In this document: in pieces, positions 1 to 35,245 of the stretch
How positions within the stretch are numbered: position 1 is the stretch's first letter
Layout of the letters: each line of letters begins with the position of its first letter
Source: an uncultured Lentisphaerota bacterium
Lineage (GTDB): Bacteria > Verrucomicrobiota > Lentisphaeria > Oligosphaerales > CAITYL01
Reading direction: 5' to 3'
DNA length: 35,245 nt
Assembly (NCBI GenBank): GCA_903894975.1
Contig: CAITSE010000271.1
Span: forward strand, 1-35,245
Program-made: the position numbers and the translations under genes
Notes under the pieces: generated by a model
The model's database searches: none
What the model saw: the letters and a program-made list of their open reading frames with translations, nothing else
Told to the model about the DNA's origin: nothing

Positions 1-11
1 GGCCTTTTTCC

Positions 12-101
12 GTCAGAACCGCGCACGTCAGTAAGCGGACTTTCCCGGTCACAAGAGTCAAGAGCAAGAAGAGTCCGCTTGGTTACCCGCGCGGTTCTGA
101 C
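12..101. repeat. Two-tier inverted repeat upstream of the first GH172 gene
   Basis: Bases 12-24 are the perfect reverse complement of 89-101 (13 bp). Inside them, 33-41 is the perfect reverse complement of 72-80 (9 bp). The unpaired stretches on the two sides are both 8 nt, so the structure is a symmetrical two-step hairpin with a 30-nt loop. No U-run follows on either strand, so it does not look like a simple intrinsic terminator. It could be an RNA structure at the end of an upstream operon, a protein site, or a repeat element. The function is unknown. Confidence 0.6.
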
Positions 102-177
102 CATCCAACAGCCAAGCCGTGAAGAGCTATAAACGGGCCCATTCTTTCATGACTAATTCAGACTGAGGAGTTCCACG

Positions 178-1290
178 ATGCACGACGAGCCGCTCCACCT
201 GGTTCCCGCCAACGTCGAAACCCGCTGGGCCAGCGCGGAAAATCCCACGGCCGCGAAGGGTTCCGCGTGCGCCGGTGATGACGGGCGTAAGCGGCATGCC
301 TGCGTCTCCCTGGCCGCCGGCGAGGTGAAAGTCCTCTTGGATTGGAAGGGGACGCCGGGGATGATCCGCCGCATCTGGATCACGATCAACGACCGCAGCG
401 CGAAGATGTTGCGCGGGTTGAAACTGGAGATGTTCTGGGACGGCGCCGCCGCGCCGGCGGTGTCCGTGCCGCTGGCCGATTTCTTCTCCCACGGCCTGGG
501 GCGGATGGCGACCTTCCAGTCCGCACTCTTCTCCAGCCCGGAGGGGCGCAGTTTCAATTGCTGCGTGCCCATGCCCTTCCGCACCGCGGCGAAGATCGTG
601 GTGACCAACGAGAGCGGGGCGGACCTGCGGATGTTTTTCTACGACGTAGACCTGACCGTCGGCGACGCCCATCCGGAGACGATGGCGTATTTCCATGCGC
701 ACTGGCGGCGGGAGAATCCCACCGTGTTCCTCAAGGATTACGAAATTCTGCCGCACGTGACCGGCCGCGGCCGTTTTCTCGGCGCCTGCATTGGCGTGAT
801 CGCGGACACGGGCACGTATTTCAAATCCTGGTGGGGCGAGGGCGAGGTCAAGGCCTACCTGGACGGCGACACCACCCACGCCACCCTGTGCGGCACCGGC
901 ACGGAGGATTACATCGGTACCGGCTGGGGCCAAGGGCAGTACGCCCACCAATACCAGGGCTGTCCGCTGGCCGATCACGAGAAGATGCAGTTCGCGTTCT
1001 ACCGGCTGCATGTGCCGGACCCAGTGTGGTTTCAGAAGGAGGCGCGGGTGACGATTCACCAGATCGGCTGCTGGGGTCCGGAGAACCTGCCGCAAATGGC
1101 CGGCACCGGCGTGCCGTTGACGTGGGGCGACACGCCCGTCGACATGGCGGCCCGCGTCAAGGAAAAGGGCTACGGCATGTTCGAGCGCCGGGACGACTGG
1201 TCGAGCTGCGCCTGGTTCTACCTGGACCGCCCGGAGAACGGCCTGCCCGTCCTGGCCCCGGTGGCGGAACGGACCGCGGGCCTGGCGTAA
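178..1290 (+). CDS. DUF2961 / GH172 family protein (first of a tandem pair)
   Basis: This 370-residue protein has no signal peptide, so it is probably cytoplasmic. It matches the DUF2961 family, now glycoside hydrolase family GH172, whose studied members act on alpha-D-fructofuranosides or alpha-D-arabinofuranosides. Visible family landmarks are an N-terminal SAENPTAAKG segment, MIRRIWIT near residue 60, WWGEGE (W218-E223) and GTGTEDY (E243). The acidic residues of the last two motifs are the likely catalytic carboxylates, but I infer this from conservation with the second copy. The start has a GAGGAG Shine-Dalgarno site 7 nt upstream. The next gene is a paralogue on the same strand 176 bp on, so the two may be co-transcribed. 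Substrate is uncertain. Confidence 0.88.
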   Translation: MHDEPLHLVPANVETRWASAENPTAAKGSACAGDDGRKRHACVSLAAGEVKVLLDWKGTPGMIRRIWITINDRSAKMLRGLKLEMFWDGAAAPAVSVPLADFFSHGLGRMATFQSALFSSPEGRSFNCCVPMPFRTAAKIVVTNESGADLRMFFYDVDLTVGDAHPETMAYFHAHWRRENPTVFLKDYEILPHVTGRGRFLGACIGVIADTGTYFKSWWGEGEVKAYLDGDTTHATLCGTGTEDYIGTGWGQGQYAHQYQGCPLADHEKMQFAFYRLHVPDPVWFQKEARVTIHQIGCWGPENLPQMAGTGVPLTWGDTPVDMAARVKEKGYGMFERRDDWSSCAWFYLDRPENGLPVLAPVAERTAGLA

Positions 1291-1364
1291 GTTTTTGAAC
1301 AGAAGACGCAAAGACTCAAAGAGTGATCGGAATGGTTTTCCCCTGAGACGATTGCCGAAAAAGA

Positions 1365-1426
1365 CCGCAAAGAACGCAAAAAAAGCGAAGTTCCCTCCCC
1401 CTATGTGATCTTTGTGTTCTTTGTGG
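1365..1426 (+). repeat. Inverted word-repeat hairpin between the GH172 genes
   Basis: Bases 1365-1380 can pair with 1411-1426 over 16 positions. Fourteen pairs are Watson-Crick and the other two are G-T, which pair as G-U in a plus-strand RNA. The arm is built from a CGCAAAGA-type word. A single further arm of the same word family lies at about 1298-1320. A 30-nt loop separates the arms. It may moderate read-through between the two GH172 genes; function is not known. Confidence 0.6.
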
Positions 1427-1466
1427 CAAAAACGAGTTAGATCCTCACCACCAAGGAGACCCCGTC

Positions 1467-2600
1467 ATGGAATTCAACGGATTGAACATGAGCCTCGGCA
1501 ATCTGTCGCGGCTGTCCAAGGCCGAAACCCGCTCGATCTCGGCAGAGAACCCCACCGGCGGCAAGGGGCAGGGCGGCCGCCACGTCGATCCGAATCACGG
1601 CTGTTCGCGCGACCTCGGCACCGGCTGGAAGGTGCGGCCGTGCGTGGGGATCAAGCCCGGCGAGACGCTCGTGCTGGCCGACGTGGACGGCCCCGGCGCG
1701 ATTCAACAGATCTGGATGACCCCGACCGGCAACTACCGCTTCACCATCCTGCGCTTCTATTGGGACGGCGAAAAGACCCCCTCCGTCGAGGTGCCGGTCG
1801 GCGACTTCTTCGCCAGCGCCTACACCAAGTTCGACACCTTCGCCCCGCTCAATTCCCTGCCGGTCTGCGTCAATCCGGGCAATGCATTCAACTGCTACTG
1901 GGAGATGCCCTTCCGCAAGCACTGCAAGATCACCATGGAAAACATCGGGTTTGAGCCGATGACCATCTATTACCAGATCAACTACACCCTGACCAAGGTT
2001 CCGGCCGACGCCGCGTATTTCCACGCCCAGTTTCGCCGCGTGAACCCGCTGCCGTACAAGGACATCTACACCATCATCGACGGCGTGCGCGGCCAGGGCC
2101 ATTATGTCGGCACCTACATGGCTTGGCAGCTCAACAACAACGGCTGGTGGGGCGAGGGCGAGATCAAGTTCTACCTGGACGGCGATATTCCGGCCCGCAA
2201 AAGTGTGCGCGACTCCGTCGCCGAGTACGGCGGCAAGAGCTTCCCGACCATCTGCGGCACCGGCACCGAGGATTATTTCTGCGGCTCTTACAATTTCGAG
2301 AACAAGGTGACGAAGCAATACCAGGAGTTCACCACCGCCTACGCCGGCGTGCCGCACGTGGTGCGCCCGGACGGCTGCTATCAGGCCAACACTCGCTTCA
2401 GTCTTTACCGTTGGCACATCATGGATCCGGTGCGTTTCCAGAAAGATCTGGCGGTGACCATCCAGTCGCTCGGCTGGCGCGCCGGCGGCCGTTACCTGCC
2501 CAACCAGGACGACATGGCCTCGGTCGCCTTCTGGTACCAGGCCGAACCGCACGCGCCGTTCCCGGTGCTGCCCGGCCGGGATCAGTTGGAAATCATCTGA
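1467..2600 (+). CDS. DUF2961 / GH172 family protein (second of a tandem pair)
   Basis: This 377-residue paralogue of the preceding gene carries the same landmarks: SAENPTGGKG, IQQIWMTP, WWGEGE (W227-E232) and GTGTEDY (E268). As a GH172 protein it is a candidate exo-acting alpha-furanosidase. Compared with the first copy there are about 16 extra residues between the two acidic motifs (36 apart here against 20), so the active-site loop and probably the substrate differ. No signal peptide is visible. The start is supported by AAGGAG 8 nt upstream. It ends in a long hairpin and faces the convergent DUF4230 gene. Family assignment is firm; substrate is not. Confidence 0.88.
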   Translation: MEFNGLNMSLGNLSRLSKAETRSISAENPTGGKGQGGRHVDPNHGCSRDLGTGWKVRPCVGIKPGETLVLADVDGPGAIQQIWMTPTGNYRFTILRFYWDGEKTPSVEVPVGDFFASAYTKFDTFAPLNSLPVCVNPGNAFNCYWEMPFRKHCKITMENIGFEPMTIYYQINYTLTKVPADAAYFHAQFRRVNPLPYKDIYTIIDGVRGQGHYVGTYMAWQLNNNGWWGEGEIKFYLDGDIPARKSVRDSVAEYGGKSFPTICGTGTEDYFCGSYNFENKVTKQYQEFTTAYAGVPHVVRPDGCYQANTRFSLYRWHIMDPVRFQKDLAVTIQSLGWRAGGRYLPNQDDMASVAFWYQAEPHAPFPVLPGRDQLEII

Positions 2601-2604
2601 ATTT

Positions 2605-2663
2605 GAACAGAAGGCGCAGAGGCGCAAAGAAGACGTTTTCTTTGTGTCTTTGTGCCTTCTGTT
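2605..2663 (+). repeat. 26-bp stem-loop at the end of the GH172 pair
   Basis: Bases 2605-2630 pair with 2638-2663 along all 26 positions with a 7-nt loop. Twenty-two pairs are Watson-Crick and the remaining four are all G in the left arm opposite T in the right arm. A plus-strand RNA would therefore be fully paired, whereas the minus-strand RNA would have four C-A mismatches. The arm is an 8-base word (AGGCGCAG-like) in tandem. It sits 5 bp after the stop of the plus-strand gene, which suits a transcript end or 3' stabilising structure, although there is no U-run. Confidence 0.7.
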
Positions 2664-2684
2664 AAATTCCGCCCTGTGAAGGCT

Positions 2685-3398
2685 TCAGTCCTTGGGCGCG
2701 GCGGAGGGACGGAGGGCGCCGTCGAATTCGAGGTGCAGTTCGGTGTCGTTGCCCAGGTGGTGGCGGATCATGTCCGTCAGGATCTGGGTCAGGCAGTTGG
2801 CGGCCTTGTCCTGGAGCTTTTCCCGGGAGCCGAGGGCGCGTCTGGCTTCGCGCCTGAATTCGTTCAGCACGTCGGCGCGTTCCTGGTCGGTGATCTTGTT
2901 CCACCAGCCGTTTTCGCTGGTGATCTGGAGGTTGGTGAACTCCAGCGAGAGGATTTCCGGCGGGGGTAGGGCAAGGGTGACGGTTCGGTGGTCGCCGGAT
3001 TTGGCCACGGTCACGCAGATCCGGTTCTGGAGCCGGAAACCGGACTTGGCGCGGAACGCGGCCTTGACCTCGACCCATTTTTCGCTGCCGAGGAAGGAAT
3101 GGTTCCAGCGCTTTTCGTGCAGCCCGTCCGTCTGCATGGCCGCCAGTTCCAGGATCGGCGTGTCCCGTTCCAGGACAATGGTGGAGTGGTCGGTCACGTG
3201 CGGCGTCATTTGCAGGACGCCGGCCAGGTCGTTGGCCAGGCCACGCAGGTTGTAGCGCAGGATGGCGGGGAGCAGGCACAGGGCCGCCAGTACGGCGATC
3301 GCCAGCAGCAGAACCGCCTTGATGGCGGCACCGGCCGCCCGGGACTTGCGGCCCGGCCTGGGCGGCGGCGCGGAGACGGGGTCTGCGAGAGAATTCAT
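2685..3398 (-). CDS. DUF4230 domain membrane-anchored protein
   Basis: This 237-residue protein of unknown function has a Pro/Arg-rich cytoplasmic start and one hydrophobic segment at about residues 25-47. The soluble part is presumably extracytoplasmic. The stretch VTLALPPPEILSLEF, then a linker with WWNKIT, then a charged helix with many Ala, Glu and Arg residues follows the DUF4230 family pattern (beta strand with PxPEIL, then a long helix). Nothing is known of the mechanism of this family. It is divergent from the sigma-54 activator gene, 62 bp away, and convergent with the GH172 genes. No clear Shine-Dalgarno site precedes the chosen start, so the N-terminus is less certain than the rest. 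Confidence 0.7.
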   Translation of the reverse strand: MNSLADPVSAPPPRPGRKSRAAGAAIKAVLLLAIAVLAALCLLPAILRYNLRGLANDLAGVLQMTPHVTDHSTIVLERDTPILELAAMQTDGLHEKRWNHSFLGSEKWVEVKAAFRAKSGFRLQNRICVTVAKSGDHRTVTLALPPPEILSLEFTNLQITSENGWWNKITDQERADVLNEFRREARRALGSREKLQDKAANCLTQILTDMIRHHLGNDTELHLEFDGALRPSAAPKD

Positions 3399-3460
3399 GG
3401 CGTTACATTATCCGGTCGCCGCCTTCCTGCCAGTTCCCGGCGCGACGGCTGGACGTTACC

Positions 3461-5005
3461 ATGGACGCGCTCGACGTACTCCACGAATGCAGCAAGATTC
3501 TGCTCTCCCGCCACACGGAGGTGCGGCAGGCGCTCCAGTGCGTTCTGGAACTCCTGGCGAAAAAGGCCGGGCTCCGCCACGGCACCATTACCCTGCTGCA
3601 CGACAAGGCATTGGTCATTGCCGCCGCGTACGGTCTTTCCCCCGACGAACTTGCCCGCGGCCATTACAAGCTCGGCGAGGGCATCACCGGCCGCGTTGCC
3701 TTGGAAAAACGGTCCGCCGTGGTTCCGGACATCGCCAGTGAACCGCTCTTCCTCGACCGCACCCGGGCCCGGCGCACGCCCGGGCCGCTCGGCGTTTCCT
3801 TCCTCTGCGTGCCCATTCTCAAGGGCGGCATGCTGCTCGGCACCCTGAGCGTGGACCGGCCCCTGGACGAGCGCATTTCCCTGGACCAGAACCTGCGCCT
3901 GCTGGAGGTCATCGCCAGCATTACCGCTGCCGCCGTGGAGCGGATTCGCGCCACCGAGCGCGAACGGCTGGCCCTGCAGGCGGAAAACCAGCGGCTTCAG
4001 CACGAACTGGAGGGACGCTACGAAGTCCGGAACCTGCTCGGCAGCTGCCAGCAGATGCAGACGGTCAAGCAGCTCACGCTGCAAGTGGCGCCCAGTTCGG
4101 CCACGGCGCTCATCCGTGGCGAAAGCGGCACCGGCAAGGAACTGGTTGCCCAGGCCATCCACTACAACAGCCCGCGCCGGCATAAACCCTTTATTCGCAT
4201 CAACTGCGCCGCACTGCCGGACTCCCTGATCGAGAGCGAGCTATTCGGGCATGAACGCGGGGCGTTCACCGGGGCCGTGGAGCGGCGCAAGGGCCGCTTT
4301 GAACTGGCCGCCGGCGGCACGATCTTCCTGGATGAGATCGGCGATGTTTCCCCGGCCATGCAGGTCCGCCTCCTGCGCGTCCTTCAGGAACGCGAGTTCG
4401 AGCGTGTCGGCGGCGCCGAGACGCTGAGTGCCGACGTCCGCGTCGTCGCCGCCACCAGCCGCAATCTGGAGCAGCTCATGGAGCAGCGCCGCTTCCGCGA
4501 GGACTTGTTCTACCGGCTGAACGTTTTCCCGATCATCATGCCGCCCCTGCGGGACCGCGGCTCCGACATCCTGCTCCTGGCCGATCATTTTCTGGAAAAA
4601 TACGCGGCCCTCCACGCCAAGCCTGTCAACCGCATCACCGAACGCGCGCTGGAACTGCTGATGCGCCACGCCTGGCCTGGCAATGTGCGCGAACTCGAAA
4701 ACGTGGTCGAGCGCGCCGTGCTCCTCACGGCCGACGGCGCCATCCACAGTTCCCATCTGCCGCCATCCCTGCAACAGGCTGCCGGGGCGATCTCTCCCGC
4801 CCGTGCCGGCGACGGCCACGCCGACGGGTTCAAAGGGCGCGTCGTCAAGTTCGAATTGGAAATGCTCCGGGAAACACTTCAGGAATGCCGCGGTAACGCT
4901 GCCGAGGCCGCGCGCCGCCTCAATACCACTTCGCGCATCCTTCGCTACCGCCTCCGCCAGGCCGGGTTGGACCTGCGGGAGTTCCGCGCCCGCCCGGCGA
5001 AATGA
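3461..5005 (+). CDS. Sigma-54-dependent transcriptional activator with GAF domain (NifA-like)
   Basis: This 514-residue regulator has three parts. An N-terminal GAF sensor domain covers about residues 15-165. A central AAA+ sigma-54 interaction domain (about 188-420) has Walker A GESGTGKE at about G220-E227, the sigma-54 contact loop GAFTGA at 267-272 and Walker [11 protein letters not shown]-terminal Fis-type helix-turn-helix (about 465-505, [11 protein letters not shown]) binds DNA. The layout is that of NifA and related activators: it opens closed complexes of RNA polymerase-sigma-54, and the GAF domain senses an unknown ligand. No nitrogen-fixation gene is nearby, so NifA function should not be assumed. 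I saw no convincing TGGCAC-N5-TTGC promoter in the window, so its target is probably elsewhere. Confidence 0.93.
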
Positions 5006-5019
5006 GGCGGGGGCGGGAA

Positions 5020-5082
5020 ATGGACGAAATGGACGGGATGGACGGCGCCGCGCTTCCCCCCCGCAACGTCCATTTCGTCCAT
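5020..5082. repeat. Inverted pair of a 9-base word between convergent genes
   Basis: Bases 5020-5035 are a perfect 16-bp reverse complement of 5067-5082. The left side is a 9-base word (ATGGACGAA, ATGGACGGG, ATGGACGGC) repeated three times. The loop is 31 nt. It lies in the 93-bp gap between the ends of two convergent genes, where it could work as a bidirectional transcript end. A three-copy tandem array of the same word, without a mate, occurs at 18651-18677. Confidence 0.65.
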
Positions 5083-5098
5083 CCTCCCCGTGGATTTT

Positions 5099-6295
5099 TC
5101 AGGTGTTCTCCGCCTCCCGGAGTGCGGCTGCGGTCTGCTTGACCGGGATTTTCAGGCGGACATTTCCGGACATGGCTGTGCCGGCGAGGATGTCCGCCTC
5201 GGTGAAGGTCGTCAGGAGAATTTCGCCCTCGAACCGCTTGCGGTCGTAAGCGATGTAGACCGTGCCGTCCGGGGCCTGGATGCCATCGGGATAGCTGACG
5301 CCCTCGCGCTCGTCGAGAAGCAGGCCGCCCTGCCAGGTTTGGCCGTCGTCGTCAGAGAGATAGGCGGTCAGATGAGACCGGGACGCCGGTTTCACGTAGA
5401 GTTCGCCGTGTTTGACCAGGAGGAGCCGCCCCGAGGCCAGCCGGCGGACGAAGATGCGGGCGCTGACGTGTTCCAGCCGGGATTTTTCCGGCGCGGTCCA
5501 GGAACGGCCGCGGTCGAAGGATTTGGTTTCGGCGATGCCGTAATCGGTCCGGATGTACATCAGCAGGCTGCCGTCCCCGCGTTCGACAATCATCTGCTCG
5601 TCGAACTGGCGGAACGGCGCATGTACGCCGCCCCGGCGCTCCCAGCTTTTGCCCTGGTCTTTGGAAACGAAGATGTTGGCCATCCGGAACGGATCCAGTT
5701 CCCGGTAGAGCCGGTCGCCGCCGGAGAAGTCGGCGCGCATGTAGTCGCGCTGCCAGAGGGAAATGGAGAGGAGCCACTCGCCGTTGCTCAGCACGGTCGG
5801 CTTGTTGAGTGTGGAACCGTGCCAGATCCGGGTCGGGGTCGACCAGGCGGGGCGGTCGGCGTCCGGGTTGTCGCAGACGGCGGCCCACACGCCGGCGCGG
5901 CCGTCGAAGAAGCGGAGTCCCTTGTCGAAGAAAATCCAGAGGCGCCCGGCGGGATCGGTCCAGAGATTGCCGACCAGGGCGCGCTGGCGCAGCCCGGCAG
6001 GGGAGGGTTCGGGATCAATGATGAAGAGCGGGTCGGACCAGGTTTTGCCGTCGTCGTCGCTTTTGGCCAGGAGGATGTAGGCGTCGCGGCTGTCGTCGCC
6101 GCCGAACCAGGAAATCCAGAGTCGCCCCTTCGGGGTGCGCTCGATCCCCATGCTCATGGTGAAGTCGCTGACTTCCGGCCGGTGTTCGGGGCCGGGGTTC
6201 CAGGCGACTTTCGTCGGCTTGAGCGCCCAGTCGCTGTCGGCCGTGATGATTGCTTCAATGGCATTCGGGTGGACGATTTTTTCCAGGTGACGCAT
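5099..6295 (-). CDS. BNR-repeat sialidase-like beta-propeller protein
   Basis: This 398-residue protein has four clear Asp-box (S/T-x-D-x-G-x-T/S-W) turns: SDDDGKTW, SKDQGKSW, SFDRGRSW and SDDDGQTW. They mark a six-bladed sialidase-type propeller (BNR family). I cannot identify the classical sialidase FRIP/YRIP arginine motif, so true exo-alpha-sialidase activity is unproven; many such proteins in glycan-degrading bacteria act on other sugars. There is no signal peptide, which points to action on imported oligosaccharides. AAGGAG lies about 9 nt before the start. The gene is divergent from the isopropylmalate-synthase-like gene and convergent with the sigma-54 activator. Confidence 0.78.
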   Translation of the reverse strand: MRHLEKIVHPNAIEAIITADSDWALKPTKVAWNPGPEHRPEVSDFTMSMGIERTPKGRLWISWFGGDDSRDAYILLAKSDDDGKTWSDPLFIIDPEPSPAGLRQRALVGNLWTDPAGRLWIFFDKGLRFFDGRAGVWAAVCDNPDADRPAWSTPTRIWHGSTLNKPTVLSNGEWLLSISLWQRDYMRADFSGGDRLYRELDPFRMANIFVSKDQGKSWERRGGVHAPFRQFDEQMIVERGDGSLLMYIRTDYGIAETKSFDRGRSWTAPEKSRLEHVSARIFVRRLASGRLLLVKHGELYVKPASRSHLTAYLSDDDGQTWQGGLLLDEREGVSYPDGIQAPDGTVYIAYDRKRFEGEILLTTFTEADILAGTAMSGNVRLKIPVKQTAAALREAENT

Positions 6296-6402
6296 GACTC
6301 AACGCTCCTTGCTGCGGCTCAAAACGCGGGCGGGTCCGGGACTGCCGCGCCATTTTCAGACGCCAGACACTTTACCCCGAGACAATCCGGCTGCACGATC
6401 CG

Positions 6403-6438
6403 CCGCCCGCCCCGCAATGGAACTTTGGCGGGGTGCGG
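6403..6438 (+). other. GC-rich hairpin in the leader of the isopropylmalate-synthase-type gene
   Basis: CCCCGC at 6410-6415 can pair with GCGGGG at 6428-6433, and CCGC at 6403-6406 with GCGG at 6435-6438. The stem ends 13 nt before the start codon and could influence translation or early termination. There is no U-run and I see no leader peptide rich in leucine, so an attenuator is not supported. Confidence 0.3.
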
Positions 6439-6451
6439 TTAAGTTTTAAAG

Positions 6452-8032
6452 ATGAAAACGCCAAGCCCCCAATCCACCGCCCCGATCCAGACCCCGGTTT
6501 TTTCCGCGGACTGTGTCGAGATTATGGACACCACCTTGCGCGACGGCGAACAGACCCAGGGCGTCTCCCTCACGCCCCGGGAAAAGCTGACCATCGCCCG
6601 CGCCCTGCTGGAACGGCTCAAGGTCGCCCGCATCGAAGTGGCCAGCGCCAAGGTCTCCGAAGGCGAGAAAAAAGCCGTCGGCATGATCACCGCCTGGGCG
6701 CGCAAGGCCGGATTTCTACCCCGCGTCGAAGTCCTGGGATTTTGCGACATCCAGCGCAGCGCCGACTGGGTCGGCGAGGCCGGTGGCACGGTCATCAACC
6801 TGCTCACCAAAGGTTCCCTCCGCCATCTCACCGAGCAGATCCGCAAGACCCCCGCGCAGCATGTGGACGACATCGCCAAGACCCTGGAGTACTGCGCCGC
6901 CCACGGCATCTCCTGCAACTGCTATCCCGAAGCCTGGTCCGACGGCATGCTGGAGGCGAAGGAGGAGAATGACTACGCCCGTTGGTTTATCAACGAACTG
7001 GCGCGCCTGCCCATCCGCCGCATCATGCTTCCCGACACCCTCGGCATCCTCAGTCCGGATCAGACCCGGGCTTTTGTCGGTGAACTGGTCGCGCGCCATC
7101 CCAACGTTCATTTCGACTATCACGCCCACAATGACTACGGTTTGGCCACCGCCAACAGCCTGGCGGCCGTCACCGCCGGCGCCCGCGGCGTCCATGTCAC
7201 CGTCAATGGCCTTGGCGAACGCACCGGCAACGCCCCCCTCGACGAGGTGGTCGTCACCCTTCATGACCTGGCCGGTCGCCAGACCGGTGTCGAGGAATCC
7301 GAAATGGTCGGCGTCTCGAAGATGGTGGAAACCCTCAGCGGCCGCCGGATCGCCGCCAACAAGCCCATCTGCGGCGCCGCTGTCTTCACCCAGACCGCCG
7401 GCATCCATGCCGACGGTGACAAGAAGGGCAACCTCTACATCACCCGCCTCTCTCCCGGGCGCTTCAATCGCACCACCACCTATGCCCTTGGCAAACTGGC
7501 TGGAAAAGCCTCCCTCGACATCAATTTGGACCAGTTGGGCATCGAACTCACGCCGGAACAAAAGAAGCTGGTCCTGGACCAGGTCATCGCCCTCGGCGAC
7601 CGTAAGCAGGTCATCACCCAGGACGACCTGCCGTTTATCATCGCCGACACCCTCAATTCCCCCGAGCAGCGCCGCGTCGAGATCGTCGACTGTGTGGTTA
7701 CCACCACCCGTCAGACTTCCTCCGCCGCCATCACCGTCCGTTTGGATGGCCGGGACTATCAGGGCGAGGCCTCCGGCGATGGCGGGTACGACGCGTTCAT
7801 GAAGGCATTGCGCGCCATTCTGGACTCGGCCGGCATCGAAACGCCCCAGCTCGAGGATTACGAGGTCCACATCCCGCCCGGCGGCAAGACCGACGCCCTG
7901 GTTGAGACTACTATCCGCTGGGCCGGCGGCATCACCACTCGCGGCGTGGACACCGACCAGATTAAGGCCGCCGTTAAGGCCACCGAGAACATGCTCAACG
8001 TGCTGCTCCGCCTCGCCGCCAAACCGGCTTGA
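6452..8032 (+). CDS. 2-isopropylmalate synthase / citramalate synthase-type acyltransferase (LeuA family)
   Basis: This 526-residue enzyme belongs to the alpha-isopropylmalate/homocitrate synthase family, which condenses acetyl-CoA with a 2-oxoacid. The N-terminal TIM barrel starts with the metal- and substrate-binding [11 protein letters not shown] (about residues 25-35). It has [13 protein letters not shown], with the metal-binding His pair, and [14 protein letters not shown], all typical. The C-terminal 120 residues form a LeuA-type regulatory dimerisation domain, which would allow feedback inhibition. The most likely role is leucine synthesis (2-oxoisovalerate as acceptor), but citramalate synthase for isoleucine is possible. 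The gene stands alone, without leuBCD. Only a weak purine stretch precedes the ATG. Confidence 0.85.
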
Positions 8033-8137
8033 CCTGGAGTCGGTCACTCCCACCCCCCGGGAACGCCGATCTCCAGATCTGCGAGTTTCCATGCTGAACG
8101 GAACAACGGAAAACGGAACAACTGGCATCCGCCCCGT
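8033..8137. repeat. Gap with a short hairpin and a GGAACAAC-type tandem word
   Basis: Bases 8064-8083 form a small hairpin (CGC-N-GATCT-CC-AGATC-N-GCG). At about 8096-8122 a GGAACAAC/GGAAAAC word is repeated with a period of roughly 8 bases, without an inverted mate. The gap separates the convergent ends of the isopropylmalate-synthase-type gene and the broken uroporphyrinogen-decarboxylase-like gene. Confidence 0.4.
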
Positions 8138-8750
8138 TCACCGCCGGCCGAAAATTTCCTGGAACACCCGCAGGTAGACCCGGAACTGCTCCAGCGACGT
8201 GTCCGGCGGGATGCGGTGGTCGGGCATGGGGATGAACCCGCCTTCCGCGGCCAGCGCCCGGAGCGGTTCCAGTTCGGCCCGGATCGCGTTCTCGCCCAGG
8301 GGAATGACGTGTTTGTTCACGCCGCCGATCATGCGCAACCGCTTTCCATACTGCCGCCGGATCGCCTTTCCAGGTGCCGACCTCGATGGGGAAGACAATG
8401 TCGAACCCGCTCTCCAGCCAGCAAGGCAGGAGGTCGTCCACCTTGCCGTAGAGGCTGCCGCCGAAAAAGCAGGTCATGTGCTCACGGGCATTCAGCTTGG
8501 CCGCGTGCGCCTGCCAGTCCGGTTTCCAGCGCCCGGGGTCCGCCGGATCCAGGAATTTCTTGAACCGCTCCCAGTCGGTGTCCATCTCCGGCAGTTGCGG
8601 GCCGCCGCTGGAACCCTCCTGCACCGGCGCCGTCAGCCCCTCCTCACGCCAGCGCACCTTGGTCTCCGGCCAAGTGCCGAAATAATAGACCGGCATCCGG
8701 TCAAACTCGCCGTACCTCATGACAGCATGAAAGCGTTCGCGCTCATTCAT
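8138..8750 (-). pseudogene. Decayed uroporphyrinogen-decarboxylase-like (URO-D/MtaA family) gene
   Basis: The start is normal, with GGGAG before the ATG at 8750, and reads NERERFHAVMRYGEFDRMPVY, a URO-D-like opening. The frame breaks near 8353-8363, and the typical C-terminus (RRQYGKRLRMIGG, then PMPDHRIPPDTSLEQF) continues in another frame to 8138. Restoring one copy of the 11-base unit at 8353-8363 rejoins the two parts as GDPAAIRRQYG. Even then the protein is only about 207 residues against roughly 350-400 for the family. Two more in-frame losses are evident, at DTDW/ERFK and at GSLYG/KVDDLLP, which remove much of the barrel. It follows the nucleoside hydrolase by 58 bp on the same strand. 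An assembly error cannot be excluded for the frameshift. Confidence 0.8.
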
Positions 8751-8808
8751 GGAAAACTCCCTGAGCCGGCTTCCGAAGTCGGGGGATGGCATCCTCCCAT
8801 CCCCCCGA

Positions 8809-9717
8809 TTACGGGGCCAGGCGTTGTTTGAGGAATTCGAGGTAGGCGGGTTTGTCGGTCCAGGTCAGGGCGGCGTCCACGGGGTGGCCGGCGGGGTCTT
8901 CGCGGGTGAAGCCGTCGTTGGTGACGGTGAGGTTCAGGGTTTTCACGTTCAGCCACTGCCGGCTGAAGGCGAGGAACACCGCGACCGTATCGTAGAGGAC
9001 GGAGCTGGGTATGGACGGCGCCAGGCTGGCGACGGGGCGTTTCTCGTAGAACGAGCGCCAGATCTGCCAGCTTTCCCAGACCTCGCGGCAGAGCGGGTCT
9101 CGGCTGGCGGCCATGCGGTCGCAGAAGGCGGCGTCGAGGATGATGTCGCCGCAGGTGTCGAGCGGAGTGATGGTCTTGGGCCAGGGCGCGGAAAAGGTAC
9201 GGCGCGCGGCCTCGACGTCGCGGATGACGTTCCACTCGGCGGAACTGCCGGGCTTACCGCCGTACGCGACGGCGACGGAGCCGTGCATGCCGATGAAGCG
9301 CGCTTTCTGCGCGATCCGCGGTTCCAAGGCCAGGGCGTCGCCGATGTTGGTCAGCGGCGCGATGGCGATGACGGTCACCGGTTGCGGGCTCTGCATGATC
9401 GTTTCGACGATGGCGGCGGCGGCGTCCGGCTTCACGTTCGGATAGGATTCAAGTTTGTAGTCCGCCACCCAGGGCAGGATGGTGCGGTCGTAGGTGAAGT
9501 CGCCTTTGTCGCGGCCGATGGCCACGGGAATGTCGGTGCGTCCGGCGCTGGTGAGCAGGCGCGCGGCGATAGCGGCGCGGTAGCGGGTGTCGCCGGTGGC
9601 GGCGGTGACGAGCTTAAGGTCGAGCTCCGGGCTCTTGAGCAGCATGGCCAGCGCCCAGGAGTCGTCGATGTCGGTGCCGAGATCGGTGTCGAGGATGACG
9701 GGGATGGGAGCGGTCAT
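8809..9717 (-). CDS. Nucleoside hydrolase (IunH-like)
   Basis: This 302-residue protein of the inosine/uridine-preferring nucleoside hydrolase family cleaves the N-glycosidic bond of ribonucleosides to give base and ribose. The calcium- and ribose-binding N-terminal cluster reads VILDTDLGTDIDDSWAL (D10, D12, D16, D18, D19). SAEWNVIRDVEAA supplies the conserved Glu-Trp-Asn region, and a late Asp in LYDTVAV completes the metal site. There is no signal peptide. The variant DTDxGxDxDD motif is common in the environmental branch of the family, whose substrates are often untested. It is divergent from the AraC-type regulator, which is a plausible controller, and is followed by the URO-D-like pseudogene. 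Confidence 0.9.
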   Translation of the reverse strand: MTAPIPVILDTDLGTDIDDSWALAMLLKSPELDLKLVTAATGDTRYRAAIAARLLTSAGRTDIPVAIGRDKGDFTYDRTILPWVADYKLESYPNVKPDAAAAIVETIMQSPQPVTVIAIAPLTNIGDALALEPRIAQKARFIGMHGSVAVAYGGKPGSSAEWNVIRDVEAARRTFSAPWPKTITPLDTCGDIILDAAFCDRMAASRDPLCREVWESWQIWRSFYEKRPVASLAPSIPSSVLYDTVAVFLAFSRQWLNVKTLNLTVTNDGFTREDPAGHPVDAALTWTDKPAYLEFLKQRLAP

Positions 9718-9786
9718 GGGCGGGCCTTGGGGTTGTGGGTGCGACGGTGTGGTGCTGCCGCAACCGGTGCGATAGCGTTCAAAATT

Positions 9787-9890
9787 TATTCGCGTTCATT
9801 GGCGTTCATTAGCGGTTAAAATATAAAAGGTTATATGATTGTGCCATAAAAATATATTTCTGCTTTTTGAACCGCGAATGAACGCGAATA
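9787..9890. repeat. Asymmetric inverted word repeat between nucleoside hydrolase and araC-type gene
   Basis: Bases 9787-9800 are a perfect reverse complement of 9877-9890, and 9812-9817 of 9870-9875. Between the paired blocks the left arm has one extra copy of the 10-base word (GGCGTTCATT), which the right arm lacks. The stretch between the arms is unusually AT-rich. Unlike most such pairs in this window, this one lies between divergent genes, so it cannot be a simple terminator for either. Confidence 0.6.
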
Positions 9891-9964
9891 CTATCCCTGT
9901 TTGATTTTTAAACGGACGGTTCATCTCATGAAGAGTACATTACAACGAATAAACCTGCCTGTAA

Positions 9965-10810
9965 ATGGATGAAACCATGATAAAACAGCATGAAACGCTG
10001 AAAGTGGCGGAAGCCGCCGCACCCTCCGGTTCACTTCGCGGCCGCGCCGGCTGCCGGCTGCTTTCCGCCGGGCGGTTTGCCGGGACGCACGACGTCCCTT
10101 GGCATACGCACGAGGGGGATGAGATTATTCTGGTGACCGAGGGACGGTGCGCGATGTCGGCCGGGCGCGACCGCTGGTTCGAGGGTGCCGCCGGCACCCT
10201 GTATGTCCTGCCGCGCGGCGCCGAGCAGTATCACCGGAGCCATGAATTCACGCGGGATATTTACCTGGTTTTTCAGGCGCCGGCCGGCCTGTTCGACAGG
10301 ACCGCGCGCATCCTGCAGGTGTCATTGGCCGGTTTGTGCGCCCGGCTTTTCACCGAGATCAGCGCCCTGCATCTTGGCCCGGCCGCCGGCGAAGCCGTCG
10401 CGGTGGCGGACGCGCTGCTTCTGGCCCTGCTGGAGGAACTCAACCGCGAAGAGCACCGTCTGAGTCGCACCCGTTCCCGGCATCCCGCGCTGCAGCGGGC
10501 CGTAGATTTCCTGGAAGGCTCTCTGGGCCGGACTCTGACCGTGCCGGAACTCGCCCGGCGGGCCGCCGTGTCCCCCAGCCACCTGAACGCGTTGTTCCGG
10601 AAAGAGTTTGGCTGCGCCCCGCTCAAGCTGCACATGAAATGGCGGCTGGAGCATGCCGCGCGCCTGCTCAGCGGCCGCATGCACGGCGTCAAGGAGGCCG
10701 CCGCCGCCGCGGGCTTCGCGGACCCCAACTACTTTATCCGTATGTTCCATCGCCGGTTTGGCCAACCCCCGGTCCGTTGGCAGAGGGTCTCCGACCCGTT
10801 TCCGGTTTGA
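9965..10810 (+). CDS. AraC-family transcriptional regulator
   Basis: This 281-residue regulator has an N-terminal cupin-like sensor half (about residues 25-110; HTHEGDEIILVTEGR is the typical cupin segment). Its C-terminal AraC DNA-binding domain (about 180-275) holds two helix-turn-helices: LTVPELARRAAVSPSHLNALFRKEFG, then VKEAAAAAGFADPNYFIRMFHRRFGQPPVRW. Such proteins usually sense a sugar or related metabolite. The divergent nucleoside hydrolase gene across a 247-bp gap is the most obvious target; that is inference. Two start codons are possible, 9965 and 9977, and neither has a strong Shine-Dalgarno site. Confidence 0.92.
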   Translation: MDETMIKQHETLKVAEAAAPSGSLRGRAGCRLLSAGRFAGTHDVPWHTHEGDEIILVTEGRCAMSAGRDRWFEGAAGTLYVLPRGAEQYHRSHEFTRDIYLVFQAPAGLFDRTARILQVSLAGLCARLFTEISALHLGPAAGEAVAVADALLLALLEELNREEHRLSRTRSRHPALQRAVDFLEGSLGRTLTVPELARRAAVSPSHLNALFRKEFGCAPLKLHMKWRLEHAARLLSGRMHGVKEAAAAAGFADPNYFIRMFHRRFGQPPVRWQRVSDPFPV

Positions 10811-10819
10811 ACGGTGCGG

Positions 10820-10937
10820 CTCCCACTGGGAGAGGGGGCGTCCCGCCCCCTTTCTGGGAAAGTGGGCATCTTGCCCGCTAACCCGGGGGGCGGGTGTCCA
10901 CACCCGGCAACACCGGCCGGCGGGCTTCCAGCCTGCC
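10820..10937. repeat. Array of short hairpins at a 28-29-bp pitch
   Basis: Four hairpins follow each other: 10834-10850, 10862-10878, 10891-10906 and 10919-10937. Their starts are 28, 29 and 28 bp apart. Each is a 7-8-bp stem around a tiny loop (TCC, TCT, CC, TCC). The stem sequences differ completely, yet each arm matches its partner (one G-T and one C-T exception). A smaller hairpin, CTCCC-ACT-GGGAG, precedes them at 10820-10832. The array fills the gap between the convergent ends of the araC-type and M32 peptidase genes. Confidence 0.7.
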
Positions 10938-10959
10938 GAATCCGCTGGAATTTGAAAGG

Positions 10960-12480
10960 TTAAAAACGATAGAGCGGTTGGAATTTTTCCTTTAAGTAGG
11001 CCAGGAACGGTTCGCTGCTCAGCTCCCGTCCCGTCACCTTCCGGCAGAGGTCGCCGGCGCGGTAAGATTGACCGTGCTCATGGATGGTTTTGTTCAGCCA
11101 ATTCTTCAACGGCGCGAAGTCGCCCTGTTCAAAGCGGGAATCTAACTCGCCCAGGTCCCGGCTGGCGGCGGCGAAAAACTGTGCGGAATAAAGGTTGCCG
11201 AGGGTGTAGGTGGGGAAATACCCGAAGCTGCCGTGGCTCCAGTGCACGTCCTGCAGGCAGCCCATGGCGTTGTCGGGCGGAGTGACGCCCAGGTATTTCC
11301 GCACGGCCTCATTCCAGGCGGCGGGAACGTCGGCGGCCTTTAAGTCCCCGGATATGAGGGAGGTTTCGATATCAAAGCGGAAGGCGATGTGGAGGTTGTA
11401 CGTCACTTCGTCCGATTCGGTGCGGATCAGGGACGGCGCCGAGTGGTTGATGGTGAAATGGAAAGTCTCCAGGGAAATATCGTCGAACGTGCCAGGGAAG
11501 GCCTTTTGCAGTTCGGGGAAGAAGTGCGTCCAGAACGGCAGGCTGCGGCCCACCAGGTTTTCCCAGAGGCGCGATTGAGATTCGTGGATGCCCAGGGATA
11601 CCGCCGCCGCCCGGGGCGTGCCGTAGCGGCCGTCGCCGCCGGGCAGTCCCTGATCATAGATTCCGTGGCCGGCTTCGTGCAGGGTGCTGAAAAAGGAGTT
11701 TTCGAAATTGGCTTCCTCGAACCGGGTGGTGATACGGGTGTCGGCAGGCCCCAGGCCGGTCGTGAACGGGTGGGCGGAAACGTCGATGCGGCCCCGGTCA
11801 AAATCGAAGCCGATGGCGTTGGCCAGCTTGCGGCAGAACGCCTGCTGAGCGGGAATGGCGCAGGGGCGTTTCAGGATCGCAAGATCAGGCTGGCGTTTGG
11901 CCGTCGTGATCCTGGTCACCATTTCCGAAAGCCGTTGCTTCAAAGGCGGAAAAAGGCGGTTCAACTGCGCGGTGGTGAGCCCCGGTTCATAGTCCTCCAG
12001 AAGCGCGTCGTAGGGGTGTTCACGGTAGCCGTAACATTCGGCGGTCTGCCGGGTCAGGGCGACGATCTTTTCCAACCAGGGTTGGAACCGGGCGAAGTTG
12101 TTTTCCCGGCGGGCCGCCACCCACTCCACCTGGGCGTTGTCGGTGACGCGAGCCAGTTCCTCCACCAGTTTTTGCGGCAGTTTCCGGGCCCGGTCGTAGG
12201 AACGGCGCCATTCCCGCACGTTCACCGCGGCGTCGCCCAGGGGTTCGGCGGCGAAGGCAGGGGAGGCTTCGGCCTGTGCGAGCCATTCTCCGACCGTGGG
12301 ATCGGTAAATTTTTGGTGGATCATTCCCGCCAGCAGCGAACTCTGTTCGGCCCGGTAGGCCGCGTTGGCGGCGGGCATGTAGACCTCCCGGTCCCAGCCC
12401 AGGATCCCGGCCGTACTGCCCAGCAGCGTGATCTCCTGCATCCGGCGGAATAATTCGTCGTAGGCTTGTTCAGGGGTCAT
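10960..12480 (-). CDS. M32 family metallocarboxypeptidase (thermostable carboxypeptidase 1 type)
   Basis: This 506-residue protein is full length for the M32 family (Taq/Pfu carboxypeptidases), cytoplasmic zinc enzymes that remove C-terminal residues from peptides. The zinc site is HEAGH at H268-H272 in TLHEAGHGIYDQGLP. The second family motif, HESQSRLWEN, follows about 30 residues later. HPFTTGLGPADTRITTRF just before the zinc site is also characteristic. There is no signal peptide. GAGGA lies 8 nt before the start. It stands alone, convergent with the araC-type gene and with a repeat-rich gap behind its start. General peptide turnover is its likely role. Confidence 0.95.
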   Translation of the reverse strand: MTPEQAYDELFRRMQEITLLGSTAGILGWDREVYMPAANAAYRAEQSSLLAGMIHQKFTDPTVGEWLAQAEASPAFAAEPLGDAAVNVREWRRSYDRARKLPQKLVEELARVTDNAQVEWVAARRENNFARFQPWLEKIVALTRQTAECYGYREHPYDALLEDYEPGLTTAQLNRLFPPLKQRLSEMVTRITTAKRQPDLAILKRPCAIPAQQAFCRKLANAIGFDFDRGRIDVSAHPFTTGLGPADTRITTRFEEANFENSFFSTLHEAGHGIYDQGLPGGDGRYGTPRAAAVSLGIHESQSRLWENLVGRSLPFWTHFFPELQKAFPGTFDDISLETFHFTINHSAPSLIRTESDEVTYNLHIAFRFDIETSLISGDLKAADVPAAWNEAVRKYLGVTPPDNAMGCLQDVHWSHGSFGYFPTYTLGNLYSAQFFAAASRDLGELDSRFEQGDFAPLKNWLNKTIHEHGQSYRAGDLCRKVTGRELSSEPFLAYLKEKFQPLYRF

Positions 12481-12821
12481 GGGGCATCCTCAAATTCGGC
12501 AATTGGTTTATTTCCATTGGGGTCAATCCGCCGACCCTCTGGATCTCTTACGTTTTCGATTGATCGGAGCGCTGAAGGCGCGGTTCCATAATAGCCTGGG
12601 GCAACGCCCCAGGTTGAAGTGAAAATGAGACCGGAGCCCTGTAGGGGCGAACCATTTCGGGTTGCGTGAGCATGTTGTCGAATTTCTATGGGGCGCCCCT
12701 TCAGGGCTCAACCGGTGTGGTGACGGAAACCTGGGGCGACGCTACGCTCTGCCCCAGGCTGTTATGGTGCGCCCCGTTGGGGCTGAAAACGGGTGCACAT
12801 GTGCCTTTGGGATGGGGGACA
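12481..12821. repeat. 341-bp gap filled with REP-like hairpins of two alternating kinds
   Basis: Kind 1 has CCTGGGGC and GCCCCAGG arms: 12595-12613 with a 3-nt loop, and 12730-12758 with a 13-nt loop. Kind 2 has a GCCC(C)-type stem around 2-4 nt: about 12636-12648, about 12694-12706 and 12771-12783. The order is 1, 2, 2, 1, 2. A GCGC-TGAA-GGCGC hairpin lies near 12570. No convincing protein is encoded. These look like dispersed palindromic repeats. Confidence 0.6.
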
Positions 12822-13805
12822 TCATTTTATTCCGTCGTTGTAAAAGAGCTTTTGGCTTTTGGCCGGGGCGAGTTTTTCGTCGTCCGCGAGTAATTCGTGA
12901 CGACCATTCCAATAAGAGACGAGGCGGCCGTCGGGCGAGCCGCAGAGGCGGATATCTCCGCCCGAAGTCAATCCCTGTTCCGTGACCGAGCCCAGAGTCT
13001 TGGCCATGGCATCGATCCCGTTCTGGTAGCTCAGTCCGCCCTTGGCGTTCTGTTCAGGCAGATCCAGGCGGAGAATGCTTCCCCAGCCCGAACCGCCCAT
13101 CCGCTGAAGGCTGACATAGACCTTCGTCCGGCTCACGGCGAGGCATTCCACCCCGGTCTGCGTGGGCGTGCCGTCATAGGTTTCGCGTTTCGCCAGGGGC
13201 GCGTACCGGTAGGCGACCAGGGATGCCCTGACATAGGGTTTTTTGGCGTGGGGGTCTTCCGCTTCATATTCGATCCGGCCATGCCACACGTCGCCATCCG
13301 TGCTGAACAGGAACGAGCCATCCGGAAGATACGTTGGCGAGTTCAGGTCATTCCCGGGCGGGTAGCGGATGCCGACTTCGACCGCCGCCGCGGAACGAGA
13401 CCGCTTGTAAAAAAGTCGACTCCCGTTGCCGAGCAGCAGCACCTCGCCGGTTTTGACGTTGCACGCGACATTCTCGAACGTAACGCCTTTCGGCGCGGCT
13501 TCCACCCATTTTGCCCCGGCCTCGCCCGGCGTCCAGCGCCACAGGGCGTTCCTGGTGGCCAGGTACAGTTCCCCCGTCTCCGCCAGGGCCACGCCCTCGA
13601 TGACATCGTCCCTGCCGAGTTTCACCGTGACCGGGGTCACGGCGCCGGACGCCACGTCAATCCGGTCCAGCGCCCCGGACGGTTCCGACTTGGGGACATA
13701 GACCGCCTTCCCATCCGCGGAAAACGCCGACCCGCCCGCCCGCACCGTGCCGGACCAGGCAAGGACAATGCCACAAACCAAGAACCAAAACCTGCGACAC
13801 GTCAT
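12822..13805 (-). CDS. Secreted beta-propeller protein of unknown function
   Basis: This 327-residue protein starts with a signal peptide (TCRRFWFLVCGIVLAWSGTVRA, cleavage probably after VRA), so it is exported. The mature part has repeating strand-turn units such as GELYLATRNALWRW, GEVLLLGNGSRLF and GSFLFSTDGDVWHG. These are typical of six- or seven-bladed propellers of the SMP-30/YncE kind. I recognise no catalytic motif. The reading frame stays open far upstream, but the start at 13805 is chosen because GGGAG precedes it and the signal peptide begins there. The divergent neighbour is an ABC-F ATPase, which gives no functional clue. Confidence 0.7.
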   Translation of the reverse strand: MTCRRFWFLVCGIVLAWSGTVRAGGSAFSADGKAVYVPKSEPSGALDRIDVASGAVTPVTVKLGRDDVIEGVALAETGELYLATRNALWRWTPGEAGAKWVEAAPKGVTFENVACNVKTGEVLLLGNGSRLFYKRSRSAAAVEVGIRYPPGNDLNSPTYLPDGSFLFSTDGDVWHGRIEYEAEDPHAKKPYVRASLVAYRYAPLAKRETYDGTPTQTGVECLAVSRTKVYVSLQRMGGSGWGSILRLDLPEQNAKGGLSYQNGIDAMAKTLGSVTEQGLTSGGDIRLCGSPDGRLVSYWNGRHELLADDEKLAPAKSQKLFYNDGIK

Positions 13806-13894
13806 CACCGCGGCTCCCAGGTTCAACAGACAATCAACCGGCAGGGAAGAATGTATCACTTGCGCCATTTCTATGCGTTCTTTTGCGGCAAAAA

Positions 13895-13921
13895 ATCTGC
13901 GGGCATCTGCGAAATCTGCGG
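13895..13921. repeat. Three-copy ATCTGCG word array, single arm
   Basis: ATCTGC occurs at 13895, 13905 and 13914, so the period is 10 then 9 bases. A CGTTCTTTTGCGG-type word lies just before. No inverted mate is visible in the gap. It lies between the divergent propeller and ABC-F genes. Confidence 0.5.
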
Positions 13922-14000
13922 AAAAACTTCCGGGGTGTTTCACGCGTTTTCTTCTTTCCCGCCGCGAGGTTCGGCCAAAGCGTGGTAAATTAACGGGCTC

Positions 14001-15974
14001 ATGATTGACTTTCAGCATGTCAGCAAGCAGTTTGGCACGCAGTTCGTGCTGGACGACGTCAGTTTCCGGATTCATCCCGGGGAGCGCGTCGGCATTGTCG
14101 GCCCCAACGGCGCCGGCAAATCCACGCTGTGCGCCCTGATCACGGGCGATATCAGCCTGGACAAGGGCGAGATCATGGTTCCCAAGAACCTGCGTCTCGG
14201 GCACTTGCGCCAGCAGCTCCGGCCCGATCAGGTGACGGCATCGCTCCTGGAATATGCGGAAAACGCCGTGCCGCAGGTGGCGGCGCTGGAGCATGAAATC
14301 CATGAACTGGAAATGGGGCTGCCGACCCTGGCAGAGGTGGAGCGCGAGCGCGCGCTGAAACGCCTGGGTCATGCCCAGACCGAGTTCGAACATCTCGGCG
14401 GCTACACGCTCCGGCACCGGGCCCAGGCCATTCTCGGCGGACTCGGCTTCGCCCCGGCCGCGGACAGCCGCCCGTTCCGCGAGTTCAGCGGCGGCTGGCA
14501 GATGCGCGCCGAACTCTCCCGCGTCCTGCTCGCCGATCCCGATGTGTTGATTCTGGACGAACCGACGAACTTCCTGGACGTGCCCGCCGTGGAATGGCTC
14601 CGCGATTATCTGCGCGAATTCCGCGGCACGCTCCTGCTCATCGCGCATGACCGCTACCTGCTCAATTCCCTGACCGAGGTCACGCTGGAAGTGGCCGGCT
14701 CCAAGGCGGTGCGCTACCCCGGCAATTACGATCATTACATCGAGGCGCGCCGGCTCCGGCACGACCAGATGGCCGCGGCCAAGGCGAACCAGGACCGCAA
14801 ACGTGAACAGCTCGAACGTTTTGTGGAGCGATTCAAGGCCAAGGCCTCCAAGGCCGCCCAGGCGCAGAGCCGGATGAAGCAGCTCGAAAAGCTCGAGGAG
14901 ATCGTGCTGCCCGAGGAGATCATTCACCCGCCGCACATCCGCCTGCCGCCGCCGCCGCATGCCGGAGCCGAGACGGTGCGCGTCGAGGACGCCGGCGTCA
15001 CCTACGACGGCCAGCGCTGGGTCCTGCGCCACCTGAACTTCCGTCTGGACCGCGGCGAGAAGGCCGCGCTCATCGGCCTCAACGGCATGGGCAAGACCAC
15101 GCTGCTGCGCACCATCTCCGGAAAGCTCTCCCTGAACGAGGGGAAAACCCTTCTCGGGCACCAGGTCGAGGTCGGCTATTTCTCGCAGGATTTCGTGGAC
15201 ACGCTGGATCCGGCGAACACGGTTTTTACCACGGCCCGCCGCGCCAATGCGGACGTGCCCGAAAAGGAACTTCGTTCCATTCTCGGCAGCTTCCGCTTCG
15301 GCGGCGAGGCCGTGGAAAAGACGGTGGAAGTTCTCAGCGGCGGCGAGAAATCACGTTTAGCCTTGCTGCGGTTGTTGTTGCGCCCGGCGAACTTTTTGAT
15401 TCTGGACGAACCGACTTCGCATCTGGACATTGCTTCGCGGGAGGCGTTGGAACGGGCGCTGCGCGAATATGAAGGCACCATGCTGCTGGTCAGCCATGAC
15501 ATCGAATTCGTCCGCCGCACCGCCACCACCATTTTCACGCTGACCCCGGATCGCGGTCTGACCCGGTACTACGGGGATTACGACTATTACCGGGCCAAGT
15601 CCGCCGCGGATGCGGCCAACGGCGGCGGCAGCGGTGGTGACGGCATGGAGGAGACTCCGACCGTGGCCGAGGAGAGGAAGGCGCGCAAGCGGGATGACGC
15701 GGCGCGCCGGAATGATCTTTACAAGAAGCGCCGCCCGCTCGAACGGAGGCTGGAGGAGGCGGAGAAGAAGGTAGAATCGCTCTCGACGGAGCAGGCGGAA
15801 CTGGTTCGGCAGATGGAAGAGTCCGTGCCGGAAACCGATTATGCCGCGGCCAGCAAACGGCTGGGCGAGATCCAGTTCGCGCTCAAGGTGGCCGAGGAAG
15901 CCTGGGAACTGGCCGCCATGGAACTCGAAAATCTCCTGGCCGGCAGTTCCGCCACGGACGGCGACCCGGAGTGA
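14001..15974 (+). CDS. ABC-F family ATPase
   Basis: This 657-residue protein has two ABC ATPase domains on one chain and no membrane segments, the hallmark of ABC-F proteins. These act on ribosomes (translation factors, some giving antibiotic resistance). Domain 1 has Walker A GPNGAGKST (34-42), a degenerate signature FSGGWQMRAELSR and Walker B LILDEPTNFLD. The inter-domain linker is rich in Lys, Arg and Gln (about residues 240-300). Domain 2 has GLNGMGKTT, LSGGEKSRLAL and LILDEPTSHLD. A charged C-terminal coiled coil (about 550-650) resembles the Uup/YheS side of the family. Housekeeping translation is as likely as resistance. Confidence 0.95.
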   Translation: MIDFQHVSKQFGTQFVLDDVSFRIHPGERVGIVGPNGAGKSTLCALITGDISLDKGEIMVPKNLRLGHLRQQLRPDQVTASLLEYAENAVPQVAALEHEIHELEMGLPTLAEVERERALKRLGHAQTEFEHLGGYTLRHRAQAILGGLGFAPAADSRPFREFSGGWQMRAELSRVLLADPDVLILDEPTNFLDVPAVEWLRDYLREFRGTLLLIAHDRYLLNSLTEVTLEVAGSKAVRYPGNYDHYIEARRLRHDQMAAAKANQDRKREQLERFVERFKAKASKAAQAQSRMKQLEKLEEIVLPEEIIHPPHIRLPPPPHAGAETVRVEDAGVTYDGQRWVLRHLNFRLDRGEKAALIGLNGMGKTTLLRTISGKLSLNEGKTLLGHQVEVGYFSQDFVDTLDPANTVFTTARRANADVPEKELRSILGSFRFGGEAVEKTVEVLSGGEKSRLALLRLLLRPANFLILDEPTSHLDIASREALERALREYEGTMLLVSHDIEFVRRTATTIFTLTPDRGLTRYYGDYDYYRAKSAADAANGGGSGGDGMEETPTVAEERKARKRDDAARRNDLYKKRRPLERRLEEAEKKVESLSTEQAELVRQMEESVPETDYAAASKRLGEIQFALKVAEEAWELAAMELENLLAGSSATDGDPE

Positions 15975-15980
15975 GGGACA

Positions 15981-16022
15981 GGGCGGGGAGGGCGCGTACT
16001 CCGCTGATGAACTTGCCCGCCC
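15981..16022. terminator. Possible bidirectional GC hairpin between convergent genes
   Basis: GGGCGGG at 15981-15987 can pair with CCCGCCC at 16016-16022. It occupies the 52-bp gap between the ends of the ABC-F gene and the unknown membrane-protein gene. There is no U-run, so intrinsic termination is only a possibility. Confidence 0.3.
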
Positions 16023-16026
16023 CGGC

Positions 16027-16770
16027 CTATCGGATTTCCACTGAGGCCGCGGGATCCAGCGGGTTTTGGCGCACGGCCAGGGAGAACAGGTAGGGGAAGT
16101 TTTCCTTCAAGTGGGCCAGATACGCCAGCCATTCCGTGTAGAGCAGGGAATGCACCCGCTTGAGGTCTCCGGCCAGGTGTTCGGCGTCGTGCGGTGTGAG
16201 TTCCGCCACCTGGGGGCGCAGGCTCAGTTCCTCGGTCAGATGGAAGACCGCCCGGAGCAGGTCGGTGAAGGCGTCGTGCTCCAGGAGGTTGGGGTTTTCC
16301 AGCAGACTGAGCAGAAACGTCCGCTTTTCCAGGAGCAGGGCGCGCAGGGCGGGAAGATCACCGCGTCCGCAGTCCAAGGCCGGGGGGTGCTGCTTCAGCA
16401 TGCTCAGGACCCGGGAGAAATCTTTGGCGGTCCATTGGGTGGACACCCGCAGCAGATCGCGCACTTCCGGGCTGCGCGCATCAAAGGCCGCCAGGGCTTT
16501 CAGGAGCGGGTTGCCGCATTCACTGAAAAAGATGCCGATGGCCATGTTCATTTTCTGCAGGAGCGCGGTTTTTTCCCGCTGTTCCAGGAAGCGGTTGAGG
16601 ATGAACGTCACCAGCAACACCTGGATGGGGAGAAAGGCTAGGTCCTGCAACAGGTAGAAGACGGTGTCCTGGGTATGGTGAAACTCCCGGATCTGAATGG
16701 CGAAGATCACGGCTGAAACCGTCACCAGGCCGGCGGCAAAAATCGTCTGCGGGGAAGGCTTTTTCATCAT
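16027..16770 (-). CDS. Two-TM membrane protein of unknown function
   Basis: This 247-residue protein has two hydrophobic segments near the N-terminus (about residues 8-26 and 37-62) separated by a short loop. A mostly helical cytoplasmic tail of about 180 residues follows, rich in Leu, Glu, Arg and His. FLEQREKTALLQKMN after the second segment is amphipathic and may continue as a coiled coil. I recognise no enzyme motif or named family. It is divergent from the sialate O-acetylesterase gene (100 bp) and convergent with the ABC-F gene. The Shine-Dalgarno site is weak, and two adjacent ATGs are possible starts. Confidence 0.7.
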   Translation of the reverse strand: MMKKPSPQTIFAAGLVTVSAVIFAIQIREFHHTQDTVFYLLQDLAFLPIQVLLVTFILNRFLEQREKTALLQKMNMAIGIFFSECGNPLLKALAAFDARSPEVRDLLRVSTQWTAKDFSRVLSMLKQHPPALDCGRGDLPALRALLLEKRTFLLSLLENPNLLEHDAFTDLLRAVFHLTEELSLRPQVAELTPHDAEHLAGDLKRVHSLLYTEWLAYLAHLKENFPYLFSLAVRQNPLDPAASVEIR

Positions 16771-16870
16771 GCCAATATCTCTCTGCCGGGCGGGTTCGCC
16801 ATGCCTGGCTCTCTCCTGGCGCTATAGTTTCCTCTTTCAAGCCTTGCAGAATCCTGAGAGGAACGCGACC

Positions 16871-18520
16871 ATGTTGAAGAAAATCCTGACGACGGGTGTG
16901 ACGTGCCTGGGCCTGGTGCAGGCGGCGGCGTGGGCGGACGTGAAGCTTCCGGCCATCATTGGCAGCAACATGGTCGTGCAGGCCGGCAAGGCCGTGCCGG
17001 TCTGGGGTACGGCGGACGCCGGGGAAAAGGTGACGGTGAAGCTGGCGGGGCAGACTCAGTCGGCCACCGCGGATGCCGCCGGCAAGTGGATGGTGAAGTT
17101 TGAGCCCGTGAAGCCCGGCGATCTCGGAGAGATGACCGTTGCGGGCAAAAACACGCTGACCGTCAAGAATATCCTGGCCGGCAGCGTCTGGGTTTGTTCC
17201 GGGCAGTCGAACATGCAGTTCGGCATGAACGGCGCGCATAACGCGGCCACGGAACTGCCCAAGGCGAAGTATCCGAAAATCCGGCTGTTCTCGGTTACCC
17301 GGACCATTGCCCTCGAGCCGATGACGGATTGCGTCGGCCAGTGGGTGGAATGCACGCCGGAAACGGCCAAAGGGTTTTCCGCGGTCGGTTATTTTTTCGG
17401 GCGCGACCTGCACCAGGCCTCGGGTCAGCCCGTGGGGCTGATCCACACCTCGTGGGGTGGGACGCCGGCGCAGTCCTGGGCAAGCCTCGACGGGCTGGAC
17501 AAGGACGGGGAGCTCAAAAAAGTCTATGGCGATTCCTTCCGAAAGACGATGGAGGCCATGCCGCAGCTGAAAGAGAAATACGTCAAGGAAACCCTGCCTA
17601 AATTCGAGGAACAGATGAAGGCTTGGGATGAGGGCGCGAAAAAAGCCAAGGCCGAAGGCAAGCAGCCGGCCGGCGTGGCCCCCCGCAAGCCCGCCGCTCC
17701 CGACCAGAATCCCGGAACCCCGTCCGTGCTGTACAACGGCATGATCGCCCCGCTGCTGCCCTACGCCATCGAAGGTGCGATCTGGTACCAGGGCGAGTCC
17801 AACGCCGGCGCCGCCGTGCAGTACCGCACCCTGTTCCCGCGGATGATCTCGGACTGGCGCGAGAAATGGGGCCAGGGCGACTTCTATTTCTTCTTCGTCC
17901 AACTGGCGAATTACCAGAAACGGAATGAAGCTCCGGGCGAGAGTAGTTGGGCTATGCTGCGCGAGGCGCAGACCATGACCCTCAAGCTCCCCAACACCGG
18001 CATGGCCGTGATCATCGATATCGGTGAGGGCGCCGACATTCATCCCAAGAACAAATCCGACGTCGGCCGCCGCCTGGCGCTGTGGGCCGAGAAAAAAGTG
18101 CTCGGCAAAGATGTCGTCTATTCCGGCCCGCTCTACAGCGGCATGAAAGTTGAAGCCGGCAAGGTGCGGGTCAGCTTCACCGATGTCGGCGGCGGTCTCA
18201 TCATCGGCTCCGCGCCCGCCATCCGGGCCGATGCCGTCCCCGCCCAGCCGCTTGCCGAACTCAAGGGTTTTGCCATTGCCGGCGAAGACAAGGTCTGGGT
18301 GTGGGCTGACGCCAAGATCGACGGGAACACCGTCGTGGTCTCGAGCGACAAGGTCGCCAAGCCCGTCGCCGTGCGGTATGCCTGGGCCGACAATCCGGAA
18401 TGCAATCTCTACAATCGCGCCGGCCTCCCCGCCAGCCCCTTCCGGACCGACAACTGGATGCCGGGCGCCGCGCCCGTCAAGCCGGCTGCGGTGCCCGTGG
18501 CACCTGCCGGCGCCAAGTAA
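16871..18520 (+). CDS. Sialate O-acetylesterase-type SGNH hydrolase, exported
   Basis: This 549-residue carbohydrate esterase removes O-acetyl groups from sugars; family members act on 9-O-acetyl sialic acid or acetylated plant glycans. A signal peptide (LKKILTTGVTCLGLVQAAAWA, cleavage before DVKLP) sends it out of the cytoplasm. A beta-sandwich with WGTADAGEKVTV precedes the SGNH domain. The nucleophile is in GQSNM (S113), the second block is WYQGESNAG, and the Asp-His pair is DIH (D389, H391). A Pro/Ala/Val-rich tail ends the chain. The start has AGAGG upstream; a longer open frame exists, but the signal peptide fixes this ATG. A terminator hairpin follows. Confidence 0.9.
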   Translation: MLKKILTTGVTCLGLVQAAAWADVKLPAIIGSNMVVQAGKAVPVWGTADAGEKVTVKLAGQTQSATADAAGKWMVKFEPVKPGDLGEMTVAGKNTLTVKNILAGSVWVCSGQSNMQFGMNGAHNAATELPKAKYPKIRLFSVTRTIALEPMTDCVGQWVECTPETAKGFSAVGYFFGRDLHQASGQPVGLIHTSWGGTPAQSWASLDGLDKDGELKKVYGDSFRKTMEAMPQLKEKYVKETLPKFEEQMKAWDEGAKKAKAEGKQPAGVAPRKPAAPDQNPGTPSVLYNGMIAPLLPYAIEGAIWYQGESNAGAAVQYRTLFPRMISDWREKWGQGDFYFFFVQLANYQKRNEAPGESSWAMLREAQTMTLKLPNTGMAVIIDIGEGADIHPKNKSDVGRRLALWAEKKVLGKDVVYSGPLYSGMKVEAGKVRVSFTDVGGGLIIGSAPAIRADAVPAQPLAELKGFAIAGEDKVWVWADAKIDGNTVVVSSDKVAKPVAVRYAWADNPECNLYNRAGLPASPFRTDNWMPGAAPVKPAAVPVAPAGAK

Positions 18521-18576
18521 CCGCCCCGTCCCGCGGCGCCCCGGCGCCGAGCAGCAGACGGAAAGACGTCTTTTGC

Positions 18577-18630
18577 CACAACGAACGCCGAAAGAGGGAA
18601 CGCCTTCTTTTGCGTTCGTTGTGATTTTTT
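18577..18630 (+). terminator. Terminator-like hairpin built from an AACGAACGC word pair
   Basis: CACAACGAACGC at 18577-18588 pairs perfectly with 18612-18623. The stem extends inward by GAAAGA with TCTTTT, using one G-T pair, after a one-base bulge. ATTTTTT follows immediately (18624-18630). This is the textbook form of an intrinsic terminator for the esterase transcript, yet its arms are made of the same kind of word as the gap repeats elsewhere. Confidence 0.7.
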
Positions 18631-18650
18631 ACGGCAAGAGCAGGTGTTCC

Positions 18651-18677
18651 ATGGACGAGATGGACGAGATGGACGAC
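18651..18677. repeat. Three-copy ATGGACGAG array, single arm
   Basis: Three consecutive 9-base units begin at 18651, 18660 and 18669, and only the last base of the third differs. The same word forms the inverted pair at 5020-5082. Here no mate is seen. A CTTCCGT/TTTCGT pyrimidine-rich stretch follows to about 18730. Confidence 0.6.
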
Positions 18678-18746
18678 AACGGCCTCCCGCAGCGGTTTCT
18701 TCCGTCCTTCCGTTTTTTCGTCTTTTCGGATCCCCGCCGGTCAGGC

Positions 18747-19541
18747 CTAATCCCACAGCTCCCGGATCGCGGCCATGGCCTGCGCGAAAAACGGGCCGTG
18801 CGGTTCGTTGGCGGGGATGCGGACTTCCAGATTCACCGGGCCGGCGAACCCGGACTGTTTCAGGCTGCCCAGAATCATCTTCCAGTCCGCCACGCCGGAG
18901 CCGGGGAGCCGGTGCTGGTCGTTCCTGCCATCGTTGTCGTGCAGATGGGTGCAGAGCAGGCGCGAGGCGTAGCGCGCCACGAAATCCTGACACCCGGTCA
19001 TGCTGGCGTGGCCGCTGTCGTAGCAGAAGCCAAGGTACTCGGGACCGAAACGCGTGAACAGCGCGTCAAAGAAGGCGGCCTGGTCGTGCTGCCGCGGGGA
19101 AAAAAGATTCTCCGCAGCCACGCGGACACCGGCCTGTTGCGCGGCGGGGCGCAGTCTTTCCAGCACGTCCACGCTCTCGGCCAGCACTTGGTCCGGCGAG
19201 GAGAAATCGTGCAACGGCAGATGGACCACCAACACCTTGGCGCCGAACCGCGCCGCAAACTCGATGCGGTTCACATTGACCGCCAGGAACAGTTCCCGCG
19301 TGTAGGTCAGGCCCGGGGGCGGGCCGGCATAGCCGTGGACGCTGCAGAGTCGCAGCCCATGGGTTTTCAGGGCCTCCGCGGCCAGCGCCATGAACTCCGC
19401 CTCGTAAAAGACCGGCTTCCCGCACCAGTCCCAGCACCAGTCGACGCAGGTGAAGCCGGCCGCGGCCACACCGGCCAGGCAGGACGTGTCGCCCTGGGAA
19501 AGTGCCGGCATGGGCGGTTCAACCGTGATCGAGAAATTCAT
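18747..19541 (-). CDS. Sugar phosphate isomerase/epimerase-like TIM-barrel protein
   Basis: This 264-residue protein has the xylose-isomerase-like TIM-barrel fold (AP endonuclease 2 superfamily). The usual metal ligands are in place: Glu in AENLFS, Asp and His in FCYDSGHASM, His and Asp in CTHLHDNDGRNDQHRLPG, and a final Glu in NLEVRIP. Such enzymes isomerise or epimerise ketoses or keto-inositols with a divalent metal. It begins 7 bp after the GH32 gene on the same strand, so the two are almost surely co-transcribed, and it may process the released sugar (fructose epimerisation would fit but is inference). The start at 19541 is preferred over an upstream ATG that would overlap GH32. Confidence 0.85.
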   Translation of the reverse strand: MNFSITVEPPMPALSQGDTSCLAGVAAAGFTCVDWCWDWCGKPVFYEAEFMALAAEALKTHGLRLCSVHGYAGPPPGLTYTRELFLAVNVNRIEFAARFGAKVLVVHLPLHDFSSPDQVLAESVDVLERLRPAAQQAGVRVAAENLFSPRQHDQAAFFDALFTRFGPEYLGFCYDSGHASMTGCQDFVARYASRLLCTHLHDNDGRNDQHRLPGSGVADWKMILGSLKQSGFAGPVNLEVRIPANEPHGPFFAQAMAAIRELWD

Positions 19542-19548
19542 GGGAGCT

Positions 19549-21054
19549 TCACGGAGGGGCGGGGTTTTCCGGTTCGGCTTTACGGCAACGGCTGACGCGA
19601 ATGTCGCCCAGCGGCCAGACGGTTCCGCCGGAGAACGCCGCACGGCCGTTTTTCGCATACAGCGAGGCCTGGTTGAAATCCTCATGTGGGAAAAAGATGG
19701 CGCTCATCGCGGTTTGTCCGTTGTCCGCAAACAGTTCCACCGACGCCGCATCCAGCAACAGGCGCAGTCGCAGGACGGCGTCCGTCGCCTCGCGCGGGGC
19801 GAAAACCAGGGATTTGGCCGCGAACTTTTCATGGAAGGCGGTCTTGCCTGCATGCGTCCGGTCAATCACGAACCGGTTTCGCTCCCGGTCAAACCCGACG
19901 CGGAGCGTCTCGCCCTGCGGGTTGGTAAACTCCACGCCGAATTCGGGCGCGGCGGTTCTGGCCAGGTCGAAGGTCAGCTCGATTTCGGCCGTGGCGATCT
20001 CTCCGGGCAGCGGCAGTTTCGCCTCCACCGTCGCGGCCGCAAGTGGCTGCGGGCTTTTCCGGAGCGCGCGCAGTTCGGCGACCGGTTCCTGGAACAGGCG
20101 CAGGCCCGCCGGCGTTTCCTGCAGACGGAGCTCGCGCGGCACGGTCATGGCTCCGCGCCACGGGTCCGTGGGCACGGCCTGGGCATACTCCCAGTTGCTC
20201 ATCCAGCCGATGAAAAGGCGGCGCGCGTCCGGGGCGTTGTCCCAAGTGATGCCGGCATAATTGTCCGGACCGTAGTCGAACCACAGCGGGGTTTCGGGCG
20301 GGGTCTCGCTGACAAAAGTTTTTCCGTCAAAATGGCCGAGGTAATACCGGGTCACGCTGCCGCCGTTCGGGCCGCCGGAGGTGTTCTGGATCAGCACCCA
20401 TTTTTCCTGATCCGTCCCGGCCACGCGAATGGGGAACAGATCCGGGCATTCCCAGAACCGCCCCCGGGGATCGGGCGGGCTGGCGAAAATCCCGGTGGCC
20501 TCCCAGCGTTTCAAATCGCGCGACCGGTAAAACCGGGTCTGAAACTGCGAGGCGATCACCGCGACCCAGTGGCCGCCCGGTTCGTGCCATAACACCTTGG
20601 GATCGCGGAAGTCCGGATTCCCCGGGTTCCCGATCACGGGGTTCCCCGGGTACTTGGTCCAGCTCCGGCCCGCGTCCAGGCTGAACGCGAGGCTCTGCCG
20701 TTCGGTGTATTTTTGGTCGGGCAGGACGAGGTGTTGCGTGTAGATCGCGACCAGCGGGGGCTGCGCGGCCGTTCCCAGGCCGCTGCGGTTTTCCCTGTCC
20801 AGCACGGCGCTCCCGGACCAGGCCCAGCCCAGCTCGTCGTGGGTGATGGCGACGGGGAGTTCCCGCCAATTCACCAGATCCCGGCTGACGGCATGCCCCC
20901 AATCCATGACGCCCGTGCAGGTCATGGCCCGGGGTTCATGCTGGTAAAACAGATGGTATTCCCCGTCGGCATACACCAGCCCGTTGGGATCGTTCATCCA
21001 CATGGCGCCGGGTGTGAAATGAAAATGCGGCCGGTGTGTTTCAGCGTGAATCAT
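19549..21054 (-). CDS. GH32 family fructosidase (fructan hydrolase / invertase type)
   Basis: This 501-residue enzyme hydrolyses beta-fructofuranosides such as levan, inulin or sucrose. The three GH32 catalytic blocks are present: WMNDPNG with nucleophile D22, FRDPK with transition-state stabiliser D151, and WECPD with acid/base E202. The five-bladed propeller is followed by a C-terminal beta-sandwich (about residues 340-490). There is no signal peptide, so it works on imported oligosaccharides. The first gene of a two-gene unit, it has a near-consensus sigma-70 promoter directly before the start. The start cannot be moved downstream because the catalytic WMNDPNG lies only 18 residues in. Confidence 0.95.
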   Translation of the reverse strand: MIHAETHRPHFHFTPGAMWMNDPNGLVYADGEYHLFYQHEPRAMTCTGVMDWGHAVSRDLVNWRELPVAITHDELGWAWSGSAVLDRENRSGLGTAAQPPLVAIYTQHLVLPDQKYTERQSLAFSLDAGRSWTKYPGNPVIGNPGNPDFRDPKVLWHEPGGHWVAVIASQFQTRFYRSRDLKRWEATGIFASPPDPRGRFWECPDLFPIRVAGTDQEKWVLIQNTSGGPNGGSVTRYYLGHFDGKTFVSETPPETPLWFDYGPDNYAGITWDNAPDARRLFIGWMSNWEYAQAVPTDPWRGAMTVPRELRLQETPAGLRLFQEPVAELRALRKSPQPLAAATVEAKLPLPGEIATAEIELTFDLARTAAPEFGVEFTNPQGETLRVGFDRERNRFVIDRTHAGKTAFHEKFAAKSLVFAPREATDAVLRLRLLLDAASVELFADNGQTAMSAIFFPHEDFNQASLYAKNGRAAFSGGTVWPLGDIRVSRCRKAEPENPAPP

Positions 21055-21063
21055 GGGAACCCT

Positions 21064-21092
21064 AGTATATCAAAAGCCGAAATCCTTGTCAA
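21064..21092 (-). promoter_or_regulatory. Sigma-70-type promoter of the GH32 gene
   Basis: On the minus strand, TTGACA (21092-21087) is followed by exactly 17 bases and then TATACT (21069-21064). The expected start of transcription, about 7 bases on, is near 21057, only about 3 nt before the ATG at 21054. The mRNA would be leaderless or nearly so. No operator palindrome is obvious. Confidence 0.7.
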
Positions 21093-21153
21093 CGGAGCGG
21101 GGAATGATTTTTACGCTGGCCGGACTCCGGTCAACCCGCACTGGAAGGCACGC

Positions 21154-23697
21154 ATGAACCCCCCCCGCAGGCATTTGTCCGCCTCTTCCCGCCACGCCCC
21201 GCCGGCAGCCGCCGACGAAGTCCGCGCGGACCTGCATGTTCACAGCCGGCACTCGGATCATCCCAGCGAGTGGTTCCTCCGCCGTATCGGCTCCCCGGAA
21301 AGCTTCATGGAGCCGCGGGAAATCTACCGGCGCTGCAAAGCCAAAGGGATGCGTTTCGTCACCATTTCCGATCACAACACCATCGCCGGCGCGCTGGAGA
21401 TCTCCCAGTATCCCGACACCTTTCTCTCGGCCGAGGTCACCACCTATTTCCCGGAGGACGGGTGCAAGATCCACTGTCTCGTCTCCGGCATCAATGAGGC
21501 GGAATTCCGGAAGATTGAGGCCCGGCGCGAGAACATTTACGACCTGCGCCAGTACCTGCACCAGCATCAGATCATGCATTCCATCACCCACCCGCTCTTC
21601 CGCGTCAACGGGAAACTGACGGTGGAGCACGTGGAGAAACTGCTGGTCCTGTTCAACTGTTTTGAGGGCATCAACGGCGCCCGCCATCCCCGCGCCTCGG
21701 AACTGGTCTACGCCATCTTCGGCAGCCTGACCCCGGAGACGCTCGGCGTCCTGGCCGACCGCCACGGACTTGAGCCTTTCGGTCCGGAGCCCTGGCGCAA
21801 GCGCTTCACCGGCGGCAGCGACGACCATAGCGGCTGTCATCTCGGCAATGCCTACACCTTCACGCCTCCGGCCAAGAACGTGCTGGAATTCCTGGAACAT
21901 CTGCGCGAGGGACGCCATGACATGGGCGGTTGCTGCGGCACCAGCCTGAAACTGGCCGGAAGTCTGTATTCCATTGCCTGGCAATACTATCGCAACCGAC
22001 TCATGGGCGGCTGCGGCGGCGCGGCGGGGCCGCTCGGCGAACTGCTCCGCCGCCTGGCGGAGACCGGGGATGGCACCTCCCGCGCTTCCGGCTGGCGCGA
22101 GACCGCACGGCATGTCGCCGGCCGCATCTTCGGCGCCACACGGAAACGCAATCCCTTGGAAACCTTGCTGCTGCAGGAATTTTCCGGCCTGGTCCGGGCG
22201 GACGCCGCCGCGGGCGGGGCGACGGCGGCCGGGGCCGTGGACGATGACCAGGCCTTCCAGCTCGCCTGCCGCATCGGCCACCAGCTCGGGTTCGCCTTCC
22301 TCCGGAAATGCGCCGACCACCTCCGCCGCGGCGAGCTGATGGACAGCCTCCAGTCGGCCGCCGCCCTCGGCCCCCTGGCCTTGGGCGTCGCCCCCTATTT
22401 CGCCGCGTTCAGCACCCAGCACAAGGACGAGCCCTTTCTCCAGGCCGTCGCCGGCCGTTTCCCCGCCGCCAACCACCTGGTCCGCCCCAGCGAAAAGAAA
22501 GCCTGGGTCACGGACACGTTTACCGACGTCAACGGCGTGACCCGCACCATCCAGATCCTCGGCGCCATCGCCCGGACTCAGGGGCGCAAGCTGACCATCG
22601 TCACCTGCCTGGAAAAGCCGCCCCGGCTCGATCTGCCGCTCATGAACTTCCAGCCCGTGGGCAGCTTCAAACTCCCCGAGTACGAAAACCAGACCGTGGT
22701 TTTTCCGCCGTTCCTGGACATCCTCCGCTGGTTCGAGAAGGAAAAGTTTTCCGAGATCATCATTTCCACGCCCGGCCCCCTGGGGCTGGCCGCGCTGGCG
22801 GCGGGCCGCATCCTGGGGCTGCGCGTGACCGGCATTTACCACACCGACTTCCCCCAGTATGCCCGGTACCTGACCCAGGACGAGGTCATGGAACAGCTCA
22901 CCTGGCGCTACATGCAATGGTTCTTCGGCCAGCTCGACACCGTCTTTGTCCCCAGCGAAACCTACCGCCAGCTCCTGATCGAGCGCGGCCTGAGCGAGGC
23001 GAAACTGCTGGTCATGCCCCGCGGCGTGGACCTGCGCGAATTCAATCCCGAGTCGCGCGACCCGGAATTCTGGCAGCGCTTCGGCGCGCCGCCGGGCTTC
23101 GTCTACCTCTATGTCGGCCGCATGTCGGTCGAAAAGAACCTGGAACTGCTGCTGGACGTGTTCCGCGAGGTCCGCGCCCTGCGGCCGGACGCCGTGCTGG
23201 TTCTGGTCGGGGACGGGCCGCAGCTCGCCGCACTCCGGCGCCGGGGCGAAAAAGAGCGCAGCGTGTTCTTTGCCGGCTGCCTGCAACACGAGGCGCTGGC
23301 GCAGGCCTATGCCAGCGCCGACGTGTTCGTGTTCCCGAGCACCACCGACACGTTCGGCAACGTCGTCCTGGAGGCGCAGGCCTGCGGTCTGCCCGCGGTG
23401 GTGAGCGACCGCGGCGGTCCGCGCGAAATTGTCGAACGGCATCAATCCGGCATTGTCGTCGACCTGACCCGGCCCCACGCTTTGACCGAGGCCATGGTCC
23501 GGCTGCATGACGACCGGCCCCTACTCGAACAGCTGCGCGGCAAGGCCCTCGAAAACGCCCGGGACTCCCGCTGGGAGGCGATCCTGGACCAGTTCTGGAC
23601 GGCCGGGGCCGCCGCGCCCGTTGCGGCGGCTCCGGAATATCTTCGCATCCAGAACGATCCGTCCGCCGCCGCCGGCCGGGAACTGCAAGTGGCCTAG
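21154..23697 (+). CDS. Fusion of a PHP-type metallophosphoesterase domain and a GT4 glycosyltransferase
   Basis: This 847-residue protein has two parts. Residues about 24-275 are a PHP domain: DLHVHSRHSD (H28, H30), TISDHNTIAG, MHSITHPLFR and GGSDDHSGCH supply the metal-binding His and Asp residues. A helical linker follows (about 275-460). The rest (about 460-820) is a GT-B glycosyltransferase of the GT4 kind, with FVYLYVGRMSVEKNLELLL and the nucleotide-sugar-binding FPSTTDTFGNVVLEAQACGLP. GT4 enzymes of this look often make glycolipids or mannosides; the PHP part may hydrolyse a phosphate or phosphodiester. No membrane segment is seen. GGAAGG precedes the start. An upstream open extension was rejected for lack of a ribosome site. 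Confidence 0.88.
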   Translation: MNPPRRHLSASSRHAPPAAADEVRADLHVHSRHSDHPSEWFLRRIGSPESFMEPREIYRRCKAKGMRFVTISDHNTIAGALEISQYPDTFLSAEVTTYFPEDGCKIHCLVSGINEAEFRKIEARRENIYDLRQYLHQHQIMHSITHPLFRVNGKLTVEHVEKLLVLFNCFEGINGARHPRASELVYAIFGSLTPETLGVLADRHGLEPFGPEPWRKRFTGGSDDHSGCHLGNAYTFTPPAKNVLEFLEHLREGRHDMGGCCGTSLKLAGSLYSIAWQYYRNRLMGGCGGAAGPLGELLRRLAETGDGTSRASGWRETARHVAGRIFGATRKRNPLETLLLQEFSGLVRADAAAGGATAAGAVDDDQAFQLACRIGHQLGFAFLRKCADHLRRGELMDSLQSAAALGPLALGVAPYFAAFSTQHKDEPFLQAVAGRFPAANHLVRPSEKKAWVTDTFTDVNGVTRTIQILGAIARTQGRKLTIVTCLEKPPRLDLPLMNFQPVGSFKLPEYENQTVVFPPFLDILRWFEKEKFSEIIISTPGPLGLAALAAGRILGLRVTGIYHTDFPQYARYLTQDEVMEQLTWRYMQWFFGQLDTVFVPSETYRQLLIERGLSEAKLLVMPRGVDLREFNPESRDPEFWQRFGAPPGFVYLYVGRMSVEKNLELLLDVFREVRALRPDAVLVLVGDGPQLAALRRRGEKERSVFFAGCLQHEALAQAYASADVFVFPSTTDTFGNVVLEAQACGLPAVVSDRGGPREIVERHQSGIVVDLTRPHALTEAMVRLHDDRPLLEQLRGKALENARDSRWEAILDQFWTAGAAAPVAAAPEYLRIQNDPSAAAGRELQVA

Positions 23698-23761
23698 CCC
23701 GGCCAAGCCGGAACCACGTTTGTGGTGCGATGCCACCGTTGCGGCCGGCTTGCCCGGGCTA
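23695..23761. repeat. Two-tier hairpin starting at the stop codon of the PHP-GT4 gene
   Basis: Bases 23695-23711 pair with 23745-23761 (17 bp, one mismatch). The left arm begins with the TAG stop codon. The loop contains a smaller hairpin, CCAC-GTTT-GTGG. There is no U-run. It probably marks the 3' end of the transcript or is a REP-like element. Confidence 0.55.
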
Positions 23762-23881
23762 CCGGGTTACGGATAAATCATCCCTGGAACGGGGACGGCT
23801 CCGACTTGGGCCACGACCTGGACGGGGCATCGGCCTGACGCGCCCGCCGCGGCGGGCATGCGCGTCAACTTAAAGAAAAAA

Positions 23882-24006
23882 CGAACGTCGAACCTTGAAC
23901 ATCGAACGTCGAACGTTGAAGTAAAGCCTGACCGGTTCAAGATTCTATGCACCGCATGGATCCCGATTCGACGTTGGACGTTCAACGTTCGATGTTCGAC
24001 GTTCGC
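23882..24006. repeat. Inverted pair of a 7-base word array (GAACGTC family), copy 1
   Basis: The left arm, 23882-23920, is a run of heptamers of the GAACGTC/GAACATC/GAACGTT kind. The right arm, 23967-24006, is its inverted partner; 33 of 39 positions pair. The right arm read on the minus strand is identical over 40 bases to 33531-33570. The pair lies in the 368-bp gap between the convergent PHP-GT4 and DUF3108 genes. The rest of that gap, apart from the hairpin at 23695-23761, shows no gene. Confidence 0.75.
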
Positions 24007-24065
24007 ATTTATTTTCCCCCCAGAAGATTATGGTTCTTAAGTTTACGCGCATACGCGGCGGGGGC

Positions 24066-24884
24066 TTACTGCATCGCCACCGGCGGGGTTTGGATGGTCT
24101 TCAACTCGGCGGTGAACCAGCCGATGAGGACTTTGCTGCGCAGCTTGACCGGCAGCCGGCGGGCATCGCGGGTGATCCAGACCTGGATGCGGGCGTCCGC
24201 CGAAGGCTCGAAGACCGTCTGAACTTTGCCGAGCTCGGGTTCGACCACGCAGGTATCGAACTCGCCGGCCGGCGTCCGGATCCGTTCCGTCCGCAACACC
24301 CGGCCCAGTACCGCCTGGCTGGTGAGACCGTCTGAAGCGTTGAAGTGCAAGATATTACCCGGTTCCAACTCGCCCTGGGCCAGGCGGAGTTTGGCCACCA
24401 GGCCGAGGGTTTCAAAGGTGCCGTCGGGAATGGCCAGAAGCGGTTGCGTCTGGCCGTTTTGGACCGCCAGGGCCAGGCCGCGGTCGGCATCGAAGGTCGC
24501 CTGGGTTTCGGAGCTGCCGGCGTTGAATTCCCGGCGGACCCGGTACCCGAGGGAGGATTGCAGGGAGTCCCCCGCCCAGCTTTCATAATCGACCCGGACC
24601 TTGTAGATCGAATCCAGCACGGGCGTAGTCGCGGCGCTGAGGCGGAACTGCCAGGCGGGTTCGCCGCTGTCGCCGAACGTGGGCAACCGCAGGGTGGTCA
24701 GGGACGCATGGGCGGCGGTGACAAAGCCCCAGCTCAATTCGTACTCCAGCCGCTCGCCCGAAGTCAAGGTCAGCGCCGGGAGCGGGTCGGGAACGCGGAC
24801 TACGGGTTTGCCGGCGTCGGCGCTCACGGCTCCGAGCCCGGCCAGGGCCAAACCCGCGAGTAGGTGCTGAAGTTTGTGTTGCAT
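24066..24884 (-). CDS. DUF3108 domain exported protein
   Basis: This 272-residue protein begins with a signal peptide (QHKLQHLLAGLALAGLGAVSADA, cleavage probably after ADA) and is otherwise all beta. LTSGERLEYELSWGFVTAAHASL and the late ARIQVWITRDARRLPVKLRSKVLIGWFTAEL are typical of DUF3108, a family of periplasmic or outer-membrane-associated proteins of unknown function. The start at 24884 has GGAG 7 nt upstream and opens the signal peptide; an earlier in-frame ATG lacks both. It is divergent from the porin gene and has its own Pho-box-like site, so a role in the envelope under phosphate starvation is a reasonable inference. Confidence 0.82.
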   Translation of the reverse strand: MQHKLQHLLAGLALAGLGAVSADAGKPVVRVPDPLPALTLTSGERLEYELSWGFVTAAHASLTTLRLPTFGDSGEPAWQFRLSAATTPVLDSIYKVRVDYESWAGDSLQSSLGYRVRREFNAGSSETQATFDADRGLALAVQNGQTQPLLAIPDGTFETLGLVAKLRLAQGELEPGNILHFNASDGLTSQAVLGRVLRTERIRTPAGEFDTCVVEPELGKVQTVFEPSADARIQVWITRDARRLPVKLRSKVLIGWFTAELKTIQTPPVAMQ

Positions 24885-24970
24885 CTCGGTCTCCCGTCGT
24901 TCGTTGCCAGCATCGAATGCCAACTTCGTAAAAATTCTTTACTCTTTGAATGTAAGGGTGTTTGGGGTTG

Positions 24971-25003
24971 ATTACTGGCCCGGTTTGATGAGAACTGCGT
25001 GAG
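24971..25003 (-). promoter_or_regulatory. Pho-box-like promoter of the DUF3108 gene
   Basis: Reading the minus strand, CTCAC (25003-24999), six bases, CTCAT (24992-24988), eleven bases, then AGTAAT (24976-24971). The bases after the second half-site (CAAACCGGG) resemble those at the porin and pstS promoters. Only the ten-base spacing of the other sites is off, by one. Confidence 0.5.
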
Positions 25004-25093
25004 AATCCGATTCGTTTTCAGCGATCCCTGCGGGAACACCCCCAACCGCGTTTCGGCGGCGGCGGTTTCCCGGTCCGCCGGCGGGCGAGCGCG

Positions 25094-25168
25094 ATAACCG
25101 CTTTCTCAACTAGTTCTAACCGTGGCTCATGGCAGACTAACCGGCGGCTCATAAACCGGCTCTACCTT
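25094..25168 (+). promoter_or_regulatory. Array of Pho-box-like half-sites before the porin gene
   Basis: Half-sites ATAAC (25094), CTCAA (25105), CTAAC (25116), CTCAT (25126), CTAAC (25137) and CTCAT (25148) are spaced 11, 11, 10, 11 and 11 bp. Ten bases after the last one comes TACCTT (25163-25168), a plausible -10. The 11-bp direct-repeat geometry is that of PhoB/PhoP binding sites. The gap between the two divergent genes (24885-25226, 342 bp) holds this array, the DUF3108 site, and no word repeats. Confidence 0.65.
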
Positions 25169-25226
25169 TGAGCATGTTCCCGGACAGAGTGCCGGAAACC
25201 CAACCCCACCGAAGGAGAAACCGTAC

Positions 25227-26696
25227 ATGGAAGCAAGAGCCAAGCTCGTGCGCCGCAGCCTGGGAGTTCTGCTCCTCGGCGCGGCAACGGCCGGCGCGCA
25301 GGAACCTGTCAGCCAGGCGGATCTGATGAAAGTCATCGAAAACCAGACCGCCCAGCTCAACGCCCTGTCCCAGCGCCTGCAAAATCTGGAAACCACCCAG
25401 ACCCAGATGAAAACCGTGATGAAGGAGACCAACGAAGCCGTTTCCGACCAAAACAAAAAACTGGAGCAGAGCAGTTCGCTTCTCTCTCTCGGCAAAGGCA
25501 TCGACAACCTCAAGATCACCGGCGACCTGCGTCTGCGCTATGAGGCGCGTGATGTGCAAGTCCCGAACCGGGCCACCGGCACTGCGAGCGGCGACCGCAC
25601 CCGTATCCGCGACCGTTTCCGTCTCAACGGCGTCTGGACGAACAAGACGGAAGGCTGGGAAGTCGGCGCCGGGCTGGCCACCGGCAATGACCGGGCCGGA
25701 CGCAGCTCCAATTCCGATTGGGGCCGCCAGGGCGGCGACAACAACGTGTTCGATCACCAGGAAATCTGGCTCGACAACGCGTATGTCAAGCACAAGTTCG
25801 ACTACGAAGGCACGCCGGTCAGCCTGTTCGGCGGTCAGTTGGCGAAGAATCCCAATGTCTCCACCATTCTGACGTGGGACAATGACCTGCGGCCCACCGG
25901 CGTCGGCGCCCAGTACGGCGACCCGTACAGCAAGGATTACGCCGGCCCGATCTTCACGGCCGGAGCCTATGAAGTCGCCTACCTCAGCGACGGCAGCACC
26001 GTCAACGGGAAAAATGATTACTCCACCAAGGTCGACGACAACGTCTGGTGGTTCCCCGTCCAGGGCGGCTACAAGTACAAGGGCGAGAACAGCGACTTCC
26101 TTGCCATCGGCGGCTATCAGCACCTTAATGGCGCCTATCGCAACGCCGCCAACTGGTACAAGAACTCGCAAGTCCCGAACAATGCGTACGGCGGCGCCGA
26201 CACCGGCTACAAGTACGACATCCTGGAAACCTACCTGGAATACAAGACCACCTATGCCGGCTTTGAGCTCAAGCCCTACACCCATGTCGCCTACAACATG
26301 GGCGCCCAGGGGAACAAGACCCAGGGCGGCAACAAGGGCAAGGCCGCCAACAACCTTAGCACCGACCCCGGCGCCAGCGACAACAAGCTGGCTTGGATGC
26401 TCGGCATGGATGTCCGGCGCGGCAAGTGGACCCTTGGCTACGGCTACGCCTACATCGGCGCCGATGCCGTCTTCGGGCCGATGCGCGACAGTGACTTCGG
26501 CGAGACCGCCGGCCTGACCGACACCGACATCCAGGGGCATATCATCCGCCTCGGGTATGACATCACCAAGAATTGCAATGTCGGCGGTTCGTTGATGATG
26601 CTCCAGCGCAACAAGGGCGGCACGGCCACCAGGGCGGCGAATGCTGAAGCCGACAAGGCCGCGCTCGTGCAGCTCGACCTGAACTACAAATTCTGA
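25227..26696 (+). CDS. Putative outer-membrane porin with N-terminal coiled coil
   Basis: This 489-residue outer-membrane protein starts with a signal peptide (about residues 1-24, ending TAGA-QEPVS). A coiled coil with heptad-like Leu and Gln follows (about 30-90), which in such porins reaches to peptidoglycan or trimerises. Then comes a long series of amphipathic beta strands rich in Tyr, Gly and Asp, ending LNYKF, with the C-terminal aromatic recognised by the Bam machinery. It fits the putative porin family (Porin_5 type). AAGGAG lies 9 nt before the start. Its position before pstS and its Pho-box array suggest a phosphate- or organophosphate-permeable channel, by analogy with OprP/PhoE; no sequence relation to those is claimed. 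Confidence 0.82.
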   Translation: MEARAKLVRRSLGVLLLGAATAGAQEPVSQADLMKVIENQTAQLNALSQRLQNLETTQTQMKTVMKETNEAVSDQNKKLEQSSSLLSLGKGIDNLKITGDLRLRYEARDVQVPNRATGTASGDRTRIRDRFRLNGVWTNKTEGWEVGAGLATGNDRAGRSSNSDWGRQGGDNNVFDHQEIWLDNAYVKHKFDYEGTPVSLFGGQLAKNPNVSTILTWDNDLRPTGVGAQYGDPYSKDYAGPIFTAGAYEVAYLSDGSTVNGKNDYSTKVDDNVWWFPVQGGYKYKGENSDFLAIGGYQHLNGAYRNAANWYKNSQVPNNAYGGADTGYKYDILETYLEYKTTYAGFELKPYTHVAYNMGAQGNKTQGGNKGKAANNLSTDPGASDNKLAWMLGMDVRRGKWTLGYGYAYIGADAVFGPMRDSDFGETAGLTDTDIQGHIIRLGYDITKNCNVGGSLMMLQRNKGGTATRAANAEADKAALVQLDLNYKF

Positions 26697-26933
26697 CCCG
26701 CAGGCGCCGGGGCGGACCGTCCGCCCCGGACGAACCGCCAACTCGAAAATCCTTTCGCATGCGAGATCAAAAAACGACGGAGTTTGAACCCCGGCACCGC
26801 CTGAAGGCGGAACTCCGAACCCGGAGGGGCCGGCTCACGTTGGGAGTTCCCACTTCAGTGGGGGCTGTTTTCCCGTCGCGCAAGAGGTTCATGGAGTGGC
26901 GCAACCACGTTGCTACAAGATTCACACCGGTTT
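26697..26933. repeat. Hairpin-rich gap between porin and pstS
   Basis: A perfect 11-bp GC stem (26707-26717 with 26719-26729) follows the porin stop by 10 bp and could end its transcript, although no U-run follows. Farther on are CCGCC-TGAA-GGCGG at 26797-26810, an ACTCC/GGAG hairpin near 26815 and a CCCACT/AGTGGG hairpin near 26848-26860, all REP-like. A short open frame of 82 codons across this stretch is not protein-like. Confidence 0.55.
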
Positions 26934-26965
26934 TTAACCGGGGGCTAACAAATCGGGACTATCCT
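26934..26965 (+). promoter_or_regulatory. Pho-box-like promoter of pstS
   Basis: TTAAC (26934-26938), six bases, CTAAC (26945-26949), ten bases, TATCCT (26960-26965). The predicted start near 26972 gives a leader of about 32 nt with AGAGGA before the ATG at 27004. The layout is identical to the porin and pstC promoters. Confidence 0.65.
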
Positions 26966-27003
26966 GTTCTCATAACCTCCGTCAACCAAGAGGAACACCT
27001 CGC

Positions 27004-27984
27004 ATGAAAACTCTGACTCAACAGATTACGCTCACCGCCGCACTCGTTCTTGGCGCCGCCGCCCTCGGCCGTGCCGAAACTCCGATCCAGGTAGATCCGG
27101 GCCTCAAGGACTATGTGAAGGCCGAAGGCGTGGCCGGCAACCTGAGCAGCGTCGGCTCCGACACGTTGAACAACCTCATGACCTACTGGGCCGAGGGGTT
27201 CCGCAAGCTCTACCCGAACGTCAACATCCAAATCGAGGGCAAGGGCTCGGGCACTGCGCCGCCGGCGCTGATCGCGGGCACGGCCCAGCTCGGCCCGATG
27301 TCGCGCGAAATGAAGAAAGACGAAGTCACCGAGTTCGAGGGCACCTATGGATTTAAGCCGCTCAAGGTCAGCGTCTGCCTGGATTCGCTGGCGGTGTTTG
27401 TGCACCGGGACAATCCGGTGCCGTCCCTGACGCTCGAGCAGGTGGACGCCCTGTTTTCCAAGACCCGCAAGCGCGGCGCCAAGAGCGACATCCAGAGCTG
27501 GGGTTCGGCCGGGGTCACCGATCCGGCGTGGGTCTCCACTCCCGTCAGTCTCTACGGCCGTAATTCCGCCTCCGGAACGTATGGCTTCTTCAAGGAGCAC
27601 GTCCTGGCCAAGGGCGACTTCAAGGACACGGTCAAGGAGCAGCCCGGCTCGGCCTCCGTGGTCATGGGCATTACCGAGGATCGCGGCGGCGTTGGTTATT
27701 CCGGCATCGGTTACCGCACCTCCGGCGTCCGGGCCCTGCCCATTGCCGGCAAGGACGGCCAGCCTTATGAGCCGAACTACGCCAACGTCATCAGCGGCAA
27801 GTACCCGATCAGCCGCGCCCTGTACATCTATGTGGGGCGAAACCCCGGCAAGCCGATGGATCTGCTGACGAAGGAATTCCTCAAGTTCGTCCTCTCGAAG
27901 CAGGGCCAGGAAATCGTCGTCAAAGACGGTTACTACCCGTTCACCGCCGCGCAGGCGGAAAAGGTGGCCGCGATCTTGGAGTGA
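27004..27984 (+). CDS. pstS: Phosphate ABC transporter, periplasmic phosphate-binding protein
   Basis: This 326-residue periplasmic protein binds inorganic phosphate and delivers it to the PstC-PstA channel. A signal peptide (KTLTQQITLTAALVLGAAALGRA) is cleaved before ETPIQ; there is no lipobox Cys. Phosphate-binding landmarks are SSVGSDTL near the start of the mature part, GKGSGTAPPALIAGTAQLGPMSRE, and GRNSASGTYGFFKE. VGYSGIGYRT and the C-terminal SKQGQEIVVKDGYYP are also typical. It has its own Pho-box promoter and a strong terminator, so it is transcribed apart from pstC, which suits the excess of binding protein over permease usual in such systems. Confidence 0.95.
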   Translation: MKTLTQQITLTAALVLGAAALGRAETPIQVDPGLKDYVKAEGVAGNLSSVGSDTLNNLMTYWAEGFRKLYPNVNIQIEGKGSGTAPPALIAGTAQLGPMSREMKKDEVTEFEGTYGFKPLKVSVCLDSLAVFVHRDNPVPSLTLEQVDALFSKTRKRGAKSDIQSWGSAGVTDPAWVSTPVSLYGRNSASGTYGFFKEHVLAKGDFKDTVKEQPGSASVVMGITEDRGGVGYSGIGYRTSGVRALPIAGKDGQPYEPNYANVISGKYPISRALYIYVGRNPGKPMDLLTKEFLKFVLSKQGQEIVVKDGYYPFTAAQAEKVAAILE

Positions 27985-28013
27985 GGCGGCCTCCCTCCAA
28001 GAATGTGGGGAAA

Positions 28014-28052
28014 GCGCAACCGGGTCCTCACTGGATCGGGTTGCGTTTTTTT
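28014..28052 (+). terminator. Intrinsic terminator after pstS
   Basis: A GC-rich stem (GCGCAACC and GTCC on the left, GGAT and GGTTGCG on the right) with a short TCAC-type loop is followed by a run of seven T. It lies 30 bp after the pstS stop and separates pstS from pstC. Confidence 0.85.
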
Positions 28053-28097
28053 CATTTTTGCCACGAACGAACGCAAAGATCGCAAAGGATGATTTTT

Positions 28098-28184
28098 CTC
28101 ACGGAGGCACAGAGGCACGGAGAATGCCCGTTGGCCTTTGGTGGAAGCCCCTCTTTCATCACCGTGTCCCTGTGCCTCCGTGAG
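28098..28184. repeat. Inverted pair of an 8-base word (CACGGAGG) between pstS and pstC
   Basis: Bases 28098-28120 pair with 28162-28184; 21 of 23 positions are Watson-Crick and one more is G-T. The word is CACGGAGG/CACAGAGG in tandem. A single-arm CGCAAAGAT/CGCAAAGG word precedes it at about 28071-28088. The loop is 41 nt. Confidence 0.65.
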
Positions 28185-28196
28185 AGAAACGCATTA

Positions 28197-28250
28197 TTCA
28201 ACCATTCCTCACGGCGCGCTAATCCGGCGCTAACAATCGGGGGTCATGTT
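28197..28250 (+). promoter_or_regulatory. Array of Pho-box-like half-sites before pstC
   Basis: Half-sites TTCAA (28197), CTCAC (28208), CTAAT (28219) and CTAAC (28230) are spaced exactly 11 bp. Ten bases after the last comes CATGTT (28245-28250), a weak -10. A start near 28257 gives a leader of about 20 nt, which supports the ATG at 28277 over the upstream TTG at 28253. Confidence 0.65.
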
Positions 28251-28276
28251 GATTGCATCATGAACAGGATACACCC

Positions 28277-30502
28277 ATGACCCCGCGAGTCTTTCAACGG
28301 AACCGGCGCTGGGACCGGCTGGCGCGCTGGCTGATCTCCGTCGGCGGCGTCGGCGTGATCGGTTGCGTGGCCGTTATGCTGCTGCTGATCGTCTGGATGG
28401 CGCTGCCGCTGTTCGGGAAGCCGCATGCCACGGAAGTTGTTCCGGCCTTCACCGCGCCGGCGGGGACGCCGATCCTGGCCGTGGGCCTGGATGACAATGC
28501 CGAGGTCGGATTCACGCTCGGCGGCGACGGATTTTTCCAATTCCTTGAACTGCGCACCGGCGCCGTCACGGCCCGGGTGCCGGCCAGTCCGCGCGCCGGC
28601 AAGCCCGGGGTGAAATTGACCGGCGTGTCTGCCGGGCGTCATCTGGAATACGCCCTGGCTTGGGACGATGGTTCCTGGAGCCTGGTCCGCATCGCGTTCC
28701 GGTCAAGCTTTGAGACCGGGCGGCGGCAGATCCTGCACCAGGTCGAAATTCTGGCGGAAATGCCGGCGGCGGTCACGATGCCGGCCGGCGGCGCGGGACA
28801 GATGCGGGCCGGCGAGAAGGGCGGGGCTGTGCTGGTGTGGCTGGATCCGTCCGGCGCCACGTTCCAGGTTCGGCGCAGCGTGGTCAAGACCGACCTTCTG
28901 GGCAATGAAGAAACGGCGATGGCGACGTATGAAATTCCGGTTCCGGCCGGCAGCGTCACCGCATTTACCGTGGATCTGGCCGGCTCAACGCTCTACGCCG
29001 GCACGGCCGATGCGCGGCTCCTGCGCTGGAACCTGGGCGACGACCGGGCGGAACTGCTGGAGCAGGTGAGGGCGTTCGAGGACGGCCGCCGCATCACCGC
29101 GCTGGGATTGGTTTTCGGCGACGTTTCGCTGGCGGTCGGCGATGATCGCGGCGGGGTGAGCACCTGGATGCCGGTGGCGCTCTACGGCGAGGGCAGCAGC
29201 CGGCGGATGGAGCTCATCCACACTTTGGCCGCGCACGCCTCCCCCGTGGTTGAATTCCCCTTCGTACAATCCGGCAAGCAGCTCCTTAGCCGTTCGGCGG
29301 CCGGCCTGGTGCGGCTGGACCACATGACCAGCGAGCGCAAGCTGTTGACACTGCAGGGCAGCCAGTCCCTTGATGCCATCAATATTTCCAACCGCGGCGA
29401 TCATCTGCTGGCGCTGGACCGCAACGGCCTGTTGCACCTGTGGGATCTGGATGCGCCGCATGCCGAAATCTCTTGGAAAGTGCTGTTCGGTAAGGTTTGG
29501 TATGAGAACTACGACCGGCCGGCCTTGGTCTGGCAGTCGTCCGCCGCCAACGACGATGCCGAGCCCAAGTTCAGCTTTGTCCCGCTCATCTTCGGCAGTC
29601 TCAAGGCGACGTTTTACGCCTTGTTTTTTGCGGTGCCGCTGGCGTTGATGGGCGCGATTTACACCAGCCAGTTCACGACCCCGGAGGTCCGGGGCGTGGT
29701 CAAGCCGGCGGTGGAGATCATGGCGGCGGTGCCGTCGGTGGTGATCGGGTTTCTGGCGGCCCTGTGGTTGGCGCCGCGCGTGGAAACGGCGATCACGGGC
29801 GTCTTCCTGTTCGCGCTGATTTTGCCGGTGGCGTTCCTGCTGACCCTGGCTCTTTGGATGGCAATCCGGAACACGCGTCTGGCCAAGCGGGTGGGGCGCG
29901 GCTTCGAGTTCCTGCCGCTGATCCCGGTGCTGATTCTGGCCGGCGCCGCGGCGTTGGCGCTGGGGCCGGCGGTGGAGAAACTGCTGTTCGCAGGCGACTT
30001 CAAGCTGTGGCTGTTCCACACGGCCGGCCTGCGCTACGACCAGCGCAACAGTCTGATCATTGCGTTTGCTCTCGGATTTGCCGTGGTCCCGGTCATTTTT
30101 ACCATGGCCGAGGACGCGCTTTCCAATGTGCCGAACAATCTTAAGGCGGCGTCGCTGGCGTTGGGCGCGAGCCGGTGGCAGACGGTTTGGCGCGTGATTC
30201 TGCCGTCGGCCAGCCCCGGCGTGTTCGCGGCGGTCATCATCGGCTTCGGCCGCGCCGTGGGCGAGACCATGATCGTGCTCATGGCCACGGGCAACACTCC
30301 GATCCTCGACGCCAGTCCGTTCAACGGCATGCGCACGCTCTCGGCCAACATCGCTGTGGAAATTCCGGAGGCGCCCGCCGGCGGCACACTGTTCCGCCTG
30401 CTCTTCCTCTCCGCCGTACTCCTCTTTCTCCTGACGTCCGTGCTCAATACCGCCGCAGAACTCATCCGCCACCGGCTGCGGAAGAAATACGGGCAGTTCT
30501 GA
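28277..30502 (+). CDS. pstC: Phosphate ABC transporter permease, long PstC with periplasmic propeller-like insertion
   Basis: This 741-residue inner-membrane permease forms the phosphate channel with PstA. One membrane segment (about residues 15-42) is followed by a periplasmic insertion of about 385 residues with repeated strands (LLRWNLGDDRAELL, GLLHLWDLDAPHAEI) that look like WD40 or propeller blades. The transport domain begins at about 430. The cytoplasmic coupling loop that docks on PstB (ALSNVPNNLKAASLALGASRWQTVWRVILPSASPG) lies near 612-645. Classical PstC has only about 320 residues; the long form is known from pseudomonads and relatives. The ATG is preferred over an upstream TTG because AGGA and the predicted promoter fit it. 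Confidence 0.93.
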   Translation: MTPRVFQRNRRWDRLARWLISVGGVGVIGCVAVMLLLIVWMALPLFGKPHATEVVPAFTAPAGTPILAVGLDDNAEVGFTLGGDGFFQFLELRTGAVTARVPASPRAGKPGVKLTGVSAGRHLEYALAWDDGSWSLVRIAFRSSFETGRRQILHQVEILAEMPAAVTMPAGGAGQMRAGEKGGAVLVWLDPSGATFQVRRSVVKTDLLGNEETAMATYEIPVPAGSVTAFTVDLAGSTLYAGTADARLLRWNLGDDRAELLEQVRAFEDGRRITALGLVFGDVSLAVGDDRGGVSTWMPVALYGEGSSRRMELIHTLAAHASPVVEFPFVQSGKQLLSRSAAGLVRLDHMTSERKLLTLQGSQSLDAINISNRGDHLLALDRNGLLHLWDLDAPHAEISWKVLFGKVWYENYDRPALVWQSSAANDDAEPKFSFVPLIFGSLKATFYALFFAVPLALMGAIYTSQFTTPEVRGVVKPAVEIMAAVPSVVIGFLAALWLAPRVETAITGVFLFALILPVAFLLTLALWMAIRNTRLAKRVGRGFEFLPLIPVLILAGAAALALGPAVEKLLFAGDFKLWLFHTAGLRYDQRNSLIIAFALGFAVVPVIFTMAEDALSNVPNNLKAASLALGASRWQTVWRVILPSASPGVFAAVIIGFGRAVGETMIVLMATGNTPILDASPFNGMRTLSANIAVEIPEAPAGGTLFRLLFLSAVLLFLLTSVLNTAAELIRHRLRKKYGQF

Positions 30503-30825
30503 ACGGAAGTTGAACAGAAGGCGCAAAGACGCGAAGAGGGCGGATTTGTTATGGGAAAACGGAGTGTTCACCACGAAGTCACGAAGTTGGATCAAAGCTC
30601 TTTGCTGTACCGATGCGCCGCGTCCTTGGAGTGCTGGGGCTTGACCCAGCTTTCCCCGGCGGCGGAGCCGCCACTCCCAAGCGTGGTTGGCTCCCGCGCC
30701 GGGGGCGTAAGGTGGATCATCAGGCAGGAGGCCGGTTCCACCGGCGGGAAAAAGCGGCGTCAAGCCGCCGCCACTCCAAAGCGGCTCTGCCGCGGTACGG
30801 GCCGGTTACGAATCGCTGAGGCTGA
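30503..30825. repeat. pstC-pstA gap: two single-arm words and a 184-bp composite element (copy A)
   Basis: Bases about 30510-30538 hold an AACAGAAGGCGCAAAG word like that at 2605. Bases 30571-30587 hold a CCACGAAGT/CACGAAGT word. The composite element 30612-30795 begins with CTTGGAGTG and ends with CCACTCCAAAG in inverted order. Inside are several GGCGG/CCGCC hairpins. It is closely related to 32519-32706. No gene is seen. Confidence 0.65.
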
Positions 30826-32427
30826 ATGAAACCGTCAACCAACATCAAATCTCCCGGGTTCTGGCGGTTGGGCGAGCCGTTCGTCTGGCTGACGGGCGCG
30901 GCCATGGCGCTGGTGCTGATCCTGGCCGGCGGCATGCTCGTGGTGGTGGCGGGGAACGGTTTGGGCGTGTTCTGGCCTGCCCGGCTCGAACAGTTTGAGA
31001 TGAAGGACAAAACGGTTCTGCTTGGCGCCGTGACCCAGCGCAGTGCCGTCCGCAACGGCGTCGCCCACTCCCGGCTCCAGGTGAAGGTCGGCAACCGCGA
31101 CCTCTCCGGCGCCGACTTCCGCTGGATCGACGCGGACGCCGTGGCCCGCACTTCCGCTCCGCCGGACGCCCTGCTCGTGGAACGGCGCGAGTTCGGCGAT
31201 TTCCACGGCTTCCTGGTCCGCTCCGCCACGGCCGGCGGTGTCGATGGACTCCGTGCCGACTGGCTCAGGGTCCGGGCGGAGTTTGCGGGCGTCGCGGAAC
31301 TGGGGAAGGCCGTGTCCAAGATCAACGACCGCATGGAAGGCATCCGCCGCGACTTGCTACGCCTGCGTTACCGGAATGCCCCCGAGTCCGGCTCCGCCAT
31401 CCGCGGCTGCCTGGCGCGCCAGGCGGAACTCAAGGTCGAATTCGACCGGCTGGTTGCCGGGCAGACCCGGAGCCTGGAAGGACTGCGGCGGCACACGGCC
31501 ACGTTCCGGGATGCCGCCGGCCGCGAGAAGGAAATCCCGCTGACCGACATCGTCCGCTTCTGCCAACCCAATATCCTGGGGGTCGGCGGGAAAGCCGGAT
31601 GGTATCTGGAAAAAGTGTGGGAACTCTTTTTCGCCGAACCGCGCGAGGCCAACACCGAAGGCGGCCTCTTCCCGGCGATCATGGGGACCGTGATGATGGT
31701 TTTTCTGATGAGCCTGTTCAGTTTCCCCCTGGGCGTGGTCACCGCCGTCTACCTGCGGGAGTATGCCAGAGACGGCTGGTTGGTTCGCGTTGTGCGCATC
31801 GCGGTCAACAACCTGGCCGGCATTCCTTCCATCGTCTACGGCATCTTCGGGCTCGGGTTCTTCATCTACGGCGTCGGTTCAGGGTTGGACCGGCTGTTTT
31901 TCCCCGAGCGACTGCCGACGCCCACTTTCGGCACCGGCGGCATTCTTTGGGCGAGCCTGACCTTGGCGTTGCTGACTGTACCCGTGGTGATCGTGGCCAC
32001 GGAGGAGGCGCTGGGCGCCATTCCCGCGGGAGTCCGGCACGCGTCCCTGGCCCTGGGCGCGACCAAGCTCCAGACCCTGCTCCGGGTCCTGTTGCCGATG
32101 GCGTCGCCGGGGATCATGACCGGCTTCATCCTGGCCATGGCCCGCGCGGCGGGCGAGGTCGCTCCGCTCATGATCACCGGCGTGGTCAAGCTCGCGCCGG
32201 CCATGCCGTTGGACGGGAACTTCCCGTTCTTCCACGTCGATCGCAAGTTTATGCATCTCGGCTTCCACATCTACGACATCGGCTTTCAGTCACCCAACGT
32301 CGAGGCGGCCAAGCCCATGGTCTATGTCACGACCCTGCTGCTCCTGTTCATCGTCCTGCTCATGAGCAGCAGCGCCATTCTCCTCCGCAACCGCATGAAA
32401 AAACGCTACACCCTCGGTTCGTTCTAG
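30826..32427 (+). CDS. pstA: Phosphate ABC transporter permease, long PstA with periplasmic coiled-coil insertion
   Basis: This 533-residue partner of PstC has one N-terminal membrane segment (about 18-42), then about 230 periplasmic residues. These include a likely coiled coil (LGKAVSKINDRMEGIRRDLLRL to LEGLRRHTATF, about 160-230). The transport domain begins at about 280 (GTVMMVFLMSLFSFPLGVVTAVYLREY). The PstB-docking loop EALGAIPAGVRHASLALGATKLQTLLRVLLPMASPG lies at about 393-428. Ordinary PstA has about 290 residues, so the insertion matches the long PstC. It is separated from pstC by 323 bp of repeats without its own visible Pho box, so it probably depends on read-through. Confidence 0.93.
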   Translation: MKPSTNIKSPGFWRLGEPFVWLTGAAMALVLILAGGMLVVVAGNGLGVFWPARLEQFEMKDKTVLLGAVTQRSAVRNGVAHSRLQVKVGNRDLSGADFRWIDADAVARTSAPPDALLVERREFGDFHGFLVRSATAGGVDGLRADWLRVRAEFAGVAELGKAVSKINDRMEGIRRDLLRLRYRNAPESGSAIRGCLARQAELKVEFDRLVAGQTRSLEGLRRHTATFRDAAGREKEIPLTDIVRFCQPNILGVGGKAGWYLEKVWELFFAEPREANTEGGLFPAIMGTVMMVFLMSLFSFPLGVVTAVYLREYARDGWLVRVVRIAVNNLAGIPSIVYGIFGLGFFIYGVGSGLDRLFFPERLPTPTFGTGGILWASLTLALLTVPVVIVATEEALGAIPAGVRHASLALGATKLQTLLRVLLPMASPGIMTGFILAMARAAGEVAPLMITGVVKLAPAMPLDGNFPFFHVDRKFMHLGFHIYDIGFQSPNVEAAKPMVYVTTLLLLFIVLLMSSSAILLRNRMKKRYTLGSF

Positions 32428-32731
32428 CCAGATGATTCACCACGAAGTCACGAAGTCCGAGCGAAGGAAATTCTCCCATGAATAGATCACGTTCGGTTGT
32501 AATGAGTCCTCTTGCACGGATGCGGAGCATCTTTGGAGTGCGGTGGCTCGACACCGCTTTCCCCGGCGGCGCAGCCGCCTCTCCCACGCATGGCCAACTC
32601 CCGTACCTGGGCCGGAAGAGGGCGGAGCCATTACGCGGGAGGCCGGTTTCACCGGCGGGAAAAAGCGGCGTCAAGCCGCCGCACTCCAAAGCGGCGAGGA
32701 CGCCGCAATTACTGCAGGGAATCCACACGCC
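32428..32731. repeat. pstA-pstB gap: single-arm word and a 188-bp composite element (copy B)
   Basis: Bases 32440-32456 hold the same CCACGAAGT/CACGAAGT word as the previous gap. The element 32519-32706 has 13-bp perfect terminal inverted repeats, 32531-32543 and 32679-32691. It shares with copy A a CTTTCCCCGGCGGCG block and a long block running through CCGGCGGG, AAAAAGCGGCG and TCAAGCCGCCG, while the middle differs. No gene or Pho box is seen. Confidence 0.65.
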
Positions 32732-33517
32732 ATGAGCGATACTCCCCTCATCCTCCCCATCGAAAACCCGGTCCTGAAGGTGTCCGACCTGCACCTGTAC
32801 TACGGCGACAGCGAGGCGCTGCACGGGATCTCCATGGGCTTCCCGGCCCGGCAGGTCACGGCGCTGATCGGGCCGTCCGGCTGCGGCAAATCCACGCTCC
32901 TGCGCTGCCTGAACCGGATGAACGACCTGATCGAAGGTGTGCGCGTGACCGGCAGCCTGCAGCTGGACGACATCGAGATCAATGATCCCGCGCTGGATGT
33001 CATCGGCCTCCGCCGCCGCGTCGGCATGGTCTTTCAGAAATCGAATCCCTTCCCCAAGTCGGTCTACGAAAACGTGGTCTACGGTCTGCGCATCGCCGGC
33101 GTCGGCGACCGTGCGGTCCTGGACGAGGCGGTGGAGAAAAGCCTCCGCAGCGCCGGACTTTGGGACGAGGTCAAGGACCGGCTCGCCGAATCCGCCCTCG
33201 GTCTCTCCGGCGGGCAGATGCAGCGGCTCTGCATCGCCCGCGCCATCGCCGTGAACCCGGGAATCATTCTCATGGATGAACCGTGCTCCGCTTTGGACCC
33301 GCGTTCCACGGCCCGCGTCGAGGACCTGATCGTCGAGTTGCGCGAGAACTACACCATCATTATTGTCACCCACAACATGCAGCAGGCCGCGCGCGTCTCC
33401 GATCTCACCGCCTTCCTGTACGAAGGGCACCTGGTGGAATACGGTCCCACCAAGCGCCTCTTCACCAAGCCGTTGAGTCCGAAAACTGAAGACTACATCA
33501 CCGGAAGATTCGGATGA
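32732..33517 (+). CDS. pstB: Phosphate ABC transporter ATP-binding protein
   Basis: This 261-residue ATPase drives phosphate import through PstC-PstA. Walker A is GPSGCGKST (about 46-54), the Q-loop is [16 protein letters not shown] as in PstB, the signature is [16 protein letters not shown], Walker B is [14 protein letters not shown], and the H-loop is [16 protein letters not shown]. The signature carries Met where PstB usually has Gln (LSGGQQQRL), a mild change. Length and motifs are otherwise typical. The start at 32732 is the first Met that fits the PstB N-terminus; the AGGGA upstream is rather far (about 12 nt). phoU follows after a word-repeat pair. Confidence 0.96.
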
Positions 33518-33530
33518 ATGAATACCAAAA

Positions 33531-33650
33531 GCGAACGTCGAACATCGAACGTTGAACGTCCAACGTCGAACCGAGGAATTCATACCTGATCCAAACTCGC
33601 AAGCTCCCCCATTCGATGTTCAGCGTTCAATGTTCAATGTTCAACGTTCG
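33531..33650. repeat. Inverted pair of the GAACGTC heptamer array, copy 2
   Basis: The left arm 33531-33570 is a tandem of 7-base units and is identical over 40 bases to the minus strand of 24006-23967. The right arm, about 33613-33652, carries related but diverged units (GAACATT, GAACGCT on the minus strand). The pair fills the gap between pstB and phoU. Confidence 0.75.
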
Positions 33651-33676
33651 TTTTCGTCTTTCCCCCGGAGGTTCCC

Positions 33677-34345
33677 ATGTCCGTCCATCTGCTTCATGAA
33701 CTCAACCGGCTCCAGCATGACCTGCTCGCCCTCAGCGCCCGGGTGGAGGGGATGCTGCTGGACGCCGTCCGCGCCTTCGACCACCGCGATTTCGCCTTGG
33801 CCCGGCAGGTTATTAATCTTGATGACGGCGTGGACCACACTGAGGTGGAGATCGAGGAGGAGTGCCTCAAGATCCTGGCCCTTCACCAGCCGGTGGCCAC
33901 CGACCTGCGCTTTATTGTGTCCGTGCTCAAGATCAACAACGACCTGGAGCGCATCGCCGACCTGGCGGTCAACATCGCCGAGCGCACGCTCGCCCTGGGC
34001 ACCCTGCCGCCGCAGACCGGTACCCCTTTCAATTTCCATGACATGGCCGCCAAGGTCCAGCGCATGGTCAACATGAGCCTGGACGCCCTCATCCAGCGCG
34101 ATGCTGCCCAGGCCCGGGAGGTGATTGAGGCCGACGAGGAGATCGACGTCCTGCACCGGGCCATGTACGACCGTGTCGGCGCCGCCATTTCGGCGCATCC
34201 CGGCCACGCGCCGGCCCTCTTGCAGCTTATCTCCATCTCCCGCAACCTGGAACGCATCTCCGATCATGCGACGAACATCGCCGAGGACGTCATCTACCTG
34301 CTGGAAGGCGAGATCGTCCGGCACCAGCATCCGGAAAAGTCATGA
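33677..34345 (+). CDS. phoU: Phosphate transport and signalling regulator PhoU
   Basis: This 222-residue protein is full length for PhoU, which links the Pst transporter to the PhoR kinase and damps the Pho response when phosphate is plentiful. It is all helical with two similar halves. Each carries a metal-cluster-type motif, NNDLERIADLAVNIAE (about residues 95-110) and SRNLERISDHATNIAED (about 192-208). HQPVATDLRFIVSVLKI is also typical. GGAGG lies close before the start. It is followed by phoB after 63 bp. Confidence 0.95.
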   Translation: MSVHLLHELNRLQHDLLALSARVEGMLLDAVRAFDHRDFALARQVINLDDGVDHTEVEIEEECLKILALHQPVATDLRFIVSVLKINNDLERIADLAVNIAERTLALGTLPPQTGTPFNFHDMAAKVQRMVNMSLDALIQRDAAQAREVIEADEEIDVLHRAMYDRVGAAISAHPGHAPALLQLISISRNLERISDHATNIAEDVIYLLEGEIVRHQHPEKS

Positions 34346-34408
34346 TGTCCGGCAATTGGAAAAATCGCCGCCGCGAACCATCTTGAACCAAGAAAAGCGA
34401 GCAACCCC

Positions 34409-35095
34409 ATGGCAAGACCCGTAATCCTGGTGGTGGACGACGAGCGCGACATCCTGGAGCTGCTCGAGTTCAACCTGGTCAAGAACGGTTATCAAGCCGT
34501 CTGCGTTTCCAGCGGCGAGGAGGCCCTGCGCGCCGTCCGGACGCAGACGCCGGACCTGATCCTGCTCGATCTCATGCTTCCCGCCATTGACGGCCTGGAT
34601 GTCTGCCGCATCCTCAAGGGCGATCCACGCACCCGCGCCATTCCCGTCATCATCGTCTCCGCCAAGGGCGAGGAGGCCGATGTGGTCACCGGGCTCGAGC
34701 TCGGGGCCGATGATTATGTGACCAAACCGTTCAGCCCCCGCGTCCTGCTGGCCCGCATCCGCGCCGTCCTGCGCAAAAAAAGCCAGGAACAGCCCGAGGC
34801 AAATTCCGTGGTGAAACGGCACGAGCTCGAGCTCGATCCCACCCGGCGTGAAGTGAAGGCGGCCGGGGCGCTGGTGGAACTGACCTACACCGAGTTCGGC
34901 GTGCTGCATTTCCTCATGCGCCGCCCGGGCTGGGTCTTCACCCGCAACCAGATCATCGATGCCGTCCGCGGCGATGACTACGCGGCCACGGAACGCTCCG
35001 TCGACGTCCAGATCGTCAGCCTCCGGCGCAAGCTCGGCGAGTTCGGCAAGTACGTCGACACCGTCCGCGGCGTCGGCTACCGTTTTAAAGACTGA
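34409..35095 (+). CDS. phoB: PhoB/PhoP-type response regulator
   Basis: This 228-residue OmpR-family regulator has a receiver domain (1-120) with acidic pocket D10-D11, phospho-acceptor D54 in LILLDLMLP, S84 and K106. A winged-helix DNA-binding domain (about 130-228) includes LTYTEFGVLHFLMRRPGWVFTRNQIID and RSVDVQIVSLRRKLGEFGKYVDTVRGVGYRF. Its place after pst and phoU identifies it as the phosphate regulator. It would bind the 11-bp-spaced half-sites before the porin, pstS and pstC. The sensor kinase gene does not follow within the 150 bp left in the window. Confidence 0.93.
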   Translation: MARPVILVVDDERDILELLEFNLVKNGYQAVCVSSGEEALRAVRTQTPDLILLDLMLPAIDGLDVCRILKGDPRTRAIPVIIVSAKGEEADVVTGLELGADDYVTKPFSPRVLLARIRAVLRKKSQEQPEANSVVKRHELELDPTRREVKAAGALVELTYTEFGVLHFLMRRPGWVFTRNQIIDAVRGDDYAATERSVDVQIVSLRRKLGEFGKYVDTVRGVGYRFKD

Positions 35096-35102
35096 GTGAA
35101 AG

Positions 35103-35245
35103 TTGAAACTGGAAATTTTAAATTTGGCCGGAAGCCTGCGGGACCGCGATCCACAACCCCAAGGTGAATCATTCAGGTCCGTTCCCGATCCGCCCCCCCC
35201 AAATTTCCAATTTCAAATTTCATTCCCCCGAACCCCGAACCCCGA
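35103..35245. repeat. AT-rich inverted word pair and CGAACCC heptamers after phoB
   Basis: The left arm, about 35103-35127 (GAAACTGG, AAATTT, AAATTTGG), is roughly complementary to about 35199-35221. The pairing is imperfect. From 35226 to the window end the word CCCCGAA repeats about three times with a period of 7. The array may continue beyond the window. Confidence 0.5.

Follow-up and report, generated by a model that had tools for sequence, protein, structure and literature searches.

The stretch of DNA analysed here, 35,245 nucleotides from an uncultured Lentisphaerota bacterium and referred to throughout as the window, contains four short hairpins arranged in tandem between two genes that converge on them. 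The question raised by this locus is whether the array is a device particular to the gap in which it sits or a local example of something more widespread.

Structure of the hairpin array

The stems of the array start at 10833, 10861, 10890/10891 and 10918 (Table 1), a spacing of 28, 29 and 28 that is the pitch reported in an initial, sequence-only reading of the locus. The TCC-like loops described in that reading are present also, as is the location between convergent genes, an AraC-type ORF ending at 10810 on the + strand and an M32 ORF ending at 10960 on the − strand. The description is accurate, subject to some qualifications. The stems have 8, 8, 6 and 9 pairs; the third begins at 10891, one base further in than was claimed; and the stems, which had been held to differ completely, are partly related, with a similarity of 77% (26 nt) between hairpins 1 and 2 and of 70% (27 nt) between the segments that contain hairpins 3 and 4. 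The pitch, moreover, is constant in the window but not across 25 aligned copies of the array (see below), in which the loop-to-loop distances of the first, second and third steps range over 25–29, 25–34 and 29–31, respectively.

Table 1. Positions in the window of the hairpin array and of adjoining features
Feature	Position	Strand	Remarks
AraC-type regulator ORF, 281 aa, Cupin_2 + HTH_18	9965..10810	+	End is repeat sequence
Repeat module GAGGGTCTCCGACCC-GTTTCC, hairpin GGGTC-TCC-GACCC	10783..10805	+	3' end of AraC-type ORF
CT + foot GGGAG, 5' of hairpin 1	10826..10832	+	Sequence
Hairpin 1	10833..10851	+	8 pairs, loop TCC; helix 1 cells 85.7% paired
CT + foot GGGAA, 5' of hairpin 2	10854..10860	+	Sequence
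Hairpin 2	10861..10879	+	8 pairs (one G-T), loop TCT; cells 89.4% paired
Hairpin 3	10891..10906	+	6 pairs, loop TCCA; invariant in 25 copies
Hairpin 4	10918..10938	+	9 pairs (one G-T), loop TCC; GGG[AG] foot in 0/25 copies
M32 carboxypeptidase ORF, convergent neighbour	10960..12480	−	PF02074, 591.4 bits

Hairpins are common in this DNA, a loose rule finding 205 of them in the window, and one explanation is that the array consists of chance hairpins in GC-rich sequence. However, with a chain defined as hairpins spaced 26–31 nt, the array is the only four-hairpin chain of the 35-kb window, and such a chain appeared in none of 1000 dinucleotide-preserving shuffles of 10811–10959 (chains of three appeared in one and of two in 24). 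The explanation is refuted by the homologous copies described next, which keep the pairing, and its probability is considered negligible.

Copies of the array and conservation of pairing

A BLAST search with positions 10700–11050 returned 44 matches in the window's own genome (G000; 4,458,213 bases in 376 contigs). A sequence profile built from 11 full copies found 15 loci scoring >25 bits in 529,574 sampled bases of the same genome (60 evenly chosen contigs, with the first 20 kb of each at most), which extrapolates to ∼126 loci genome-wide. The genome search for further arrays that the sequence-only reading had proposed has therefore found others. When the copies are read side by side, the array is common to them and an upstream part to some, and the flanks further out look unrelated; several copies sit at contig ends. 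The 5' ends of 50 copies are nested, with 15 full, nine starting from near unit 2, 18 from near unit 3 and eight elsewhere, a pattern that could result from loss of whole units but is given no weight, as local alignments tend to stop in variable linkers.

Outside this genome, the array was absent from all 46 relatives searched. When GTDB contigs, from which the window's own record was possibly left out, were scanned with the core of hairpin 3, one match was obtained, on a Myxococcales MAG contig; it lies in a coding stretch and was judged by eye to be due to chance. The neighbouring M32 gene was found in nine of 59 genomes, the window's own included, with one weak partial match at 1.1e-4 among the nine; identity in the other genomes, none of which is from the same family, is 41–48%, and no orthologous empty site for the window copy was obtained.

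Pairing was assessed in 25 of the ∼50 distinct copies, picked by sequence and not by pairing. Standard pairs occupy 93.2% of 679 cells, compared with 37–49% when the partners are slid by 1–3 columns. Changes on both sides of a pair were found in 20 cells against a mean of 8.5 (SD 1.9) in shuffles, with none of 500 shuffles reaching 20, and six pairs contain a double change against 3.7 in shuffles (11/500), these shuffle counts not being probabilities because the copies are related to one another. Further pair types were within the shuffle range (69/500). Covariation is clearest at two loop-closing pairs, those of hairpin 4 (A-T in 14 copies, T-A in 11) and of hairpin 1 (A-T in seven, G-C in four, other in two); hairpin 3 is invariant in the 25 copies and hence uninformative in this respect. 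The contention of the sequence-only reading that pairing is conserved is upheld by these figures, the copies pairing well rather than poorly. The array is primarily a dispersed transposon-type repeat, and not a device particular to this gap, for which the sequence-only reading had named a transcription roadblock, an RNA stability element or a protein array as possibilities.

Location of copies relative to genes

The position of the copies, which are mostly BLAST-derived, relative to genes called with a home-made gene finder was then considered. Forty-five of 50 distinct copies lie outside called genes, and three of the five inside belong to the nspC cassette described below. The 34 copies with both neighbours called occupy 15 convergent, five divergent and 14 tandem gaps, those in tandem gaps being sense relative to the neighbours in 10 cases and antisense in four, and eight copies start 0–6 nt 3' of the upstream stop. 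REPs are described in PMC3733652 as lying between unidirectional and convergent genes, behind coding regions and also within genes; the placement of the array agrees with this, and fits promoter-avoiding selection or a role at the RNA level alike. As a separate observation, an array was seen within a pglX-like ORF on contig C122 (L038), which matches Pfam Eco57I and DUF7008 and has no PDB match.

If the array has a role at the RNA level, its hairpins would form a chain at the 3' end of messages that impedes exonucleases or ribosomes and that, irrespective of how it arose, has been maintained by selection in many such positions. The excess of convergent over divergent gaps, the sense orientation in tandem gaps and the eight copies close behind stop codons speak for such an element, as does the folding of the + strand, which is better than that of shuffles (z of −3.24, compared with −1.97 for the − strand). 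In the minimum-energy structure predicted for the + strand RNA folded alone, hairpins 2 and 4 are retained and hairpins 1 and 3 give way to long-range pairing. However, the convergent-over-divergent bias would arise also if insertions close to promoters were selected against, the sense/antisense split is weak, and the counts derive from copies mostly found by BLAST and genes from a home-made finder. Furthermore, no site resembling an intrinsic terminator (a T run after a GC hairpin) was found within 10700–11060, and no Rfam 15 family matched anywhere in the window at the gathering score, so that both a terminator and a known RNA family were rejected. An RNA-level element is regarded as unlikely, although a secondary RNA effect may exist, given the bias to gene 3' ends.

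A second repeat family at the end of the AraC-type gene

Repeat sequence begins at ∼10783, upstream of the array and within the AraC-type ORF. It makes up the final eight codons of this ORF together with its stop codon, and the HTH_18 match ends at residue 274 of 281. The module concerned (GGGTC-TYC-GACCC followed by GTTTCC) occurs at 58 places in the window's own genome with ≤1 mismatch, compared with one for a reversed control. The array of the window stands behind a fragment of this second repeat family, the end of the AraC-type gene being made up of the two. Many of the 36 module neighbourhoods read have an extra hairpin before the module and a long hairpin behind it. Four composites (L130, L131, L136 and L147), each of ∼250 nt with stems that are variable but self-complementary, end, by eye, in an inverted version of their own beginning.

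These inverted ends, and the occurrence of the module at 58 places, speak for a MITE of another transposon, with the array as its right half and the 10783 module as its left part, moved by a transposase other than a RAYT (REP-associated tyrosine transposase). Against this, there are arrays without the module (e.g. L014, L016, L020 and L024) and modules without the array (e.g. L113, L123 and L140), and the surroundings of the RAYT on contig C11 described below showed the array but no module. This origin is considered improbable.

A RAYT flanked by arrays inside nspC

Thirteen Y1_Tnp matches were found in the window's own genome. The one on contig C11 (8570–8803, − strand) is a RAYT with arrays on both sides (8357–8413 and 8439–8494 on the + strand, 9143–9255 on the − strand), the feet of which point outward. 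This is the only one of the 13 genes at which arrays were seen: the 10 other loci that were read have different hairpins, and the array was rejected as an end of the genome's other Y1_Tnp genes. The C11 RAYT scores 70.1 bits against NCBIfam NF047646, for which the cut-off is 80 bits, a value exceeded by five of eight other RAYT frames.

The C11 RAYT lies in a 699-codon single open frame (L028:7577–9673) that encodes nspC on both sides of it. Positions 2–114 of TIGR01047 are matched at C11:9248–9586 and positions 114–380 at C11:7580–8365, with ∼882 bp between the two parts (a cassette of roughly 0.9 kb). PDB 9eaf_A is similarly matched by the nspC halves as 4–119 and 124–376, and TIGR01047 has no further match above cut-off in this genome. 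Since no profile position of nspC has been lost, the RAYT and arrays within it are, as judged from these alignments, a strong trace of the move of a cassette.

Other repeats were noted in the window. A hairpin at 12595–12613, CCTGGGGC-aac-GCCCCAGG, has a stem matching hairpins beside Y1_Tnp genes on contigs C292 and C38 (L052 and L053), and is probably a second REP family of the genome. Pairs of repeats at 30567–30771 and 32436–32682, 77–93% alike, flank an ORF at 30826–32427; the repeats contain TTCACCACGAAGTCACGAAG and a TTCC-loop hairpin (GCCGGT-TCC-ACCGGC) that recurs in the 60-contig sample.

Distribution of the unit in the phylum

Among 387 genomes of the phylum, the pattern TGGGANNNNGGGCNTCNNGCCC (foot TGGGA, GC stem, TC-loop) is present in 34, the window's own included, with at least two units in 21 and a maximum of 210; a reversed control gave eight matches in seven genomes. 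Y1_Tnp was searched for in the 13 other genomes having at least six units and was matched in 12, with 77 matches in total, 75 loci being examined. Strict units are present at seven of these 75 RAYT loci, in five genomes, the 17 units observed comparing with 1.17 expected from genome density (Poisson P 0.0002), and a looser rule adds G313:C41 and G132:C18. Six of the 12 genomes have no tagged unit near a RAYT, including that with 210 units (G238); G313 has one under the looser rule only, and no Y1_Tnp was matched in G339, which contains 19 units. Within 1 kb of nine RAYTs, 17 of 25 tagged units point outward, a count for which HUH positions were estimated in three of the RAYTs and to which C11 contributed none, its units being looser. 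The contig with two RAYTs (G376:C83) has units with three stem types, some of them 27 nt apart. That the GGGA foot belongs to a single RAYT clade was rejected, there being at least three changes on a tree of 21 proteins.

Two further features of these loci were observed. The RAYT proteins of L212, L223 and L230 have short inserts between the HuH and Y motifs (e.g. AGETPALP or AGEPPALP), and in L212 hairpin units lie within the frame of the insert. At L229 (G148:C106), near a RAYT, hairpins of the form GCGGCG-TCC-CGCCGC follow GGTAGGGC; they have a GTAG foot and a loop as in GGGA units, and are a possible link between the two feet.

Comparison with known REP systems

GGG[AG] is found ≤8 nt before the stem in 10/13, 24/25, 16/25 and 0/25 copies of hairpins 1 to 4, respectively, and the array is thus footed only in part; it may be that hairpins 3 and 4 function together as a pair. 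GT[AG]G ≤6 nt 5' of the stem was found in 0/13, 1/25, 0/25 and 0/25 copies, and in 1/88 on the other strand. In nine of 25 copies, GTRG...CYAC occurs inside the stem of hairpin 2, and of that hairpin alone, an arrangement open to interpretation as a double foot. A possible cut site was considered also: C precedes TGGGA in 42 of 51 strict units at the loci of other genomes. Together with an AG-terminated foot, this would agree with the cleavage at CT that has been reported for the TnpA-REP of E. coli (PMC8266576). The idea was dropped because the base after GGGA does not track the dinucleotide (CT is found with GGGAC in 6/7 and with GGGAA in 5/7) and CT precedes GGGA in only 8/27 in the window's own genome.

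In the broad sense of the term, the arrays have features of REPs: short hairpins in many dispersed copies, mostly outside genes (45/50), and associated with a RAYT at C11 and at 7/75 loci, yet at none in 6/12 genomes. They lack the GT[AG]G foot of GTAG REPs, and the inverted layout of REPINs or BIMEs was not seen, there being no inverted neighbour ≤300 nt away, and one same-strand pair, among array hits >25 bits. By description, they resemble the REPs and REPtrons of TnpA-REP subclass 2.4 (Quentin et al. 2018, PMC6006769), which that paper equates with the group 4 RAYTs of Bertels et al. (2017), in being GC-rich, short, multicopy hairpins beside a HUH/Y1 transposase, and differ from them in the foot, GGGA and not GT[AG]G, and in the head-to-tail tandem array. 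As in the GTAG-tagged REPs described by di Nocera et al. (2013, PMC3733652), stems are of 6–9 bp with loops of 2–3 nt, alternative complementary stem letters occur inside one family, and copies lie in unidirectional or convergent gaps, behind coding regions or inserted within genes; the tag of the array is different. Palindromic repeats in frame within coding genes are known in the Rickettsia palindromic elements, as told in PMC3733652, whereas here a transposase gene together with hairpins lies in frame, inside nspC and a brxX/pglX-type gene. The foot and the layout set the array apart from the REPs described, although bacterial repeats of this kind are known.

The array is therefore probably a head-to-tail REP-type cluster, one of ∼100 dispersed copies, spread now or formerly by a RAYT. 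This is indicated by the dispersal and kept pairing of the copies, the arrays that flank the C11 RAYT, the cassette in frame inside nspC and the excess of units near RAYTs of related genomes. A RAYT, as a HUH/Y1 single-strand transposase, would bind a folded, short-footed hairpin, by analogy with other REPs for which recognition of foot and hairpin is reported (PMC8266576, PMC6006769). As the substrate is a single strand in folded form, stem pairing would be kept and the stem letters may change together. The RAYT would cut and join the array as a single strand and would move lone arrays, and the window copy may have arrived by such a move. Several observations count against a REP-type cluster spread by a RAYT: hairpin 4 is footless and hairpin 3 has its foot in 16/25 copies, arrays are present at only 1/13 of the genome's Y1_Tnp genes, half of the 12 genomes have no unit near a RAYT and G339 has no Y1_Tnp match, the unit-bearing RAYTs do not form a single clade, outward orientation stands at 17/25, the C11 RAYT falls below the model cut-off, and no empty site was obtained for the window copy.

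RAYT cassettes in frame inside other genes

The in-frame arrangement at nspC has counterparts elsewhere. In G061:C318 (L244:1–3054), a RAYT is in one open frame with brxX/pglX on both sides (PDB 8c45_A, 167–269 and 305–599), and in G376:C83 (L214:5105–8998) a RAYT frame has a DrmD-like helicase before it, below the model cut-off, and NOV_C after it. Frames joining a RAYT to a host domain on one side were found in G376 (DUF1156), G184 (PFL-like), G132:C18 (alanyl-tRNA synthetase), G132:C1 (creatininase) and G000:C94 (MgsA_C), the contig ending on the other side in two of the five. The two-sided brxX/pglX case suggests that the nspC cassette is not a single accident. A search at the level of titles and the opening of abstracts, with most subscription papers outside its scope, turned up no account of a RAYT gene lying in frame within another gene.

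It is possible, and is put forward tentatively, that a GGGA-foot RAYT–REP class is mobile in two forms, small head-to-tail arrays and whole RAYT cassettes, and that the cassettes may persist by landing in frame inside conserved genes, where the arrays would be translated as peptide linkers and the transposase would be an internal segment of the host protein. The hosts would be nspC, brxX/pglX in G061 and, probably, the DrmD-like helicase in G376. Since reported TnpA-REP enzymes vary in their dependence on GTAG (PMC8266576), the GGGA foot provides a test of substrate choice by enzymes of this family.

Follow-up and report, generated by a model that had tools for sequence, protein, structure and literature searches.

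The window, as we call the whole 35,245-nucleotide stretch of DNA from an uncultured Lentisphaerota bacterium analysed here, carries a phosphate island that runs from a porin gene through pstS, pstC, pstA, pstB and phoU to phoB (Table 1). The question raised by this locus is whether the repeated words before the porin, pstS and pstC genes are Pho boxes, whether the PhoB encoded in the same island is likely to read them, and why their half-site departs from the Escherichia coli consensus CTGTCAT. The start of pstC was taken as ATG 28277, because the listed TTG 28253 would precede the predicted transcription start.

Table 1. Promoter elements and genes of the phosphate island (positions in the window).
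Feature	Positions	Strand	Details	Located by
DUF3108 gene	24066-24923	-		
Possible weak divergent pair before the DUF3108 gene	24987..25003	-	CTCAC-N6-CTCAT	pattern search
Porin upstream half-site-like words	25094..25120	+	ATAAC 25094, CTCAA 25105, CTAAC 25116	hand count
Porin in-phase half-sites	25126..25152	+	CTCAT, CTAAC, CTCAT	pattern search
Porin Pho promoter core	25137..25168	+	CTAAC-N6-CTCAT-N10-TACCTT (-10)	pattern search
Porin gene	25227..26696	+	Pfam Porin_5; OprO/OprP-like by context	
pstS Pho promoter core	26934..26965	+	TTAAC-N6-CTAAC-N10-TATCCT	pattern search
pstS	27004..27984	+	phosphate-binding protein; TIGR02136, above its cut-off	
pstC Pho promoter	28197..28250	+	TTCAA (weak), CTCAC, CTAAT, CTAAC in 11-bp steps, N10, CATGTT; core CTAAT-N6-CTAAC-N10-CATGTT, 28219-28250	
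pstC	28277..30502	+	inferred start	
pstA	30826..32427	+		
pstB	32732..33517	+		
phoU	33677..34345	+		
phoB	34409..35095	+	presumed regulator; receiver and winged helix	

Three promoters of one layout

The pattern YTMAY-N6-YTMAY-N10-YAYNNT matches the window three times, once each before the porin gene, pstS and pstC, where 100 dinucleotide shuffles of the window give a mean of 0.00. A looser form, TMAY-N7-TMAY-N10-YANNNT, likewise matches three times (0.06 expected; 0 of 100 shuffles reach three). In a search of the genome, a looser pattern gave eight matches, three of these in the window. When a spacer of N9-11 is allowed, five matches are found on both strands of the 4.46-Mb genome, and only the three window sites have N10. 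The order of half-site, six bases, half-site, ten bases and -10 that a sequence-only reading had described is present in all three promoters, at the places it gave, and is near-unique in the genome. As the search patterns were derived from the three window sites themselves, it is the held-out tests in relatives that carry weight.

A search of the + strand gave no sigma-70 -35/-10 pair for any of these promoters. Pairs of the E. coli type (TGTCAY, up to two mismatches) show no excess, with 2 found and 4.07 expected, in agreement with the earlier view that the half-site, here YTMAY, is unlike CTGTCAT. At the porin promoter six half-sites in 11-bp steps had been claimed; the six words exist (25094, 25105, 25116, 25126, 25137 and 25148), but the step from 25116 to 25126 is 10 bp, and the three upstream words, themselves 11 bp apart, are shifted by one base from the register of the proximal three. 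The latter form one of only two genome matches to the three-half-site pattern. The four half-sites claimed at pstC are in 11-bp steps (28197, 28208, 28219 and 28230), the first being weak. At pstS just two keep the phase, the next word, TTCAC (26921), being 13 bp off. The bases following the second half-site had been listed in the wrong order, and read AAACCGGC at the porin, AAATCGGG at pstS and AATCGGGG at pstC. The divergent pair on the - strand has no good -10 at N10.

A dispersed repeat, CTAACGnnnCGCTAACG, makes CTAAC words common in this genome and accounts for about one-third of its YTMAY-N6-YTMAYR matches, and the three sites might in principle be chance or repeat-derived words. They lack the repeat's CGCTAACG core, however, and their uniqueness at N10 and conservation before orthologous genes make such an origin barely credible. 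The CTAAC pairs of the genome at large were rejected as regulon members, many of them being the dispersed repeat.

Conservation in relatives

Along the lines that the sequence-only reading had proposed, the three window sites were made into a matrix, which was scanned over the pstS-upstream regions of relatives and gave p<=0.05 in 63 of 110 (5.5 expected) and p<=0.01 in 40. The family members L012, L013, L011 and L176 carry the same boxes as the window before pstC and the porin gene. The Pho-box proposal had been staked on the sites being scarce in the rest of the genome and conserved before orthologous genes, and on both points it survived. No pstS site at p<=0.02 was found in 22 of 70 genomes whose PhoB lacks Arg201 (E. 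coli numbering) and in 11 of 41 with it, some of these regions being without a site partly because the box can precede another first gene. Scoring only the region upstream of pstS was misleading for the f20, f21 and f23 Verrucomicrobiota, where the box precedes another cluster gene, and whole loci were therefore scanned.

Among loci with a PhoB of the window's class, a period of 11 and a distance of 10 to the -10 gave 80 matches, against mostly 5-20 at other settings, apart from lesser peaks of 26-30 that the period-11 row shows at distances 7 and 13. Loci of the Arg201 class gave 45 matches at period 11 and distance 10 against 0-8 elsewhere, and across the relatives period 11 is prominent beside periods of 9, 10, 12 and 13. 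The pattern of two half-sites plus -10 had 83 matches in the relatives' loci against 8 for its reversal, and the three-half-site pattern 103 against 4. The claim that the geometry is that of known PhoB/PhoP sites is upheld. Genome G002 has no exact three-half-site match; the two-half-site core is present at its porin promoter.

The family member G001 also has a box outside the pst island. With N10 and TACAGT, it precedes an OlsB-type acyltransferase gene, which is divergent from a lipid-type glycosyltransferase.

Comparison with known Pho boxes

The E. coli phoA and pstS promoters have the same 11-bp direct repeats, 10 bp between the final half-site and the -10 (GTCAC-N10-TATAGT at phoA) and no -35; the 10-bp distance is stated for E. 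coli (PMC1906773). E. coli PhoB is of the same family as the window PhoB, which keeps Arg193, Arg203, Thr217 and Arg219, whereas the half-site is GTCAY in E. coli and CTMAY in the window, Arg201 is replaced by Ser and Trp184 by Arg. The experimentally determined PhoB box of Desulfovibrio vulgaris, (c/t)GT(n)AC (PMC3333781), and the TGTAAC boxes of Geobacter, whose PhoB keeps Arg201, share the layout and a half-site core of T, A and C, but have G before the T. The E. coli consensus does not define the class of Pho boxes, and boxes of other phyla depart from it as well.

The PhoP box of Bacillus subtilis is TTAACA, and the nearness to it that had been proposed for the window half-site is a fair likeness. 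The cyanobacterial SphR box, CTTAACCT, is equally near, however, with the same TTAAC core, 11-bp period and multiple tandem copies; it has T, not C, before TAAC, and the contact residues of SphR are reported to be E. coli-like (PMC1906773). The boxes of B. subtilis PhoP and Streptomyces PhoP (GTTCACC, PMC4415409) share the TTAAC/TTCAC core and the 11-bp repeat, but these regulators belong to other branches than the window's PhoB, and the Streptomyces site, unlike the window half-site, has G two bases before TCAC.

The encoded PhoB and its clade

The window PhoB has a receiver in which the phosphorylation and fold residues are kept, including Asp53, and an OmpR-type winged helix, and phoU lies directly upstream of its gene. 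Against the TIGR02154 equivalog it scores 248.5 bits, below the cut-off of 296.2, although this is still its best family in that library. The contig ends after phoB; in the relative L148 a phoR-like kinase follows. The recognition helix, RSVDVQIVSLRRKL, has Ser at the position of E. coli Arg201, with Arg at that of Trp184. It is partly like that of OmpR (ERSVDVQI), and direct-repeat operators are common to OmpR-family regulators, which could speak for binding by another member of that family rather than by PhoB. We consider this very improbable, as the sites precede phosphate genes in an island that encodes phoB, their N10 to the -10 is the distance of E. coli PhoB, and in some 90 genomes the type of half-site goes with the PhoB clade.

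In the tree, the C/TTAAC half-sites travel with one PhoB clade (support 100/92) and are present in Desulfobulbaceae, Desulfuromonas and many Verrucomicrobiota, whereas other Verrucomicrobiota (f21, f23) have GTCAC/GTAAC boxes. The box follows the PhoB clade, not the lineage of the organism, and the idea that it is the lineage's own Pho box has to be given up. Drift within Lentisphaerae, without meaning beyond that lineage, would fit a half-site common to family members and the recurrence in the family of GC-rich spacers such as CCGGCG, but it is a very unlikely account of the same half-site and layout in so many other families and of its absence from f21 and f23.

Residue 201 is Gly, Ser, Asn, Ala or Thr in 74 of 74 rows of the window's PhoB class and is the only scanned position that fully separates the two classes; GTMAY boxes occur in 29 of 33 genomes with an Arg201 PhoB against 1 of 57 otherwise. 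The clade mostly lacks Trp184 of the sigma-contact loop, with a basic residue there, mostly has Thr for Glu191 of the activation loop, and carries further changes in the recognition helix (His198 to Gln, Thr194 to Ala/Ser). In E. coli PhoB, Trp184 is needed for activation and W184R is a loss-of-activation mutant.

Residue 201 and half-site split together just once on the tree, on which an independent-pairs test is without power, and a causal role of this residue is therefore hypothetical. It is a real possibility, though short of an even chance, that the change at half-site position 3 was due to other substitutions (194, 198, 200) or to flank shape, with Arg201 to Ser/Gly as a passenger. The two classes differ at many domain positions, inseparable given one change on the tree; RegX3 (..VKRLR) has Arg there and such regulators read T at position 3, as in the Streptomyces PHO box (PMC4415409); and SphR reads its box despite E. 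coli contact residues (PMC1906773). On the other side stand the complete separation of the classes by residue 201 alone and the specific hydrogen bond of Arg201 to guanine in the E. coli PhoB-DNA structure (PMC3973317, PMC3264566). Two formulations were rejected. Repeated co-evolution of residue 201 with base 3 does not fit a tree that has room for a single switch, and a universal rule that Arg201 reads G at position 3 is contradicted by RegX3/Streptomyces and SphR.

Discussion

We conclude, with a probability of roughly 0.93, that the three sequences are the Pho boxes of three PhoB-activated promoters, for the porin, pstS and pstCAB-phoU-phoB, with a half-site variant that goes with a changed PhoB clade. 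The promoter set is real and canonical; its specificity is a variant. PhoB binding, activation and phosphate control at the three sites are what homology predicts. In phosphate shortage, phosphorylated PhoB would line up head to tail on the 11-bp direct repeats; with 10 bp from the end of the last half-site to the -10, it would sit at the place of the -35 and recruit RNA polymerase. The half-site bound would be (C/T)T(A/C)A(C/T) instead of the E. coli GTCAT, we propose because the recognition helix is altered in the clade of the encoded PhoB (Arg201 to Ser/Gly/Asn/Ala), and residue 201 and its neighbours may be what causes the base change.

A broader reading, to which we give nearly even odds, is that Verrucomicrobiota with Lentisphaerae, Desulfobulbia and Desulfuromonas share a PhoB class of separate specificity, whose proteins no longer have the Arg201 that reads guanine and whose boxes no longer contain that guanine. 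The basic residue for Trp184 and Thr for Glu191, beside the lost Arg201, would then mean that DNA readout and sigma contact were both rebuilt in one branch, the 11-bp/10-bp geometry staying fixed and the regulator and its boxes being moved or inherited together across phyla.

A limited literature search, which is weak evidence, found no published Pho-box model for Lentisphaerae, Verrucomicrobiota or Desulfobulbaceae. A working model of the box makes phosphate regulons predictable in genomes of these groups. It also offers a natural contrast, one regulator family of fixed geometry with two half-site codes, in which the residue-to-base code of PhoB is testable by single exchanges.

Three Pho promoters in the phosphate island

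The window is contig C271 of a draft genome of 4.46 Mb, and on its forward strand lie the genes for a porin, pstS, pstC, pstA, pstB, phoU and phoB, in that order. The nearest named relatives of its PstS are from Lentisphaerae MAGs (72 and 71% identity), so that the source is most probably an uncultured member of the Lentisphaerae. The regulator encoded here is PhoB by context and by best family match, TIGR02154, yet with a score below that family's cut-off. As the sequence-only reading had described, the porin, pstS and pstC are preceded by one and the same half-site, spacer and -10 layout, each core fitting YTMAY-N6-YTMAY-N10-YAYNNT exactly. Shuffled windows gave a mean of 0.00 matches to this pattern, against three real ones, and a mean of 0.06 when the first base of each half-site was left free. 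A whole-genome search with spacers of N9-11 returned five matches, with N10 only in the three window cores, and the looser pattern returned eight, three of them in the window. The genome has two sets of three in-phase half-sites, one ahead of the porin and the other ahead of pstC; the pstS promoter has just two half-sites in phase. The 11-bp steps claimed for the upstream half-sites hold in part, the porin step from 25116 to 25126 being 10 bp. No -35 element was found at the three sites, and their layout is that of an activator-dependent Pho promoter.

Structurally the window site is a Pho box, and its half-site is, as had been proposed, other than the E. coli consensus CTGTCAT. On sequence grounds both the original observation and the identification as Pho boxes are right, the layout being an ordinary one; PhoB binding and activation at the three sites are predicted.

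Features of the window
Feature	Position	Strand	Remark
PHP/GT4 glycosyltransferase homologue	21145-23697
DUF3108 gene	24066-24923	-
CTCAC-N6-CTCAT pair	24987-25003	-	directed away from porin to DUF3108 gene
porin promoter core	25137-25168	+	exact fit
pstS promoter core	26934-26965	+	exact fit
pstC promoter core	28219-28250	+	exact fit
pstC	28277-30502	+	741 aa
pstA	30826-32427	+	533 aa
phoB	34409-35095	+	PhoB of non-Arg201 clade

The CTCAC-N6-CTCAT pair may be a weak divergent box; no good -10 was found at N10 from it. Since the pstC -10 lies at 28245-28250, the start codon is likely ATG 28277 rather than the TTG 28253 of the mechanical ORF list. The family models for PstC and PstA span only ~300 aa, and a part of PstC ahead of its permease domain weakly resembles a WD40 (beta-propeller) region. 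Other genomic CTAAC pairs were rejected as phosphate sites, many being copies of CTAACGnnnCGCTAACG, a palindromic-looking dispersed repeat unrelated to phosphate and found in more than a dozen places (contigs C28, C84, C137, C250 and C313, for example).

The layout in relatives

Because the pattern had been read from the three window sites, it was tested at held-out loci. A matrix built from these sites was run over 460 bp at the pstS start in 110 related loci, a scan of the kind that the sequence-only reading had proposed; the best match exceeded 95% of shuffles in 63 loci (5.5 expected) and 99% of shuffles in 40. Promoters of the window type, with N10 and a TANNNT-like -10, also occur in family members: L013 and L012 have them ahead of pstC, and L013, L011 and L176 ahead of the porin. 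Periods of 9-13 and distances of 7-13 were scanned with the first half-site base left out of the pattern. Loci with a PhoB of the window's class, which lacks Arg201 (E. coli numbering), gave 80 matches at period 11 and distance 10 and 2-20 at most other combinations, with side peaks of 26-30 in the period-11 row at distances 7 and 13 that probably arise from neighbouring half-sites. Arg201-class loci gave 45 matches at the same combination and 0-8 elsewhere. The geometry is the known Pho layout in both PhoB classes; the phoA promoter of E. coli keeps this distance too, as its confirmed sequence GTCAC-N10-TATAGT shows, and 10 bp is the distance stated for E. coli in the literature (PMC1906773).

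Boxes were also found outside the pst island. In a family member's genome (G001, contig 90; L252:1482-1550) an OlsB-type acyltransferase gene (PF13444) has a box of three half-sites 60 bp upstream, with N10 and TACAGT, and is divergent from a PHP/GT4 glycosyltransferase gene with its own upstream CTCAT-N6-CTAAC pair; the homologue of the latter lies in the window and, in G002, adjoins the porin. Ornithine lipids are the product of the OlsB-type family. Phosphorus-free lipids are a known response to phosphate starvation (cf. PMC11828411), and, as this promoter also lies outside the defining set, its box supports the Pho reading and suggests phosphate-controlled lipid remodelling. A Lentisphaerae relative has another Pho box, at L011:2512, with TATCAT at N10, in front of a gene for a eukaryote-type Ser/Thr protein kinase that lies just before the porin.

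Half-site and PhoB class

The suggestion that this is the lineage's own Pho box did not stand: CTAAC-type boxes also occur at pstS of Desulfobulbaceae and Desulfuromonas. The Geobacter box is TGTAAC, and the Verrucomicrobiota groups f21 and f23 have GTCAC/GTAAC boxes. When PhoB was gathered from about 120 genomes, position 201, a serine in the window protein, was Gly, Ser, Asn, Ala or Thr in 74/74 rows of the window's class and Arg in 45/45 of the other; it alone among the scanned positions separated the classes completely. In the E. coli PhoB-DNA crystal structure Arg201 makes a specific guanine hydrogen bond (PMC3973317; also PMC3264566). Half-site pairs with a -10, scored blind to the first base, were CC in 54/83 cases in the window's class and GG in 35/45 in the Arg class. 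Over all half-sites the first base was C 333, T 89, A 30 and G 26 times in the former, and G 105, T 16, A 5 and C 5 times in the latter. G was the majority base in 29 of 33 genomes having Arg201 and in 1 of 57 without it. For the genomes sampled, PhoB class and half-site go together.

On the PhoB tree the rows without Arg201 fall into a single clade (71 rows, support 100/92), the one exception being a long-branched Acidobacteria row with Thr. Across the 90 rows scored, the trait requires just one change, so the Fisher p of 3e-18 for the link between PhoB class and half-site does not measure independent events; an independent-pairs test among these rows was empty. Other helix residues changed along with 201 (Thr194 to Ala/Ser, His198 to Gln, Arg/Thr200 to Val/Phe). 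That residue 201 sets the half-site base is a hypothesis. The Arg201/G rule does not simply extend beyond the sample, because RegX3 has Arg at 201 while the related box of Streptomyces reads GTTCACC (PMC4415409), and because cyanobacterial SphR reportedly keeps the contact residues yet reads CTTAACCT (PMC1906773).

Sigma contact and the reach of the box

W184R, G185R, V190M and D192G abolish activation by E. coli PhoB, whose acidic Glu177 and Glu191 are turned towards sigma region 4 (PMC3973317). Trp184 and Glu191 are thus required in E. coli for the contact with sigma. Among the 74 rows of the window's class, position 184 is Arg (46), His (15) or Lys (8) and position 191 is Thr in 69; by sequence, the class is at 184 mostly a natural equivalent of the E. 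coli loss-of-activation mutant. With a basic residue at 184, Thr191 and unchanged promoter spacing, the sigma contact must be differently made, and acidic residues 186-187 (GDD/GED) are candidates for it.

What is new is the affiliation of the half-site: it goes not with the lineage but with a PhoB clade that crosses phyla.
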